NCBI RefSeq assembly: GCF_004361695.1
Contig: NZ_SNVW01000005.1
Location: forward strand, 124,001-188,000
From: Curtobacterium flaccumfaciens
Lineage (GTDB): Bacteria > Actinomycetota > Actinomycetes > Actinomycetales > Microbacteriaceae
Length of the DNA: 64,000 nucleotides
Direction: 5' to 3'
In this document: one piece after another, positions 1-64,000 of the stretch
Layout of the letters: each line of letters opens with the position of its first letter
Numbering within the stretch: the first letter of the stretch is position 1
Translations under genes and position numbers: made by a program
The notes under the pieces: generated by a model
What the model saw: only the letters and a program-made list of their open reading frames with translations
Told to the model about the DNA's origin: nothing
The model's database searches: none

Positions 1-840
1 GGCGTCGAGGTACTCGAGTTCGGCGTCGGCGCGCTCGGTGAGCGGACGTGTCCTCCCCCGCCAGCCGTGCGGGCCGACCGGCTGCGCGATGAGGCCGCGG
101 CGGGGCATGCCGGACTCGGTCGCGACGTAGGCGACGAGCGGACTGGTCTCGCTCGCGGGCGCCGGGCGGAGGAACGCGATCTCGGCCGACCCGTCGGGCT
201 GGTCGGACAACAGCGCGCGGCTCTCGTCGGTGAGCCGGTCGACGACCACGACGAACTCCTGGCCGCGCTGGCCGTCCCGGAGCACCACGAGGCGCTCCTC
301 GACGGAGAGGTCGAGGATGTGGATGAGCTCACCGACGGCGAGGTCGTCGCGGTCGCCGGACACCGGGTCGACGAGGTACGAGCGTGCGGGCTGGTCGGCC
401 TCGGTGGACGGCAGGGTGATGACGACGCGGTGCCCGCTGCGGCTCCAGGGACCGAGCTCGGCGTGCTGGGAGCGCGAACCCGCGATCTGCGCGGCGTCGG
501 AGCCGTCGGGGCGGACCACCCAGACCTGCTGCTTCACACCCCCGTCGGTCGCGATCGCCACCGCCAGCCACTCGCCGTCGGACGACCACGTGACGCGGAT
601 CACCGGGTCGTCGGACAACCGGATCCTGGTCGGCTCGGGCAGCTCACCGTCGACCACGACGTCCTGCACGAAGACCTCGGGGGTGCCGTGCCGGTCGCTC
701 ACGAACGCCACCCGTCGGGCGTTCCGGGTCATGGTGGGGCCCCACGATCCCCAGGCCGCGGCGAGGCGCTCGCCCAGGCCGGCCGCCTGCGCGACGCGGG
801 CCGACGGACGGGCGCGGGTCGTGCCTCCAGGCCCGCTCAC
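1..840 (-). CDS. S9 (prolyl oligopeptidase)-family peptidase, N-terminal part, truncated by window edge
   Basis: Reading the complement from a GTG at 840 gives an uninterrupted frame of 280 codons running off the window. The visible part is a TolB/WD40-like beta-propeller: repeated segments such as VAFVSDRHGTPEVFVQD, ITWSSDGEWLAV-like and VWVVRPDGSDAAQI, each with the SxDG/xPDG blade signature. This is the usual N-terminal gate of S9 peptidases; the catalytic Ser-Asp-His domain would lie to the left of the window and cannot be seen. The GTG overlaps the stop of the upstream amidotransferase gene by 4 bp (GTGA), so it is the third gene of a translationally coupled operon. A plausible role is hydrolysis of the peptide made by the two upstream enzymes. 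It could also be a non-catalytic TolB-like propeller protein. Confidence 0.8.
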   Translation of the reverse strand, partial: MSGPGGTTRARPSARVAQAAGLGERLAAAWGSWGPTMTRNARRVAFVSDRHGTPEVFVQDVVVDGELPEPTRIRLSDDPVIRVTWSSDGEWLAVAIATDGGVKQQVWVVRPDGSDAAQIAGSRSQHAELGPWSRSGHRVVITLPSTEADQPARSYLVDPVSGDRDDLAVGELIHILDLSVEERLVVLRDGQRGQEFVVVVDRLTDESRALLSDQPDGSAEIAFLRPAPASETSPLVAYVATESGMPRRGLIAQPVGPHGWRGRTRPLTERADAELEYLDA

Positions 841-2648
841 CGCACCCCCTGGTGCTGCAGCCACATCTCGATGAGGCCGAGCTGCCAGAGCGCGTTGGCG
901 CCGATCTCGGTCCGCGTGCTGTTCGGGTCCTGGAGCATCCGCTCGACCGTACCCGGGTCGAACAGGCCGCGCTCCCGGGCCTCCGGTGCGTGCAGCGCCT
1001 GGCGGACGCGCTCGAGGTACGGGCCCTCGAGCTGCCGGATCGCCGGCACCGGGAAGTAGCCCTTCGTCCGGTCGATGACGGCGTCCGGGACGATGCCGCG
1101 GGCCGCGCGCTTCATGACCCCCTTGCCGCCGTCCGCCAGCTTCAGCGACGGCGGGATCGCGCCGGCGAACTCGACGAACTCGTGGTCGAGGAACGGCACG
1201 CGCGCCTCGAGTCCCCACGCCATCGTCATGTTGTCGACGCGCTTCACCGGGTCGTCCACGAGCATGATCGTGGTGTCGCTGCGGAGTGCGGCGTCCACGC
1301 TCGTCTCCGCGCCGGGCCGGGCGAACTCCGCGTCGACGAAGGCCGACGGGGTGTCGTCGTCGCTGCGCCAGCGCTCCCCGAGCAGCGCCTGCAGGGCGGG
1401 CCAGCGGCGGTCCATGAACACGGAGCGGTAGACCTCGGCGGCCTGGTCGCGCGGAGTGGCGGCGAGCGGCGGGTACCAGCTGTACCCACCGAGCACCTCG
1501 TCCGCACCCTGACCGGACTGCACCACCTTGACGTGCTGCGAGACCTCCTGCGAGAGCAGGTAGAACGCGACGCAGTCGTGGCTGACCATCGGTTCGCTCA
1601 TCGCCTGGATGGACCCGTCGATCCCGTCCAGCAGGCGCGACGACGGGATCCGGATGCGGTGGTGGTCGGTGCCGAAGTGGCGGGCGACCTCGTCGGAGTA
1701 CTCGAACTCGTCGCCGGACTCGCCGCCGGCCGACTCGAAGCCGATGCTGAACGTGGCGAGGTCCTGCTGGCCGGCCTCGGCGAGCAGCGCGACGACGAGG
1801 GACGAGTCGATCCCGCCGGAGAGCAGCACCCCGACCGGCACGTCGGCGACCATGCGGCGCTCGACGGCGGTGCGGAGCTTCTCGGTGAACGCCTCCTGCC
1901 AGTCCTGGTCGGACCAGCCGGCCGTGCCGGGGTCGCGCTCGAAGCGGGGCTCCCAGTACGTCTCGTCGTGGGAGCTGCCGTCGGGTTCGATCACCCGGAC
2001 CGTCGCGGGCGGGAGCTTGCCGACGCCGGACAGGATCGTCCGGGGCGCGGGGACGATGGAGTGGAAGGACATGTACGAGGCGAAGGCGACCGGGTCGATG
2101 GACGTGTCGATCCCGGCGCTGCCGGCGCCGCCCGCACCGCCGTCCCCCGCCAGGATCGCCGGCAGGGACGACGCGAAGCGGAGCCCGCCGCGGACGGGCG
2201 CGACGTACAACGGCTTGATGCCGAGCCGGTCGCGCGCCAGCACGAGCCGGCCGGTGGCGTGCTCCCAGATCGCGATCGCGAACATCCCGATGAGGTGCTG
2301 CACGAAGTCGGTGCCCCACTCGGCGTAGGCGGCGACGATGACCTCGGTGTCCGACGTCGAGTCGAACGTGTGCCCCTTGCCGTGCAGCTCGTCGCGGAGC
2401 TGGCGGTAGTTGTAGACCATGCCGTTGTAGGCGATGGTGAGCCCGACGCGCGCCACCACCATCGGCTGCGCGCCCGCGGTCGACAGGTCGACGATCGACA
2501 GGCGGCGGTGCCCGAGCGCGACCGGTCCGCGCGCCCAGAGTCCGTCGCCGTCGGGACCGCGGTGCACCAGGCACCCGGTCATCCGGGCCACCGCCCCGAC
2601 GTCCGGCGCCGTCCCGTCGAACCGGATCTCGCCCGCGAGTCCACACAT
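837..2648 (-). CDS. Asparagine-synthase-type glutamine amidotransferase (N-acetylglutaminylglutamine amidotransferase-like)
   Basis: This 603-residue protein begins MCGLAGEIRFDG, so Cys2 is the N-terminal nucleophile of a class II glutaminase domain (about residues 2-220). The synthetase half has the PP-loop motif LLSGGIDSS near residue 275, which binds ATP and adenylates a carboxylate that is then amidated with glutamine-derived ammonia. The N-terminus GEIRFDG and the C-terminal segment TKGYFPVPAIRQLEGPYL resemble the amidotransferase of the NAGGN osmoprotectant system more than a general AsnB (from memory, not aligned). Its ATG shares one base with the stop of the upstream ligase gene (TGATG), and its stop overlaps the downstream peptidase start. 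Context therefore favours amidation of a small peptide over free asparagine synthesis. A Gly/Ala/Ser-rich insert lies around residues 170-180. Confidence 0.88.
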   Translation of the reverse strand: MCGLAGEIRFDGTAPDVGAVARMTGCLVHRGPDGDGLWARGPVALGHRRLSIVDLSTAGAQPMVVARVGLTIAYNGMVYNYRQLRDELHGKGHTFDSTSDTEVIVAAYAEWGTDFVQHLIGMFAIAIWEHATGRLVLARDRLGIKPLYVAPVRGGLRFASSLPAILAGDGGAGGAGSAGIDTSIDPVAFASYMSFHSIVPAPRTILSGVGKLPPATVRVIEPDGSSHDETYWEPRFERDPGTAGWSDQDWQEAFTEKLRTAVERRMVADVPVGVLLSGGIDSSLVVALLAEAGQQDLATFSIGFESAGGESGDEFEYSDEVARHFGTDHHRIRIPSSRLLDGIDGSIQAMSEPMVSHDCVAFYLLSQEVSQHVKVVQSGQGADEVLGGYSWYPPLAATPRDQAAEVYRSVFMDRRWPALQALLGERWRSDDDTPSAFVDAEFARPGAETSVDAALRSDTTIMLVDDPVKRVDNMTMAWGLEARVPFLDHEFVEFAGAIPPSLKLADGGKGVMKRAARGIVPDAVIDRTKGYFPVPAIRQLEGPYLERVRQALHAPEARERGLFDPGTVERMLQDPNSTRTEIGANALWQLGLIEMWLQHQGVR

Positions 2649-5272
2649 CAGCTGTCTCCCTCGGTGGTGCCGGTACCGGTGCCGGTGCCTGTGCCTGGAC
2701 CCGTGCCTGTCCCGGCGCCTGCGCCGGTGCCGGGCTCGGGGCCGACGATCCAGGTGTCCTTCGCGCCGCCGCCCCGCGACGAGTTGACGACCATGCTGCC
2801 CTCCGGCGCGACGCGCGTGAGCGCGACGTCGGCGAGGTGCGTGTCGTCCGGACCGGTCCCGGTGACGTACACGAAGGCGCGGAGGTCGACGTGCCGCGGG
2901 TCGAGCCCGGCGGGGCCGATCGTGGGGTGCGACGAGAGCTGCACGACCTCTTGTCCGACCCAGCCGGCCGGGTTCGCGGCGATCTCCCGGCGGCGTTCGG
3001 CGACCTCGGGGGCGCTGGCGCTCGGGCCGATCAGGACGTCCCGCCCGCCCTCGCCGTCCACCGGCTTCGTGACGAGTTCGCCGACGCGGTCGAGCACGGA
3101 GAGCCGTTCGCCCTCGATGCTCGTCCGGTACGTCGGCACCGACTCGAGCAGCGGCTTCTCGTCGAGGTAGTACCAGATGAGGTCGGGCACGTTGACGTAC
3201 ATCGCCTTGTCGTCGACGAGCGCGTTGCCGGGAGCGTTCGCCAGGTACACGGTGCCGGCCTCGGCCGCGTCGAGGATGCGGGCGCCGAGGTCCGGCGTGG
3301 TCTCGTTCGACAGGGCGCTGGCGTCGCGGTCGACGCGCAGGTAGAGCGCATCGAGGACGTCACCGGTCGCGGCCTCGACCACGCGTCCGTCGCGGACGTC
3401 CAGGTCGGACTCGGACAGGAGGCGCATCCCGGCCCCGTCGGACAGCCGCCGGTGCTCGTACCACGCGCCTGCGGCGGGGCCGTCCGACACCAGTGCCAGG
3501 ATCGGGTCCGGGTTGCCGGTGACCGCGGTCGCGTCGGTGCGGAGGGTCTCCCGCAGGCGGTCGAGGACGGTGTGCGGATCGCGGAGCCGGGCCGGACGCG
3601 GGGCGTCCGGAACCACCTCGTCCATCATCTCGCGGAGGGCCAGGCCGTACGCGACGCCGGAGGGCGAGCGGACGTTGTCCTCGAGCACGCGCCATCCACC
3701 GAACTCGTTGCGGACCAGGTCGAACCCCATCACCGGCGCACGGACCGCGGTCTCGGGCAGCCGCGCTGCGTCCGGGTCCCAGCCGTTCGCGCCGACGAAG
3801 TCGTCCGCGTCCATGGCGCCGTCGGCGACGATCCGCCGCTGGCCGTACGCGTCGCGGAGGAACAGCTCGATCGCGCGGGCGCGCTGGGCGAGCCCGGCCT
3901 CGAGCTGCGCCCACTCGTACGCGCTCACGGTGCGCGGGACGAGGTCGCAGCCGAAGACCTGCACGCCGCCGTCGACCACGAAGCCGACCTCGTGCTCGCG
4001 CGTCCAGACGTCGCGCACCGCGCAGCGGTCGATCGTGGCCTCGGCGTCCCAGCCGCGGAAGAACGTCGCGAGCTCCCGGAAGGCCGGGCGGGGACGGGCT
4101 CCGGGACCGACCGCCTCGTCGCCCGCGCGGACCCGGTAGGCGGGGATCGCGACGATCGGGTGCTCGTCCCGCCCGGAGGGGGTGCCGGCGGTGTCCTCGA
4201 CGACCTGGGCCACGACGTCGTCGAGGTCCCCGCGCTCGGCGTAGGCGGTGCGCTGCCGGTCGGTGGAGTTGCCGCGCGCGAGGGTGTCCTCGAGCAACGC
4301 GCTCACCGTGCCCCAGTCGCCGAGTTCCTCGAGCTCCGGGCGGAGCCGCGACACCAGCTGGCGGACGGCGATCTCGGCCGGGAGGCGTTCGGGGTGCTGC
4401 CCCAGCCCGAGCAGTTCGCCGCTCAGTCCGCTGCGGGCTGCCTGCCACATCGCCGCACGGTGCAGGGGCTCGCTGCGCGGGTGCCACTCCGTGCCGGCCT
4501 CGACCGCGACCTCGGCCTTCCGGACGGCCGCGCGGAACAGTCCGGCGATCAGGACGGCATCGTCGACCACGGGGGTGGCGTCGCAGACCCGGAGTTCGAG
4601 GGTGGGCGCGTGCGAGGACGGCCGCACGTCGAAGTACGCCATCTTCTTGTCCGCGATCACGCCGGAGGCGATGAGGTCGTCGAGCACCTTGTCGTACTCG
4701 GCGGCGCTCTCGACCCGACCGAAGCTGCCGGCGGACGGCCAGCGCTGCCAGATGATGCTCCGGAACGAGGCGTACCCGGTGTCCTGCCCGTTCCAGAACG
4801 GACTCGAGGCGCTGAGCGCGAGCAGGACCGGCAGCACCGGGGCGACCCGCTGGGCGATCTGCACCGCCAGGTCACGGTCGCTCACGCCGACGTGCACCTG
4901 CAGGCCGCAGATGAGCTGTTCGTCGACGAGCATCCGGTACTGCTCCTGCATCCGCCCGTAGCGGCCGCCGGAGGTCAGCTCGAAGTCGGCGTACTCGGAC
5001 CGGGGCGCGGTGCCGACGGCCGCGATCGTGACGCCGGCCGGGGCGATCGCCGCGCTCAGCTCGCTGCGGAGGTCCACGATCACCCGGCGGAGGTCGTCGA
5101 GCGTCCGCACGACCGGGGTGTTCGTCTCGATGGTCGTGCGCTGGAGCTCGGCGCCGAACCGGTGGGCGGGCAGTCTGGGGAGGAGGCGCGGGGCCTTCGC
5201 GGACAGTCGGCCGGACTCGAGGTCGATGAGGTGCAGCTCTTCCTCGGCGCCCAGCGTCAACTCTGCACTCAT
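2648..5272 (-). CDS. Carboxylate-amine ligase (GCS2/YbdK) fused to circularly permuted ATP-grasp domain
   Basis: The 874-residue protein starts MSAELTLGAEEELHLID. The EEELHLID box and the first 370 or so residues match the glutamate-cysteine ligase type 2 (YbdK) fold, which joins an amine to a gamma-carboxylate with ATP. Residues about 400-845 form a second ligase, a circularly permuted type 2 ATP-grasp: EDNVRSPSGVAYG near 527, KPVDGEGGRDVLIGP near 735, then a DLRAFVYVTG strand. Fusions of this kind are known in actinobacteria as predicted peptide ligases; no substrate is established. The last 30 residues are a Gly/Thr/Pro low-complexity tail encoded by a GC-rich hexamer-like repeat. The start at 5272 was chosen because the conserved block begins there; upstream codons are unlike protein. 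It is the first gene of a three-gene operon. Confidence 0.9.
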   Translation of the reverse strand: MSAELTLGAEEELHLIDLESGRLSAKAPRLLPRLPAHRFGAELQRTTIETNTPVVRTLDDLRRVIVDLRSELSAAIAPAGVTIAAVGTAPRSEYADFELTSGGRYGRMQEQYRMLVDEQLICGLQVHVGVSDRDLAVQIAQRVAPVLPVLLALSASSPFWNGQDTGYASFRSIIWQRWPSAGSFGRVESAAEYDKVLDDLIASGVIADKKMAYFDVRPSSHAPTLELRVCDATPVVDDAVLIAGLFRAAVRKAEVAVEAGTEWHPRSEPLHRAAMWQAARSGLSGELLGLGQHPERLPAEIAVRQLVSRLRPELEELGDWGTVSALLEDTLARGNSTDRQRTAYAERGDLDDVVAQVVEDTAGTPSGRDEHPIVAIPAYRVRAGDEAVGPGARPRPAFRELATFFRGWDAEATIDRCAVRDVWTREHEVGFVVDGGVQVFGCDLVPRTVSAYEWAQLEAGLAQRARAIELFLRDAYGQRRIVADGAMDADDFVGANGWDPDAARLPETAVRAPVMGFDLVRNEFGGWRVLEDNVRSPSGVAYGLALREMMDEVVPDAPRPARLRDPHTVLDRLRETLRTDATAVTGNPDPILALVSDGPAAGAWYEHRRLSDGAGMRLLSESDLDVRDGRVVEAATGDVLDALYLRVDRDASALSNETTPDLGARILDAAEAGTVYLANAPGNALVDDKAMYVNVPDLIWYYLDEKPLLESVPTYRTSIEGERLSVLDRVGELVTKPVDGEGGRDVLIGPSASAPEVAERRREIAANPAGWVGQEVVQLSSHPTIGPAGLDPRHVDLRAFVYVTGTGPDDTHLADVALTRVAPEGSMVVNSSRGGGAKDTWIVGPEPGTGAGAGTGTGPGTGTGTGTGTTEGDS

Positions 5273-5285
5273 GTAACGGAACCTA
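5273..5285 (-). promoter_or_regulatory. Candidate leaderless -10 element of the ligase operon
   Basis: On the complement, TAGGTT (5285-5280) is followed by 7 nt and then the ATG at 5272. A -10 hexamer this close to the start implies a transcript with little or no 5' leader. No convincing -35 box or Shine-Dalgarno sequence is present. Confidence 0.4.
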
Positions 5286-5404
5286 CTGCCGGCACCCACG
5301 CGTCCGCCCGCCTCGGCCGAGATCGTCGCATGCTCGAAACAATCCCCGGACGCGGGGTACAGGCGTGCTGAGAGCGGGCGCGGACGGCAACGTAGGAACG
5401 AAGG

Positions 5405-6754
5405 ATGCCGACCACCGTGTTCTGCCTCCACGCCCTCGGGTCGAGTTCCGAGGAGTTCGTGGGGCTGCGCACCCGGCTCGCCGGCACCCTCGACCTGGCC
5501 GGCATCGACCTGCCCGGTTTCGGCCGGTCGTCGGCCGCGACCGGCACGACCGTCGAGGAGATGACCCAGCTCGTCGAGCGCGCCATCGGCCGGAGCGGCG
5601 CGACCGAGTGGGCGCTGATCGGACACTCGATGGGCGGCAAGGTCGCGTCGATCGTCGCCGCGCGGACCATCGACGGCTCGAACGGCCTGTTCGGGCTCCG
5701 GGCCGTCGTCTTGCTCGCCGCCTCACCGCTGTCGCCCGAACCGATGGACGACGAACGACGGTCGACGATGCTCGGCTGGGCGGCGGACGGCGAGATCGGG
5801 CCGGACGAGGCCGAGGCGTTCGTCGACGCCAACACCGCGTCGCGCCTGCCGCCCGAACCGCACACCCAGGCCGTCCACGACGTGCAGCGTGCCGCGCCGG
5901 AGGCCTGGACGGACTGGCTCGTCCGCGGCAGCCGCGAGGACTGGTCCACCACGTACCCGCCGAACCCGGTGCCGGCCCTGGTGCTCGCCGGCGCCGAGGA
6001 CGGAGACCTCGGGCCGGACGCCCAGCGCGCACTGAACCTGCCGCACTGGCCTGCCGGTGAGTTCGCCACGGTCCCCGGGGCGGCGCACCTGCTGCCGTGG
6101 GAACAGCCGGACCGGGTCGCCGACCGCATCCGCGACTTCTGGCGCCGCCGCATCGACCACGGCCCGGTCGTGCCGGAGGACACCGCGCGGCTGATCGCAT
6201 CGCCCCGGGTGAGCGCCCGGACCCGCGGGATCCTCGCCGTGCGGGCGCTGCCGGACGCTCCGGATCGAGCACCCCGTGCACTGAACCACGAGCAGCTCGA
6301 CACCCTGCGCGCCGTCGCCCGGGTCGTCGTGCCGCAGCCCGGCGAACGGCCCCTCGACCTCGCGCTCCGCGTCGACGACCAGCTCGCCGACGGCCTCGGC
6401 GACGGATGGCGACCGGACGGACTGCCCGCCGACGTCGACGCGTACCGAGCAGCACTCGACGTGCTGATGGCCGAAACCGCGCACGGCGACGACCACCTCG
6501 CTGCGGTGCTCGCGGCCGTGGACGCCGGCGAGTACACGCCCGCGTCGGGACCGCTCGACGCCGCACAGCTGCAGGCGTGGGCCGAGGACGCCGGCGTGGA
6601 CCTCGCGAAGCAGTGGGTCGCGCACCCGGCGACGATGGCCGAGATCGACTACGACGGCTTCGCCAACGGCGGCGACGGCCTGCGGAAACAGGGCTTCCAG
6701 CTCCTCGGAGCCGGACAGCGTGAAGCATGGGAACCGGCAGGAGCCGAACGATGA
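5405..6754 (+). CDS. Alpha/beta-hydrolase fused to gluconate-2-dehydrogenase subunit 3-like domain
   Basis: This is a 449-residue two-part protein. Residues 1 to about 265 are an alpha/beta-hydrolase: early HALGSSSEEF oxyanion region, nucleophile elbow GHSMGG near residue 78, and a late histidine in PGAAHLLPWEQPD. Residues about 285-449 (LNHEQLDTLRAVARVVVP to the WV..PATMAEIDYDGF segment) resemble the small subunit 3 of membrane gluconate-type dehydrogenases, which normally pairs with a GMC flavoprotein. The next gene is exactly such a GMC oxidoreductase and overlaps by 4 bp (ATGA), supporting a complex of the two products. The fusion could couple ester or lactone cleavage to oxidation of the freed alcohol or sugar (inference). 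There is no signal peptide at the N-terminus. Confidence 0.8.
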   Translation: MPTTVFCLHALGSSSEEFVGLRTRLAGTLDLAGIDLPGFGRSSAATGTTVEEMTQLVERAIGRSGATEWALIGHSMGGKVASIVAARTIDGSNGLFGLRAVVLLAASPLSPEPMDDERRSTMLGWAADGEIGPDEAEAFVDANTASRLPPEPHTQAVHDVQRAAPEAWTDWLVRGSREDWSTTYPPNPVPALVLAGAEDGDLGPDAQRALNLPHWPAGEFATVPGAAHLLPWEQPDRVADRIRDFWRRRIDHGPVVPEDTARLIASPRVSARTRGILAVRALPDAPDRAPRALNHEQLDTLRAVARVVVPQPGERPLDLALRVDDQLADGLGDGWRPDGLPADVDAYRAALDVLMAETAHGDDHLAAVLAAVDAGEYTPASGPLDAAQLQAWAEDAGVDLAKQWVAHPATMAEIDYDGFANGGDGLRKQGFQLLGAGQREAWEPAGAER

Positions 6755-8337
6755 ACCTCTCCGGACAGCGCCACCACGACGAGGACGACGTCGTCGACGT
6801 GGTCGTCGTCGGCACCGGAGCGGGCGGCGCCCCGCTGCTCGCGACCCTGGCGCGCCGCGGCCTGCGGGTCGTCGCGCTCGAGGCCGGACCGAACACCGAA
6901 CCGGGCGACCACACCCCCGACGAGGTCGAAGCACCAGGCGACATCAACTGGATGGACGAGCGCATCAGCGGCGGAAGCACCCCGACCGCGTTCGGGCCGA
7001 ACAACAGCGGGACCGGGGTCGGCGGTTCGACGCTGCACTGGGGAGCCTTCACGCCCCGGCCGAACCGGCACGACATCCACCTGCGAACGGACTCGGGCGA
7101 GGGCCACGACTGGCCGATCGACCACGACGAGCTCACCGGGTGGATCGAGCGGGTCGAGCACGACGTCGGTGTCGCCGGACCCGCGCACTACCCGTGGGAC
7201 CCGGCCCGGCGCTACCGGATGGGACCGCCCCCGCGGAACGCCTCCTCCGACATGATGATCCGGGGCGCCGCCGCGGTCGGGATCACGGCGACCGACGCAC
7301 CCGTGGGACTCACCACCGAGGACCGGCTGCAGGAGCACCACGGCCTGCGGCAGGCGTGCGTGTCGTGCGGGTCCTGCCACCAGGGGTGCCGCAACGGCGC
7401 GAAGGTGTCGATGGACACCACCTACCTGCCCGCCGCCGTCGCGTTCGGCGCCGAGATCCGGGCCGAGGCGTTCGTGCACGGCATCGAGCTGGACGCACGT
7501 GGCGAGGTCGAGGCCGTCGTCTACCGGCAGGGCGGCCGGGACCACCGGCAGCGCACCCGTGCGCTCGTGCTGGCGGCCGGCGGCATCGAGACCCCGCGAC
7601 TCCTGCTGCACACCGGTCTGGCGAACAGCAGCGGCCAGGTCGGCCGGAACTTCACGGCGCACGGGGCGACGCAGGTGTGGGCGACGTTCGACGAGTCGAT
7701 GCGCTCCTACCGCGGGTACCCGTCGTCGATCATCACCGAGGACTTCGTCCGACCGTCCGACGCCGACTTCGCTGGCGGGTACCTCATCCAGAGCCTCGGC
7801 GTGCAGCCGCTGACCCTCGCCACGTCGCTCGTCCGCGGCGGTGGACTCCGCGGTGCCGCCCTGGTCCGGGCCATGCGCGACTACCCGAGGATGGCGGGCG
7901 TCGGCATCAACGCCGAGTGCCTGCCGTACGACGACAACCGCCTGGTCCTGGCGGACGAGGTCGACGCGAACGGGGTCCCGAAGGCCCGGGTCACGTTCTC
8001 CCCCGGCGCGAACGAAGCCGCCATCACGCGGCACGCCGTCCGCACGATGACCGCGATCGTCGAGGCCGCCGGCGGGCGCGACGTCCGGGTGCTCGACCGG
8101 ACGGCGCACACCGTGGGCACCGCCCGGATGGGCACCGACGCGGCGAGCTCGGTCGTGGACGCGGCCGGCCGGTCGTGGGACGTGCCGAACCTCTGGGTCG
8201 TGGACAACTCGGTGTTCCCGAGCTCCCTCATCGCGAACCCGGCGCTGACGATCATGGCGCTGTCGCTCCGGACCGCCGACCGCCTGCTGCGCGACGACGC
8301 CCGCGCCGACCGCGAGGCCGCCCTGGCCACCGCCTGA
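6751..8337 (+). CDS. GMC-family FAD oxidoreductase
   Basis: The 528-residue flavoprotein begins MNLSGQRHHDEDDVVDVVVVG. The dinucleotide fold (VVVGTGAGGAPLLATLARRG, then ALEAGP) lies at residues about 17-50. A cysteine-rich stretch CVSCGSCHQGC near residue 203-213 is typical of the long-chain-alcohol-oxidase/gluconate-dehydrogenase branch of GMC enzymes. The C-terminal GMC domain includes RTAHTVGTARMG and NPALTIMALSLRTADRLL. The ATG at 6751 was preferred to one 24 bp upstream because it has AGGAG at good spacing and forms an ATGA overlap with the preceding fused hydrolase. The enzyme probably oxidises an alcohol or sugar with electrons passing to a quinone or cytochrome rather than O2. The substrate is unknown. 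Confidence 0.85.
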   Translation: MNLSGQRHHDEDDVVDVVVVGTGAGGAPLLATLARRGLRVVALEAGPNTEPGDHTPDEVEAPGDINWMDERISGGSTPTAFGPNNSGTGVGGSTLHWGAFTPRPNRHDIHLRTDSGEGHDWPIDHDELTGWIERVEHDVGVAGPAHYPWDPARRYRMGPPPRNASSDMMIRGAAAVGITATDAPVGLTTEDRLQEHHGLRQACVSCGSCHQGCRNGAKVSMDTTYLPAAVAFGAEIRAEAFVHGIELDARGEVEAVVYRQGGRDHRQRTRALVLAAGGIETPRLLLHTGLANSSGQVGRNFTAHGATQVWATFDESMRSYRGYPSSIITEDFVRPSDADFAGGYLIQSLGVQPLTLATSLVRGGGLRGAALVRAMRDYPRMAGVGINAECLPYDDNRLVLADEVDANGVPKARVTFSPGANEAAITRHAVRTMTAIVEAAGGRDVRVLDRTAHTVGTARMGTDAASSVVDAAGRSWDVPNLWVVDNSVFPSSLIANPALTIMALSLRTADRLLRDDARADREAALATA

Positions 8338-8355
8338 CCGCCTGCCCGACTGCCC

Positions 8356-9240
8356 TCAGCCGCGGGTCCGCGCCAGCCGCCGGTTGAGCGCCCCGTTCAG
8401 CAGCGCGACGAGCAGCCCCACCGCGAACACCAGCGTCCCGAAGCAGAGCACCTGCGGCGGCATGCCGGCCTTCGCGGCGCCGTACACGAACAGCGGGAAC
8501 GTCACCGAGGGCCCGGCGACGAACGACGTGATCACGTAGTCGTCGATCGACATCGCCAACGCCAGCAGCCCGGCGGCGAGCATGCCCGGCGCGAGCAACG
8601 GCAGGGTGACGAGCCGGAACGCCTGGAACGGCGTCGCGCCGAGGTCCCCCGCGGCTTCCTCGAGCGCCCGCGACGTCCCCGCGATCCGCGCCCGCAGCAC
8701 CACGACGACGTACGCGACGTCGAACGCCACGTGCGTGATGAGCACGGTGAGGAACCCGGTGCCGAGTCCGATCGACAGGAAGAACGACAGCGACGCGGAC
8801 CCGACGACGATCGACGGCGCCGCGATGTCGGCGAACACGACGGCGTTCACGGCACCGCGCCCGGGGAACTTGTACCGCTCGAGCGCCAGGGCGAGCGGCA
8901 ACCCGATCGCGACGGACACGATGGCCGCCAGGAACGCGATGACGACCGAGGTGACGAACGCCGCCCCGAGCCCGGAGACGTTCACGAGGTTGGCGTACCA
9001 GTAGGTCGTGAAGCCGTTCCACGCGAAGGACAGCCGGTTCGTCGGGGCGTCGTTGAACGAGTACACGATCATGTAGACGATCGGCACGAGGGTGATCGCG
9101 ATGACCACCCAGTACACGATCGCGAGCCACGGCCCGCGGCGGTTCACCCCGTGACGACGCGGACCACGAGCCACACGACCGTCGACGGAAGCGGCAGCGG
9201 CAGCACCGGTGGCGGTGCGGGATGGTGCGACGGCGGTCAT
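8356..9240 (-). CDS. potC: Polyamine-type ABC transporter permease (PotC-like)
   Basis: The 294-residue integral membrane protein has six predicted hydrophobic segments, starting with WLAIVYWVVIAITLVPIVYMIVYSF. It carries the inner-membrane-permease EAA loop, here EEAAGDLGATPFQAFRLVTLPLL, that docks on the ATPase. It belongs to the PotC/YdcV family of spermidine/putrescine importers. The ATG overlaps the stop of the other permease by 4 bp (ATGA). It is the last gene of the patD-potA-D-B-C transcription unit and converges on the GMC gene with only 18 bp between stops. The N-terminal 35 residues before the first membrane helix are Arg/Ala-rich and probably cytosolic. Confidence 0.9.
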   Translation of the reverse strand: MTAVAPSRTATGAAAAASVDGRVARGPRRHGVNRRGPWLAIVYWVVIAITLVPIVYMIVYSFNDAPTNRLSFAWNGFTTYWYANLVNVSGLGAAFVTSVVIAFLAAIVSVAIGLPLALALERYKFPGRGAVNAVVFADIAAPSIVVGSASLSFFLSIGLGTGFLTVLITHVAFDVAYVVVVLRARIAGTSRALEEAAGDLGATPFQAFRLVTLPLLAPGMLAAGLLALAMSIDDYVITSFVAGPSVTFPLFVYGAAKAGMPPQVLCFGTLVFAVGLLVALLNGALNRRLARTRG

Positions 9241-10151
9241 ACGAGGTCCTCGAGGTCGTCGGTGCCGGACACACGGGCGTAGATGAACAGGATGATGCCG
9301 AGCACGACCATGAGCACGGTCGACAGTGCCGCGGCGACGTTGTACTGCTGGTTGCCGGAGTAGGCGTCCTGGATCGCCTGCCCGATCGTGTACGTGTTCG
9401 TGCCGCCGAGCAGCGCGGAGTTCACCGGGTCGCCGACGCTGTCGATGAACACGAGCAGCACCCCGGCGAAGATGCCCGATCGGGAGAGCGGCAGCGTGGT
9501 GTGCCAGAACGCCCGGAACTTCCCCGCGTACAGGTCGTTCGCCGCTTCGCCCAGCCGCGGGTCGATGCGCTCGAGCGCGGCGTAGATCGGCAGGACCATG
9601 AAGGCGAGGTCGTTGTACGCGTCGCCGAAGATGACCGCGCCGCCGGTGCCGAGGATGTGGAAGTCCTTGCCGGCCAGCCCGATCGCCTGCAGCGTGCTGA
9701 CGACCGGACCCTGCGACGCCAGGACGAACGCCCACATGTCGGTCCGGATGATGAACGACACCAGGAAGCTCACGAACACGAGCATGAGCAGCGGGTTCTT
9801 CCACCGCGGCGACACCCGGAAGGCGATGAAGTACGCCACCGGGTACCCGACGATGATCGTCACGACGGTGGCCGCGGCTCCGTACCAGAGCGACCGGAGC
9901 AGGAACGTCAGGTAGGGCACCTGCGGGTCGACGAACAGGGCGGTGTAGACCCCCCAGTTCCATGTGAACGTGTACCCGTCGTCCGGGTTGCCGGACATGA
10001 GCGAGACGATGAGCCCGGACACGAGCGGGATGACGAAGAACACGCAGAGGTACGCGGTCCCGACCAACGCGAGGAAGAACGGCGTGCTACGACGACGCCC
10101 CCGGTGGACCGGGGCCGGCCCAGCGGCCAGCCCGGGTGAGAGCGCCGTCAC
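9237..10151 (-). CDS. potB: Polyamine-type ABC transporter permease (PotB-like)
   Basis: The 304-residue membrane protein starts at a GTG that forms a GTGA overlap with the binding-protein stop. After a short basic N-terminus come FFLALVGTAYLCVFFVIPLVSG and five further hydrophobic segments. The coupling-loop motif GEAANDLYAGKFRAFWHTTLPLS is visible near residue 215. It pairs with PotC to form the translocation channel. The large periplasmic loop between the first two helices (GNPDDGYTFTWNWGVYTALF) is typical of PotB. The upstream GTG was chosen because conserved similarity begins right after it; the frame continues upstream only as antisense-like Arg/Pro-rich sequence. Confidence 0.9.
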   Translation of the reverse strand: MTALSPGLAAGPAPVHRGRRRSTPFFLALVGTAYLCVFFVIPLVSGLIVSLMSGNPDDGYTFTWNWGVYTALFVDPQVPYLTFLLRSLWYGAAATVVTIIVGYPVAYFIAFRVSPRWKNPLLMLVFVSFLVSFIIRTDMWAFVLASQGPVVSTLQAIGLAGKDFHILGTGGAVIFGDAYNDLAFMVLPIYAALERIDPRLGEAANDLYAGKFRAFWHTTLPLSRSGIFAGVLLVFIDSVGDPVNSALLGGTNTYTIGQAIQDAYSGNQQYNVAAALSTVLMVVLGIILFIYARVSGTDDLEDLV

Positions 10152-11364
10152 GACTGCACCACCGCGTTGAAGACCTGGTTCCACTCGGAGTACTCGTCGT
10201 AGTTCTCGAACACCCGGAACTCGTGCGACCGCTTCAGCACCGATTCCGACGGGAACACCAGAGGGCTGTCCGCCACGGTCGGGTCGTCGAGCACGTCGCG
10301 GACGTAGTCCTCGGCGCCGGGCACGGGGCAGACGTAGTTGACGTAGTCCTCGACGATGCCGGCGACCTTCGGCGTGTAGTAGAAGTTCATCCACTCGAGC
10401 GCCGACACCGGGTTCGCCGCCTGCCGCGGGATGAGCATGTTGTCGTGCCAGGTCATCTGCCCCTCCTCCGGCGTGACGAACTCCAGGTGCGGGAACCCGG
10501 ACTGCTGCGCCTGGAACACGTCGCCCGACCACGCCTGGGTGATCCAGGTGTCGCCGTTCTCGAGCCGGTTGATGTAGCTCTGGTCGTAGAACCCGGTGAC
10601 GCTCGGCCGGAGCTTCCGCAGCCAGTCCTGCGCCTTCCGCCAGTCCGCGGGGGTCGACGTCTCGGGGGCGATCCCGAGGGCGAGGAGCGCGAGCGAGCCG
10701 AGCTCGGTGTTGTCGCTCATGAGGCCGATGCGGCCGGCGAACTCCGGGTCGAGCAGGTCCTGGAAGGACGTGATCTTCCGTCCGGTGTACTTCGGGTTGT
10801 ACGCCAGGCCGGTGAACCCGGTCTGCCAGACGACGGAGTGCTCGTTGCCGGGGTCGTAGATCGGGTCCTTGACCGCCGGAGACGCGTTCGCGGCGAAGTT
10901 CGGCAGCCGCGAGTGGTCGAGCTTGCAGACGAACCCGTTCTTGATCATCTCGGTGAGCTCGTACCCGTTCGTCATGACGACGAGGTCGTACCCGGTGGCG
11001 CCGTGGGCCCGCAGGATCGGTGAGACGGTGGCGTAGAACGTCGCGTTGTCCTGGATCACCGCCTGGTAGTCCACGTCGATGCCCGTCTCCTTCCGGAACA
11101 GGGCGAGCGACTCGGACTTGCCGTGGTCGGAGTCGATGTACAGCGGCCAGTTCGCGAACTTGAGCTCCTTGGTCGCCTTCGCGTCCTTCCAGAAGCGCTT
11201 CCAGTCCACGGTGTCGTCCGCCGACGCCGCCGACCCCTTGATGCTGCAGCCGGCCAGGAGCGCGGCCATCGCGGCGGCCCCGCCGCCGGCGAGCAGGCCG
11301 CGTCGGCTGACGCGTGCCGACGTCAGTCCGCGGAGCAGGTCGGGACCCGGCTCCGGCGCCGGGC

Positions 11365-11368
<4 letters not shown>
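10148..11368 (-). CDS. potD: Polyamine-type ABC transporter substrate-binding lipoprotein (PotD-like)
   Basis: This is a 406-residue extracytoplasmic binding protein. The N-terminus has a twin-arginine motif (SRRGLL, Arg22-Arg23), a hydrophobic stretch and a lipobox LLAGC with Cys41 as the likely lipidated residue, suggesting Tat export followed by lipidation. The mature domain starts with LKFANWPLYIDSD and contains TSTPADWRKAQDWLRKLRPSV and TWITQAWSGDVFQAQ, typical of PotD/PotF proteins that bind spermidine or putrescine. The start is a GTG overlapping the ATPase stop by 4 bp. It lies between the ATPase and the two permeases, giving the complete importer. The exact ligand cannot be told from sequence alone. 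Confidence 0.9.
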
Positions 11369-12552
<1,184 letters not shown>

Positions 12553-12575
12553 GGTGCCTCCAGGAGGTGTCGGGT

Positions 12576-14003
12576 TCAGCCGATGTAGGACATGACGTGC
12601 TTGATGCGGGTGTAGTCGTCGAACCCGTACTGGGACAGGTCCTTGCCGTAGCCGGAGTGCTTGAAGCCGCCGTGCGGCATCTCGGCGACGATCGGGATGT
12701 GCGTGTTGATCCACACGCACCCGAAGTCGAGGTCGCGAGCGAAGCGCATCGCCCGCGCGTGGTCGGTCGTCCACACCGAGCTCGCGAGCCCGTACGCGAC
12801 GCCGTTCGCCGCGCGCAGGGCGTCCGCTTCGGAACCGAACCGCTGGACGGTCTGCACGGGGCCGAAGACCTCCTGCTGGACGATGCGGTCGTCCTGGCGG
12901 AGGCCCGACACGATCGTGGCCTCGTGGTGGAAGCCCCGGTCGCCGATCCGGTGTCCGCCTGCCTCGATGGTGGCGTGGTCGGGGAGCGTGTCGACGAAGG
13001 AGCGCACCTGGGCGAGCTGGGCCGCGTTGTTCACCGGGCCGAAGTACGGGTCGGCCGCGTCGGGGCCGGTCTGCGCGTTCGTCCGGGCCGCGGCGGCGAG
13101 CTCCGCCACGAACTCGTCGTGGATGCCGTCCTGCACGAGCAGCCGGGTCGCCGCGGTGCAGTCCTGTCCGGCGTTGAAGAACCCGGCGGCGACGATGCCG
13201 GCCACGGCGGCGGGGACGTCGGCGTCGTCGAACACGATGACCGGGGCCTTCCCGCCGAGCTCGAGGTGGGTGCGCTTCAGGTCGCCGGCGGCGGCGCGGG
13301 CGACCTCCATGCCGGCGCGGACGGACCCTGTGATGGACACGAGCTGCGGGGTGGGGTGGTCGACCATCGCGGCACCGGTGCTGCGGTCCCCCACGACGAC
13401 GTTGAGGACACCCGGCGGCAGGAACTCCGCGGCGACCTCGGCGAGCAGCAGGGTCGACAGCGGGGTGGTGTCGCTCGGCTTGAGGACGGTGGTGTTGCCC
13501 GCGGCGAGCGCCGGCGCGAACTTCCACACCGCCATGTTGAGCGGGTAGTTCCACGGGGTGACCTGGGCGACGACGCCGATCGGTTCGCGGCGGACGAACG
13601 ACGTGTGGTCGGCTAGGTACTCGCCGGCGCTCCGACCCTCGAGGTTGCGGGCGGCCCCGGCGAAGAAGCGGATCTGGTCGACGGAGAGCAGGATCTCGTC
13701 CTCGACCAGGGTGGCCCGGGGCTTCCCGGTGTCGAGCGACTCGAGGTCGGCGAACTCCGCCGCGCGGGCCTCCATCGCGTCGGCGATCCGGAACAGCGCG
13801 AGCTGGCGCTCCCCCGGGGTCGTGCGGCGCCAGGTCTCGAACGCGGTGCTCGCGGCGGTGAACGCGGCGTCGACGTCGGCGGCCGTGGAGACCGGCGAGG
13901 TGCCGTACACGCGCTCGTCGGTCGGGTCGACGAGATCGAAGGCGGTGTCGGCGCGGGACGCGACGGAGGCACCTCCGATGAAGTTCTGCACGGTGTCCGG
14001 CAT
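12576..14003 (-). CDS. patD: Gamma-aminobutyraldehyde dehydrogenase-like aldehyde dehydrogenase
   Basis: The 475-residue NAD(P)-dependent aldehyde dehydrogenase starts MPDTVQNFIGG. It has VTPWNYPLNMAVWKFAPALAAG at the cofactor site, the catalytic glutamate in LELGGKAP and the catalytic cysteine in NAGQDCTAATR. The closest-looking family is the PatD/Prr gamma-aminobutyraldehyde dehydrogenases, converting 4-aminobutyraldehyde to GABA. Its position as first gene before a polyamine importer and divergent from an Lrp regulator and aminotransferase supports that role. A betaine- or other amino-aldehyde is an alternative substrate. The start codon lies inside a 16-bp sequence that is repeated at the divergent Lrp start. 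Confidence 0.88.
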   Translation of the reverse strand: MPDTVQNFIGGASVASRADTAFDLVDPTDERVYGTSPVSTAADVDAAFTAASTAFETWRRTTPGERQLALFRIADAMEARAAEFADLESLDTGKPRATLVEDEILLSVDQIRFFAGAARNLEGRSAGEYLADHTSFVRREPIGVVAQVTPWNYPLNMAVWKFAPALAAGNTTVLKPSDTTPLSTLLLAEVAAEFLPPGVLNVVVGDRSTGAAMVDHPTPQLVSITGSVRAGMEVARAAAGDLKRTHLELGGKAPVIVFDDADVPAAVAGIVAAGFFNAGQDCTAATRLLVQDGIHDEFVAELAAAARTNAQTGPDAADPYFGPVNNAAQLAQVRSFVDTLPDHATIEAGGHRIGDRGFHHEATIVSGLRQDDRIVQQEVFGPVQTVQRFGSEADALRAANGVAYGLASSVWTTDHARAMRFARDLDFGCVWINTHIPIVAEMPHGGFKHSGYGKDLSQYGFDDYTRIKHVMSYIG

Positions 14004-14047
14004 GGCGGCGATACTGGCACGGATACCGGCGGTTCGGAAGACTTGTA

Positions 14048-14087
14048 ACAACGGAAATCGTCGCGAAACACGGTGTTCACAACGGAA
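14048..14087. promoter_or_regulatory. Phased direct repeats, candidate Lrp-type operator
   Basis: The 9-mer ACAACGGAA occurs at 14048-14056 and again at 14079-14087, exactly 31 bp apart (about three helical turns). The repeats sit in the 125-bp spacer between the divergent aldehyde dehydrogenase and Lrp genes. Lrp/AsnC proteins bind phased sites around octamers, so autoregulation and control of both operons is plausible. Confidence 0.45.
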
Positions 14088-14128
14088 TCCCTTGCTTTTC
14101 CGCGAGACGCACTGCCATGCTGTCCGGC

Positions 14129-14599
14129 ATGGCGGCAGCACCACGACGTCCCGGTCCGATCGACGACATCTCCAAGCGCATCATCGAACAGCTCCAGGCG
14201 GACGGCCGCCGTCCGTACGGGGAGATCGGCAAGGCCGTCGGGCTCAGCGAGGCCGCGGTCCGGCAGCGGGTGCAGAAGCTCACCGAGACCGGCGTCATGC
14301 AGATCGTCGCGGTGACCGACCCCATGCAGCTCGGGTTCCACCGGCAGGCGATGATCGGCATCCGCGTGAACGGGGACACCCGCAGCGTGGCCGACGCCCT
14401 CGAGCAGCTGCCCTCGGTCGACTACCTCGTGATGACCGCTGGCAGCTTCGACCTCATGGTGGAGGTCGTCTGCGAGGACGACGACGACCTCATCGAACTG
14501 CTCAACGGCACGATCCGGGCGATCCCGGGCGTGACCGCGACCGAGACCTTCGTCTACCTGCAACTCCGCAAACAGCTCTACGACTGGGGAACGCGATGA
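14129..14599 (+). CDS. Lrp/AsnC-family transcriptional regulator
   Basis: This is a 156-residue regulator. The N-terminal winged HTH covers about residues 9-60 (DDISKRIIEQLQADGRRPY, then GLSEAAVRQRVQKL) and the C-terminal RAM ligand-binding domain covers about 70-150. The start at 14129 is chosen because TTGCTT (14092-14097), an 18-bp spacer and CATGCT (14116-14121) place a transcription start at this ATG; an in-frame ATG at 14117 would lie inside that -10 box but cannot be excluded. The gene overlaps the next aminotransferase gene by 4 bp (ATGA), so the regulator is coupled to the enzymes it probably controls. The ligand is likely a polyamine or an amino acid derived from one (inference). 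Confidence 0.88.
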   Translation: MAAAPRRPGPIDDISKRIIEQLQADGRRPYGEIGKAVGLSEAAVRQRVQKLTETGVMQIVAVTDPMQLGFHRQAMIGIRVNGDTRSVADALEQLPSVDYLVMTAGSFDLMVEVVCEDDDDLIELLNGTIRAIPGVTATETFVYLQLRKQLYDWGTR

Positions 14600-16038
14600 C
14601 CATGTCCGACCAGAAGACCGAACAGCCCACCCGCCTCGGCTCCTACGACCCGTTCGCCCCGGTGGACGACGCCGCGCTGCAGCAGAAGTCCCGCGACCAC
14701 CTGTGGATGCACTTCGCCCGGCACGGCGCGAACCAGGCCGGTGCCGACGTGCCGATCATGGTCCGCGGCGAGGGCCATCACGTCTTCGACAGCCACGGCA
14801 AGGGCTACATCGACGGGCTCTCCGGCCTGTTCGTCGTCGCCGCGGGCCACGGCCGGAAGCGCCTCGCCGAGATGGCCGCGAAGCAGGCGGAGACGCTGTC
14901 GTTCTTCCCGATCTGGTCGTACGCGCACCCCGCGGCGATCGAGCTCGCGGACCGTCTGGCCGACCACGCGCCCGGCGACCTCAACAAGGTGTTCTTCTCG
15001 ACCGGCGGCGGCGAGGCGGTGGAGACCGCGTTCAAGCTCGCGAAGTACTACTGGAAGCTCCGCGGCAAGCCGATGAAGCACAAGGTGATCTCTCGCGCGG
15101 TCGCGTACCACGGCACCCCGCAGGGCGCTCTCGCGATCACCGGCATCCCGGCGATGAAGCAGATGTTCGAGCCGCTCACCCCCGGCGGACTCCGTGTCCC
15201 GAACACGAACTACTACCGCGCCGACGAGATGGGCTTCGCCGGGCGGAGCGAAGAGGAGTTCGGCTTCTGGGCGGCCGAGCGCATCCGCGAGATGATCGAG
15301 TTCGAGGGGCCCGACACCGTCGCGGCCGTGTTCCTCGAGCCGGTCCAGAACTCCGGCGGCTGCTTCACCCCGCCGCCCGGGTACTTCCAGCGGGTCCGCG
15401 AGATCTGCGACGAGTACGACGTGCTGCTCGTCTCGGACGAGGTCATCTGCGCCTTCGGCCGCATCGGCACCATGTTCGCCTGCGACACGTACGACTTCGT
15501 GCCGGACATGATCACGTGCGCGAAGGCGATGACCTCGGGCTACTCGCCGATCGGCGCGACGATCATCAGCGACAAGATCTTCGAGCCGTTCTCGAAGGGC
15601 GACACGACCTTCTACCACGGGTACACGTTCGGCGGGCACCCGGTCTCCGCCGCCGTCGCGATGGAGAACCTCGACATCTTCGAGGAAGAGGGCCTGCTGC
15701 AGAACGTGCAGCAGAACGCCCCGCTCTTCAAGGCCGAGCTCGACACCCTGCTCGACCTGCCGATCGTCGGCGACGTCCGCGGCGCCGGGTACTTCTACGG
15801 CATCGAGCTCGTGAAGGACAAGGCCACGAAGACGACCTTCGACGACGACGAATCCGAGCGCCTGCTCCGCGGGTTCCTGTCGAAGGCACTGTTCGACGCC
15901 GGGCTGTACTGCCGCGCCGACGACCGTGGCGACCCGGTCGTGCAGCTCGCTCCGCCGCTCACCATCGGGCAGCCGGAGTTCCGCGAGATCACGTCGATCC
16001 TGCGGAGCGTCCTGTCCGAGGCCGCATCGAAGATCTGA
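14596..16038 (+). CDS. Class III aminotransferase, putrescine/diamine--pyruvate transaminase-like
   Basis: The 480-residue PLP enzyme has the gene start ATG overlapping the regulator stop. It shows GGGEAVETAFKLAKYYWKLRG, the EPVQNSGGCFTPPPGYF region, DEVICAFGRIG, and the PLP lysine in CAKAMTSGYSPIGA near residue 310. The family (SpuC and omega-amine:pyruvate transaminases) moves the terminal amino group of putrescine, cadaverine or beta-alanine to pyruvate. With the adjacent aminobutyraldehyde dehydrogenase this would give putrescine -> 4-aminobutyraldehyde -> GABA. The stop is 2 bp from the next GTG start, so it is operonic with the flavin oxidase. A second ATG six bases downstream is also possible. 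Confidence 0.9.
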   Translation: MTMSDQKTEQPTRLGSYDPFAPVDDAALQQKSRDHLWMHFARHGANQAGADVPIMVRGEGHHVFDSHGKGYIDGLSGLFVVAAGHGRKRLAEMAAKQAETLSFFPIWSYAHPAAIELADRLADHAPGDLNKVFFSTGGGEAVETAFKLAKYYWKLRGKPMKHKVISRAVAYHGTPQGALAITGIPAMKQMFEPLTPGGLRVPNTNYYRADEMGFAGRSEEEFGFWAAERIREMIEFEGPDTVAAVFLEPVQNSGGCFTPPPGYFQRVREICDEYDVLLVSDEVICAFGRIGTMFACDTYDFVPDMITCAKAMTSGYSPIGATIISDKIFEPFSKGDTTFYHGYTFGGHPVSAAVAMENLDIFEEEGLLQNVQQNAPLFKAELDTLLDLPIVGDVRGAGYFYGIELVKDKATKTTFDDDESERLLRGFLSKALFDAGLYCRADDRGDPVVQLAPPLTIGQPEFREITSILRSVLSEAASKI

Positions 16039-16040
16039 CC

Positions 16041-17405
16041 GTGACGGGCTACCGGGGCGTCTCGTTCTGGCTCGACCAGCTCGCGGCCACCGGCCGCGAC
16101 GACCTGACGCCCCGGCCGCCCCTGGACGGCGACACGACCGCCGACGTGTGCATCGTCGGCGGTGGACTGACGGGTCTCTGGACCGCCTGGTACCTGCACC
16201 AGGCCGACCCGCGCCTCCAGATCGTCGTCGTCGAACGCGAGATCGCGGGATTCGGTGCGTCCGGACGGAACGGAGGATGGTGCTCGGCCCTGTTCCCCCG
16301 GTCCGCCGCGTCCGTCGCCGAGGAGCACGGCCGCCACGCCGCCCTCGCCCTCCGCGCAGCCATGCGCGACACCGTCGACGAGGTCGGCCGTGCCGCGGCC
16401 GACGCCGAGGTGGACTGCGACTACGTCAAGGGCGGCACCGTCCTCTACGCACGATCCGCCGTGCAGGAACGCGCCGCCCACGACGAGGTCGCGGCCTCGG
16501 CCGAATGGGGTGACGACATGACCTGGCGCCCGGCGCGTCCGGGTGACGCCTCCGGATCCGCCGGCGTCGCGTGGACCCCGGACTGCGCGCGCGTCCAGCC
16601 CGCAGCGCTGGTGCGTGGCCTGGCGGCCGCCCTGGAGGCACGGGGCGTCCGGATCGCGGAGCACACGCCCGCCGTGTCGTGGGCTCCAGGGCACGTGGTC
16701 ACCTCGCGCGGGACCGTCTCGGCCGGCGCCGTGGTCATCGCGGTCGAGGGCTACGGCGCGCAGCTGCCGCAGACCCGACGGCGGGTCCTGCCGCTGTACT
16801 CGCTCATGATCGCGACCGCTCCGCTGCCCGCCGCCGTGTGGGACCGGATCGGACTCGAGCACGGGCAGACGTTCTCCGACTACCGGCACCTGCTCGTCTA
16901 CGGACAGCGGACCGCCGACGACCGTCTGGCCTTCGGCGGACGCGGCGCGCGCTACCACTGGGGCTCCGCGATCACCCCCGGGTACGACCGGGTGCCGCGG
17001 GTCTTCGACCACCTGCGGCGATCCCTGGTGGAGCTGTTCCCCGCCGTCGCCGACGCCCCGATCACGCACACGTGGGGCGGCCCGCTCGGAGTCCCGCGCG
17101 ACTGGTGCGCGTCGGTGACGTGGGACGGGCACGTCGGCACCGCCGGCGGCTACGTCGGCGACGGGCTGTCGACGACGAACCTGGCCGGGCGGACGCTCGC
17201 CGACCTCGTGCGCGGGGTCGCGTCACCGCTGACCGCGTTGCCGTGGGTCAACCACCGCTCGCCGGACTGGGAACCGGAACCGCTCCGCTTCCTCGGGGCG
17301 AACGCCGGGCTCGTGGCGACGGACCTCGCCGACCGCGAGGAAGCACTGACCGGGCGTCCGAGCCTGGCCGCGCGGCTGATGGCGCCGCTGACGGGAGGGC
17401 ACTGA
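16041..17405 (+). CDS. DadA/PuuB-type FAD-dependent amine oxidoreductase
   Basis: This is a 454-residue flavoprotein of the DAO family. It starts VTGYRGVSFWLDQLA. The FAD fold VCIVGGGLTGLWTAWYL is at about residues 34-50, followed by EREIAGFGASGRNGGWC, the glycine-rich box seen in gamma-glutamylputrescine oxidase (PuuB) relatives. The C-terminal FAD contact is HVGTAGGYVGDGLSTTNLAG. No gamma-glutamylputrescine synthetase (PuuA) lies in the window, so the substrate may be a free polyamine or amine rather than the glutamylated form. The stop shares one base with the following amine oxidase start (TGATG). Confidence 0.85.
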   Translation: MTGYRGVSFWLDQLAATGRDDLTPRPPLDGDTTADVCIVGGGLTGLWTAWYLHQADPRLQIVVVEREIAGFGASGRNGGWCSALFPRSAASVAEEHGRHAALALRAAMRDTVDEVGRAAADAEVDCDYVKGGTVLYARSAVQERAAHDEVAASAEWGDDMTWRPARPGDASGSAGVAWTPDCARVQPAALVRGLAAALEARGVRIAEHTPAVSWAPGHVVTSRGTVSAGAVVIAVEGYGAQLPQTRRRVLPLYSLMIATAPLPAAVWDRIGLEHGQTFSDYRHLLVYGQRTADDRLAFGGRGARYHWGSAITPGYDRVPRVFDHLRRSLVELFPAVADAPITHTWGGPLGVPRDWCASVTWDGHVGTAGGYVGDGLSTTNLAGRTLADLVRGVASPLTALPWVNHRSPDWEPEPLRFLGANAGLVATDLADREEALTGRPSLAARLMAPLTGGH

Positions 17406-18796
17406 TGGACGTCGACGTCGTGGTGGTCGGTGCCGGGGTCGCCGGGCTCGCCGCCGCCCGGGCCCTGGCGCTCGGCGGGCAGCGGGTCGTGGTGCTCGAG
17501 GCCCGCGACCGCATCGGTGGGCGCACCTGGACCGACTCCACGCTCGGGGTGCCGGTCGACCTCGGGGCGTCGTGGATCCACGGCGTCGACGGCAACCCGC
17601 TGTGGGCCCTGGCGCCCCGGTTCGGCATCGACACCGTCGAGTTCACGGTCGGGAGCTTCCAGTTCGACGGCCGACCGATCGCCTGGCACGGCCCCTCCGG
17701 CGCGCGCCTGTCAGCGGCCGACGCGGCGTCGTTCGTGGCCGACCTGCACACCGTCGACGCGGCCCTCGACACCGTCGTCGCACACGCTCCGCCGCCCTCG
17801 ACCTACGCGGCCGCCGTGGACACCGTCCTGCGGTCGCTGCAGTGGCAGGGCGACCGGGCCGCGCGGGTCCGCGAGTACATGGCGCACCGCTCCGAGGACC
17901 TCTGCGGGGCACCCGTGACCGTCCTCGACGCGCACGGGTTGGAGGAGGAACACGTCCCCGGCGACGAGGTGGTGTTCCCCGGCGGGTACGGGCAGTACGC
18001 GGAGGCCCTGTCGGCGGGGCTCGACGTCCGGCTGTCGTCGGTGGTGCGGTCCGTGTCGCAGTCCGACACCGACGTGGTCGTCGGGCTCGCCGACGGGTGG
18101 TCGATCACCGCGCAGCACGTCGTCGTGACCGTCCCGCTCGGGGTGCTGCAGGCCGGCGACGTGACGTTCGACCCGCCGCTGTCCGATCCGGTGGCCGGTG
18201 CGGTGGGCCGCCTCGGGATGGGCGCCTACGACAAGGTCTTCCTCCGGTTCCCGTCACGGTTCTGGGACGACTGGGTGATCCGGCAGCAGGGCTCGGCCGG
18301 GGTCGACTGGCACTCCTGGTACGACATGTCCCGGGTGACCGGCGAACCCGTGCTCGCGGCGCTCGTCGGCGGTTCCGGGGCACGGCGGCTCGAGACGCTG
18401 CCCGACGCCATGGTGATCGAGGAGGGACTCGCGGCGCTCCGGAGGATGTACGGCGACTCGGTCCCCGAGCCGGAGGCGTACCGGATCACACGCTGGGCGG
18501 CGGACCCCTTCGCGCGCGGGTCGTACTCGTACCTGCACGTCGGGGCGTCGGCCGACGACCACGACCTGCTCGGCACCCCGTCCGGCCGGGTCCAGCTCGC
18601 CGGCGAGGCCACCTGGGGCGACGACCCCGCGACGGTGCACGGGGCGCTGCTGTCCGGTCTGCGGGCGGCGTCGCGGTTGCTCGGCACCGACGTGGCCGCG
18701 TCGACCCTCGCGGAGCCGCTCCCGACCGCCGTCGGCGACGACGCGCCGCGCGGATCCACGGCGGACGTGGGCGGTGGACGACACTCGGGTTCGTGA
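17405..18796 (+). CDS. Flavin monoamine oxidase family protein
   Basis: The 463-residue protein begins MDVDVVVVGAGVAGLAAARAL and continues with the second FAD contact EARDRIGGRTWT, the fingerprint of the MAO/polyamine oxidase fold. LGASWIHG is typical of polyamine-oxidase-like members. The C-terminal FAD box is VQLAGEATWGDDPATVHGALLSGLRAA. It probably oxidises a secondary or primary amine of a polyamine, giving an aldehyde, an amine and hydrogen peroxide. It overlaps neighbours on both sides (1 bp upstream, 4 bp downstream), so it is in the Lrp operon. The final 30 residues are low-complexity Gly/Asp/Ala sequence. Confidence 0.87.
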   Translation: MDVDVVVVGAGVAGLAAARALALGGQRVVVLEARDRIGGRTWTDSTLGVPVDLGASWIHGVDGNPLWALAPRFGIDTVEFTVGSFQFDGRPIAWHGPSGARLSAADAASFVADLHTVDAALDTVVAHAPPPSTYAAAVDTVLRSLQWQGDRAARVREYMAHRSEDLCGAPVTVLDAHGLEEEHVPGDEVVFPGGYGQYAEALSAGLDVRLSSVVRSVSQSDTDVVVGLADGWSITAQHVVVTVPLGVLQAGDVTFDPPLSDPVAGAVGRLGMGAYDKVFLRFPSRFWDDWVIRQQGSAGVDWHSWYDMSRVTGEPVLAALVGGSGARRLETLPDAMVIEEGLAALRRMYGDSVPEPEAYRITRWAADPFARGSYSYLHVGASADDHDLLGTPSGRVQLAGEATWGDDPATVHGALLSGLRAASRLLGTDVAASTLAEPLPTAVGDDAPRGSTADVGGGRHSGS

Positions 18797-19446
18797 GCAC
18801 TCCGCGGCCTCGGCCCCAGCACGAGCACCGGGCGCCGGTCGCCGTCGCGGTCCTGGTGAACCTGGCCCTCAGCCTGTTCCTGCCGAACGAGGTGCTGTTC
18901 TTCCCGTCGTGGGTCGTCCCGGTGCTCGGTGTCCTGCTCCTCAGCCCGCTCATCGTCTTCAACCCGCGGCGGTTGACGCGGGAGACGACCTGGTCGCGGT
19001 GGCTGTCCTTCGCCCTCGCGATCCTGCTCACGGTCGCGAACCAGCTCACGGTGGTGCGGACGATCGAGGTGCTCCTCGGCGGCCACGCCGACGGGGGCGC
19101 CGTCCTGCTCACCGCGCTGCAGGTGTGGGTGAGCACGATCATCGCGTTCGGGCTCGTCTACTGGAAGCTCGACCGCGGTGGTCCGGTGGCCCGTCGTCGC
19201 CCCGAGCTCTGGTCGAGCGACGAGGCCGACTTCCAGTTCCCGCAGGAGACCGACGCCAAGACCGCGGCCTGGCGTCCGGTGTACCTCGACTACCTCTACG
19301 TCGCGATGACGAACATGGTGGCCTTCAGCCCGACCGACACGATGCCGATGACGGTCCGCGCGAAGATGATCATGGCGTACCAGGCGCTCGGCGGGTTCAT
19401 CCTGCTCGCCCTCGTGATCTCGCGAGCGGTCAACATCATCAGCTGA
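18793..19446 (+). CDS. Uncharacterised integral membrane protein
   Basis: The 217-residue protein begins at a GTG in a GTGA overlap with the amine oxidase stop. Hydrophobic segments are visible near residues 15-35, 38-56, 74-96 and 108-128, and a C-terminal one at 190-214. The C-terminal stretch [21 protein letters not shown] followed by a last helix resembles DUF1345-type membrane proteins, but I am not certain of the family. YWKLDRGGP after the fourth helix looks conserved. As the last gene of the Lrp operon it may help movement of a polyamine or metabolite, but no function can be assigned. It converges on the SDR gene and overlaps its 3' end by 8 bp. Confidence 0.75.
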
Positions 19447-20374
19447 TCGAGACCCCCGTCAGCTCCTCGGAGACGGTCCAGAGCCGGACTGCCGCCTCGT
19501 GATCGCGCATGGGCGCCCACGGCTCCTGCGGCGCTGCCGGCCCGCCGACGTTCCCGCGCCAGGCCGGACCGGTGAACCCGCCGTCCAGCTCGGGCGAGGT
19601 CGCGGCGAGCAGCGCCGGTTGCCCCGCGGTCTCGGCCGTGCCGACGAGCAGCCCGCGTGCCGAGAGCCACCGGATCACCCGGACCTGCGTGGTGTCACGA
19701 CCACGGCCGACCTCGGGACGCGCCGCGAGGAGGCTCGTCGGTGCGACCCCGGGGTGGCTGACCGCGGCCGTGACACCCCAGTCGGCCGAGCGACTCCGGC
19801 GGCTCAGCTCGAGGCCGAAGAGGGCGCACGCCAGCTTCGACGCCCCGTACGCGCGCGTCCCGTCGTACGCGTGCTCGGACTGCAGGTCGTCCCACGGGAT
19901 CGAAGCGCGGCGTGCGGCGATGCTCGTCTGCATCACGACCCGGCCACCGCCGTCCCGGAGGAGCGGCATCACGGCTCCCACGAGCGCGAAGTGCCCGAGG
20001 TGGTTGGTGCCGAACTGCAGCTCGAAGCCGTCGACGGTCGTCTGGCGTTCCGGCGGGGTCATCACCCCGGCGTTGCCGACGAGCAGGTCGATCGGGGCGC
20101 CGTCCGCGGCGAGCCGGTCGCCGAGGGCGTGCACCGACGCGAGCGACGACAGGTCCAGGTCCTCGAGCCGGAGTCGTGCCGCCGGGTAGCGCTCGCGGAT
20201 GCGGTCGACCGCGGCCTCGCCCTTCCGCCGGTTCCGCACCGGCAGGACCACCTCGGCACCGGCACCGGCCAGACGGGCGGCGATCCCCAGTCCGATGCCG
20301 TCGCTCGCACCCGTCACGAGGGCCAGGCGGCCGGTCAGGTCGGGCAGGGGCAGTTCGTCGACGTGTCGGGGCAT
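19439..20374 (-). CDS. Short-chain dehydrogenase/reductase
   Basis: This 311-residue SDR has the NAD(P) motif [10 protein letters not shown] near residue 21, the NAG motif (VGNAGVM), and the active-site YxxxK as YGASKLA with the preceding Ser in MQTSIA. It starts [15 protein letters not shown] with AGGAGG 5 nt upstream. Its length and the long C-terminus resemble the retinol-dehydrogenase/protochlorophyllide-reductase-like SDR branch common in actinobacteria. It is divergent from an XRE regulator (125 bp apart), a pairing that often means direct control. The substrate is unknown and there is no clear link to polyamines. Confidence 0.9.
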
Positions 20375-20499
20375 CAGGTCCTCCTGGGTCTTCGGGCCGC
20401 CGGTGCGATCCGTCGACACCAGACTGCGGCCGTGCACGATCGACATCCACGGCCTGACGATCCGTGGCTCCGGCGACGCGGGGGCGCGATGATGGCACG

Positions 20500-21342
20500 G
20501 TGATCGATCGATCGTCCCTGGCCGACTTCCTCCGCGGCCGACGCGAAGCCCTGCAGCCGGAGGACGTCGGCCTCCACCGCGGGCAGCGTCGGCGGACCAC
20601 CGGCCTCCGTCGCGAGGAGGTCGCGCTGCTCGCCAACATGTCCGCCGACTACTACGCGCGCCTCGAGCGGGAGCGCGGGCCGCAGCCGTCCGAGCAGATG
20701 CTCGCGGCGATCGCGCAGGGGCTGCGGCTGTCGATCGACGAGCGGGACCACCTGTTCCGCCTCGCCGGACACCAGCCCCCGCAGCCCGGCCCCGGGGGCG
20801 ACCACGTGAGCCCCGGCATGATGCGCATCTTCGACCGTCTGGTGGACACACCGGCGGAGATCGTCACGGAGCTCGGCGAGACGCTGCAGCAGACGCCGCT
20901 CGCGGCCGCCATCACGGGTGACGCCGCCGATCGCTCCGGGGACATGCGGAGCATCGGCTTCCGGTGGTTCACCGACCCGGCCGCGCGGGCACTGCACCCG
21001 GAGGAGGACCACGAGTTCCTGTCCCGCATGTACGCCTCGGGACTCCGTGGCGTCATCGCGCAGCGTGGGCCGACGTCACGGGCCGCCCACCTGGCCGAGG
21101 TCCTGCTCGCGGAGAACGCGGAGTTCCGGGACGTCTGGGCCAGGCACGAGGTCGGGATCCGCCCTCGCGAGGTCAAGCACTTCCGTCACCCCGAGGTCGG
21201 GCTGCTCACGCTCACCTGCCAGGTCCTGCTCGACCCCGAGCGCTCGCACGCCCTGCTCGTCTACACGGCGGAACCGGGGAGCGAGAGCGCCGACCGGCTG
21301 CGCCTGCTGTCCGTGATCGGGACGAGCGTCCTCCCCGGCTAG
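20500..21342 (+). CDS. XRE-family (MmyB-like) transcriptional regulator
   Basis: The 280-residue protein has an N-terminal helix-turn-helix ([19 protein letters not shown], then [29 protein letters not shown]) and a roughly 170-residue MmyB-like ligand-binding domain ([35 protein letters not shown]). This architecture is widespread in actinobacteria, usually next to a divergently transcribed dehydrogenase. The GTG at 20500 is favoured over one 36 bp upstream because GATGAT (20488-20493) is placed 6 nt before it, as in several leaderless genes here, and the HTH begins directly after. It likely controls the divergent SDR gene and itself. Confidence 0.88.
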
Positions 21343-21372
21343 TCCGCCCGACGCGCCCTCGGGCCGGATGGC

Positions 21373-21404
21373 GGGCACCCCGCGCCGTTCAGCGCGGGGT
21401 GCCC
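21373..21404. terminator. 12-bp perfect hairpin, likely bidirectional terminator
   Basis: The arms GGGCACCCCGCG and CGCGGGGTGCCC enclose an 8-nt loop. The hairpin lies between the end of the XRE gene and the end of a small opposing reading frame, with no strong T tract. Confidence 0.65.
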
Positions 21405-21410
21405 TGGGTC

Positions 21411-21521
21411 TCAGCCCTTGCGGAACAGCTCGTGCAGGAGCCGGGCCACGGTCACGAGCAAGCTCGCGATCCCCAACCACGGCACCGGACGGCCGCGACG
21501 CGGTTCGTCGTCGTGCGACAT
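21411..21521 (-). CDS. Possible 36-residue membrane-associated small protein
   Basis: The complement from ATG at 21521 encodes MSHDDEPRRGRPVPWLGIAS and then a hydrophobic run LLVTVARLLHELF ending RKG. A purine-rich AAGGTGG is 5-6 nt upstream. The charged head, short hydrophobic segment and basic tail fit a small peripheral membrane peptide. It ends just before the terminator hairpin, and upstream of it lies the stem-loop region at 21574-21697, which could be its leader. I do not recognise a family; it could be a chance frame. Confidence 0.4.
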   Translation of the reverse strand: MSHDDEPRRGRPVPWLGIASLLVTVARLLHELFRKG

Positions 21522-21573
21522 CGGACCACCTTCGTGTCAGCGCCGGCGGACACGAGAAGTGCAGGCCGAGGGA

Positions 21574-21697
21574 TGTATCCCACTCGCGGAGCGGGATACA
21601 ATGGCTCCGAGTCTTGTGCTCGGGACCCGTGTTGTCCCTCGTTCTCCACTCGGAGGACAAATCGAAGCCCACCACTGTTCCTGCAGTGGTGGGCTTC
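21574..21697. ncRNA. Candidate structured RNA with three consecutive stem-loops
   Basis: Stem 1: TGTATCCC (21574-21581) pairs with GGGATACA (21593-21600), with an inner CTC/GAG. Stem 2: CTCCGAGT (21605-21612) pairs with ACTCGGAG (21648-21655) and encloses GGGAC/GTCCC (21622-21626 with 21634-21638). Stem 3: a perfect 14-bp hairpin, GAAGCCCACCACTG (21664-21677) with CAGTGGTGGGCTTC (21684-21697). The stems follow each other with spacers of only 4 and 8 nt and the region is noncoding. The strand is undetermined: on the complement stem 3 is followed by GATTTG, and the small frame at 21411-21521 lies downstream; on the plus strand it lies upstream of the N-carbamoylputrescine amidase gene. No known riboswitch class was recognised. 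Confidence 0.45.
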
Positions 21698-21775
21698 ATC
21701 CTCGTCTGGGCCGTCGTCCCGGCGTGACTCCGGCCCGCAGCCAGCATACCGATATTCTGGCCGCACACCCGGGGC

Positions 21776-21804
21776 TTGTGCTCGTTGATCGGTTGATCAA
21801 CAAT
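21776..21804 (+). promoter_or_regulatory. Leaderless promoter with overlapping palindromic operator
   Basis: TTGTGC (21776-21781), a 17-bp spacer and AACAAT (21799-21804) are followed by 6 nt and the ATG at 21811. The perfect palindrome GTTGATCAAC (21792-21801) overlaps the -10 box and a further GTTGATC half-site lies at 21784-21790. A bound repressor would block polymerase. Confidence 0.5.
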
Positions 21805-21810
21805 GGCGCC

Positions 21811-22872
21811 ATGAACGTCATCACCGGCTCGACGCCGCGGTCTCCCCTCCACCAGGACACCGGTGCCCCTCGCCGCACCGTCCGCGTCGCCCTCGTGCAG
21901 ACACGATGGCTGGCGGACCCGGAGGAACACCGGCGGCAGCTCGCGGACGGCATCGCCACGGCAGCCGCGAACGGCGCGAACGCGGTGTTCCTGCAGGAGC
22001 TCACCCTGCTTCGCTACCCGGGCGACACCCCGGCGTCCGGCGTCCCGAAGGACCTCGCCGAGTCGCTCGAGGACGGCCCCACGACCGCGTTCGCCCGCGC
22101 GCAGGCGATCGAGCACGGGGTGTTCGTGCACGCGTCGCTGTACGAGCGCCCCGCCGAGGACGACCGGCCCGACGACCCGCGCGGCTACAACACGGCGATC
22201 CTCGTCGGCCCCGACGGCACGGTGGTCGGCCGGACCCGCAAGACGCACATCCCGATCAGCGCCGGCTACCACGAGGACACCTACTTCCGCCCGGGCAGCG
22301 ACGCGGACGCCTTCCCCGTGTACGAACCACCGGGGCTCGGCGCCCGGGTCGGGTTGCCGACCTGCTGGGACGAGTGGTTCCCCGAGGTCGCGCGGTCCTA
22401 CGGCCTCGCGGGTTCCGAGGTCCTGGTGTACCCGACGGCGATCGGCTCCGAACCGACCTTCCCGGACTTCGACACCGCGCCGATCTGGCGGCAGGTCATC
22501 GTGGCGAACGGCATCACCGCCGGGCAGTTCATGGTCGTGCCGAACCGGTGGGGCGACGAGGGCGACATCACCTTCTACGGGTCGTCGTTCATCTCGGACC
22601 CGTTCGGCCGGGTCCTCGTCGAGGCGCCGCGCGATGCCGATGCGGTGCTGGTCGCGGACCTCGACCTCGACGCCCGCGTCGAGTGGCTCCGCCTCTTCCC
22701 CTTCTACGTGACACGGCGACCCGACCTGTACGGCGGCCTGGTGCAGGAGGTCGACCCCGTCCGCGACGGGTACGGCGCGCACGAGGCGATCCGCGCCTCC
22801 AGGCCGGTCCCGCCGACCGACGGCCGCTGGACGGAACCGGCCGGTGCCACCCGACCGGCGGTGCTGTCGTGA
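21811..22872 (+). CDS. aguB: N-carbamoylputrescine amidase (nitrilase superfamily)
   Basis: The 353-residue carbon-nitrogen hydrolase has the Glu-Lys-Cys triad: Glu63 in FLQELTL, Lys in GRTRKTHIPI and Cys in LPTCWDEWFPE. FRPGSDADAFPVYE and the C-terminal FYVTRRPDLYGGL fit N-carbamoylputrescine amidase, which yields putrescine, CO2 and ammonia. The next gene is agmatine deiminase, starting at a GTG that overlaps the stop by 4 bp; together they convert agmatine to putrescine. No Shine-Dalgarno precedes the ATG, but a promoter is positioned for leaderless initiation. The C-terminus contains one copy of the dispersed CCTCCAG element, encoding RASRP. Confidence 0.93.
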   Translation: MNVITGSTPRSPLHQDTGAPRRTVRVALVQTRWLADPEEHRRQLADGIATAAANGANAVFLQELTLLRYPGDTPASGVPKDLAESLEDGPTTAFARAQAIEHGVFVHASLYERPAEDDRPDDPRGYNTAILVGPDGTVVGRTRKTHIPISAGYHEDTYFRPGSDADAFPVYEPPGLGARVGLPTCWDEWFPEVARSYGLAGSEVLVYPTAIGSEPTFPDFDTAPIWRQVIVANGITAGQFMVVPNRWGDEGDITFYGSSFISDPFGRVLVEAPRDADAVLVADLDLDARVEWLRLFPFYVTRRPDLYGGLVQEVDPVRDGYGAHEAIRASRPVPPTDGRWTEPAGATRPAVLS

Positions 22873-23897
22873 GCTGGCGGATGCCGGCGGAGAGGGCTCC
22901 GCAGGATCGCACGTGGATGGCGTTCCCACGGCCCGGCGCCACCCTCGGCGACGACCCGGCGAGCGCCGAGGCCGCGCGGACCGCGTGGGCCACGACGGCG
23001 AACACGATCAGCGAGTACCAGCCCGTCACGGTCGTGGTCGACCCGGTGGCACGTGCCGACGCCGACCGGTTGCTCGCCGGCGACATCGACGTCCTCGAAG
23101 CGCCCCTGGACGACTTCTGGATGCGTGACATCGGGCCGACGTTCGTCGTCGACGACGAGGGCGACCTCGGCGCCGTGGACTGGGTGTTCAACGGCTGGGG
23201 CGCGAACGCGTGGTCGACCTGGACGCGTGACGCCGAGGTCGCCGCGACCGTGGCGCACGCCGCGGGTGCAACGCGGATCCCCTCGCTCCTCGTCAACGAG
23301 GGCGGCGCGATCCACGTCGACGGCGCGGGGCGGGTCCTCGTGACGGAGACGGTGCAGCTCGACCCGCGGCGGAACCCGTACGCCGACCGCGCCCGAGTCG
23401 AGGAGGAACTCGCGCGGACCATCGGAGCGACGGACGTCGTCTGGCTCCCCCGCGGGCTGACACGCGACTACGACGGCCTGGGCACCCGCGGGCACGTGGA
23501 CATGGTGGCGACGTTCCCCGAACCCGGTGTCGTCCTGCTGCACGCCCAGCCCGACCCGGTGCACCCGGACCACCTCGTGGTGCCGCAGATCCGTCGCGCA
23601 CTCGAGCAGGCGGCCGACGTGACGATCATCGAGCTCCCGGCCCCGGCGACCCTGACCGACGGCGGTGGCCCGGTGGACTGGAACTACGTCAACCACGTCG
23701 TCGTGAACGGTGCGGTGATCGCTTGCGGGTTCGGCGAACCGGCGGCGGACGACCGGGCCCGGGGCATCTTGGCGGACGTGTACCCGGGGCGCGAGGTGCG
23801 TTCGGTCGACGCCCGCGAGGTCTTCGCGCGCGGCGGCGGCCTGCACTGCATCACGCAGCAGCAACCGAGGCTGCCGACCGGGTCCGCGACCGGCTGA
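22869..23897 (+). CDS. aguA: Agmatine deiminase
   Basis: The 342-residue peptidyl-arginine-deiminase-type enzyme shows the family signatures WRMPAERAPQDRTWMAFPR, FWMRDIGPTFV, NEGGAIHVDG and GTRGHVDMVATF, with the catalytic Cys in GGGLHCITQQQP near the C-terminus. It hydrolyses agmatine to N-carbamoylputrescine and ammonia. The GTG at 22869 forms a GTGA overlap with aguB; an in-frame ATG four codons on is an alternative. The gene order amidase-deiminase feeds putrescine into the surrounding catabolic genes. Confidence 0.94.
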   Translation: MSWRMPAERAPQDRTWMAFPRPGATLGDDPASAEAARTAWATTANTISEYQPVTVVVDPVARADADRLLAGDIDVLEAPLDDFWMRDIGPTFVVDDEGDLGAVDWVFNGWGANAWSTWTRDAEVAATVAHAAGATRIPSLLVNEGGAIHVDGAGRVLVTETVQLDPRRNPYADRARVEEELARTIGATDVVWLPRGLTRDYDGLGTRGHVDMVATFPEPGVVLLHAQPDPVHPDHLVVPQIRRALEQAADVTIIELPAPATLTDGGGPVDWNYVNHVVVNGAVIACGFGEPAADDRARGILADVYPGREVRSVDAREVFARGGGLHCITQQQPRLPTGSATG

Positions 23898-23906
23898 CGC
23901 GCACCT

Positions 23907-23946
23907 GACGCGGTGTACATCGTCTCCGACCGCCCTGTACACCGCG
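23907..23946. promoter_or_regulatory. 12-bp inverted repeat upstream of the APC permease, candidate activator site
   Basis: ACGCGGTGTACA (23907-23918) and TGTACACCGCGT (23935-23946) are perfect inverse copies 16 bp apart. A -10-like TATGGT at 23974-23979 with no good -35 lies downstream, so the site would be centred around -60. The same TGTACACCGC core occurs between gabT and the PucR gene. Confidence 0.55.
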
Positions 23947-24043
23947 TCCGGTCCGCCGGGCACCGGGGCGTCGGTATGGTGCTCCGAACCGAACGGCCCG
24001 GGCACCGACGCCCGGCCCCGATCCAGCAGGGAAGTCAACGCAC

Positions 24044-25459
24044 ATGGCATCACCCATCGCGGTCACCGCCCCGGCACCACCGGCGCGCGGCGGTTCACTG
24101 AAGCGGAGCCTCGGCCTCTGGGCGATCGTCGGCCTCGGACTCGGCTACATGACCCCGACCGTGGTGTTCGACACCTTCGGCATCGTGTCCGGCGAGACCG
24201 AGGGGGCCGTCCCGAGCGCGTACCTCATCGCCCTGGTGATCATGCTCCTGACCGCGGTGAGCTACGGGAAGATGGTCCGCGTCTACCCCGCAGCCGGGTC
24301 CGCGTACACGTACGTGCGCGAGTCGATCCACCCGAACGCCGGGTTCATGGTCGGTTGGGCCTCGCTCCTCGACTACCTGCTCCTGCCGATGGTCAACGCG
24401 CTCATCATCCGGCTCTACCTCGAGCAGGTCTTCCCGGCACTGCCGCCGTGGGTGACCGTCGTGGTCTACACCGCGTTCGTCACCACGGTGATCTGCCTGT
24501 CGATGCGCGGGACCTCGAACCTCAACATGGTCCTGCTCATCGGGGCGGTCCTCGCGATGATCGCCTTCGTGGTCTTCGCCGTCATCGAACTCGTGCAGGG
24601 TGCCGGTGCGGGGACGCTCGTCAGCACGGAGCCGTTCGTGCACGACGGCGTCACGATGTCCGCGCTCCTCACCGGCGCGACCGTCGTCTGCTTCTCGTTC
24701 ATCGGGTTCGACGCGGTCACGATGTACACGGAAGAGGCGAAGTCGGTCCGGATCATGCCGAAGGCCATCCTCATGACGGTCCTCATCGGCGGCCTGATCT
24801 TCCTGGTGTCGTCGTACTTCGCCCAGCTGCGGTTCCCGACCAACGCCCCCTTCGGCGAGTTCACCGACGACCCGCTCCCCCAGATCGGCCTGCTGGTCGG
24901 CGGCCGCGTGTTCCAGGCGATCCTCGTGGCAGCCGGGTTCATCGCCGCACTGGCGTCGGGCCTCGCCTCGCACGCCAGCGTCGCGCGCATGCTGCTCGTG
25001 ATGGGCCGGAACAACGTCCTGCCGAAGCGGGTCTTCGGGTACGTCAGTCCCCGTACCCGCACGCCCATCCTGAACGTCGTGTTCGTCGGTCTGGTCACCC
25101 TGCTCGCGATGTCGTTCTCGCTCGACACGATCTCGTCCTACATCAACTTCGGTGCGCTCATCGCGTTCACGTTCGTCAACCTGACCGTCATCGTGCACTT
25201 CGCCTGGCGGGAGGGTCGCCGCCACACCGTCCGCGACCGGTTCACCTTCGTCGTGATGCCGGGCGTCGCGATGGTCCTCACCGGTGTTCTCTGGTCGCAG
25301 CTGCACGCCGACGCGCTGATCGCCGGCGGCGTGTGGGCGGCCATCGGGTTCGTGTACCTGCTGGTCATCACGAAGGGGTTCCGTGTGCAGCCGAAGGGCT
25401 TCGACGAGAACCAGCCGGTGACCGGCGTCAACAAGCAACTGACCGACGAGCAAGGCTGA
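24044..25459 (+). CDS. APC-family amino acid/polyamine permease (PuuP-like)
   Basis: This 471-residue transporter has about 12 hydrophobic segments. The first helix GLWAIVGLGLGYMTPTVVFDTFGIVSG and the segment SYGKMVRVYPAAGSAYTYVRE are the amino acid-polyamine-organocation hallmark, and SFIGFDAVTMYTEEAKSV is the helix 6 unwound substrate region. Context (aguA, aguB upstream; SSADH 8 bp downstream) suggests uptake of putrescine or GABA. AGGGA precedes the ATG. The inverted repeat upstream suggests control by the PucR-family regulator encoded 7 kb away. Confidence 0.9.
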   Translation: MASPIAVTAPAPPARGGSLKRSLGLWAIVGLGLGYMTPTVVFDTFGIVSGETEGAVPSAYLIALVIMLLTAVSYGKMVRVYPAAGSAYTYVRESIHPNAGFMVGWASLLDYLLLPMVNALIIRLYLEQVFPALPPWVTVVVYTAFVTTVICLSMRGTSNLNMVLLIGAVLAMIAFVVFAVIELVQGAGAGTLVSTEPFVHDGVTMSALLTGATVVCFSFIGFDAVTMYTEEAKSVRIMPKAILMTVLIGGLIFLVSSYFAQLRFPTNAPFGEFTDDPLPQIGLLVGGRVFQAILVAAGFIAALASGLASHASVARMLLVMGRNNVLPKRVFGYVSPRTRTPILNVVFVGLVTLLAMSFSLDTISSYINFGALIAFTFVNLTVIVHFAWREGRRHTVRDRFTFVVMPGVAMVLTGVLWSQLHADALIAGGVWAAIGFVYLLVITKGFRVQPKGFDENQPVTGVNKQLTDEQG

Positions 25460-25467
25460 GGAGCACC

Positions 25468-26889
25468 ATGACCGACACCACCAGCACCGCCACAGACAGC
25501 ACCGGCACCGCCAGCACCGCGACCGCCACCCTCTACGCCGTCACGGACCCGGCCTCCGGCGAGGTCCTCCGCACGTTCCCGACGATCACGGACGACGAAC
25601 TCCGAGCGGCGATCGACACCGCCGACCGAGCGCACGCCGCCGACCGCAGCACCGTCTCCGACCGCGCGGCCCTGCTCCGCCGCGTCGCCGAGCTCTACCG
25701 GGAGCGCCGCGACGAGCTGGCCGCGACGATCGTCCGCGAGATGGCGAAGCCGATCGACCAGGCCGTCGGCGAGGTCGACTTCTGCGCCGACATCTACGAC
25801 TACTACGCCGACCACGCGTCGGAGTTCCTGGCGGACGAGCCGATCACCCTGGCACCGGGCAGCGAGGGCTCCGCGTTCATCCGGAAGTCCTCGATCGGCG
25901 TGGTGCTCGGCATCATGCCCTGGAACTTCCCGGCGTACCAGATCGCCCGGTTCGCGGGCCCGAACCTGCTCATCGGCAACACGGTCCTGCTGAAGCACGC
26001 CCCGCAGTGCCCCGAGTCGGCACTGGCGATCGAGCAGGTCTTCCGCGACGCCGGCTTCCCGGAGGGCGCGTACACGAACGTGTTCGCGTCGAACGACCAG
26101 GTCGCCGACGTCATCGCCGACCCCCGGGTGCAGGGCGTCTCGCTGACGGGCTCGGCTCGTGCGGGTGCCGCGGTCGCGGAGATCGCCGGCCGGAACCTCA
26201 CGAAGGTCGTGCTGGAGCTCGGTGGGTCGGACCCCTTCATCCTGCTGTCGACCGACGACCTCGACGCCGTGGTCGAGTCCGCCGTCGCCACCCGCCTCGA
26301 GGGCAACGGCCAGGTCTGCAACGCCGCGAAGCGCTTCCTGGTCGCCGACCACCTGTACGACGACTTCCTCACGAGGTTCACCGCGGCGATGTCCGCCGTC
26401 GAGCCGACGGACCCGACGACCCCCGGTGCGGAGCTCGGCCCGCTGTCCTCGCCGGCCGCGGCCGACCGTCTCGAGGAGCAGCTCACGAGTGCCCGCGCAC
26501 AGGGTGCGACGGTCGTGACCGGCGGCGAGCGGCACGGCAACGCGTTCACCCCGACGGTGCTCACCGACGTCACGCCGGACAACGACGCCTACCGCGAGGA
26601 GTTCTTCGGCCCGGTTGCGGCCGTGTACCGCGTCGAGGACGAGGACGCCGCGGTCACGATCGCGAACGACACCCCGTACGGCCTCGGCTCGTACCTCTTC
26701 ACGACCGACGCCGACCAGGCACTCCGCGTCGCGGACCGCATCGAGGCCGGCATGGTCTACGTGAACATCGTCGGCGCGGACAGCCCCGAGCTGCCGTTCG
26801 GCGGCGTCAAGGCGAGCGGCTTCGGCCGCGAGCTCGGCCCCCTGGGGGCCGACGAGTTCGTCAACAAGAAGCTGATCCGCATCGGCTGA
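25468..26889 (+). CDS. NAD(P)-dependent succinate-semialdehyde dehydrogenase, Sad/YneI type
   Basis: The 473-residue aldehyde dehydrogenase has IMPWNFPAYQIARF, LLKHAPQCPESALAIEQVF, LELGGSDPFILL with the catalytic Glu, and the catalytic Cys in GNGQVCNAAKRF. LKHAP and GGSDPFI are shared with E. coli Sad, which oxidises succinate semialdehyde to succinate. The first 20 residues are an unusual Thr/Ser/Ala-only run not needed for the fold. GAGGAG lies 6 nt before the ATG, and the gene follows the permease by 8 bp. A second candidate SSADH (28573-30156) lies nearby, so the two may differ in cofactor or aldehyde. Confidence 0.88.
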   Translation: MTDTTSTATDSTGTASTATATLYAVTDPASGEVLRTFPTITDDELRAAIDTADRAHAADRSTVSDRAALLRRVAELYRERRDELAATIVREMAKPIDQAVGEVDFCADIYDYYADHASEFLADEPITLAPGSEGSAFIRKSSIGVVLGIMPWNFPAYQIARFAGPNLLIGNTVLLKHAPQCPESALAIEQVFRDAGFPEGAYTNVFASNDQVADVIADPRVQGVSLTGSARAGAAVAEIAGRNLTKVVLELGGSDPFILLSTDDLDAVVESAVATRLEGNGQVCNAAKRFLVADHLYDDFLTRFTAAMSAVEPTDPTTPGAELGPLSSPAAADRLEEQLTSARAQGATVVTGGERHGNAFTPTVLTDVTPDNDAYREEFFGPVAAVYRVEDEDAAVTIANDTPYGLGSYLFTTDADQALRVADRIEAGMVYVNIVGADSPELPFGGVKASGFGRELGPLGADEFVNKKLIRIG

Positions 26890-26911
26890 CCGATCGTCGG
26901 CCGCCGTCCGA

Positions 26912-27073
26912 CTACTCCTGCGGGTCGGCGGGCTCGCCGCCCGAGTCGACGTCGCTGTCCTGTTCCGGGTCCTCGGTCGCGTTGCCGGAGGACGACCCGT
27001 CGGGCAGGTCCTCGGTGTACTCGCGCTGCTCGTCGGTGGGCTCGCTCGAGCCGTTCGCTGCGGTGTCGCTCAT
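26912..27073 (-). CDS. Small acidic hypothetical protein (53 residues)
   Basis: The complement from ATG at 27073 gives MSDTAANGSSEPTDEQREYT and ends DPQE with a TAG stop. It is rich in Asp, Glu, Ser and Gly with no hydrophobic core, so it is probably disordered. It converges on the SSADH gene 22 bp away. Similar short acidic proteins are common in Microbacteriaceae, but no function is known to me. Confidence 0.55.
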   Translation of the reverse strand: MSDTAANGSSEPTDEQREYTEDLPDGSSSGNATEDPEQDSDVDSGGEPADPQE

Positions 27074-27160
27074 GGTCCGGACGCTACGCGGACGCGTCGA
27101 GGTGACCGCCCAGGCGGACGGGCGACGGACGGTGTGGACGCGGCCACGCGACGGACTGTA

Positions 27161-27186
27161 GGCGCGGTGCCAGCTGGCACCGCGCC
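27161..27186. repeat. 26-bp perfect palindrome followed by a dispersed-element copy
   Basis: The left half GGCGCGGTGCCAG is the exact inverse of the right half CTGGCACCGCGCC. It continues directly into CTCCAGTCCGG, and the run GCTGGCACCGCGCCTCC is repeated between gyrB and gyrA. It lies 22 bp before the amine oxidase stop, so it may also work as a terminator. Confidence 0.6.
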
Positions 27187-27208
27187 TCCAGTCCGGCTCG
27201 GTGAGCGT

Positions 27209-28576
27209 CTACCGCACCGCCGGCTGCGGCAGGGCGGCGAGGATCTCCGAGGCCGCTTCGCGGCCCATCCGGACCGCTCCGTCGACGTGCTGGTACCCGT
27301 GCCCGGCGAGGTCGCTCGACGCGAACCGGATCGGACCCACGGCCGCTCGCTGGTCGGCCCCGTACCGGACCAGTCCGCCGAGGTCGAAGCTCGCCGCGTA
27401 GGCGCCGCGGGTCCACTCCTCGGTGCCCCAGTCGCTCTCGTAGTAGACGACGGGCCGGAGCGCCTCGTCCCCGTAGTAGTGCGCGAGTGAGGCGAGGACG
27501 CGGGCCTTGCGCTCCTCGGCGGACAGCGCGAAGACGTCGTCGGCGTGCACGTCCGAGACGAAGCCGACGAGCGTGCCCTGCTCCTGCCCGTACGAGGTGT
27601 TGTCGTACGCCTCGTGCACGAGCTCGTACGGGCTGAAGGCCGTGCCGGACAGCCCGGCACCCCGCCAGAACGGCCGGTCGTAGACGGCGTGCACCTTGAT
27701 CACGAAGCCCATCGACAGGTGCTGGTGGAGCTGGTGCTGCCGACGGGGCAGCGGGGGCTCGTAGGAGATCCGCGAGTACAGGGGCGGCGGCACGGCGACG
27801 AGCGCCTGGCGTGCGTGGACCTCGATGCCGCCGTCCGCGATCGCGGTGACCCCCTCGTCGTCCCACCGCAGCGTCCGGACCGGTGCGTGCAGGTGCACGT
27901 CGTCACCGAGTCGTGCGGCGAGGCGCTCGGAGACCTGCTGCATCCCGCCGACCACGCGCTTGTCGAGGATGAAGTCGGCGTCGACGAGGTTCGAGAAACT
28001 GCCGGCCGACGCCGCCATCAGGAGCGCCTGCAGGGCCGAGAAGGCGTGGGCGGGCTTCGTCAGCATCGCACCGGCGATGAACAGCTCGACGTTGTCCGTC
28101 GCGACCCGGTCGTCGCTGAGGTCGTGCAGCCAGGCACGGAACGACGTCTCGTCGAGACGCGCGGCCTCCGGAGCCTCCCACGGGCGTGCCGGGTCGACGG
28201 TCGCGACGTACTCGTCGACCACGCTGACGAGCCGCTCGATCTCGGCCGCGGTGGCCTCGGGCAGCGGGAAGATGTCGCCGGTGTACTCGGTGCGGGTGCC
28301 GTGCTCGTCGACGTAGACGCTCGAGCCCTCGCGGTACCGGTCGTACGTCGCGAGTCCGAGTTCGTCGAGGGTCTCGAGCAGCGCGGTCTGGTCCGGCGAG
28401 ACCCACTGGCCGCCGATCTCGAGCGTGACGCCCTCGATGTCCTCGGTCCAGGTGCGGCCGCCGACCCGGTCACGGGCCTCGAGCACGGCGACGGTCTTGC
28501 CCTCGGCGACCAGGCGCGCCGCGGCGGTGAGGCCGGTCACCCCGGCGCCGATGATGACGACGTCTCTCTCGGTCAT
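27209..28576 (-). CDS. Putrescine-oxidase-like flavin amine oxidase
   Basis: The 455-residue flavoprotein starts MTERDVVIIGAGVTGLTAAA, with the second FAD contact EARDRVGGRTWT and IGGQWVSPDQTALL. The C-terminal FAD box is RFASSDLAGHGYQHVDGAVRMG. The layout fits actinobacterial putrescine oxidases (Kocuria/Rhodococcus type), which turn putrescine into 4-aminobutyraldehyde, ammonia and hydrogen peroxide. The start overlaps the GabD stop by 4 bp (ATGA), so it is third in the gabT-gabD-oxidase operon. Tyramine or another monoamine is an alternative substrate. Confidence 0.82.
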   Translation of the reverse strand: MTERDVVIIGAGVTGLTAAARLVAEGKTVAVLEARDRVGGRTWTEDIEGVTLEIGGQWVSPDQTALLETLDELGLATYDRYREGSSVYVDEHGTRTEYTGDIFPLPEATAAEIERLVSVVDEYVATVDPARPWEAPEAARLDETSFRAWLHDLSDDRVATDNVELFIAGAMLTKPAHAFSALQALLMAASAGSFSNLVDADFILDKRVVGGMQQVSERLAARLGDDVHLHAPVRTLRWDDEGVTAIADGGIEVHARQALVAVPPPLYSRISYEPPLPRRQHQLHQHLSMGFVIKVHAVYDRPFWRGAGLSGTAFSPYELVHEAYDNTSYGQEQGTLVGFVSDVHADDVFALSAEERKARVLASLAHYYGDEALRPVVYYESDWGTEEWTRGAYAASFDLGGLVRYGADQRAAVGPIRFASSDLAGHGYQHVDGAVRMGREAASEILAALPQPAVR

Positions 28577-30156
28577 CGTGCTGCTCCCTGTCCTGTGCTG
28601 CTGGTGCTGGCCGTGGCCCCGAACGGGTCCGGTGTCAGCGTGTACATGGTCTCGAGGTACTCGGCGATGCCCTCGCCGCCGCCCTCGCGGCCGAGGCCGG
28701 ACTGCTTGACCCCGCCGAACGGTGCCGAGGCGTTCGAGACGACCCCGGCGTTGAGACCCAGCATGCCCGTCTCGAGCCGCTCCATGAGCCGCTGCCCACG
28801 CGCCGGGTCCGACGTGTACGCGTAACCGACGAGACCGTACTCGGTGTCGTTCGCCGCCGTCACCGCGTCGTCCTCGGTGCGGAAGGTGCTGATCGCCAGG
28901 ACCGGCCCGAAGACCTCGTCACGGAGCAGGGCGCTCCCCGGCTGCACGTCGGTCAGCACGGTCGGCGTGTAGAACGTGCCCGGCCCCTCGACGGCGTGGC
29001 CGCCGGTCCGCACGACGGCGCCGCGCTCGACGGCGTCGGTCACCAGGCGGTGCACCTTGTCGACGGCGCGGGCGTCGATGAGCGGGCCGATGGCGACGCC
29101 GTCCTCGGTGCCGCGACCGACGGGCATGGCCGCGACGCGCTCGGTCACCCGGCGGGCGAACTCCTCGACGACGTCGTCGTGCACGAGGAACCGGTTCGCC
29201 GCGGTGCACGCCTGCCCGGTGTTCCGGAACTTGGCGAGCAACGCGCCCTCGACCGCGGCGTCCAGGTCGGCGTCCGCGAACACCAGGAACGGAGCGTTGC
29301 CGCCGAGTTCCATGCTCGTCCTGAGGACGGTGTCCGCCGCCTGCCGGAGCAGTGTCCGGCCGACCGGGGTCGATCCGGTGAAGGAGAGCTTGCGGAGTCG
29401 CGGGTCGGCGATCACCGGGCCGGACACGTCGGCGGCCCGCGTCGTCGGGACCACGTTGACGACACCGTCCGGCACCCCGGCCTCGAGCAGCAGGTCCGCG
29501 AACAGCAGCGTCGTGAGCGGGGTCAGTTCGGCGGGCTTCACGACGACGGTGCACCCCGCGGCGAGCGCCGGGGCGACCTTGCGGGTGGCCATCGCGAGCG
29601 GGAAGTTCCAGGGGGTGATGAGGAACGCGGGGCCGACGGGCTTGTGGGTCACGATCGCCCGGCCGGCGCCCTCGGGGTTCGTGCCGTAGGACCCGCCGAT
29701 CCGGACCGCCTCCTCGGAGAACCAGCGGAGGAACTCGCCGCCGTACGTCACCTCGCCCCGGGCCTCGGCGAGGGGCTTGCCCATCTCGAGCGTCATGAGG
29801 AGCGCGAACTCCTCGCGGCGGTCCTGCAGCAGGTCGAAGGCACGTCGGAGGACCTCGGCGCGCTGCCGCGGTGGCGTCGCCGCCCACCCGGCGCGGGCCG
29901 CATCCGCTGCGTCGAGGGCCCTGACACCGTCTTCGGGGGTTGCATCGGCGATCCGGAGGAGCGTCGCACCGGTGGCCGGGTCGACGACGGGGAACGTGCC
30001 GCCGTCGGCCGCCGGTCGCCAGGTGCCGTCGACCAGGAGGCCCGTGGGGACCCGGTCGAGGACGGCCTGTTCCGCGGCTGGTCCGGTGGCGTCGGGGACG
30101 GTCGGCCACGCGGTCGCGACGTGCGTCGCGCTGGTTCCGGGGTGCGTCGCGGTCAT
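28573..30156 (-). CDS. gabD: Succinate-semialdehyde dehydrogenase-like aldehyde dehydrogenase
   Basis: The 527-residue enzyme has a 45-residue N-terminal extension before LVDGTWRPAADGGTF. It has FLITPWNFPLAMATRKVAPALAAG, catalytic Glu in MELGGNAPF and catalytic Cys in FRNTGQACTAANRF; NAGVVSNASAPFGGVKQSGLGREGG is the GabD-type C-terminus. It oxidises succinate semialdehyde to succinate with NADP or NAD. It overlaps gabT upstream and the amine oxidase downstream by 4 bp each, a tight unit for GABA breakdown. Confidence 0.9.
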   Translation of the reverse strand: MTATHPGTSATHVATAWPTVPDATGPAAEQAVLDRVPTGLLVDGTWRPAADGGTFPVVDPATGATLLRIADATPEDGVRALDAADAARAGWAATPPRQRAEVLRRAFDLLQDRREEFALLMTLEMGKPLAEARGEVTYGGEFLRWFSEEAVRIGGSYGTNPEGAGRAIVTHKPVGPAFLITPWNFPLAMATRKVAPALAAGCTVVVKPAELTPLTTLLFADLLLEAGVPDGVVNVVPTTRAADVSGPVIADPRLRKLSFTGSTPVGRTLLRQAADTVLRTSMELGGNAPFLVFADADLDAAVEGALLAKFRNTGQACTAANRFLVHDDVVEEFARRVTERVAAMPVGRGTEDGVAIGPLIDARAVDKVHRLVTDAVERGAVVRTGGHAVEGPGTFYTPTVLTDVQPGSALLRDEVFGPVLAISTFRTEDDAVTAANDTEYGLVGYAYTSDPARGQRLMERLETGMLGLNAGVVSNASAPFGGVKQSGLGREGGGEGIAEYLETMYTLTPDPFGATASTSSTGQGAAR

Positions 30157-31514
30157 GCTGCTGCCAGTCCTTCCAGGACGACGTCGAGTCCCTCGCGGAG
30201 CAGGTCGTCGTCGATCGCGAGCGGCGGCAGGAAGCGCACCACGTTGCCGTACGTCCCGGCGGTCAGCGCGATGACGCCGTGCTCGTACGCGGACCGGACG
30301 ACCCTGCCGGTCAGCCCCGGGTCCGGGTCGCCGGTCACCGGGTCCACCAGTTCCATCGCGATCATCGCGCCACGACCCCGCACGTCGCCGATGCGCGGGT
30401 CACCCGACTGCGCGGTGCGGAGGGCCCGCAGGACGACGTCGCCGATCTCCCGCGCCCGCTCGACCAGGCCGTCGTGCTCGAAGGCGTCGATCGCGGCGAG
30501 CGCGGCGGCGCACGCGACGGGGTTGCCGCCGTACGTGCCGCCCAGACCCCCGACGTGCGCGGAGTCCATGATCTCGGCACGCCCGGTCACGGCGGACAGG
30601 GGCAGCCCACCGGCCATGCCCTTCGCCGTCGTGACGACGTCGGGGACGATCCCCTCGTGCTCGCTGGCGAACATCGCACCGGTGCGGGCGAACCCGGTCT
30701 GCACCTCGTCGGCGATGAAGACGACGCCGTTCGCCGTGGTCCACTCGGACAGGGCGGCGAGGAACCCGGGGGCCGGCACGACGAACCCGCCCTCGCCCTG
30801 GATCGGCTCGATGAGGACCGCCGCGGTGTTGGCCGCGCCGACCTGCTTCTCGATCTGACTGATCGCACGCTTCGCCGCCTCGGCGCCGGAGAGGCCGTCG
30901 TGGAACGGGTAGGACATCGGCACCCGGTAGACCTCGGGGGCGAAGGGACCGAAGCCGTCCTTGTAGGGCTGGTTCTTCGCGGTGAGCGCCATCGTCAGGT
31001 TCGTCCGACCGTGGTACGCGTGGTCGAACACCACGACCGCCTGCCGACCGGTGTGCTTGCGTGCGATCTTCACGGCGTTCTCGACAGCCTCGGCGCCGGA
31101 GTTGAACAGGGCGGTCCGCTTCTCGTGGTCGCCGGGGGTCAGCCGGTTGAGCGCCTCGGCGACGGCGACGTACCCGTCGTAGGCCGCGATGGTGAAGCAC
31201 GTGTGGGTGAAGGCGGCGACCTGCTCGGTCACGGCGGCCACCACCCCGGGGTGGGCGTTCCCGACGCTCGTCACGGCGATGCCCGAGCCGAGGTCCACGA
31301 AGGAGTTCCCGTCCGCGTCGACCACCACCCCGCCGCCGGCCGCGACGACGGCGATCGGGACGGCCACCCCGACGCCGGCGGCCACCGCGGCGGACTTCCG
31401 GGCGAAGAGTTCGCGGGAGCGCGGGCCCGGCACCTCCGTGACGAGCCGCCGTTCCTGGGGCAGCGTGGGGCCGCCCGCGGCGGCGCTGGTGGAGGGTGCA
31501 GCGGTGGAGGACAT
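30153..31514 (-). CDS. gabT: 4-aminobutyrate aminotransferase
   Basis: The 453-residue class III aminotransferase has NSGAEAVENAVKIARKHTGR, FDHAYHGRTNLTMALTAK, EPIQGEGGF and DEVQTGFARTG, with the PLP lysine in TTAKGMAGGLP near residue 298. GabT moves the amino group of GABA to 2-oxoglutarate and gives succinate semialdehyde for the adjacent dehydrogenase. The ATG at 31514 is used because TACCAT on the complement (31526-31521) lies 6 nt before it and the region upstream is the shared promoter with the PucR gene. Confidence 0.94.
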   Translation of the reverse strand: MSSTAAPSTSAAAGGPTLPQERRLVTEVPGPRSRELFARKSAAVAAGVGVAVPIAVVAAGGGVVVDADGNSFVDLGSGIAVTSVGNAHPGVVAAVTEQVAAFTHTCFTIAAYDGYVAVAEALNRLTPGDHEKRTALFNSGAEAVENAVKIARKHTGRQAVVVFDHAYHGRTNLTMALTAKNQPYKDGFGPFAPEVYRVPMSYPFHDGLSGAEAAKRAISQIEKQVGAANTAAVLIEPIQGEGGFVVPAPGFLAALSEWTTANGVVFIADEVQTGFARTGAMFASEHEGIVPDVVTTAKGMAGGLPLSAVTGRAEIMDSAHVGGLGGTYGGNPVACAAALAAIDAFEHDGLVERAREIGDVVLRALRTAQSGDPRIGDVRGRGAMIAMELVDPVTGDPDPGLTGRVVRSAYEHGVIALTAGTYGNVVRFLPPLAIDDDLLREGLDVVLEGLAAA

Positions 31515-31520
31515 GCGGCG

Positions 31521-31600
31521 ATGGTAGGAGGGCGACCCCGCGACACCCACTGTCCGCCGTGTACACCGCCGGCGGTCCCGGTCGCCGCAGCGGATAGGGT
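31521..31600. promoter_or_regulatory. Divergent gabT/PucR-gene promoter region with shared regulator motif
   Basis: TACCAT (31526-31521, complement) and TAGGGT (31595-31600, plus) are each 6 nt from their start codons. Between them TGTACACCGC (31560-31569), containing the palindrome GTGTACAC, lies about 45 bp upstream of both predicted transcription starts. This geometry fits one activator site serving both directions. Confidence 0.55.
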
Positions 31601-31606
31601 TCCCCC

Positions 31607-33157
31607 ATGCCCGCGACGCTGCGCTCCCTGCTGCACCGAGCCGATCTGCACCTCCGGCTCCTGACCGGTACCGACGCGGACGCCCTCGACGCCCCGCTGT
31701 CCTGGCTGCACAGCTCCGACCTCGCCGACCCGACCCCGTTCCTGGCGGACGGCCAGGGGCTCCTGACGACGGGCACGCAGTTCGGGGTGGACGCCGAGGT
31801 CGCCGGGTCCTTCGCCGACGCGTACGTCCGTCGGCTCCGGGCGCGGGGCGTCGTCGCGCTCGGGTTCGGCACCGAGGTGGTCCGTGCCGGCACCCCGACC
31901 GAACTCGTCGACGCGTGCGAGGCGCAGGGACTGCCGCTGTTCGAGGTGCCCTACGAGACCTCGTTCATCGCCGTCGCGCAGGCCAACGCGGACGCCGTCG
32001 CCCGCGACGCCAACGCCCGGAACGCCTGGGCCCTCGCCGCCCAGCGTGCGATCTCCCTCGCCGCGATGCGCCCGGACGGCCTGGGCGCCACCATCGCCGA
32101 GCTCTCCCGACAGCTCGACGGGTGGGTCGGCCTCTTCGACGTCTCCGGACGCCTGGACCGGGGGCACCCAGCGGACGGGGTCCCGGGGGCGGACCTCGAG
32201 CTGCTCCGGACCGAGTCGCTCCGTCTCCTCCGCGCCGGGCAGCGGGCGAGCCTGCCGGTCACGACCGAACACCACACGGGCTTCACGCTCCAGACCCTCG
32301 GCAGCGGTGGCCACCTGAGCGGGGTGCTCGCCATCGCGAACGGCGGTGCGCTCGACCGCGCCGGGCGCGAGGTCGTGACCGCCGTCATCGCCCTCGCCGG
32401 CCTGGCGCTGCAGCAGAACCGCGAGCTCGCCCGGGCTCGGGGGCTGCTCCGGACCGGGCTCCTCACGATGCTCTCGGTCGGCGACCCGGACGTCGTCGAC
32501 AGCACCTCCCGCGAGGTCTGGGGACCACTCCCCGAGGAACCCGTCCGGATCGCCGCCGTCGAGGTTCCCGACCAGGACCTCGACACCGTGGTCGACCTGC
32601 TCGAACTCTGGGTCCAGGACCGGCCCGGACACCTGTTCTTCGCCGTCGACGACGCCCTCTTCCTCTGCGTCAGCGCGGACGACACGGCGATCGTCGAGGA
32701 ACTCGTCTCCCGGTTCGACCTCCGGGCCGGCCTCTCCGACGGCGCCTCGTACCGGTACTTCGGACGCGCCCGCACCGAGGCCGTGCAGGCCCTCGACCGT
32801 CGGCGCGAGGGGCGCCCCGGCACCACCGAGTTCGGCGACCTCGCACGGGAGGGCGTGCTCGCCCACCTGGCCCACGTCGACGTCGACGCCGGCGCGGTCG
32901 CGCGTGCGTTCCTCGACCCGCTCCGGAGCCACGACCGGACCGCCGGCACCGAGCTCACCCGCACGGTGCGGACCTGGCTCGAGCAGAACTGCGAGTACGA
33001 CCGCACGGCGCAGGCACTCGGCGTCCACCGGCACACCGCACGCGCCCGGGTCGAGCACGCTGGACGGCTGCTCGACCGGGACCTCGCCGTCTTCGCGACC
33101 CGGGCCGACCTGTGGGCCGCGTTCGTGGTCGAGGGCGGTCCGGCGGGCGCCGAATAG
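31607..33157 (+). CDS. PucR-family transcriptional regulator
   Basis: The 516-residue protein has an N-terminal PucR ligand-sensing domain (LLHRADLHLRLLTG, then a QGLLTTGTQFG segment), a middle GGDEF-like region and a C-terminal HTH_30: RTVRTWLEQNCEYDRTAQAL followed by GVHRHTARARVEHAGRLL. Regulators of this type activate GABA, purine or amino acid catabolism in actinobacteria. It is divergent from gabT with a shared upstream motif, so it is the likely activator of gabT-gabD-oxidase and of the APC permease. The tag stop of this gene forms the first bases of the -10 box of the next gene. Confidence 0.9.
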   Translation: MPATLRSLLHRADLHLRLLTGTDADALDAPLSWLHSSDLADPTPFLADGQGLLTTGTQFGVDAEVAGSFADAYVRRLRARGVVALGFGTEVVRAGTPTELVDACEAQGLPLFEVPYETSFIAVAQANADAVARDANARNAWALAAQRAISLAAMRPDGLGATIAELSRQLDGWVGLFDVSGRLDRGHPADGVPGADLELLRTESLRLLRAGQRASLPVTTEHHTGFTLQTLGSGGHLSGVLAIANGGALDRAGREVVTAVIALAGLALQQNRELARARGLLRTGLLTMLSVGDPDVVDSTSREVWGPLPEEPVRIAAVEVPDQDLDTVVDLLELWVQDRPGHLFFAVDDALFLCVSADDTAIVEELVSRFDLRAGLSDGASYRYFGRARTEAVQALDRRREGRPGTTEFGDLAREGVLAHLAHVDVDAGAVARAFLDPLRSHDRTAGTELTRTVRTWLEQNCEYDRTAQALGVHRHTARARVEHAGRLLDRDLAVFATRADLWAAFVVEGGPAGAE

Positions 33158-33160
33158 GCT
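33155..33160 (+). promoter_or_regulatory. Leaderless -10 box of the TetR gene, overlapping a stop codon
   Basis: TAGGCT begins with the TAG stop of the PucR gene and is 6 nt before the GTG at 33167. No Shine-Dalgarno is present. Confidence 0.45.
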
Positions 33161-33166
33161 GACACC

Positions 33167-33790
33167 GTGCCGACGACCCCGGCCCGCCGGCGCCTCAGCC
33201 CGGCCGAACGCGAGGCCCAGATCACCGCCGCCGCGATCGCCGTCGCCCGCGCCGAGGGACTCGCCGGGGTGACCCTCCGCGGCGTCGCTGCCGCCATCGG
33301 GGTCGCCCCGTCCCTCGTCGCCCACTACCGGCCGGCGATGGAGGACCTGGTCGGCGAGACCTTCCGCACGGTCGCGAGCGCCGAGGTCGCCGAGGTCCGC
33401 ACGATCGTCACCGGCGTCGGCGACCCCGTCGGACAGCTCCGCTCCCTGCTGGCGTGCATCGCCGATCCCGAGCGCGACGACGTCGCGACCCTGTGGGCGG
33501 ACGCGTGGAGCATCGGCCGGACGAACCCGTCCCTGGCGGCCGCGGCGCGCGAGGTCATGGACGACTGGCAGCTCCTGGCGACCACGGTGGTCGGCGCCGG
33601 GGTCCGCAACGGTGTCATGCACGCCGACGACCCGGACGAGGTCGGCCGGCTGCTCTTCGCGCTCGTGGACGCCACGAACGGGTACGCCCTCGTCGACCAC
33701 CTCGACCGCCCGACGCGCGAGGGGTTGGTCCGCACGACGATCGCCCGCGCCGTCGGCCTCGACCCCGCCATCCTGGAAGGACGCACATGA
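33167..33790 (+). CDS. TetR-family transcriptional regulator
   Basis: The 207-residue regulator has an N-terminal HTH (AAAIAVARAEGLAGVTLRGVAAAIGVAPSLVAHY) and an all-helical C-terminal ligand domain. It resembles BetI-type TetR proteins in length and in the SLVAHYRP recognition helix end. The GTG start lacks a ribosome site but has a -10 box 6 nt away. It overlaps the following membrane protein gene by 4 bp (ATGA), so that protein is its likely regulatory target. A link to the polyamine genes is only by position. Confidence 0.88.
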   Translation: MPTTPARRRLSPAEREAQITAAAIAVARAEGLAGVTLRGVAAAIGVAPSLVAHYRPAMEDLVGETFRTVASAEVAEVRTIVTGVGDPVGQLRSLLACIADPERDDVATLWADAWSIGRTNPSLAAAAREVMDDWQLLATTVVGAGVRNGVMHADDPDEVGRLLFALVDATNGYALVDHLDRPTREGLVRTTIARAVGLDPAILEGRT

Positions 33791-34215
33791 CCACGACCGA
33801 CGACCTCCGACGAGCACGACGGCCGCGAGCGGTCACGATCGCCGTCGTCCTCTGGGCGATCTGGCTCGTGATCGGCGTGCTCTCCACCGTCCTGGTCTCG
33901 ACGTCCGACGGCCTCACCGGCCTCGGCGCGGTCCTCACGGTCGCCCTGTCCTTCGTCGTGTGGGCCGTGGTCGCCGCGGCGGTCGTGCTGCTCCTCCGCG
34001 GGTCGGGCGTCGCTCGGATCGTCCTCGTCGCGGTCGCTGCCCTGCGTGCCGTCCTGAGCATCACGGACGGAGGGATCGCCACCGCCCTCATCGCACTCTC
34101 GGTCGTCGCGGCCGTCCTGCTGTTCCTGCCCAGCGCACGTCCGTTCTTCCGGCGGGCCGATCCGACGGAACCGAGCCGTGCCTCCAGGCCGACTCCGGAC
34201 CGTCCGCGCGACTGA
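33787..34215 (+). CDS. Small membrane protein, function unknown
   Basis: The 142-residue protein has four hydrophobic segments: about residues 15-37, 45-72, 77-92 and 96-112, e.g. VTIAVVLWAIWLVIGVLS. The tail after the last helix is polar and ends in PSRASRPTPDRPRD, encoded partly by a copy of the dispersed CCTCCAG element. The ATG overlaps the TetR stop. It could be a small exporter subunit or envelope protein, but no family was recognised. Confidence 0.75.
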   Translation: MTTTDDLRRARRPRAVTIAVVLWAIWLVIGVLSTVLVSTSDGLTGLGAVLTVALSFVVWAVVAAAVVLLLRGSGVARIVLVAVAALRAVLSITDGGIATALIALSVVAAVLLFLPSARPFFRRADPTEPSRASRPTPDRPRD

Positions 34216-34233
34216 ACCCGGACGCCGGACCCG

Positions 34234-34310
34234 GGAACACGAAGAAGCCCCGGCAACACGGAGCGGCCCCAGGGGCACGACGCGGCCCCCGGAACACGCA
34301 GAAGGCCCCC
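34234..34310. repeat. Degenerate ~20-bp tandem copies of a terminator arm
   Basis: Four units at about 34234, 34252, 34272 and 34291 share the pattern GGAACACG-n-AGAAGCCCC. The last unit is the left arm of the terminator that follows. Confidence 0.5.
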
Positions 34311-34335
34311 GGATTCCTCCGGGGGCCTTCTGCGT
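34296..34335 (-). terminator. 17-bp perfect hairpin terminator downstream of tRNA-Leu
   Basis: ACGCAGAAGGCCCCCGG (34296-34312) and its inverse (34319-34335) are separated by a 6-nt loop. It lies 8 bp beyond the tRNA 3' end on the complement and also follows the membrane protein gene on the plus strand, so it could act in both directions. Confidence 0.8.
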
Positions 34336-34343
34336 TCTCTGCC

Positions 34344-34430
34344 TGGTGCGCGAGGGGGGACTTGAACCCCCACGCCGTTTCCAGCACACGGACCTGAACC
34401 GTGCGCGTCTACCAATTCCGCCACTCGCGC
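34344..34430 (-). tRNA. tRNA-Leu (anticodon CAG)
   Basis: The complement folds into a long-variable-arm tRNA: acceptor GCGCGAG/CTCGCGC, D arm with GGTAGACGC, anticodon stem CACGG/CCGTG with loop TTCAGGT (anticodon CAG), variable arm, T arm GGGGGTTCAAGTCCCCC, then encoded ACCA. It is 87 nt with CCA, normal for a class II leucine tRNA. Confidence 0.96.
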
Positions 34431-34441
34431 CAGCCCGAGAA

Positions 34442-34486
34442 CACTACCATGCACAGACGCTGCCAGATGCCAACCACTACCATGCA
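34442..34486. repeat. 12-bp direct repeat upstream of fhaA
   Basis: CACTACCATGCA occurs at 34442-34453 and 34475-34486, 33 bp apart, in the 86-bp spacer before fhaA. GAGAACACT is also repeated at the two edges of this spacer. These could be regulator sites or remnants of a duplication. Confidence 0.45.
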
Positions 34487-34516
34487 GAGGTCAGCGACCG
34501 AGAACACTGGAGACCC

Positions 34517-35197
34517 ATGGGCCTGTTGGACAGCTTCGAGCGAGGGCTGGAGCGCGCCGTGAACGGCGCGTTCGCGAAGACCTTCCGCTCCGGCGTGCAG
34601 CCCGTCGAGATCTCGAGCGCCCTCCGCCGAGAGCTCGACACGAAGGCTGCCGTGGTGTCGCGCGAGCGCATCCTCGTGCCCAACGAGTTCACCGTGCGCC
34701 TCGCGCCACCGGACTTCACGCGGATGAACGACATCGGGCGTCCACTCGTCGACGAGCTCTCGCAGATGGTGCAGCAGCACGCCGTGGCGCAGAACTACTC
34801 GTTCTCCGGGCCCGTGACGATCGCCCTCAAGCAGGACGGCACGCTGTCCACCGGGATCCTCGAGATCGACTCGACCACCGTGCAGCGGGACGTCGCGTGG
34901 GTCGCGGTCCTCGACATCGGTTCGCAGCGCCACAAACTGCAGCGTGGGCGCACCGTCATCGGCCGCGGGACCGACGCCGACATCACCGTCGCGGACACCG
35001 GCACGAGCCGGAAGCACGTCGAGGTGATCTGGGACGGCAAGCACGCCCAGGCCAACGACCTGGGGTCCACGAACGGGTCGAAACTGAACGGCGAGCGCTT
35101 CCAGCAGGCCATCGTGGAGCCGGATTCGACGATCGAGATCGGTCGTACCCGTATGGTGTTCCGGGTGATCCCCGAGAACGACGGAGGTACCAGGTGA
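34517..35197 (+). CDS. fhaA: FhaA-like protein (DUF3662 + FHA domain)
   Basis: The 226-residue cytosolic protein has an N-terminal DUF3662 domain (MGLLDSFERGLERAVNGAFAK, residues 1-115) and a C-terminal FHA domain (about 140-220) with GRGTDADITVAD, SRKHVEV and NDLGSTNGSKLNG. The FHA fold binds phosphothreonine on partner proteins such as the kinases encoded downstream. In mycobacteria FhaA links PknB signalling to peptidoglycan synthesis. GGAG is placed before the ATG. It is the first gene of a seven-gene kinase/cell-wall cluster; its stop overlaps fhaB by 4 bp. It is shorter than mycobacterial FhaA, lacking the long central linker. Confidence 0.93.
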   Translation: MGLLDSFERGLERAVNGAFAKTFRSGVQPVEISSALRRELDTKAAVVSRERILVPNEFTVRLAPPDFTRMNDIGRPLVDELSQMVQQHAVAQNYSFSGPVTIALKQDGTLSTGILEIDSTTVQRDVAWVAVLDIGSQRHKLQRGRTVIGRGTDADITVADTGTSRKHVEVIWDGKHAQANDLGSTNGSKLNGERFQQAIVEPDSTIEIGRTRMVFRVIPENDGGTR

Positions 35198-35745
35198 CCA
35201 CAGGGCTGACCCTGCTCGTCCTGCGCTTCGCGTTCCTCGCGGTGCTCTGGCTGTTCGTGTTCGTGATCGTCTTCGCGCTGCGCAGTGACCTCTTCGGTCA
35301 GCGCGTGCGCACCATCCCCACCGATCCGAAGGCCGGTGCGTCGGGTCCGACGACCCCGGCGGTGCCGGCAGCAGCGGCGCCGGCTCCGGCGTCCAACGGC
35401 GCGTTCACGGATCTCATCGGACAGCCTGGAGGCACGCAGCAGCCCGCCACGCCGGTCGCCACTCGCCTCGTCATCACCGAGGGATCGCGCGAGGGCATGG
35501 AGATGCCGCTCGGCGGCGGACCGATCACGATCGGCCGCTCCAGCGAGTCCAACGTGGTCATCCGCGACGACTACACCTCGACCAACCACGCCCGCCTGGA
35601 CCTGCGCGCCGACGGCTGGCTCCTCACCGACCTCGAGTCCACGAACGGCACCTTCGTCAACGGTCAGAAGGTGACCGCCCCCGTGATGATCGCCGAGCGG
35701 ACGCCGATCACGATCGGGACGACGACGTTCGAGCTGCGGCGGTAA
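35194..35745 (+). CDS. fhaB: FhaB-like protein (membrane-anchored FHA domain)
   Basis: The 183-residue protein begins at a GTG in a GTGA overlap. An N-terminal transmembrane helix (LLVLRFAFLAVLWLFVFVIV) is followed by a Pro/Ala-rich linker and a C-terminal FHA domain (about residues 90-180) with IGRSSESNVVIRDDYTS, NHARLDL and LESTNGTFVNG. It is the FhaB/FipA counterpart that recruits phosphorylated partners to the membrane at the septum or pole. It precedes the phosphatase gene by 6 bp. Confidence 0.93.
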   Translation: MTTGLTLLVLRFAFLAVLWLFVFVIVFALRSDLFGQRVRTIPTDPKAGASGPTTPAVPAAAAPAPASNGAFTDLIGQPGGTQQPATPVATRLVITEGSREGMEMPLGGGPITIGRSSESNVVIRDDYTSTNHARLDLRADGWLLTDLESTNGTFVNGQKVTAPVMIAERTPITIGTTTFELRR

Positions 35746-35751
35746 CCCCGG

Positions 35752-37104
35752 ATGACGGCTCGCACGCTGAGCGCCGCTGTGTCCCACGTGGGGCGCATCC
35801 GTGCCAACAACCAGGACTCCGGCTACGCCGGGCAGCACCTGTTCGCGGTGGCGGACGGCATGGGCGGACACGCCGGCGGCGACGTCGCGTCGGCGATCGC
35901 GATCCGTCGCATCAGGGAGGTCGACCGCGAGTTCCCCTCGGCGCACGACGCCGAGTTCGCCCTGCAGTCGGCACTCATCGCGGCGAACCAGCTCATCACC
36001 GAGACGGTGTTCGAGCACCAGGAGTTGACCGGCATGGGCACCACGGTGTCCGCGATGATCCGGGTCGGCGACCAGATCGCGATCGCGCACATCGGTGACT
36101 CGCGCATCTACCGGCACCGTGACGGCGAGCTGCAGCAGATCACGTCCGACCACACCTTCGTGCAGCGCCTCGTCGACAGTGGCCGCATCACCCCGGAAGA
36201 GGCGGCGGTCCACCCTCGTCGCTCGGTCCTCATGCGCGTGCTCGGCGACGTCGACGCCGCGCCCGAGGTCGACACCGCGATCATGGACATCCAGCCGGGC
36301 GACCGCTGGCTGCTGTGCTCGGACGGTCTCTCGTCGTACCTGGCCGAAGAGCGCATCCGGCACGCGCTCGCGTCGAACATGGACGCGAACCAGGTCACGC
36401 AGCGCCTCGTGAAGGAGACGCTCGACCACGGCGCGCCCGACAACGTGACCGTCGTCGTGATGGACGTCACCGACACCGAGCCCGTCGACGACGACGACGC
36501 CGCGACCACCGTCGGTTCGGCCGCAGCGCCCCTGACCTTCGAGGCGTCGACCGGCCGGAAGCCGATCCGCCTCCCCACGATCCTGCTGCACCCGCTCAAG
36601 GTCACGACCGCGCCCGAGGACTCGCACTTCGAGCCGGAGTCCGACCAGTTCTTCGCCGAGCTCATCGCCGAGGACCGCCGTCGCCGGATCCGTCGCCGGG
36701 TGTCGTGGACGATCGCCCTCGTGGTCGCCGTCGCCGTGCTCGTCGGTGCCGTCTTCCTCGGCTGGCGCATCATCCAGGACCACTACTACGTCGGCACCGA
36801 CCGCGGCACGGTCGCGATCTACAAGGGCGTCCAGCAGTCGATCGGACCGATCGCGCTGTCCGACGTCTACGAGGACACCGACGTCACGGTGTCCTCCCTG
36901 CCCGACTACACGCGGGAGAACGTCCGCTCGACGATCAACGCTCAGTCCCTCGACGACGCGCGCGACATCGTCGACCGCCTGCGGAAGGCCGCCGAGACCG
37001 GGCAGGACCAGGCCGGCACGGGGGGTGACGGCGGCTCGTCGTCCCCGACCCCCACACCGTCGGGCTCCCCGTCCTCGTCGTCCTCGCCGGGGGCGAAGCG
37101 ATGA
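35752..37104 (+). CDS. pstP: PP2C-family Ser/Thr phosphatase
   Basis: The 450-residue protein has a cytosolic PP2C domain (residues 1 to about 235) with the metal-binding motifs RANNQDSGY, VADGMGGHAGGD and IGDSRIY, plus DNVTVVVMD near the end. A transmembrane helix (WTIALVVAVAVLVGAVFLGW, about residues 320-340) and an extracellular C-terminal region with a Ser/Pro-rich tail follow. PstP removes phosphates from PknA/PknB and their substrates. The ATGA overlap with rodA ties phosphatase and cell-wall polymerase levels together. Confidence 0.95.
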   Translation: MTARTLSAAVSHVGRIRANNQDSGYAGQHLFAVADGMGGHAGGDVASAIAIRRIREVDREFPSAHDAEFALQSALIAANQLITETVFEHQELTGMGTTVSAMIRVGDQIAIAHIGDSRIYRHRDGELQQITSDHTFVQRLVDSGRITPEEAAVHPRRSVLMRVLGDVDAAPEVDTAIMDIQPGDRWLLCSDGLSSYLAEERIRHALASNMDANQVTQRLVKETLDHGAPDNVTVVVMDVTDTEPVDDDDAATTVGSAAAPLTFEASTGRKPIRLPTILLHPLKVTTAPEDSHFEPESDQFFAELIAEDRRRRIRRRVSWTIALVVAVAVLVGAVFLGWRIIQDHYYVGTDRGTVAIYKGVQQSIGPIALSDVYEDTDVTVSSLPDYTRENVRSTINAQSLDDARDIVDRLRKAAETGQDQAGTGGDGGSSSPTPTPSGSPSSSSSPGAKR

Positions 37105-38561
37105 GCAACGCCACGGCACAGTCCTTCACCCAGGCGATCACGATCAAGCTGCGTGAACCCGCGCGCGCCCGGAACCTCGAGCTCGTGCTGCTCGTCATCG
37201 CGTGCGGCATCTGCGCCGGCGCGATGGTGCTCGTGCAGCTCGGCACGAAGGGGCGGCTGTTCGACACCTCGGTGCTGTGGGTCGGCGCGGGCATCCTCGG
37301 GCTCGCGCTCATCATGCACGTCGTGCTCCGGGTCGTCGCGAAGAACGCCGACCCGTTCATCCTGCCGGTGGCGCTCGTGCTCAACGGCATCGGGATCGCC
37401 GAGATCTACCGCATCGACGTCCACAACGACCTGACCGGCTGGTCCGCGATCGGCGTCAAGCAGATCGTGTGGACGATGCTCGCGATGGTCCTGGCGATCA
37501 TCACGATCGTCGTCGTCCGGAACCACCGGTTCCTGCAGCGGTACCGCTACATCTTCATGTTCCTGACCATCGCGCTGCTGCTGCTGCCGATGCTCCCGGT
37601 GATCGGGTACGCGCCGGGCGGAGCGCGGGTCTGGATCCGTTTCGGCCCGTTCTCGTTCCAGCCCGGTGAGCTCGCGAAGATCACGATGGCGCTGTTCTTC
37701 GCCGGCTACCTGGTCACCGCCCGCGACTCGCTGTCGATCGTCGGGAAGAAGTTCCTCGGGATGACGTTCCCGCGAGCCCGCGACCTCGGCCCGATCCTCG
37801 TGATGTGGGGCGCGGCGATGGCCGTGCTCGTCTTCCAGCGCGACCTCGGCACCGCCCTGCTCTACTTCGGGCTGTTCCTCGTGATGATCTACGTCGCGAC
37901 GGGTCGCATCAGCTGGGTCGTCATCGGCCTCGTGCTCTTCGTGGGTGGCGCGCTCATCGCGCAGAGCGTCCTCGTGTACGTGCACGGCCGGTTCGAACAG
38001 TGGCTCGACCCGTTCAACCCCGTCATCTACAACCGCCTGTCGCAGGGCAGCGGGCAGTTGGTGACCGGGCTGTTCGGCTTCGCGAGCGGCGGCATCACCG
38101 GCACCGGGCTCGGCCAGGGACGCCCGTACCTGACCCCCGTCGCGAACGCCGACTACATCGTCGCCTCGCTCGGCGAGGAACTCGGGCTCATCGGCGTCTT
38201 CGCGATCCTCGCGCTGTTCATCATCCTGGCCTCGCGCGGCATGCGGGTCGGCTTCATGGCGCAGGACGACTTCGGCAAGCTGCTCGGCGTGGGCTTCGGC
38301 TTCGTCATCGCCCTGCAGGTGTTCGTCGTCGTCGGCGGCATCACCCGGGTGATCCCGGTGACGGGGCTCACGACGCCGTTCATGGCGGCCGGTGGTTCCT
38401 CGCTCATCGCCAACTGGATCATCGCCGCGATGCTGCTGCGACTGACCGACGCCATCCCCGCCGAACAGCGCGTCCAGCAGGGAGCGATCCCGGCCGGTCG
38501 CGGGACGGCCGCGCGCGGTTCCGCCGCTCGCGTCACGACCAGGAAGGAGCGCAGCCGGTGA
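37101..38561 (+). CDS. rodA: RodA/FtsW-family peptidoglycan glycosyltransferase
   Basis: The 486-residue SEDS protein has ten or more hydrophobic segments. Typical family blocks are GGARVWIRFGPFSFQPGELAKI, QRDLGTALLYFGLFLVM and ITGTGLGQGRPYLTPVANADYIVASLGEELGLIG. It polymerises lipid II glycan strands, partnered by the class B PBP encoded immediately downstream (GTGA overlap). Its place in the pstP-pbpA-pknA-pknB cluster marks it as the elongation-type RodA rather than the division-type FtsW, which normally sits in the dcw cluster. Confidence 0.95.
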   Translation: MSNATAQSFTQAITIKLREPARARNLELVLLVIACGICAGAMVLVQLGTKGRLFDTSVLWVGAGILGLALIMHVVLRVVAKNADPFILPVALVLNGIGIAEIYRIDVHNDLTGWSAIGVKQIVWTMLAMVLAIITIVVVRNHRFLQRYRYIFMFLTIALLLLPMLPVIGYAPGGARVWIRFGPFSFQPGELAKITMALFFAGYLVTARDSLSIVGKKFLGMTFPRARDLGPILVMWGAAMAVLVFQRDLGTALLYFGLFLVMIYVATGRISWVVIGLVLFVGGALIAQSVLVYVHGRFEQWLDPFNPVIYNRLSQGSGQLVTGLFGFASGGITGTGLGQGRPYLTPVANADYIVASLGEELGLIGVFAILALFIILASRGMRVGFMAQDDFGKLLGVGFGFVIALQVFVVVGGITRVIPVTGLTTPFMAAGGSSLIANWIIAAMLLRLTDAIPAEQRVQQGAIPAGRGTAARGSAARVTTRKERSR

Positions 38562-40012
38562 ACCGACAGCTCCGCGGTGTCTCGACCGTCATCGTGCTCA
38601 TGTTCGTCGCACTGTTCGTGTCGACGACCTCGATCCAGTTCTTCTCGGCGGACTCGCTCCGCGCCGACTCCCGCAACTCCCGCACGATCCTGGCGAGCTA
38701 CTCGACCAAGCGCGGCGCCATCCTCGTGAACGGCAGCCCGATCGCCGAGTCCACCCCGGTGGACGACCAGTACCAGTACCAGCGGAAGTACACGAACGGC
38801 GAGCTCTACTCCGCCGTGACCGGGTACTTCACCATCGGGCAGGGCAACACCGGCATCGAGAGCGCCGAGAACACGGTGCTGTCCGGCAACTCGGACGCCT
38901 CGTTCTTCCAGAACCTCAACGCCATCCTCACCGGCCAGGACGTCCAGGGCGACAACGTCAACCTGACGATCGACCCCGACGTGCAGCGGGCTGCCTACGA
39001 CGCCCTCGGGAGCAACTCCGGCGCGGTCGTCGCGATCCAGCCGAAGACCGGCAAGATCCTCGCGATGGTGTCGAAGCCGTCGTACGACCCGAACTCGCTC
39101 ACCTCGCACGACACCGCCGAGGTCAAGGCCCAGTACAACGCCCTGCTCGGGCAGTCCCCGACGCCGCTGCAGAACCGCGCGATCGGCGGCGACCTGTACA
39201 CACCGGGATCGGTGTTCAAGCTCGTCGTCGCGTCGGCGGCGCTCGAGGGCGGCAAGTACACCCTCGACTCCGAGTTCCCGAACCCGTCGCGGCTGCAACT
39301 CCCCGGCACGAGCACGTTCATCAACAACGCCGAGGGCGGCTCGTGCGGCGGCGGCAACAAGGTGAAGCTGCGCACGGCCATCCAGTACTCGTGCAACATC
39401 CCGTTCGCGGAGCTCGGCCAGAAGCTCGGCTACGACGCGATCAAGAGCATGGCCGACAAGTACGGCTTCGGCGACGCGATCGAGGTCCCGATGCGTGCCA
39501 CCGCCAGCCAGTACCCCGCGGTCGAGTCGACGGCGGAGCTCATGCTCAGCTCGTTCGGTCAGGCCAGCGTCCGGGTGTCCCCGCTGCAGATGGCGATGGT
39601 CTCGGCCGGCATCGCGAACGGCGGCAAGGTCATGCAGCCGTCCCTCGTCGACTCGATCACCACGAGCGACCTGAAGACGGTCGAGTCCTTCTCGCCGAAG
39701 CAGTACAGCGACCCGCTGTCCGCCTCCGAATCCGCCGATCTGACCGAGGCCATGCAGAGCGTCGTCAGCTCCGGGACCGGCACCAATGCCAAGATCAACG
39801 GTGTCGACGTCGCAGGGAAGACGGGCACGGCCGAGGGCGGCACGGGCGACCCCTACACACTCTGGTTCACGGGCTTCGCCCCGGCGAAGGACCCCGAGGT
39901 GGCCGTTGCGGTCGTCGTCGGGAACGGCGGCGGGCTCGGGCAGTCCGGAGTCGGCAACACGGTCGCGGCCCCGGTCGCGAAGAAAGTCATGGAGGCGGTG
40001 CTGAACAAATGA
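38558..40012 (+). CDS. pbpA: Class B penicillin-binding protein PbpA
   Basis: The 484-residue transpeptidase has a short cytosolic start, one transmembrane helix (VSTVIVLMFVALFVSTTSIQFF), a PBP dimerisation domain and the transpeptidase domain with SxxK in TPGSVFKLV near residue 222, SxN in YSCN, and KTG in AGKTGTAEGG near residue 420. It cross-links peptidoglycan with RodA. The GTG start overlaps the rodA stop; the stop overlaps the kinase start (ATGA). Confidence 0.95.
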   Translation: MNRQLRGVSTVIVLMFVALFVSTTSIQFFSADSLRADSRNSRTILASYSTKRGAILVNGSPIAESTPVDDQYQYQRKYTNGELYSAVTGYFTIGQGNTGIESAENTVLSGNSDASFFQNLNAILTGQDVQGDNVNLTIDPDVQRAAYDALGSNSGAVVAIQPKTGKILAMVSKPSYDPNSLTSHDTAEVKAQYNALLGQSPTPLQNRAIGGDLYTPGSVFKLVVASAALEGGKYTLDSEFPNPSRLQLPGTSTFINNAEGGSCGGGNKVKLRTAIQYSCNIPFAELGQKLGYDAIKSMADKYGFGDAIEVPMRATASQYPAVESTAELMLSSFGQASVRVSPLQMAMVSAGIANGGKVMQPSLVDSITTSDLKTVESFSPKQYSDPLSASESADLTEAMQSVVSSGTGTNAKINGVDVAGKTGTAEGGTGDPYTLWFTGFAPAKDPEVAVAVVVGNGGGLGQSGVGNTVAAPVAKKVMEAVLNK

Positions 40013-41760
40013 GACCCACCAGCGGACTCACCTTCGGTGGGCGGTACCAGCTCTCGTCCCGAGTCGCCATCGGCGGCATGGGAGAGGTGTGGCAGGCCAC
40101 CGACCTCGTCATCGGTCGCACCGTGGCACTCAAGATCCTCAAGGACGAGTACCTCGGCGACCCGGGCTTCCTCGAGCGCTTCCGCGCCGAGGCCCGTCAC
40201 GCCGCGCTCGTCAACCACGAGGGCATCGCCAACGTGTTCGACTACGGCGAGGAGGACGGCAGCGCCTACCTCGTGATGGAGCTCGTCCCCGGCGAGGCCC
40301 TGTCCACCATGATCGAGCGGGAGCACACGCTGCCGGTCGACAAGGTCCTCGACATCGTCGCGCAGACGGCGAACGCACTGCAGGCCGCGCACGCCGTGGG
40401 CCTCGTGCACCGCGACATCAAGCCCGGCAACCTGCTCATCACGCCGGACGGCCGCGTCAAGATCACCGACTTCGGCATCGCCCGGATCGCCGACCAGGTC
40501 CCGCTCACCGCGACGGGCCAGGTCATGGGCACCGTGCAGTACCTGTCGCCGGAGCAGGCGAGCGGCCACCCCGCGTCGCCCTCGACGGACATCTACTCGC
40601 TCGGCATCGTCGCGTACGAGTGCCTGGCCGGTCGCCGTCCCTTCACGGGTGAGTCGCAGGTCGCGATCGCGATGGCGCACATCAACGAGCAGCCGCCGGC
40701 GCTCCCCGGGGACATCCCGGAGCCGGTCGCCGCCCTCGTGATGTCGTGCATCGCGAAGAAGCCCGCCGACCGTCCGGCCACGGCGGCCAACCTGGCGCGC
40801 GCCGCGCAGGCCCTCCGCCGTGGTGACGTCGCCGCGGCCACCGTCGCCGTGCCGGCCATCGCCGCCGGCGGCACCGTCGCGTTCAACCCGCCGCAGGGTC
40901 AGGGGAACGACGCCGCGACCGCGCTCATCGGCACGACCCAGGCCGGAGCCGTCACGGGCGGACCGGGCACCCCGGGATCGCCGCTCGACGGCGAGGACGA
41001 GGAACCGAAGAAGCGCCGCGCCTGGATCTGGTGGCTCGTCGGGGTCATCGCCCTGCTCGTCATCGGCGGGGTCGTCGCCGCGATCGCGCTGAACGGCAAC
41101 GGGCAGCCGCAGGGATCGGGATCGGCGTCGTCCTCGTCGACGCCGAAGCCCACCCGGTCGGCGACCCAGACGCCGAGCGCGACGCCCACGCAGGCCCGGG
41201 TGCTCGTCAACGCCGCGGACTACGTCGGGCTCTCCGTCACGGATGCCCAGACGAAGCTGCAGCAGGCGAACCTGACCTCGCGCGTCGAGGACGGCGACCC
41301 TGCTCCGAGCGCCGACAAGGCGAACACGGTCCAGTCGATCAGCCCGACGGGCAGCCTGCCGGTGGGGTCGCTGGTCGTCATCCAGCAGTACACGGCGCAG
41401 CCGACGGTCAACCAGCCGAACTCGGCGTCGCCCGGGGACGTCTCCGCCGACGGGCAGGTGACCTTCAGCTGGGCGGCCGCCACGTGCCCGACCGGGTACA
41501 CCGTGGCGTCGTACGCGTACACGATCACCGGCGGCAAGGACACCTCGAGCCAGACGTCGGGCACGCTCGACGCCGACCACCGCTCCGTCACCGTGCAGAT
41601 CGACGCGGTCGGCAAGGCGGCGTCGCTGAGCTACACCGTGACCTGCGGGAACCTCCCCGCATCGGCCGCGTCCGAGGGTGCCACGAGCGATGCGTGGCAG
41701 CCAGACGGCGGCCAATCGCCGGAGCCCGGCAGCACCGAAACCCCGCAAGACCCGCTGTGA
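40009..41760 (+). CDS. pknA: Ser/Thr protein kinase with single PASTA domain (PknA position)
   Basis: The 583-residue kinase has its catalytic domain at about residues 12-275: glycine loop IGGMGEVW, Lys in VALKILK, HRDIKPGN catalytic loop, DFG and the activation segment ending MGTVQYLSPEQ. A transmembrane helix (WWLVGVIALLVIGGVVAAIAL) lies near residues 342-362. Outside are a Ser/Thr/Pro linker, one PASTA-like domain (about 400-465) and a further beta-rich domain of about 90 residues with two cysteines (ATCPTG and TVTCGN). Mycobacterial PknA lacks PASTA, so this extracellular part is unusual. It phosphorylates cell-wall and division proteins. Confidence 0.92.
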   Translation: MRPTSGLTFGGRYQLSSRVAIGGMGEVWQATDLVIGRTVALKILKDEYLGDPGFLERFRAEARHAALVNHEGIANVFDYGEEDGSAYLVMELVPGEALSTMIEREHTLPVDKVLDIVAQTANALQAAHAVGLVHRDIKPGNLLITPDGRVKITDFGIARIADQVPLTATGQVMGTVQYLSPEQASGHPASPSTDIYSLGIVAYECLAGRRPFTGESQVAIAMAHINEQPPALPGDIPEPVAALVMSCIAKKPADRPATAANLARAAQALRRGDVAAATVAVPAIAAGGTVAFNPPQGQGNDAATALIGTTQAGAVTGGPGTPGSPLDGEDEEPKKRRAWIWWLVGVIALLVIGGVVAAIALNGNGQPQGSGSASSSSTPKPTRSATQTPSATPTQARVLVNAADYVGLSVTDAQTKLQQANLTSRVEDGDPAPSADKANTVQSISPTGSLPVGSLVVIQQYTAQPTVNQPNSASPGDVSADGQVTFSWAAATCPTGYTVASYAYTITGGKDTSSQTSGTLDADHRSVTVQIDAVGKAASLSYTVTCGNLPASAASEGATSDAWQPDGGQSPEPGSTETPQDPL

Positions 41761-41770
41761 ACACCCCCCG

Positions 41771-41821
41771 GACAGGGGCTCGCGACACCGTTGCGTAACG
41801 GTTCGGTCGGGAGCCCCTGTC
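41771..41821 (+). terminator. Branched hairpin between pknA and pknB
   Basis: GACAGGGGCTC (41771-41781) pairs with GAGCCCCTGTC (41811-41821), and an inner ACCGTT-GCGT-AACGGT hairpin occupies 41787-41802. It probably attenuates or ends the upstream operon before the pknB promoter (TACACT at 41850-41855). Confidence 0.6.
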
Positions 41822-41882
41822 GCCAGCGTCTGACCAGGAACGGCTGCCGTACACTTGCCCGGACGGACATTCGGAGGAGTAC

Positions 41883-43694
41883 GTGCCAGAAGGTGTGACC
41901 GCGGGGATCACCCTCCTCGCCAACCGCTACGAGATCGGTGAAGTCATCGGTCGAGGCGGCATGGCCACCGTGCATGTCGGCAACGACACCCGCCTCGGTC
42001 GCAAGGTCGCGGTGAAGCTGCTGAAGCCGAGCCTCGCCAACGACCCGGCGTTCCGCACCCGGTTCCGGCAGGAAGCCCAGGCCGCGGCGCGCATGGCGCA
42101 CCCCACGATCGTCCGTGTCTACGACGCCGGCGAAGAGACCGTCTCGGAACCCTCGGGTGCCGAGGTCCAGGTGCCCTTCATCGTCATGGAGCACGTCGAG
42201 GGCCGACCGCTCTCCGACATCATCGGCGACGGCCCGGTCGCGCCGGACGAAGCCGTGCGCATCACCGAGGGCATCCTCACCGCACTCGAGTACTCGCACC
42301 GCGCCGGCGTCGTGCACCGCGACATCAAGCCCGCCAACGTCATGGTGACGCACGCCGGCCAGGTCAAGGTCATGGACTTCGGCATCGCCCGCGCCATCAC
42401 CGACACCTCGGCGACGGTCGCGCAGACCACCTCGATCCTCGGCACCGCGTCGTACTTCTCGCCGGAGCAGGCGCGCGGCGAGACCGTCGACGCCCGCACC
42501 GACGTGTACTCCACCGGCGTGGTGCTGTTCGAACTCCTCACCGGCCGCGCCCCGTTCATCGGTGACTCGCCCGTCGCCGTCGCGTACCAGCACGTCAGCG
42601 AGCAGCCGGTCGCGCCGTCCAGCCTCGTGCCGGCCGTGTCGCCCGCGCTCGACGCCGTCACGCTCCACGCGCTCGTGAAGGACCGCACCCGCCGCTACCA
42701 GAACGCGGCAGAGTTCCGTACCGAACTGCAGCAGGCCGCCACCGGGCACGTCCCGGCGTCGACCCGCAAGCTCCACAAGGCCGCGGCCAACGATGCCTCG
42801 TCGATGCTGTTCGGGGTCAACCCGCGCACGACCTCGAACCCGGCCGTCGCCTTCCGCGAGCTCGAGGACGACACCGCCGAGCACCGGCCCCAGCGGACGC
42901 AGAACCGTCCGCCGGTGGCGTGGATCTGGGTCGGCATCCTGCTGACCGCGGCGGTCATCGTCGCGGTGGTCTTCTTCGTCGCCAACCTGCAGCCGGGCAA
43001 GCCGCCGGTGTCGTCGTCGGTGAGCGTGCCGAACGTCGTCGGTGCCACGTGGGACTCGGCGTCCGCCGCGCTCCAGAAGCGCGACCTCGGCGCCGTCAAG
43101 GTCGACGAGAACTCCGACGACGTCGAGAAGGGCACGGTCATCCGCACCGAGCCCGGCTCAGGCACGAACGTCGGCCGGAGCCAGGACGTCCGTGTCGTCG
43201 TGTCCCTCGGGCCGCAGCAGATCGCCATCCCCGACCTGGCGAACCAGGCGCAGGACGCTGCCGAGAAGACGTTGACGGACGCCGGGTTCACGCTCGGTGC
43301 GATCAACTCGGACTACTCCCCGGACGTCCCCGAGGGAACGGTGATGAGCACCGACCCCGCCAGCGGCACCCAGCACGCCAAGGGCACGGTGGTGAACCTC
43401 CGAGTGTCGAACGGCAAGGTCGAACTGCCCGACGTCACGCAGCAGCCGTTCTCCACGGCGAACGCGACGCTCGCAGCCCTCGGTCTCACTGTGACGCCCG
43501 CGCCGACGAACTCGTGCACGGGCGGAACGGTCACGCAGCAGAACGCGCCGGCGGGTGACATCGCCCAGGGCAGCACCGTCGTCCTGACGTACTGCGCCGC
43601 CGCCGCGACGCCGCCGAGTCAGGCGCCGACGCCCGGTGGCGACGACAAGGGTGGCGACGACAAGGGCGGAGACGACGGCGGGGACGGTCGCTGA
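41883..43694 (+). CDS. pknB: Ser/Thr protein kinase PknB with PASTA repeats
   Basis: The 603-residue kinase has its catalytic domain at about residues 15-285: IGRGGMATV, Lys in VAVKLLK, HRDIKPANVM, DFGIARAITD and LGTASYFSPEQA. The transmembrane helix WIWVGILLTAAVIVAVVFFV is near residues 346-366. Three PASTA domains follow (starting SVPNVVGATWDSA, IAIPDLANQAQDA and VELPDVTQQPFST), which sense muropeptides or lipid II. The tail is a GDDKGG repeat. The GTG start has GGAGGA 5 nt upstream and its own spacer, so it is expressed separately from the preceding overlap-linked genes. Confidence 0.95.
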   Translation: MPEGVTAGITLLANRYEIGEVIGRGGMATVHVGNDTRLGRKVAVKLLKPSLANDPAFRTRFRQEAQAAARMAHPTIVRVYDAGEETVSEPSGAEVQVPFIVMEHVEGRPLSDIIGDGPVAPDEAVRITEGILTALEYSHRAGVVHRDIKPANVMVTHAGQVKVMDFGIARAITDTSATVAQTTSILGTASYFSPEQARGETVDARTDVYSTGVVLFELLTGRAPFIGDSPVAVAYQHVSEQPVAPSSLVPAVSPALDAVTLHALVKDRTRRYQNAAEFRTELQQAATGHVPASTRKLHKAAANDASSMLFGVNPRTTSNPAVAFRELEDDTAEHRPQRTQNRPPVAWIWVGILLTAAVIVAVVFFVANLQPGKPPVSSSVSVPNVVGATWDSASAALQKRDLGAVKVDENSDDVEKGTVIRTEPGSGTNVGRSQDVRVVVSLGPQQIAIPDLANQAQDAAEKTLTDAGFTLGAINSDYSPDVPEGTVMSTDPASGTQHAKGTVVNLRVSNGKVELPDVTQQPFSTANATLAALGLTVTPAPTNSCTGGTVTQQNAPAGDIAQGSTVVLTYCAAAATPPSQAPTPGGDDKGGDDKGGDDGGDGR

Positions 43695-44022
43695 CCGACC
43701 CCCGCGCGACGCACGGTCCGCGTCGGACGCGTGACGTGCCTCCAGGCCTGTTCTGCGCATCCACCGGACGAGCGGTCTCTGCTTGGCCAGCCGTCTCCCG
43801 GGTCGGCCGTGATCGCGGCATCGAAGGCCGGCACTCGACGGACCGTCAGCGCTCTTCCTGCGCTCGTCTGGCGGCCGTCGGGCGTCGGACCATCTGCGCG
43901 CGTCGCGCGCCTGCGCTCGGCGGACCATCTGCGCTCGGCGAACGGCCTGCCTGGAGGCGCGGCTCGCCACCCACACGTCGCCCGCGGCCAGCGGGCGGCT
44001 CGCCCCTCAGGCGGCTCGCCCC
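43695..44022. repeat. Repeat-rich convergent spacer between pknB and the trpG-like gene
   Basis: No convincing gene is seen. Two CCTCCAG-element copies lie at 43735-43750 and 43949-43968. CGGACCATCTGCGC occurs at 43886-43899 and 43921-43934. GCGGCTCGCCCCTCAG is duplicated in tandem at 43995-44010 and 44011-44026, the second copy covering the stop of the trpG-like gene. A GCGCGCG/CGCGCGC hairpin near 43896-43910 may end transcription. Confidence 0.6.
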
Positions 44023-44667
44023 TCAGGCGCGGTGCGCGGCGATGAGCGGGTTGAGTCCGGCAGCGCGGTCGGCGGCGCCGTCGAGACCCGTGGTCTCGAG
44101 CCAGTTGCCGACCATGCGGTAGCCGCCCTCGGTCAGGACCGACTCCGGGTGGAACTGCACGCCGTAGACGGGGTGCTCACGGTGCTGCACGCCCATGATC
44201 ACGCCGCCGCCGGTCCGCGCCGTGACCGTGAGCTCGTCGGGGACGGTGCCGTCGACGATCGCGAGGGAGTGGTACCGGGTGGCGGTGAAGGGGTGCGGGA
44301 CGCCGGCGAAGAGTGCACTGTCGTCGTGGTCGACCTGTGACGTCTTGCCGTGCATGAGCTCGTCGGCGTGCGTGACGGTGGCTCCGAGGGCCTCGGCGAT
44401 GGCCTGGTGGCCGAGGCAGACCCCGAGCAGGGGCGTGTCCGAGGCGATGGCTGCGTGGACCGTCGCGATCGAGACGCCGGCGTCGGCAGGGGTGCCCGGA
44501 CCCGGCGACAGCAGCACACCGTCGTACTCCGCGATCCGGTCGGCGATCTCGGACTCGGGGAACGCGTCGTTCCGGACCACCTCGGTGTCCGCTCCGAGCT
44601 GCTGCACGTACCCGTTCAGCGTGTAGACGAAGCTGTCGTAGTTGTCGACGACGAGGATCCTGGTCAT
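44023..44667 (-). CDS. Glutamine amidotransferase component II (anthranilate/aminodeoxychorismate synthase)
   Basis: The 214-residue class I amidotransferase has its catalytic Cys in LLGVCLGHQAIAE near residue 84 and the His-Glu pair in YGVQFHPES near residue 178. ILVVDNYDSFVYTLNGY is the standard TrpG/PabA start. It supplies ammonia to anthranilate or 4-amino-4-deoxychorismate synthase; in actinobacteria a copy beside pknB and crgA is usual and is often annotated trpG or pabA. No large subunit lies in the window, so the pathway cannot be decided. It is divergent from crgA. Confidence 0.92.
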   Translation of the reverse strand: MTRILVVDNYDSFVYTLNGYVQQLGADTEVVRNDAFPESEIADRIAEYDGVLLSPGPGTPADAGVSIATVHAAIASDTPLLGVCLGHQAIAEALGATVTHADELMHGKTSQVDHDDSALFAGVPHPFTATRYHSLAIVDGTVPDELTVTARTGGGVIMGVQHREHPVYGVQFHPESVLTEGGYRMVGNWLETTGLDGAADRAAGLNPLIAAHRA

Positions 44668-44735
44668 GGCGCTCCACCGTACTCGTGGGGGATGTGTGCA
44701 GCGGGCTGAGAGTCTTCCCACACACGTGGTCACGG

Positions 44736-44748
44736 TAGGATACCGGCC
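44736..44748 (+). promoter_or_regulatory. Candidate leaderless promoter of crgA
   Basis: TAGGAT (44736-44741) is followed by 7 nt and the ATG at 44749. No ribosome binding site is visible, so the start codon is probably at or next to the transcription start. Confidence 0.45.
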
Positions 44749-45003
44749 ATGGCCAAGGACAAGGACCGCACCAAGCCCGCCCGGAGGACCCGAGCCGACT
44801 CGGTCGAGACCGCGGGGGACCAGCCGAACCCCGTCTGGTTCAAGCCGGTCATGTTCGGCTTCATGCTCATCGGGCTCGCCTGGGTGATCGTCTTCTACAT
44901 CTCGAACACGACGCTCCCGGTGCCGTCCCTCGGGTCGTGGAACATCCTCATCGGCTTCGGCATCATGTTCGTCGGCTTCCTCATGACCACCCGCTGGCGC
45001 TGA
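44749..45003 (+). CDS. crgA: Cell division protein CrgA
   Basis: The 84-residue protein has a basic cytosolic N-terminus (MAKDKDRTKPARRTRA), NPVWFKPVMFGFMLIGLAWVIVFY as first helix, a short external loop with TLPVPSLGSWNI, and a second helix ending MTTRWR. The NPxW motif and two-helix layout define CrgA, a divisome coordinator that contacts FtsZ, FtsI and FtsQ and affects polar growth. Length and position (between trpG-like gene and the rhomboid/cyclophilin pair) match other actinobacteria. Confidence 0.95.
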   Translation: MAKDKDRTKPARRTRADSVETAGDQPNPVWFKPVMFGFMLIGLAWVIVFYISNTTLPVPSLGSWNILIGFGIMFVGFLMTTRWR

Positions 45004-45026
45004 CCAGCCGGCCGATCACTTCCTCC

Positions 45027-45062
45027 CGACGCCCGTCGCACCGCAAGGTGCGGCGGGCGTCG
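45027..45062 (+). terminator. 16-bp hairpin terminator after crgA
   Basis: CGACGCCCGTCGCACC pairs with GGTGCGGCGGGCGTCG (one G-T pair) around a GCAA loop and is followed by TCGTTCTCC. Confidence 0.8.
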
Positions 45063-45065
45063 TCG

Positions 45066-45266
45066 TTCTCCACAGTGACCGATGGCCGCTGCGGCGTCTC
45101 TCCCCACCCTGGGGGCGGTTCTCCACAGTTCTCCACACTTTCCACACCGCTCTCCACACATCCGTCCCGGAGTTATCCACAGCTCAGTCCACAGTGGGGA
45201 TAATCACACCCGTGTAACTCACCGTTTTGTCCACACCTGTGGACAACTCGCTCGTGCACGTGTGGA
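45066..45266. other. DnaA-box cluster outside oriC
   Basis: A perfect TTATCCACA lies at 45173-45181, TTGTCCACA at 45227-45235 and the inverted box TGTGGACAA at 45238-45246. The core TCCACA occurs about ten times on either strand between 45069 and 45266. The 350-bp spacer between crgA and the rhomboid gene contains no gene. The density matches that of the dnaA-dnaN spacer, so this may titrate DnaA or modulate initiation. Confidence 0.6.
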
Positions 45267-45299
45267 AACCCGATCCCGCAGCCACCGCAGCGCCAACGA

Positions 45300-45334
45300 C
45301 GAACGCCCCGTCGCAGTCTGCGACGGGGCGTTCG
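45300..45334 (-). terminator. 16-bp perfect hairpin terminator after the rhomboid gene
   Basis: CGAACGCCCCGTCGCA and its inverse enclose a GTC loop, 20 bp beyond the rhomboid stop on the complement. Confidence 0.8.
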
Positions 45335-45353
45335 AGGGAGGGTCAGGACGCGA

Positions 45354-46217
45354 TCAGATGCCGAGCCCGACCTGCAGGCCCGCGAACGCGGCGTAGATCG
45401 CTGCGATGAGGACGACCGCCTCGGCGACGAGCAGGCCGATCTGCAGCCCGCGCTGCCGGACGTTGCGCGTCTTCGAGAACACGAACCCGGTGATGAACCC
45501 GAGGACGATCCCACCGACGTGCGCCTGCCACGAGATGTTCGTCCCGGGCAGGAAGCCGACCACGAGGTTCAGGCCCATGATCACGAGGAGCTGGACGGCG
45601 TTGTAGCCGAGGCTCCGTTGGATCACGAAGAACGCCGCGAAGAGGCCGAAGATGGCGCCGGAGGCTCCGACCACCTGGGTGCCCGGGCTGAGCAACGCGA
45701 CCGCGAGGTCACCGCCGAGCCCGGCCAGGAGGTACAGCGCCACGAACCGCCACGTGCCGAGGATGTTCTCGAGCATCCGCCCGAAGATCCACACCGCCCA
45801 CATGTTGAACGCGATGTGGAGGAACGACGAGTGCACGAACAGTCCGGTGACCAGCCGCCACGGCTGCGTGCCGACGAGCGGCGTGTAGAAGCTCAGCCAG
45901 GCGTTGACGTACCCGCCGCTGACCTGGTTGAGCAGCCACAGCACGACCGAGACGACGACGATGACGACCGTCGCCTTCTGGTCGAGCATGGCGAAGCGCC
46001 GCCGGGCGACCGTCATCCCACTGGGACCGTTCGCCCGGCGGTTCGCAGTGAACTGCGCGCGCTGTTCACGCACGCACTCCGGGCAGTGCACCCCGACCGC
46101 CGCCGGCGTCTGGCACTCCGGGCAGATCGTGCGCCCGCACCGCTGGCACAGGACGAAGCTCTGCCGGTCGGGGTGCCGGTAGCAGGTGTTGTTCGAGTTG
46201 TACGCCGGATCGCTCAC
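45354..46217 (-). CDS. Rhomboid-family intramembrane serine protease with N-terminal zinc ribbon
   Basis: This 287-residue protein has residues 10-50 with paired cysteines (CYRHP, CQRCGRTICPEC, HCPEC), a B-box/zinc-ribbon-like module. Six to seven hydrophobic segments follow. The rhomboid core has WRLVTGLFVHSSFLHIAFNM, the catalytic Ser in GASGAIFG and the catalytic His in WQAHVGGIVLGF. It cleaves membrane proteins inside the bilayer; substrates are unknown. The GTG at 46217 lies 8 bp after the cyclophilin stop, so the two form an operon. Confidence 0.93.
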   Translation of the reverse strand: MSDPAYNSNNTCYRHPDRQSFVLCQRCGRTICPECQTPAAVGVHCPECVREQRAQFTANRRANGPSGMTVARRRFAMLDQKATVVIVVVSVVLWLLNQVSGGYVNAWLSFYTPLVGTQPWRLVTGLFVHSSFLHIAFNMWAVWIFGRMLENILGTWRFVALYLLAGLGGDLAVALLSPGTQVVGASGAIFGLFAAFFVIQRSLGYNAVQLLVIMGLNLVVGFLPGTNISWQAHVGGIVLGFITGFVFSKTRNVRQRGLQIGLLVAEAVVLIAAIYAAFAGLQVGLGI

Positions 46218-46225
46218 GTGGTGGC

Positions 46226-46765
46226 TCAGACGTCCTCGACGTCGATGCTCTGGATGAGGACGTCCTCGAGCGGCTTGTCACGGCCGTCGGTGGCGACACC
46301 CTCGATCGCGTCGACGACGGCACGGGACTCGTCGTCCGCGACCTCGCCGAAGATGGTGTGCTTGCCCTGCAGCCACGGCGTCGCCACCGTGGTGATGAAG
46401 AACTGCGAGCCGTTCGTGCCGCGGCCGCCCTGGATGCCGGCGTTCGCCATCGCGAAGATGTACGAGTTCTGGAAGGTGAGCTCCGGGTGGATCTCGTCGT
46501 CGAAGCGGTAGCCCGGGCCGCCGATGCCCTGGCCGAGCGGGTCGCCGCCCTGGATCATGAAGTCCTTGATGATGCGGTGGAAGACCACGCCGTCGTAGAG
46601 CTTGTCCGTCGACACCTTGCCGGTGCCCGGGTGGGTCCATTCCTGCTTGCCCGTCGCGAGGTCGACGAAGTTCTTGACGGTCTTCGGAGCGTGGTTGCCG
46701 AACAGGTTGACGCGGATGTCGCCCTTGTTCGTGTGGATCGTTGCGACAGCAGTGTGCAGAGACAT
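46226..46765 (-). CDS. ppiA: Cyclophilin-type peptidyl-prolyl cis-trans isomerase
   Basis: The 179-residue cytosolic cyclophilin lacks a signal peptide. Active-site blocks are YDGVVFHRIIKDFMIQGGDP (catalytic Arg in FHRII), FAMANAG, GTNGSQFFITT and LQGKHTIFGEV. It accelerates proline isomerisation during folding. On the complement GAGAAT lies 6 nt before the ATG, suggesting a leaderless promoter; GGAAC could also be a weak ribosome site. It is divergent from a hypothetical membrane protein gene. Confidence 0.95.
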   Translation of the reverse strand: MSLHTAVATIHTNKGDIRVNLFGNHAPKTVKNFVDLATGKQEWTHPGTGKVSTDKLYDGVVFHRIIKDFMIQGGDPLGQGIGGPGYRFDDEIHPELTFQNSYIFAMANAGIQGGRGTNGSQFFITTVATPWLQGKHTIFGEVADDESRAVVDAIEGVATDGRDKPLEDVLIQSIDVEDV

Positions 46766-46881
46766 GTTCCGATTCTCGCATGTGTGACCTGCGTACAGAC
46801 GAGACGCACAGGGACGGCTCCGTGACCTGTCAGGCGGCCTGGTGGCAGGATGGGCACACGCCGTTCCGATGGAGGTACCAG

Positions 46882-47460
46882 ATGACGACGATCGAACTGC
46901 CGCGCAAGCGCCGGAAGCAGATCAAGAAGCTCAAGGGCAAGACCGCCTCGCTCCTCGGCGAGCAGCGCAAGGTGCTCGAGCACGCGAACGAGATCCTGGC
47001 CGAGGCCCGCGCCCACGCCGCCGATGCAGCACGCAAGGACATCGCTCCCCGGGTGCAGAACGCGATCGACAACGGGATCCGTCCCGCCGTGGCCACCGGC
47101 GTGCACGCAGCCACCTCGGCTGCGCAGACCGCGTCGCACCGCTTCCAGACCGAGGTCATCCCCGGGCTGGTCTCGACCGCCGGCTCCGTCCTCAGCGTGG
47201 GCGACCTCGCGAAGGACCCGCGGGTCAAGAAGCTCGTGAAGAACGCCCAGAAGAAGAGCAAGAAGGCTCGCAAGGCCGCCGCCAAGTACGTGCCGGCCGC
47301 GCAGCAGAAGAAGGGCCTCGGCTTCGGGGGCGTCGCGCTCATCGTGGTCGGCGTGGTCGCCGTCGCCGGTGCCGCGTACGCCGCGTACCAGACGCTCCGC
47401 GCCGACGACGACCTCTGGGTCGCCGACGACGCCGACACGGCGGAGAAGCCCTCCGCCTGA
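46882..47460 (+). CDS. Hypothetical basic coiled-coil protein with C-terminal membrane helix
   Basis: The 192-residue protein starts MTTIELPRKRRKQIKKLKGK with GGAGG 6 nt upstream. Residues 20-140 are Ala/Lys/Arg-rich helices, one of which (KDPRVKKLVKNAQKKSKKAR) is very basic and could touch nucleic acid or phospholipid heads. A single hydrophobic helix GVALIVVGVVAVAGAAYAAY lies near residues 150-169, and the tail is acidic. It resembles actinobacterial envelope or nucleoid-associated hypothetical proteins but I cannot assign a family. Confidence 0.8.
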   Translation: MTTIELPRKRRKQIKKLKGKTASLLGEQRKVLEHANEILAEARAHAADAARKDIAPRVQNAIDNGIRPAVATGVHAATSAAQTASHRFQTEVIPGLVSTAGSVLSVGDLAKDPRVKKLVKNAQKKSKKARKAAAKYVPAAQQKKGLGFGGVALIVVGVVAVAGAAYAAYQTLRADDDLWVADDADTAEKPSA

Positions 47461-47473
47461 CCTCCCGGTTCGT

Positions 47474-47506
47474 ACGAAGGGCCCCGGCATCGCCGGGGCC
47501 CTTCGT
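47474..47506 (+). terminator. 15-bp perfect hairpin terminator
   Basis: ACGAAGGGCCCCGGC and its inverse enclose a 3-nt loop, 13 bp after the hypothetical protein stop, and the right arm is followed by CGTC. Confidence 0.8.
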
Positions 47507-47558
47507 CGTCCCGCGGGCGCGGTCACACGATCGCGGGCGCGGACGGCTCCGGCTCCGG

Positions 47559-47626
47559 CTCCGCCGAGCGGGTGAAAAACGTCCCGCTCACCGCCGAGGG
47601 TGCCATTTCGTACCCGCTCGGCGGAG
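47559..47626. repeat. 15-bp perfect inverted repeat with structured interior
   Basis: CTCCGCCGAGCGGGT (47559-47573) and ACCCGCTCGGCGGAG (47612-47626) flank 38 nt that include GGTGA/TCACC. The surrounding 47507-48119 (613 bp) holds no gene I can support. Confidence 0.6.
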
Positions 47627-47665
47627 TACCGACGGCACGTCACGCCCGCTCACGCACCCACCCGA

Positions 47666-47709
47666 CGGACTGGAGGCGCGTACCGCCCCCGCCCCGCGCC
47701 TCCAGTCCG
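47666..47709. repeat. Inverted pair of dispersed CCTCCAG elements
   Basis: CGGACTGGAGGCGCG (47666-47680) and CGCGCCTCCAGTCCG (47695-47709) are perfect inverse copies around a 14-nt loop. Confidence 0.75.
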
Positions 47710-47829
47710 GAAGATGCGCAGCATCACCGCCGCGAGATCGCACTCCCGCGCCCCAAGCCCACCGGTCCCCGCGCCAAACCGCGATCTCGGCGAAGGGCCC
47801 GCGACCACCGACGACGCGACCCGACGACC

Positions 47830-48016
47830 GAGCGCGAGCCGAACGCCGAACGCGAGCCAAACGCCGAACGCCGAACGCGAGCCGCACGCACGGCGCTGAC
47901 CGATCGCCGGGCGCAAGCCGAACCCCGAACGCGAGCCGAACACCGGGCGCAAGCCGAACGCCGGGCGTAAGCCACATGCCGGGCGCGAGCCACATGCCGG
48001 CCGCAAGCCGAACGCC
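47830..48016. repeat. 18-bp minisatellite, about ten units
   Basis: Units of consensus GGGCGCAAGCCGAACGCC run from 47830 to 48016 with a 7-bp partial unit at 47866-47872. Six clean units occupy 47909-48016. Open frames across it on both strands only reflect the repeat (hexapeptide such as GVRLAP), so it is not regarded as coding. It lies 104 bp from the tRNA-Ala gene. Confidence 0.8.
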
Positions 48017-48119
48017 AGGCGGAGCCATCGCGGAGCGGCGCGCCGAAGGCGCCGACAAGCACAAACGACCGAGCAAGGCGAAGCGAGGAACGAGCGGAGC
48101 AGTGCTCACGCCGAGGGAG

Positions 48120-48192
48120 TGGAGCCTAGGAGAATCGAACTCCTGACATCCTGCTTGCAAAGCAGGCGCTCTACCAACTGAGCTAAGGCCCC
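48120..48192 (-). tRNA. tRNA-Ala (anticodon TGC)
   Basis: The complement begins GGGGCCTTAGCTCAGTTGGT, has anticodon stem CCTGC/GCAGG with loop TTTGCAA (anticodon TGC), T arm AGGAGTTCGATTCTCCT and ends AGGCTCCA. CCA is not encoded. Confidence 0.96.
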
Positions 48193-48224
48193 GAGACACC
48201 CATGCTACGGGTGTCGGAGGGAAG

Positions 48225-48301
48225 TGGTGGGGCTACAAGGACTTGAACCTTGGACCTCTTCGTTATCAGCGAAGCGCTCTAACCGCCTGAGCTATAGCCC
48301 C
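48225..48301 (-). tRNA. tRNA-Ile (anticodon GAT)
   Basis: The complement begins GGGGCTATAGCTCAGGCGGT, with anticodon loop CTGATAA (anticodon GAT), T arm CAAGGTTCAAGTCCTTG and acceptor TAGCCCC followed by encoded ACCA. It is the first of the Ile-Ala pair, 32 bp apart. Such pairs are often inside rRNA operons, but no rRNA lies here; they follow gyrA and DUF3566 as in other actinobacteria. Confidence 0.96.
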
Positions 48302-48376
48302 TCAGACCGGATGAAAGCCTACCGTACCGATCCCGCAGAACGAAATCGAGCGGTCGGCCTCATCCGGCCGGGTGTG

Positions 48377-48776
48377 TCAGTTGTTCGTGAAGCCCACGAG
48401 CAGGCCGCCCGTGATCCGCACACTGAGGTTGTAGAGGACACTCACGATCGCGCCGAGCACGGTGCCGACGACCACGTTGAGGATGCCCACGACGATGGAG
48501 AACCCGAGCACCTGTCCCAGCGAGAACTGGTCCATGATCGAGTAGTTGTTCTGCCCGGTGACGTCCTTCAGGAGCGAGTCGATCTCGCCGAAGACACCGG
48601 TCTGGTTCAGGATGACCCACACGAGTGCCGTGGCGACGACGATCACGATGGAGCCGGCCAGGGCGATGAGGAAGCTGAGCTTCACCATCGACCAGAAGTC
48701 GACGTACACGAGCCGCAGTCGCACCTGACGGGTGCCGACGGGCCGCTTCGCCTTCTTCTGGAGCTTCTCGGCGACA

Positions 48777-48784
<8 letters not shown>
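48377..48784 (-). CDS. DUF3566 membrane protein
   Basis: The 135-residue protein starts [51 protein letters not shown] and a C-terminal helix [26 protein letters not shown] make two membrane segments joined by an outer loop. DUF3566 proteins follow gyrA in many actinobacteria, and mycobacterial members are linked to division or growth-pole control (CwsA-region context). The ATG overlaps the end of gyrA by 8 bp, so translation is coupled. Confidence 0.92.
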
Positions 48785-51434
<2,650 letters not shown>

Positions 51435-51470
51435 GTGGCTTGGTCACCTTTCTGGTGGCCCTCCGGGCGA

Positions 51471-51560
51471 GAGCCTGGAGGCACTGGTTCCGTTCGTCGC
51501 GCCGGGCGCGACGACAGGCGGTCGGGACTGGTCGACGCGGCTGGCACCGCGCCTCCTGTC
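51471..51560. repeat. Dispersed-element pair with central hairpin between gyrB and gyrA
   Basis: GCCTGGAGGCACTGG at 51473-51487 and GCTGGCACCGCGCCTCC at 51540-51556 are opposing CCTCCAG-type copies. Between them CGTCGCGC-CGG-GCGCGACG (51495-51513) forms an 8-bp hairpin. This is the whole gyrB-gyrA spacer apart from the gyrA ribosome site AAAGGTG. Confidence 0.65.
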
Positions 51561-53621
<2,061 letters not shown>

Positions 53622-53697
53622 TCAGGACCCCCTCGTCCGAGGGCTGAAATCGGCCGTTCAGCGGCCGAAATCGGTACCAGAGGATGATTTCGTCGGC

Positions 53698-54198
53698 TCA
53701 ACCGTAGGTATCGCGAGGACCACGCCCCTGGACCGTCCTGGGGCCGCGTTTCCAGGTGGGGGCGTCGGGGCCCGAAACCCGGATCGACTGGACCCCGGCT
53801 TCCGGGTGCCGCTCGGCGATGGTCGTCGTGATGGTGCTCCGCATCAGCCGGAGCTGCGTCGCCCACGCCGTCGAGTCGCACCGGATGACCAGTGCGCCGT
53901 CGTCGATCGTCATCGGACGGGAGTGCTTCGCGAGCTCGTCGCCGACCACCGCGGGCCAGTCCACGAAGAGCTCGGAACGGGCGAGCGGCTCGGTCCAGCC
54001 GAGCTCCTGGGCGAGGGAACCGACGACGTCGCCGAGGCCCTTCGGTTCGCGACCGCGGCCGTACGGCACGGAGTCGGGGTCGAGGGCACTCATCCGGCGG
54101 CGTCGGGCGTCGACGCCGCGCTTCGAGGGGTCGCCGAAGACGGCGCGGAGGTGACGGTAGACGCGGGACGGCTCGGTGGGTCGCGACGGCTTCGGCAT
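53698..54198 (-). CDS. DUF721 protein (DciA-like)
   Basis: The 166-residue protein has its DUF721 core at about residues 55-140: LGDVVGSLAQELGWTEPLA, WPAVVGDELAKHSRPM and GALVIRCDSTAWATQLRLM. This domain (KH-like) defines DciA, the likely replicative-helicase loader partner in bacteria without DnaC; in mycobacteria it acts with DnaB. Position between recF and gyrB is conserved. The ATG shares one base with the recF stop. A basic N-terminus (MPKPSRPTEPSRVYRHLRA) may contact DNA. Confidence 0.93.
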   Translation of the reverse strand: MPKPSRPTEPSRVYRHLRAVFGDPSKRGVDARRRRMSALDPDSVPYGRGREPKGLGDVVGSLAQELGWTEPLARSELFVDWPAVVGDELAKHSRPMTIDDGALVIRCDSTAWATQLRLMRSTITTTIAERHPEAGVQSIRVSGPDAPTWKRGPRTVQGRGPRDTYG

Positions 54199-55463
54199 CA
54201 GACGCCGGCTTCCGTCGCGGGTGCGTCCGTCGGAGCTGCTTCCGTCGCGGCTGCTTCCGCGCTTTCGGGCGGCCTGGAGGCGCGGCTCGCGTCCGCCTCG
54301 TCGGTCACGATGGTGCCGGCTTCGATCCGGACGGTGTGTGCCGCCAGCTGCACCGGCACGTCACCGAAGACCGCAGCGGTGATGAGCACCTGCTCGTAGT
54401 CGGCGACCGCTCCGGCCAGGCGCTCCCGGCGGGACTCGTCGAGTTCGGCGAACACGTCGTCGAGGATGATGATCGGGTCACCGAGGCTCGACTCGGCGCG
54501 GAGGATCGAGGCGCTGGCGAGCTTCATCGCGAGCGCGAACGACCACGATTCGCCGTGACTTGCGTACCCACGGGCGGGTAACCCGTTCAGCTGGAAGAGC
54601 ACGTCGTCGCGGTGCGGTCCGACCAGGGTGAGTCCTCGGTCGAGTTCGTCCCGACGTCGCCGCTCCAGCGCCGCACGGAACGCGTCGCCTGCGGCCGTCA
54701 CCGACACCGGCTCGTCCGGCGTCCCGAGCACCGGGTCCGTCGCCGCCGCGTCCTCCGGGTCGCCGCCGCGGACGCTGAGCACGCCCGCGATCGACGCCTC
54801 GTGCCGTTCGCCGGCGACGGTCGCGTACGCCTCGGCGACGAAGGGCGCCAGGCGCCGGGTCAGGTGGTCGCGCGCGGCGATGATCTCGGCTCCGAACGCC
54901 ACGAGCCGGTCGTCCCAGACGTCGAGCGTCGCGAGTGAACCGGCCTTCGCCCCGGTGGCGCGCGCCGACTTCAGCAGGGTGTTCCGCTGTCGGAGCGTCC
55001 GGTCGTAGTCGGCGAGGACGCCCTGCATCCGGGGCGCGATCTGGCCGAGCAGTTCATCGAGCATCCGGCGCCGCCCGGCCGGTTCGCCGCGAACGAGTGC
55101 GAGGTCCTCGGGCGCGAAGAGCACGCTCGTGCAGTACCGCGGCAGCTCGCGCGGCTTGATCGCCGAGCGGTTGACCTGCGCCCGGTTCGCCCCGGTGCGG
55201 TTGATCTGCACCTCGGCGAGGATGCTCCGGTCCTCGTGGGCGAGCCGCGCACGGACGATCGCCGCGTCGCAGCCCTGCCGCACGAGTGCCGCGTCGGTGG
55301 GGACACGGTGCGAGCCGAGGGTGGAGAGGTACCCGATCGCCTCGACCAGGTTCGTCTTCCCCTGGCCGTTCCGCCCGACGAACAGGTTCGGCCCGCGTGC
55401 GAGGTCGACGTCCGCCTCCCGGTAGTTCCGGAAGTCGGTGAGCTGGAGATGGTCGACGTGCAC
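54198..55463 (-). CDS. recF: DNA replication and repair protein RecF
   Basis: The 421-residue SMC-like ATPase has Walker A in FVGRNGQGKTNLVEAIGYL near residue 30, the signature region, Walker B in PIIILDDVFAELDESRRERL near residue 325, and D-loop. It loads RecA at gaps. The C-terminal 35 residues are Ala/Glu/Thr low complexity and include a 19-bp copy of the dispersed element (54272-54290). The start ATG is 38 bp after the gnd stop. Confidence 0.96.
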   Translation of the reverse strand: MHVDHLQLTDFRNYREADVDLARGPNLFVGRNGQGKTNLVEAIGYLSTLGSHRVPTDAALVRQGCDAAIVRARLAHEDRSILAEVQINRTGANRAQVNRSAIKPRELPRYCTSVLFAPEDLALVRGEPAGRRRMLDELLGQIAPRMQGVLADYDRTLRQRNTLLKSARATGAKAGSLATLDVWDDRLVAFGAEIIAARDHLTRRLAPFVAEAYATVAGERHEASIAGVLSVRGGDPEDAAATDPVLGTPDEPVSVTAAGDAFRAALERRRRDELDRGLTLVGPHRDDVLFQLNGLPARGYASHGESWSFALAMKLASASILRAESSLGDPIIILDDVFAELDESRRERLAGAVADYEQVLITAAVFGDVPVQLAAHTVRIEAGTIVTDEADASRASRPPESAEAAATEAAPTDAPATEAGV

Positions 55464-55501
55464 GCGGGCCGATACGGGTCGAGGTGGTTACCTCGGCAGG
55501 A

Positions 55502-56389
55502 CTACGCCTTCTTGACGGCGTGACCGCCGAACTGGTTGCGGAGCGCCGCGACGGCCTTCATCGTCGGGGACGCACTGCCCTGACGCGAGACGAAGCGCGC
55601 GAAGATCGACGCCGAGAGCGCGGGCATCGGCACCGCGAGCTCGATGCCCTCTTCGAGCGTCCAGCGGCCCTCGCCCGAGTCCTCGACGTAGCCCTCGAGG
55701 GCGTCGAGCTTCGGGTCCTCGTTGAGGGCGAGCACCATGAGGTCGAGCAGCCAGGAGCGCACGACGGTGCCGCGCTGCCATCCGGCGAACACGGCGGGGA
55801 CGTCGTGGATGATGTCCTTCGCCTCGAGGAGCTCGTAGCCCTCGCCGTACGCCTGCATGATCGCGTACTCGATGCCGTTGTGGACCATCTTCGCGTAGTG
55901 ACCGGCACCGATCGGGCCGGCGTGCGAGAAGCCCTCTTCGCGCGGGCCCTCGGGGCGGAGCGCATCGAAGACCGGCATCGCGAACTCGACGTCCTTGGCG
56001 TCACCGCCGACCATCAGGCCGTAGCCGTTGTCCTTGCCCCAGACGCCACCGGAGACGCCGGCGTCCATGTAGCGGATGCCCTTGGCGCCGAGCTGCTCGG
56101 CGTGCACGGAGTCGTCCAGCCACTTCGAGTTGCCGCCGTCGATGACCAGGTCGCCCTCGCTGAGGACGCCGGCGAGCTCGGTGATCACGTCGTCGGTGAT
56201 CTTGCCGTGCGGGACCATGACCCAGACGAGCTTCTGGCCCTCGGGGAGCGCTGCTGCGAGGTCGGCGAGGCTGGCCACATCGGAGACGGCGGGGTTCGCG
56301 TCGTACCCGGTGACCTCGATGCCTGCGTTGCGGAGACGGGCACGCATGTTGTTGCCCATGCGACCGAGGCCGACAAGACCGATGTGCAT
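55502..56389 (-). CDS. gnd: 6-phosphogluconate dehydrogenase, decarboxylating (short type)
   Basis: The 295-residue dehydrogenase has HIGLVGLGRMGNNMRARL as the N-terminal dinucleotide fold, VIDGGNSKWLDDS, GISGG-like DAGVSGGVWG and MVHNGIEYAIMQAYGEG, where the His-Asn-Gly-Ile-Glu-Tyr block is the active site. It belongs to the short GndA/YqeC form and oxidises 6-phosphogluconate to ribulose-5-phosphate and CO2. Its place between dnaN and recF is a conserved actinobacterial oddity. Confidence 0.95.
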   Translation of the reverse strand: MHIGLVGLGRMGNNMRARLRNAGIEVTGYDANPAVSDVASLADLAAALPEGQKLVWVMVPHGKITDDVITELAGVLSEGDLVIDGGNSKWLDDSVHAEQLGAKGIRYMDAGVSGGVWGKDNGYGLMVGGDAKDVEFAMPVFDALRPEGPREEGFSHAGPIGAGHYAKMVHNGIEYAIMQAYGEGYELLEAKDIIHDVPAVFAGWQRGTVVRSWLLDLMVLALNEDPKLDALEGYVEDSGEGRWTLEEGIELAVPMPALSASIFARFVSRQGSASPTMKAVAALRNQFGGHAVKKA

Positions 56390-56459
56390 GATTTCCTCTT
56401 CTGTTCGTCGTCGCGCTGATGCAGGGATGGCGCGTCAGCGCAGTGTTCGGCTGTTGCGC

Positions 56460-57614
56460 TTACCGCAGCAGGAGATTGGGCTGCAGCAGGTACCGGTATC
56501 CGTCCGCTGCCGGGGCCTCTTGCGAGGTCTGCCCGGTGATGAGCACCGGGCCCGGCTTGTTGGGGTTCTCCGTCTTGGTGAAGGAGATGCGGACGAACTC
56601 GGAGTGCACCGCGTTCAACCCGTCCAGGAGGAAGGCGGGCTTCAACGAGACCACCGTTTCCTCACCGGTCAGCAACGCACTGATCGACTCTGACGCCTGC
56701 GCTTGTTCGGAACCGATCGCCTCGAGCGTGAGCCCGTCGACCGTGAAGGAGAACCGGAGCGCGGCTTCGCGCTCCAGGACGAGGGAGACCCGTCGGACCG
56801 CTTCGACCAGTTCCGCGGTGTTGATCACCGCGTGGTCCTGGACGGTCTCGGGGAAGAGCCGGCGCACCGGCGGGTAGTTGCCCTTGATGAGCAGCGACGT
56901 CACCGTCTTGTCGTCGGCGTGGAACGCGATGAGCTCGCGCTCGGAGGAACCGCTGATCGACACCGAGACGGTGGAGGCCGAGCCGAACGTGCGGCCGACT
57001 TCCTGCAGCGTGCGGGCCGGCACGAGTGCGTGGAGCGGTGCGCTCTCGGACTCGCCGGTGCGGCCGGAGTCCCACTGGATCGTGCGGACCGCGACGCGGT
57101 AGCGGTCGGTCGCGATGAGCGAGACGTCGTGGTCGCCGACCTCGAGCTGCACGCCGGTGATCACCGGGGTGACGTCGTCGCGGCTGGCGGCGACGGCGAC
57201 CTGCGACACCGCTTCGGAGAACGCGTCGCCGGGGATCACACCCGTCTGCGCACCGATCTCCGGGAGGGTCGGGTACTCCTCGACCGGCATCGACAGGAGC
57301 GTGAAGTGGGCCGAGCCGCAGCTGACCGAGATCTTCGCGTCCTCGGTGGTGAAGGTGACCGGGGCGTTCGGCAGCCGGCTCGCGATGTCGTTGAGCAGTC
57401 GGCCCGAGACGAGCACGGTGCCGGGATCGTCGATCTGCGCGGTGATCGACGTCTGCGCCGAGACCTCGTAGTCGAACGAGGAGAGCGTGAGCCGGTCACC
57501 CTCTGCGTGGATCAGGACGCCCGACAGGATCGGGAGGGTCGTGCGCTGTGGGAGGAGCTTCACCGCGAAGGAGACGGCTTCGGAGAAGACGTCCCGGTTG
57601 ACCTCGAACTTCAC
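56460..57614 (-). CDS. dnaN: DNA polymerase III sliding clamp (beta subunit)
   Basis: The 384-residue clamp has three topologically equal domains of about 120 residues, with MKFEVNRDVFSEAVSFAVKLLPQRTTLPIL at the start and PVLITGQTSQEAPAADGYRYLLQPNLLLR at the end, typical clamp boundaries. It encircles DNA and tethers polymerase. The GTG at 57614 is used because the conserved KFEV follows directly; the frame upstream is unlike a clamp. Confidence 0.96.
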   Translation of the reverse strand: MKFEVNRDVFSEAVSFAVKLLPQRTTLPILSGVLIHAEGDRLTLSSFDYEVSAQTSITAQIDDPGTVLVSGRLLNDIASRLPNAPVTFTTEDAKISVSCGSAHFTLLSMPVEEYPTLPEIGAQTGVIPGDAFSEAVSQVAVAASRDDVTPVITGVQLEVGDHDVSLIATDRYRVAVRTIQWDSGRTGESESAPLHALVPARTLQEVGRTFGSASTVSVSISGSSERELIAFHADDKTVTSLLIKGNYPPVRRLFPETVQDHAVINTAELVEAVRRVSLVLEREAALRFSFTVDGLTLEAIGSEQAQASESISALLTGEETVVSLKPAFLLDGLNAVHSEFVRISFTKTENPNKPGPVLITGQTSQEAPAADGYRYLLQPNLLLR

Positions 57615-58131
57615 AGCTGGAACCCCTGTCGATCGGTTGGACTGTCCGGCCGCCCCATTGTGGCACAGCCCGGCGGAGCCAGGATTTCTTGTCATCCCGC
57701 CGTCCACAAGGTTGGCCCCCTGAGATCAATCGTTAACCAGGAGTAATGGTGTTAACGCCTGTGCACACTGTGGATAACCCTGTTGATGCCGCTCGGCGAC
57801 AGGGAACTACAACCGTGTGACTTGTGAGTGGGGTGTTGGCGACATCTGGATGAGTGAATCTCAGGTATCCACTTCCATCCCCAGTTTCCACAGTTGCCCC
57901 TCCACCTGTGAACAACCGAGCGGCGTGTCCTCCACAGTTATCCACAGGCTTTCCACACTGTGAGAAGTCCGGTGCATGGAACCGTCTCAGATGGTGGATA
58001 CGCGCCAGGGTGGGCCGATCTGACGGTCGTCAGTCGTGCCTCCAGGCTGGATCAGCCGGCCACGTCGCGACGCGAGACGCGTCGTCGATCGGTCCTCCGG
58101 AGACCGCGATCAGCGGTGATGGCGGTCCTGG
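57615..58131. other. oriC: Putative chromosomal origin (oriC) between dnaN and dnaA
   Basis: The 517-bp spacer has DnaA boxes TGTGGATAA (57769-57777), TGTGAACAA (57907-57915), TTATCCACA (57938-57946), and weaker GTTTCCACA (57884-57892) and CTTTCCACA (57949-57957). The local AT-rich stretch around 57722-57758 with two GTTAAC sites could be the unwinding element. It also holds one dispersed-element copy (58035-58050). No gene is seen. In most actinobacteria oriC lies here. Confidence 0.8.
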
Positions 58132-59598
58132 TCAGCGGTAGCGGCGGTCCTGCTTGATGCGGCTGGTGAGTTCGGTGACCTGGTTGTAGATCGACCGACG
58201 CTCCTTCATCAGCTCGGTGATCTTCTTGTTCGCGTACATGACCGTGGTGTGGTCGCGGTTGCCGAACAGCTGCCCGATCTTCGGCAGCGACAGGCTCGTG
58301 AGTTCGCGGCAGAGGTACATCGCGATCTGTCGTGCCGTGGCGATCGCCTGTGAGCGGGACGAGCCGTAGAGGTCGTCGACGGAGAGCTTGAAGTACTCCG
58401 CGGTGTGGTTGATGATGTCCGTCGGCGCGACCACGTTGTCGTCGTCGAGGGTGATCAGGTCCTTCAGGACGGTCTGCACGAGTGCCATGTCGACGGCCGT
58501 GCGGTTGAGGCTCGCGAACGCGGTGACGCGGATGAGCGTCCCCTCGAGCTCGCGGATGTTGCTCGACACCTTCGACGCCATGAACTCGAGGATGTCGTCC
58601 GGCACCTGCAGGTGGTCGGACTGCGCCTTCTTGCGGAGGATCGCGATGCGCGTCTCGAGCTCGGGCGCCTGCACGTCCGTGATGAGGCCCCACTCGAAGC
58701 GCGAGCGCATCCGGTCCTCGAACCCGGTGAGGTGCTTCGGCGCGACGTCCGACGTGATCACGACCTGCTTGTTGTGGTCGTGCAGCGTGTTGAACGTGTG
58801 GAAGAAGGCCTCCTGCGTGGAGTCCTTCCCCTGCAGGAACTGGATGTCGTCGATCAGCAGGATGTCGATGTCGCGGTACCGCTGCTGGAACTGGTTCGAC
58901 CGGTTGTTCGCGATCGAGTTGATGAAGTCGTTCGTGAACTCCTCACTCGAGACGTACCGGACGCGGATCCCGGGGTAGAGGCTCTCGGCGTAGTGGCCGA
59001 TGGCGTGCAGGAGGTGCGTCTTGCCGAGCCCCGAGTCGCCGTAGATGAAGAGGGGGTTGTAGGCCTTGGCCGGTGCCTCGGCGACGGCGACTGCTGCGGC
59101 GTGCGCGAAGCGGTTCGACGAGCCGATGACGAAGTTGTCGAAGTTGTACTTCGGGTTGAGCCGCGACTCGGGCCGGCCGCCGGTGCCCGGGGAGTCGATC
59201 TGGCTCGGGACGAAGGGCGCCTCGATGTACTGCCGGGGCGCCGCACTCTGCTCGACCGGCTGCTGCACCGGCTCGGCGTACTCGGGGACGTGGGACGCGA
59301 CGGTCGGGTCGACCCGGGGCTCGGACGCCATGTCCGGGTTCACGGTGATGGCGAAGTTCGCGACGGTGTCGTCACCGATGCGGGAGACGGCCTCGGTGAT
59401 GGGGATCCGGATGCGCTGTTCGAGCATGCCGCGGGTGAGGTCGTTCGGGACCTCGAGGTAGAGGGTGCCGGCGAGGACGCCCTTCGGTTCGACCAGGTGG
59501 AGGAAGCCCTGCAGCTGCGGGGTGACGCGGTCGTCCTCGGAGAGGAGTCCGAGGACCGATGACCAGAGGTCCTCGACGGGGTCGGCCGGCATCGTCAT
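58132..59598 (-). CDS. dnaA: Chromosomal replication initiator DnaA
   Basis: The 488-residue AAA+ initiator has domain I (DLWSSVLGLLSEDDRVTPQLQGFL), a Pro/Gln-rich linker, Walker A GDSGLGKTHLL, Walker B LLIDDIQFL, sensor region and the C-terminal DNA-binding HTH with LPKIGQLFGNRDHTTVMYA. It binds DnaA boxes and melts oriC. The ATG at 59598 was chosen because domain I begins here and AGGAG lies upstream; an in-frame ATG at 59634 would add 12 polar residues. Confidence 0.96.
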   Translation of the reverse strand: MTMPADPVEDLWSSVLGLLSEDDRVTPQLQGFLHLVEPKGVLAGTLYLEVPNDLTRGMLEQRIRIPITEAVSRIGDDTVANFAITVNPDMASEPRVDPTVASHVPEYAEPVQQPVEQSAAPRQYIEAPFVPSQIDSPGTGGRPESRLNPKYNFDNFVIGSSNRFAHAAAVAVAEAPAKAYNPLFIYGDSGLGKTHLLHAIGHYAESLYPGIRVRYVSSEEFTNDFINSIANNRSNQFQQRYRDIDILLIDDIQFLQGKDSTQEAFFHTFNTLHDHNKQVVITSDVAPKHLTGFEDRMRSRFEWGLITDVQAPELETRIAILRKKAQSDHLQVPDDILEFMASKVSSNIRELEGTLIRVTAFASLNRTAVDMALVQTVLKDLITLDDDNVVAPTDIINHTAEYFKLSVDDLYGSSRSQAIATARQIAMYLCRELTSLSLPKIGQLFGNRDHTTVMYANKKITELMKERRSIYNQVTELTSRIKQDRRYR

Positions 59599-59742
59599 GT
59601 CGCGCTCGTCTCCTGGTCTTGTGTCGTCTGGCATGGCCGTTCCGGGCCGCGCACGACCGGCGTGTCTTCCGGCGGGGCGTCCGTGTCCGGGTGGCTTCTT
59701 CGACGGCCCGGACCGCGTGTCGTCCCGCGGTGGTCCACAGGG

Positions 59743-59886
59743 TTGTCCACAGTCTTGTCCACGTCCGCCGGGTGCTGCACGTCGGGGGGACTCCCCCGTC
59801 CTGCCGGGCAAGTGGCGGATCGATCACACCACTGTAAAGGACCGGGGCGCGTCGCACCGAACGCACGTTTTCCCCAGTGTGGATAA
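59743..59886. other. DnaA boxes upstream of dnaA
   Basis: TTGTCCACA (59743-59751), TTGTCCACG (59755-59763) and TGTGGATAA (59878-59886) lie in the 494-bp dnaA-rpmH spacer. They probably serve dnaA autoregulation and may be part of the origin. Nothing coding is seen in this spacer. Confidence 0.75.
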
Positions 59887-59929
59887 TGATCGTGCGCGGC
59901 GCCCCGGCTGCGGGGTCCGCGCCCCGCGT

Positions 59930-59958
59930 TTGACCTGCCCGCTGCTGTCACGTACCGT
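59930..59958 (+). promoter_or_regulatory. Sigma70-type promoter of the rpmH operon
   Basis: TTGACC (59930-59935), exactly 17 bp, then TACCGT (59953-59958). Predicted start near 59965 leaves about 128 nt before rpmH. A second TTGACT at 59966-59971 has no clear -10. Confidence 0.65.
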
Positions 59959-60092
59959 TAACCAGTTGACTGCGGCCACCTGGTCGCGCCCATCTGCGTC
60001 GTTCGGCACCGAGCGGCGACACATACGTGACGGCTGTTGCTGCGTCGCGTCCCGCTGAGGACGAGACCCAGTGCAGCCGTGTGGAGATCATC

Positions 60093-60230
60093 ATGAGCAA
60101 GCGCACCTTCCAGCCGAACAACCGTCGTCGTGCCAAGAAGCACGGCTTCCGTGCCCGCATGCGCACCCGTGCCGGCCGCGCCATCCTCGCTGCGCGCCGT
60201 TCCAAGGGCCGCACCGAGCTCAGCGCCTGA
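60093..60230 (+). CDS. rpmH: Ribosomal protein bL34
   Basis: The 45-residue basic protein [20 protein letters not shown] ending [11 protein letters not shown] is a full-length L34. It binds 23S rRNA in the large subunit. GGAGATC precedes the ATG. The gene starts the rightward operon rpmH-rnpA-yidD-yidC-jag-rsmG, divergent from dnaA. Confidence 0.98.
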
Positions 60231-60291
60231 ACGAGCCTCACCTGATCGGGCTCCGTCCGGTCCGGTCCCGGCTGGGAACCAGGTAGCGATC

Positions 60292-60654
60292 GTGTTGGCC
60301 CGCGCCAACCGCATCGTCCGTGGTGACGACTACCGGTCCGTCGTGCGTCGTGGTCGCAGGAGCGCCACGGCGCACGCCGTCGTATCGGTGGTCCGCCGTA
60401 CCACGGTCGACGGCAGGGTCGACCCCGCTCCGACACGGTTCGGCTTCATCGTCGCCAAGACGGTGGGCAACGCCGTGACGCGGAACCTGGTCCGGCGTCG
60501 CCTCAAGGCGATCGCGCACGGGGTCCTGACGGACCTCCCCACCGGGTACGACGTGGTGGTCCGCGCACTGCCAGCCGCTGCGCAGGCCGGATGGCCTACC
60601 CTGCTCGAAGACGTCTCGCGCTCCTGCGCGCGTGGTGTGGAGAAGGCAGCATGA
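60292..60654 (+). CDS. rnpA: Ribonuclease P protein component
   Basis: The 120-residue protein has the RNR signature in FGFIVAKTVGNAVTRNLVRRRL near residues 43-64, which binds the RNase P RNA and the tRNA precursor 5' leader. It starts VLARANRIVRGDDYRSVV at GTG 60292 with a weak AGGTAG upstream. The stop overlaps yidD by 4 bp. Confidence 0.95.
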   Translation: MLARANRIVRGDDYRSVVRRGRRSATAHAVVSVVRRTTVDGRVDPAPTRFGFIVAKTVGNAVTRNLVRRRLKAIAHGVLTDLPTGYDVVVRALPAAAQAGWPTLLEDVSRSCARGVEKAA

Positions 60655-61025
60655 ACCGGTTGACGCGCCTCGCCTGGGGCATCGCGTTGCTCCCGCGCAA
60701 CGTGTGCGTCGTCGTGCTGCGTGCGTACCGGGCCGTCATCTCCCCGCTCTACGGGAACGTCTGCCGCTACCACCCCTCGTGCTCGCGGTACGCGCTCGAA
60801 GCGATCCAGCAGTACGGCGTCGTCCGCGGATCGGCGATGGGCGCGTGGCGCATCGCCCGGTGCAACCCCTGGGCAGCCGGGGGCATCGACGACGTTCGTG
60901 CACGGCGTCGCCCCTACGACGTCAACCGGTTCGGGTTCGTGCTCGCGCCGAACCAGCAGCAACCGCAGACCGCGGTCGGGACTCCCCTCCCGGTCCTGCT
61001 CCCCCAGCGCACTCGAAAGGCGTGA
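60651..61025 (+). CDS. yidD: Membrane protein insertion efficiency factor YidD
   Basis: The 124-residue protein has the YidD core AYRAVISPLYGNVCRYHPSCSRYALEAIQQYG and RCNPWAAGGIDD with its conserved cysteines. The family helps YidC insert membrane proteins and has an amphipathic N-terminal helix. The C-terminal 30 residues extend past the usual end and are Gln/Pro-rich. It lies between rnpA (4-bp overlap) and yidC. Confidence 0.95.
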   Translation: MNRLTRLAWGIALLPRNVCVVVLRAYRAVISPLYGNVCRYHPSCSRYALEAIQQYGVVRGSAMGAWRIARCNPWAAGGIDDVRARRRPYDVNRFGFVLAPNQQQPQTAVGTPLPVLLPQRTRKA

Positions 61026-61033
61026 CCGTCCCC

Positions 61034-62002
61034 ATGGACCTCATCGGTACGATCCTCTGGCCGCTCAAATGGGTGGTCTCGGCCATCCTCGTCGGCTTCC
61101 ACTGGATCTTCGAGAACATCGGCATGGACCCCGGCGCGGGTATCACCTGGGTGCTCTCGATCATCTTCCTGACGTTCGTGGTCCGTGCCGCGCTGATCCC
61201 GATCTTCGTGCGCCAGATCAAGTCGCAGCGCCGCATGCTCGAGGTCGCGCCGCAGCTGAAGAAGATCCAGGACAAGTACAAGGGCAAGAAGGACCAGTTC
61301 TCGCGTGAGGCCATGAGCCGCGAGACCATGGCGCTCTACAAGGAGACCGGGACGAACCCGCTGAGCTCCTGCCTGCCGCTGCTGATCCAGATGCCGATCT
61401 TCTTCTCGCTGTACTCCGTGCTGCACGAGGCGCAGATCAACAAGACCGGCATCGGTCTGCTCACGAACGACCTGGCGGGTTCCTTCGGCAACGCGTCGCT
61501 GTTCGGTGCACCGCTGCACGAGACCTTCACGAACGCGTCGGGCTGGGAAGTCCGCGCGATCGCCGGCTTCATGATCGTCGTGATGACGGCATCGCAGTTC
61601 ATCACGCAGCTGCAGCTCGTCGCGAAGAACATGTCCCCGGAGACCAAGGCGTCGCCGATGTACCGCCAGCAGAAGATGATGCTGTACATCCTCCCGCTGG
61701 TCTTCGTCATCTCGGGTCTGTCCTTCCCCCTCGGCGTCATGTTCTACTGGCTCGCCTCGAACATCTGGACGATGGCGCAGCAGTACTTCGTCATCCGCAG
61801 CATGCCGACGCCCGGGTCCGAAGCGGCCCTCGCCCGAGAGGCCCGCCTGGCGAAGAAGGCCCAGCGTCGCGGATCGGCCACCCCGGTCCTCGCCGAGGCC
61901 GGCGCCGGTGCCGGTGCGGCCGAGATCGAGGCCGTGCGCGTGACCACGCAGCGTCAGCAGCCGGTCGGCAAGAACCGCTCCAAGAAGAACGGGAAGAAGT
62001 AA
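61034..62002 (+). CDS. yidC: Membrane protein insertase YidC
   Basis: The 322-residue insertase has MDLIGTILWPLKWVVSAILV as first helix, GITWVLSIIFLTFVVRAALIPIFV with the conserved groove Arg, a cytosolic basic hairpin (KSQRRMLEVAPQLKKIQDKYKGKKDQ), CLPLLIQMPIFFSLYSVL and two further C-terminal helices. The tail is basic (KNRSKKNGKK), seen in Gram-positive paralogues that bind ribosomes. A GTG at 61022 in frame, overlapping the yidD stop, is an alternative start. The stop is immediately followed by the jag GTG. Confidence 0.95.
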   Translation: MDLIGTILWPLKWVVSAILVGFHWIFENIGMDPGAGITWVLSIIFLTFVVRAALIPIFVRQIKSQRRMLEVAPQLKKIQDKYKGKKDQFSREAMSRETMALYKETGTNPLSSCLPLLIQMPIFFSLYSVLHEAQINKTGIGLLTNDLAGSFGNASLFGAPLHETFTNASGWEVRAIAGFMIVVMTASQFITQLQLVAKNMSPETKASPMYRQQKMMLYILPLVFVISGLSFPLGVMFYWLASNIWTMAQQYFVIRSMPTPGSEAALAREARLAKKAQRRGSATPVLAEAGAGAGAAEIEAVRVTTQRQQPVGKNRSKKNGKK

Positions 62003-62581
62003 GTGACCGAGCAGGACATCGCAGACGCCGTGGAGACCCCCGTCGAGACCGTCGAGGGCGACACGAACGCTGTGGACACGGTGGCCGAGGACACCGCGGC
62101 CGAGGACACCGACGCTGAGGACACCGACGCTGAGGACGCCCGCGACGAAGCGGACATCGCAGCGGACTACATCGAGGAACTCCTCGACATCTGCGACCTC
62201 GATGGGGACATCGAGATCGAGGAGCGCGCTGGTCGTGTGTACCTGTCGGTGACCGACGAGGGCGATGCACTCCGCGTGCTCTCGAAGCCGGACACCGTGT
62301 CGGCGCTCCAGGAACTCACCCGCATCGCCGTGCAGGCGGAGACGGGCGAGTTCAGCCGGCTCATCCTCGACGTGGGCGGCTCCCGTGACGCACGCGCGAC
62401 CGAGCTCCAGCGGCTCGTGGACACCGCGGTGGAGCGCATCGAGGGCGGCTCGTCCTCTGCGGCACTCCCCCCGATGTCGTCGTACGAGCGCAAGCTCGTC
62501 CACGACCTGGTCGCCGAGAAGGGCTTCCACTCGGAGTCCGAGGGTGAGGGTCGGGACCGCCACACGGTCGTCACCCGATGA
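62003..62581 (+). CDS. Jag/KhpB-like R3H-domain RNA-binding protein
   Basis: The 192-residue protein has an acidic low-complexity head (VEGDTNAVDTVAEDTAAEDT region), a KH-like fold near residues 50-115 and an R3H domain at about 125-190 (PPMSSYERKLVHDLVAEKGFHSESEGEG). Jag/KhpB proteins bind single-stranded RNA with KhpA and influence cell elongation in Gram-positives. The GTG directly follows the yidC stop; the stop overlaps rsmG by 4 bp. Confidence 0.93.
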   Translation: MTEQDIADAVETPVETVEGDTNAVDTVAEDTAAEDTDAEDTDAEDARDEADIAADYIEELLDICDLDGDIEIEERAGRVYLSVTDEGDALRVLSKPDTVSALQELTRIAVQAETGEFSRLILDVGGSRDARATELQRLVDTAVERIEGGSSSAALPPMSSYERKLVHDLVAEKGFHSESEGEGRDRHTVVTR

Positions 62582-63222
62582 CCGAGGCCGCTCAGCCGGT
62601 GCTCGAGGACGAACCCGCAGCGGCAGCGACGCTGTTCGGTGACCGGATTGACGTCGCTCGGTCCTTCACGAACGAGCTCGCTCGTCGCGGGGAAGAGCTG
62701 GGCCTGATCGGCCCACTCGAGCCACCTCGCCTCTGGACGCGACACATCCTCAATTCTGCGGTGCTCGCTCCCCTCCTGGAGGCACGGGGTCGCGTTGCCG
62801 ACGTCGGCTCCGGTGCCGGCCTGCCCGGCCTGGTACTGGCGATCGCCCGCCCGGACGTGCACCTCACGCTCATCGAGCCGATGGAGCGTCGTGTGGACTG
62901 GCTCACGACGGAAGCAGAACGGCTCGGCCTGGACAACGTCGACGTGGTGCGTGCGCGCGCCGAGGACGTCGCAGACGACATCGTCGTCGACCAGGTGACG
63001 GCGCGGGCAGTCAGTGCCCTCTCGAAGCTCATCCCCCTCACGGCGCCGCTCGTCCGCTCCGGTGGGCAGCTCATCCTGATGAAGGGTGCGCGGGTCGAGG
63101 ACGAGATGGAGAAGGCCCGAAAGGTCATCCTCCGCACGCACCTGACCGATGTCGAGGTGCTCGAGCTCGGAGTCGGTGTGGTCGAGGAGACCACGCGGGT
63201 CTTCCGGGCTACAGTTGACTGA
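62578..63222 (+). CDS. rsmG: 16S rRNA (guanine527-N7)-methyltransferase
   Basis: The 214-residue enzyme has the SAM-binding motif VADVGSGAGLPGLVLAIARP near residue 72, LIEPMERRVDWL and a C-terminal strand LILMKGARVEDEMEKAR. It methylates N7 of G527 in 16S rRNA; loss gives low-level streptomycin resistance in many bacteria. ATGA overlap with jag. Confidence 0.96.
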   Translation: MTEAAQPVLEDEPAAAATLFGDRIDVARSFTNELARRGEELGLIGPLEPPRLWTRHILNSAVLAPLLEARGRVADVGSGAGLPGLVLAIARPDVHLTLIEPMERRVDWLTTEAERLGLDNVDVVRARAEDVADDIVVDQVTARAVSALSKLIPLTAPLVRSGGQLILMKGARVEDEMEKARKVILRTHLTDVEVLELGVGVVEETTRVFRATVD

Positions 63223-63264
63223 CGCTGCGGCTCAGGTCGGTTTCACCGGCCGCCAGTGGCTCCG

Positions 63265-63280
63265 CGTTCCACGTGAAACA
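63265..63280. promoter_or_regulatory. parS: parS-like ParB binding site
   Basis: CGTTCCACGTGAAACA matches the consensus TGTTTCACGTGAAACA at 14 of 16 positions, with the central CACGTG intact. It lies 23 bp before parA. Confidence 0.8.
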
Positions 63281-63303
63281 CCGAACCGGGGAAGAGGCAC
63301 TCG

Positions 63304-64000
63304 TTGAGTTCATCGACCGATTACGACGCGTCGACACCGCTTGCTCGCGAGATCGCGGATCTGAACCGACGCCGGCGTGCGATCGCGACGCAGCAGTTCC
63401 CGCTGCCCGCGAAGACCCGCGTCTTCACGGTCTCGAACCAGAAGGGTGGCGTCGGTAAGACCACGACCACTGTGAACCTGGCGGCGGCGCTGGCCCACGG
63501 CGGAGCCCGTGTACTCGTCATCGACCTCGACCCGCAGGGCAACGCGTCCACGGCTCTCGGTGTCGATCACCAGGCCGAGGTCGCGAGCATCTACGACGTC
63601 ATCGTCGACGAGGCACCGATCGCCGACACGGTGCAGCGGTCCCCCGAGTCAGACACGCTCTGGTGTGTGCCCGCCACGATCCATCTGGCCGGCGCCGAGA
63701 TCGAGCTGGTCTCGCTCGTGGCACGAGAGCAACGCCTCCGTACGGCGCTCGACGAGTACCTCGCGTCGCTTGACGAGCCGTACCACTACGTCTTCATCGA
63801 CTGCCCGCCGTCGCTCGGCCTCCTGACGATCAACGCCTTCGTGGCGGCGCAGGAAGTCCTGATCCCGATCCAGTGCGAGTACTACGCGCTCGAGGGGCTC
63901 AGCCAGCTGCTGCGGAACATCGAGCTCATCGAGCGGCACCTCAACCCGAAGCTGCGGGTGTCGACGATCCTGCTCACGATGTACGACAGCCGGACGAACC
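63304..64000 (+). CDS. parA: Chromosome partitioning ATPase ParA, N-terminal part, truncated by window edge
   Basis: The frame runs from TTG 63304 to the window edge without a stop (232 codons). It starts as MSSSTDYDASTPLAREIADL. The deviant Walker A VSNQKGGVGKTTTTVNLAAAL begins near residue 43, VLVIDLDPQGNASTAL follows, and the Walker B is YVFIDCPPSLGLLTINAF. ParA is a nucleoid-bound ATPase that moves ParB-parS complexes to segregate origins. GGAAGAGG precedes the TTG. The rsmG-parA-parB order is conserved near origins; parB would be just outside. Confidence 0.95.
   Translation, partial: MSSSTDYDASTPLAREIADLNRRRRAIATQQFPLPAKTRVFTVSNQKGGVGKTTTTVNLAAALAHGGARVLVIDLDPQGNASTALGVDHQAEVASIYDVIVDEAPIADTVQRSPESDTLWCVPATIHLAGAEIELVSLVAREQRLRTALDEYLASLDEPYHYVFIDCPPSLGLLTINAFVAAQEVLIPIQCEYYALEGLSQLLRNIELIERHLNPKLRVSTILLTMYDSRTN

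What the first reader, a model, noticed from the sequence alone, without database searches (positions are those of the whole stretch)
21574..21697. Three tandem stem-loops in a noncoding gap: possible new structured RNA
Stem 1 (11 bp with bulges), nested stem 2 (8 bp plus inner 5 bp) and stem 3 (perfect 14 bp) are spaced by 4 and 8 nt between a regulator gene and the agmatine genes. Nested paired helices of this kind are far from expected by chance in 124 bp. It could be a leader of the 36-residue frame on the complement, an attenuator, or a stand-alone small RNA.
Basis: partly seen in the sequence, partly recalled or inferred. Interest (0 to 1): 0.65.

Follow-up and report, generated by a model that had tools for sequence, protein, structure and literature searches.

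The report
Small RNA beside a tiny peptide gene
The hairpins belong to an unnamed small RNA that plant-associated bacteria carry beside a 36-residue, probably membrane-bound peptide gene on the other strand, a layout like that of RNA-controlled toxin genes, so it may be a new toxin-antitoxin pair that bench work must test.

Summary
The hairpins are real and non-random. They belong to a conserved ~350-bp cassette of Curtobacterium (Actinomycetota) and a few relatives: a 36-37 aa amphipathic peptide gene (- strand, 21411-21521) and, divergently, a ~100-nt structured RNA (+ strand, ~21605-21700). That RNA has three hairpins with compensatory changes (9 of 26 pairs) and a G.U bias (56 against 7 A.C in the last hairpin) placing it on the + strand. 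Stem 3 stands; stem 1 is the spacer of a predicted promoter; stem 2 as drawn lacks support. Scans of 66 genomes gave 61 peptide and 72 RNA hits: 60 of 61 peptides have the RNA 83-96 bp away; ten solid RNAs lack a peptide, one peptide lacks the RNA. One plasmid copy. Best reading: a type I toxin-antitoxin-like module (0.6). Transcripts, toxicity and pairing are untested; strict promoter and + strand terminator patterns were not found. An inverted repeat spanning the RNA's promoter leaves open whether the two transcripts overlap. Nothing in Pfam, nothing but tRNAs in Rfam at gathering level.

The parts
21374..21403 (-). G+C-rich hairpin just after the stop codon of the peptide frame, probable end of its mRNA
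   Evidence: Perfect inverted repeat in the window sequence; forms and varies on both sides in the mRNA consensus fold of 27 loci. No T-run, so the terminator scan does not list it
21411..21521 (-). 36-codon frame MSHDDEPRRGRPVPWLGIASLLVTVARLLHELFRKG (candidate toxin peptide)
   Evidence: 47 distinct relatives of 36-37 aa; 61 profile hits in 43 of 66 genus genomes; predicted helix 15-35
21526..21533 (-). ribosome-binding site GAAGGTGG
   Evidence: GGAGG-like stretch 5-12 nt before ATG in the listed loci
21530..21559 (-). leader hairpin whose 3' side includes part of the ribosome-binding site
   Evidence: Inverted repeat CTTC..GTGTC/GACAC..GAAG; forms in the single-sequence mRNA fold of the window copy
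21561..21581 (-). leader segment 'a' (contains arm A, CGAGGGA at 21567-21573 on +)
   Evidence: Cognate-specific complementarity to the stop-codon window, z -3.84, best of 91 tests; arm A pairs with arm B
   Evidence: TANNNT in 56 of 56 intact loci, 54 of them 66-73 nt before the last hairpin, and in 6 of 6 further loci. Not found by the strict consensus scan
21605..21709 (+). the structured RNA (candidate antitoxin); model match, transcript ends not known
   Evidence: 98.6 bits; covariation; strand bias
21606..21624 (+). hairpin 1 (CCGAG/CTCGG)
   Evidence: 96.8% of cells paired on 25 relatives, but no two-sided change
21635..21641 (+). arm B (TCCCTCG), complementary to arm A across the promoter
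21641..21658 (+). hairpin 2, loop ACUC nearly invariant
   Evidence: 3 of 7 pairs with two-sided changes
   Evidence: 6 of 14 pairs with two-sided changes; 56 G.U vs 7 A.C. The T-tract pattern is met only on the - strand

Best explanation
A two-gene module of type I toxin-antitoxin style. The - strand makes an mRNA for a 36-37 residue peptide with a charged N-terminal tail and one amphipathic helix, the size and shape of membrane-acting type I toxins. Its ribosome-binding site sits in or beside a leader hairpin and leader segment 'a' can fold back on the stop-codon region, so the mRNA is probably poorly translated by default. The + strand makes a ~100-nt structured RNA from its own promoter-like site, which would keep the peptide silent by pairing with the leader. 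SHOWN by comparison: the peptide family, the covarying + strand RNA, their near-constant divergent pairing, RNA copies without peptide, a plasmid copy. INFERRED: toxicity, repression, both promoters, the RNA-RNA contact. Two geometries stay open: the mRNA starts inside the RNA gene, which gives perfect cis-antisense overlap (hok/sok- or aapA/IsoA-like), or it starts near the shared promoter and the RNA acts by short contacts at the leader and ribosome-binding site (tisB/istR-like).
For: Covarying + strand RNA. 60 of 61 peptide hits have the RNA on the other strand at 83-96 bp; 10 solid RNA copies (in 9 genomes) without peptide against 1 peptide without RNA, as for antitoxin-only orz loci in E. 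coli (PMC11264685, passages). RNA still present at 58-72 bits beside diverged peptides. Intact pair on a plasmid within 1 kb of a mobF relaxase gene. Predicted single helix. Leader-to-stop complementarity and a hairpin at the ribosome-binding site, features known from hok and aapA mRNAs (PMC6733600, passages).
Against: No transcript, toxicity or repression data. Strict promoter scan found none on either strand, and intrinsic-terminator patterns only on the - strand. The predicted RNA start, 6-8 nt after TANNNT, would cut the 5' arm of hairpin 1 (hexamer ends 1-5 nt before it). Longest Watson-Crick run between RNA and mRNA, if they do not overlap, is 7 (median; maximum 10; with G.U 10 and 18), below the 18 nt or more stated for type I pairs (PMC4147584). 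The contact signals for the RNA itself are modest (z -2.1 to -2.7 among 91 tests, two tests above +2), and their windows were partly chosen on the same data. The leader-stop pairs show no G.U excess (40 vs 52 A.C). One peptide (L159) lacks the RNA. 0 of 66 viral and no phage relatives: no mobile carrier beyond one plasmid record.
Confidence: 0.6

Rival explanations
1. The peptide is no toxin but a small membrane regulator, and the RNA is an ordinary small RNA that tunes it, or acts in trans on other genes.
For: Ten RNA copies persist without the peptide; the RNA's unpaired parts are as conserved as its helices; toxicity is untested.
Against: Tight coupling of the two genes, several copies per genome, plasmid copy; one peptide only without RNA.
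Confidence: 0.22
2. One longer + strand RNA that starts left of arm A, folds into a three-way junction (A:B, palindrome, hairpin 1) plus hairpins 2 and 3, and is antisense to the ribosome-binding site; TANNNT is then structural. (A variant of geometry; it does not exclude a toxin-antitoxin role.)
For: Arms A and B covary: 44 distinct pairs, 503 Watson-Crick, 52 G.U, 15 A.C, 24 mismatch or gap; cognate score 19.75 vs 15.49 non-cognate and 13.78 shuffled. The junction segment folds better on + in 36 of 56 loci, on - in 14. The short-RNA start would cut hairpin 1.
Against: No TANNNT-type site seen left of arm A in the listed loci (by eye). In one search the - strand folds better in 6 of 7 loci. 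RNA copies that lost arm A persist (L070, L076, L077).
Confidence: 0.15
3. The whole stretch is the structured 5' leader of the peptide mRNA, with no separate RNA.
For: - strand folding energy is as good and its terminator pattern better; the junction is better on - in 6 of 7 loci.
Against: G.U against A.C in hairpin 3 (56 vs 7) and hairpin 2 (11 vs 4); ten RNA copies without a frame to lead.
Confidence: 0.1
4. A repeated DNA element or chance terminators without an RNA function.
For: Several copies per genome in 22 flank combinations among 70 loci.
Against: Compensatory changes, conserved frame and codons, near-constant spacing.
Confidence: 0.03

Closest known systems
Divergent type I modules of E. 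coli: tisB/istR-1, shoB/ohsC, zor/orz, dinQ/agrB (PMC4147584, passages)
   Same: Short hydrophobic peptide and divergent small RNA; ribosome-binding site in structure; antitoxin-only loci known for orz (PMC11264685, passages)
   Different: No Pfam match for 3 of 3 peptides scanned; no run of 18 or more paired nt unless the transcripts overlap
hok/sok and aapA/IsoA (PMC4147584, PMC6733600, passages)
   Same: Possible fold-back between the mRNA's 5' leader and 3' end; possible overlap of RNA and leader
   Different: Here the 5' partner is leader segment 'a', not the ribosome-binding site itself; overlap unproven
sar RNA of phage P22 (RF00262)
   Same: Two hairpins, the second GAAGCCC...GGGCUUC; 32.0 bits in the window, 30.7 and 25.8 bits in two of nine other loci
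   Different: Below the gathering score of 43; no match at E <= 1 in the other seven loci; likely convergent

Membership tests
Type I toxin-antitoxin system | Peptide of under about 60 aa with a hydrophobic or amphipathic helix | tested here: met
   36-37 aa; predicted helix 15-35; hydrophobic moment 0.30-0.50 over residues 14-33 in 47 distinct peptides
Type I toxin-antitoxin system | Small RNA gene beside the peptide gene | tested here: met
   60 of 61 peptide hits, opposite strand, 83-96 bp; transcription itself not shown
Type I toxin-antitoxin system | Extended base pairing of RNA and mRNA (18 nt or more, PMC4147584) | tested here: inconclusive
   Longest run 7-10 if transcripts do not overlap; perfect by definition if they do; mRNA start unknown
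Type I toxin-antitoxin system | Toxicity of the peptide and relief by the RNA | not testable with these tools
   Needs bench work
TisB, Hok, Ldr and other curated peptide families | Match to a Pfam model | tested here: not met
   0 families at E <= 1 for three peptides; family names recalled, the library scan was complete
sar RNA (RF00262) | Score at or above the gathering threshold | tested here: not met
   32.0 of 43 bits; 30.7 and 25.8

The most novel reading that the evidence does not exclude
A type I toxin-antitoxin family native to Actinomycetota whose antitoxin RNA carries a copy of the toxin mRNA's own leader segment (inverted repeat A:B), so that leader junction, mRNA fold-back and antitoxin hairpins compete for the same partners, with the antitoxin promoter embedded inside the junction.
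Probability: 0.35. Interest if true: 0.8.

Novelty: new member of a known kind. Interest (0 to 1): 0.6.

Why it matters
Searches of open-access full texts for type I modules in Actinobacteria gave listings in which I saw nothing on point (titles and abstract starts only, subscription papers not held). A confirmed one would extend RNA-controlled toxins to that phylum with a compact, multi-copy, plasmid-borne test case. Neither gene matches a Pfam or Rfam family, and the plasmid copy has no annotated feature, so such pairs are easily missed.

Tried and rejected
Rfam: only tRNAs at gathering level; relaxed search gave sar, HepC_CRE (25.7 of 140 bits) and other sub-threshold matches. Strict promoter scan: none; terminator patterns on - only. 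Free duplex prediction of RNA and mRNA was useless in this G+C-rich sequence (cognate mean -81.5, non-cognate -81.8). A column scan for conserved complementarity gave mainly wobble-rich matches. RNA segment B against the coding region: no cognate signal (p 0.93). With 13 clusters the other contacts had p 0.005 (B x ribosome-binding window), 0.031, 0.026, 0.029, and controls 0.13-0.43. Agmatine attenuator: set aside because of many contexts. IMG/VR and phages: no relatives. Order-wide RNA scan: besides this genome five of 297 genomes with one match each below 40 bits, probably terminators. My first count of 14 of 70 loci without peptide was too high: the pattern missed four changed frames (L014, L019, L045, L078) that one search finds; one search replaces it.

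Full report
WHAT IS THERE. The 151-nt stretch around the finding folds far better than shuffles on both strands, so one sequence cannot tell the strand. Of 36 named relatives found by the peptide pattern, 31 are Curtobacterium, 4 are labelled only Microbacteriaceae bacterium and 1 is Frondihabitans sucicola. In 398 family genomes 22 match at E <= 0.01, 6 of them in the genus; outside it I trust four (G377, G345, G438, G151), the rest being weak.

THE PEPTIDE. Of 70 oriented loci 56 had a frame recognised by my pattern, 47 distinct peptides; consensus of 18 chosen ones MSxDxExRxRRQVPWLGIASLLVTxARLLxDLWRKG. AlphaFold (single sequence) gives one helix, 15-35. No Pfam family. Synonymous sites are constrained too: mean pS 0.266, pN 0.215 over 52 distinct frames; GCG at codon 19 in 52 of 52, TTG in 50 of 51 Leu codons at 21, CTC 50 of 50 at 22, GTG 51 of 51 at 23. 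The same letters form a hairpin in the mRNA consensus fold. dN/dS alone would therefore not prove coding.

THE RNA. Twenty-five relatives, chosen by me from the 56 for diversity, give three helices with 26 pairs, 9 of them with changes on both sides; 97.5% of cells paired vs 89.8% shuffled (0 of 500), covariation score 0.316 vs 0.166 shuffled and at most 0.146 when slid; one measure, the number of pair types, does not exceed shuffles (233 of 500). Hairpin 1 has no two-sided change. In hairpin 3, 45 distinct copies show 56 G.U against 7 A.C cells; in hairpin 2, 19 distinct copies show 11 against 4: both point to RNA on +. TANNNT stands 66-73 nt before hairpin 3 in 54 of 56 loci and at 58 and 89 nt in the other two; 6 of 6 further loci, four outside the genus, have it. 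Against this, the strict scan lists no promoter on either strand and terminator-like sites only on -.

PAIRING OF THE TWO GENES. Whole-genome scans with the RNA model and the peptide profile (both built from loci first found by one DNA search, so not wholly independent; the RNA scan used strict filters) gave 72 and 61 hits in 48 and 43 of 66 genomes. 60 of 61 peptides have an RNA on the other strand at 83-96 bp. Twelve RNA hits lack a peptide; two are weak (38.8 and 36.8 bits) and I discount them, leaving ten in nine genomes. One peptide, G060:C1:834169 (L159), lacks the RNA. Beside diverged peptides in other Microbacteriaceae the RNA still scores 58-72 bits. One of 72,556 plasmid records carries an intact pair: plasmid G54a of Curtobacterium sp. 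MCLR17_054, within 1 kb of a mobF relaxase gene, with no feature annotated on the peptide. Seventy loci fall into 22 joint flank contexts.

MECHANISM. A hairpin involves the ribosome-binding region in the single-sequence folds. I compared cognate with permuted pairs over 20 clusters and 91 window pairs. The best is leader segment 'a' with the stop-codon window (z -3.84, none of 3000 permutations); then RNA segment B with the ribosome-binding window (z -2.70), RNA C with the same (z -2.33), 'a' with the neighbouring stop window (z -2.31), RNA hairpin 3 with the ribosome-binding window (z -2.18) and RNA C with 'a' (z -2.14); six tests lie below -2, two above +2. The leader-stop duplex differs in letters between clades but has no G.U excess (40 vs 52 A.C). 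It resembles the 5'-3' fold-back of hok and aapA mRNAs (PMC6733600, passages).

UNRESOLVED. Arms A and B on either side of the RNA promoter are complementary and change together. With the palindrome and hairpin 1 they make a three-way junction that recurs with other letters in most of the loci. This wants one transcript across the promoter. Strand evidence conflicts: + by wobble counts (52 vs 15) and by fold energy in 36 against 14 of 56 loci, - in 6 of 7 loci. Also the RNA start expected from TANNNT would cut hairpin 1. Either the peptide mRNA starts inside the RNA gene, or a longer + RNA exists, or both.

LITERATURE. I read passages of PMC4147584, PMC8309996, PMC11264685 and PMC6733600. Searches on type I modules in Actinobacteria or small RNAs of Curtobacterium gave no paper or listings with nothing on point by title and abstract start; open-access papers only.

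VERDICT. A real, conserved RNA-plus-peptide module; a type I toxin-antitoxin-like function is the best reading (0.6), unproven.

Noticed in passing
21453-21476 (- strand, codons 16-23): A run of codons is nearly invariant even at synonymous sites (YTG GGG RTC GCG AGC TTG CTC GTG) and forms a hairpin in the mRNA; why is not known.
   Followed up: partly
window 21411-21700; G000:C6:25634-25935; G000:C15:35877-36173: The window's genome carries three copies of the cassette, each with peptide and RNA.
   Followed up: partly
L161 5800-6108: Plasmid-borne intact pair near a mobF relaxase gene and IS5 transposase genes.
   Followed up: partly
L120 645-715 and L124 2467-2539: tRNA genes lie about 0.6-0.8 kb from two distant copies, a possible integration-site link.
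   Followed up: no
21765-21830: The stretch before the carbon-nitrogen hydrolase gene (contains GTTGATCGGTTGATCAAC) recurs by itself elsewhere in many of the genus genomes, perhaps a conserved operator of the agmatine genes.
   Followed up: no
L015 (G037): RNA kept while the peptide frame breaks off after about 14 codons and runs into other sequence.
   Followed up: no
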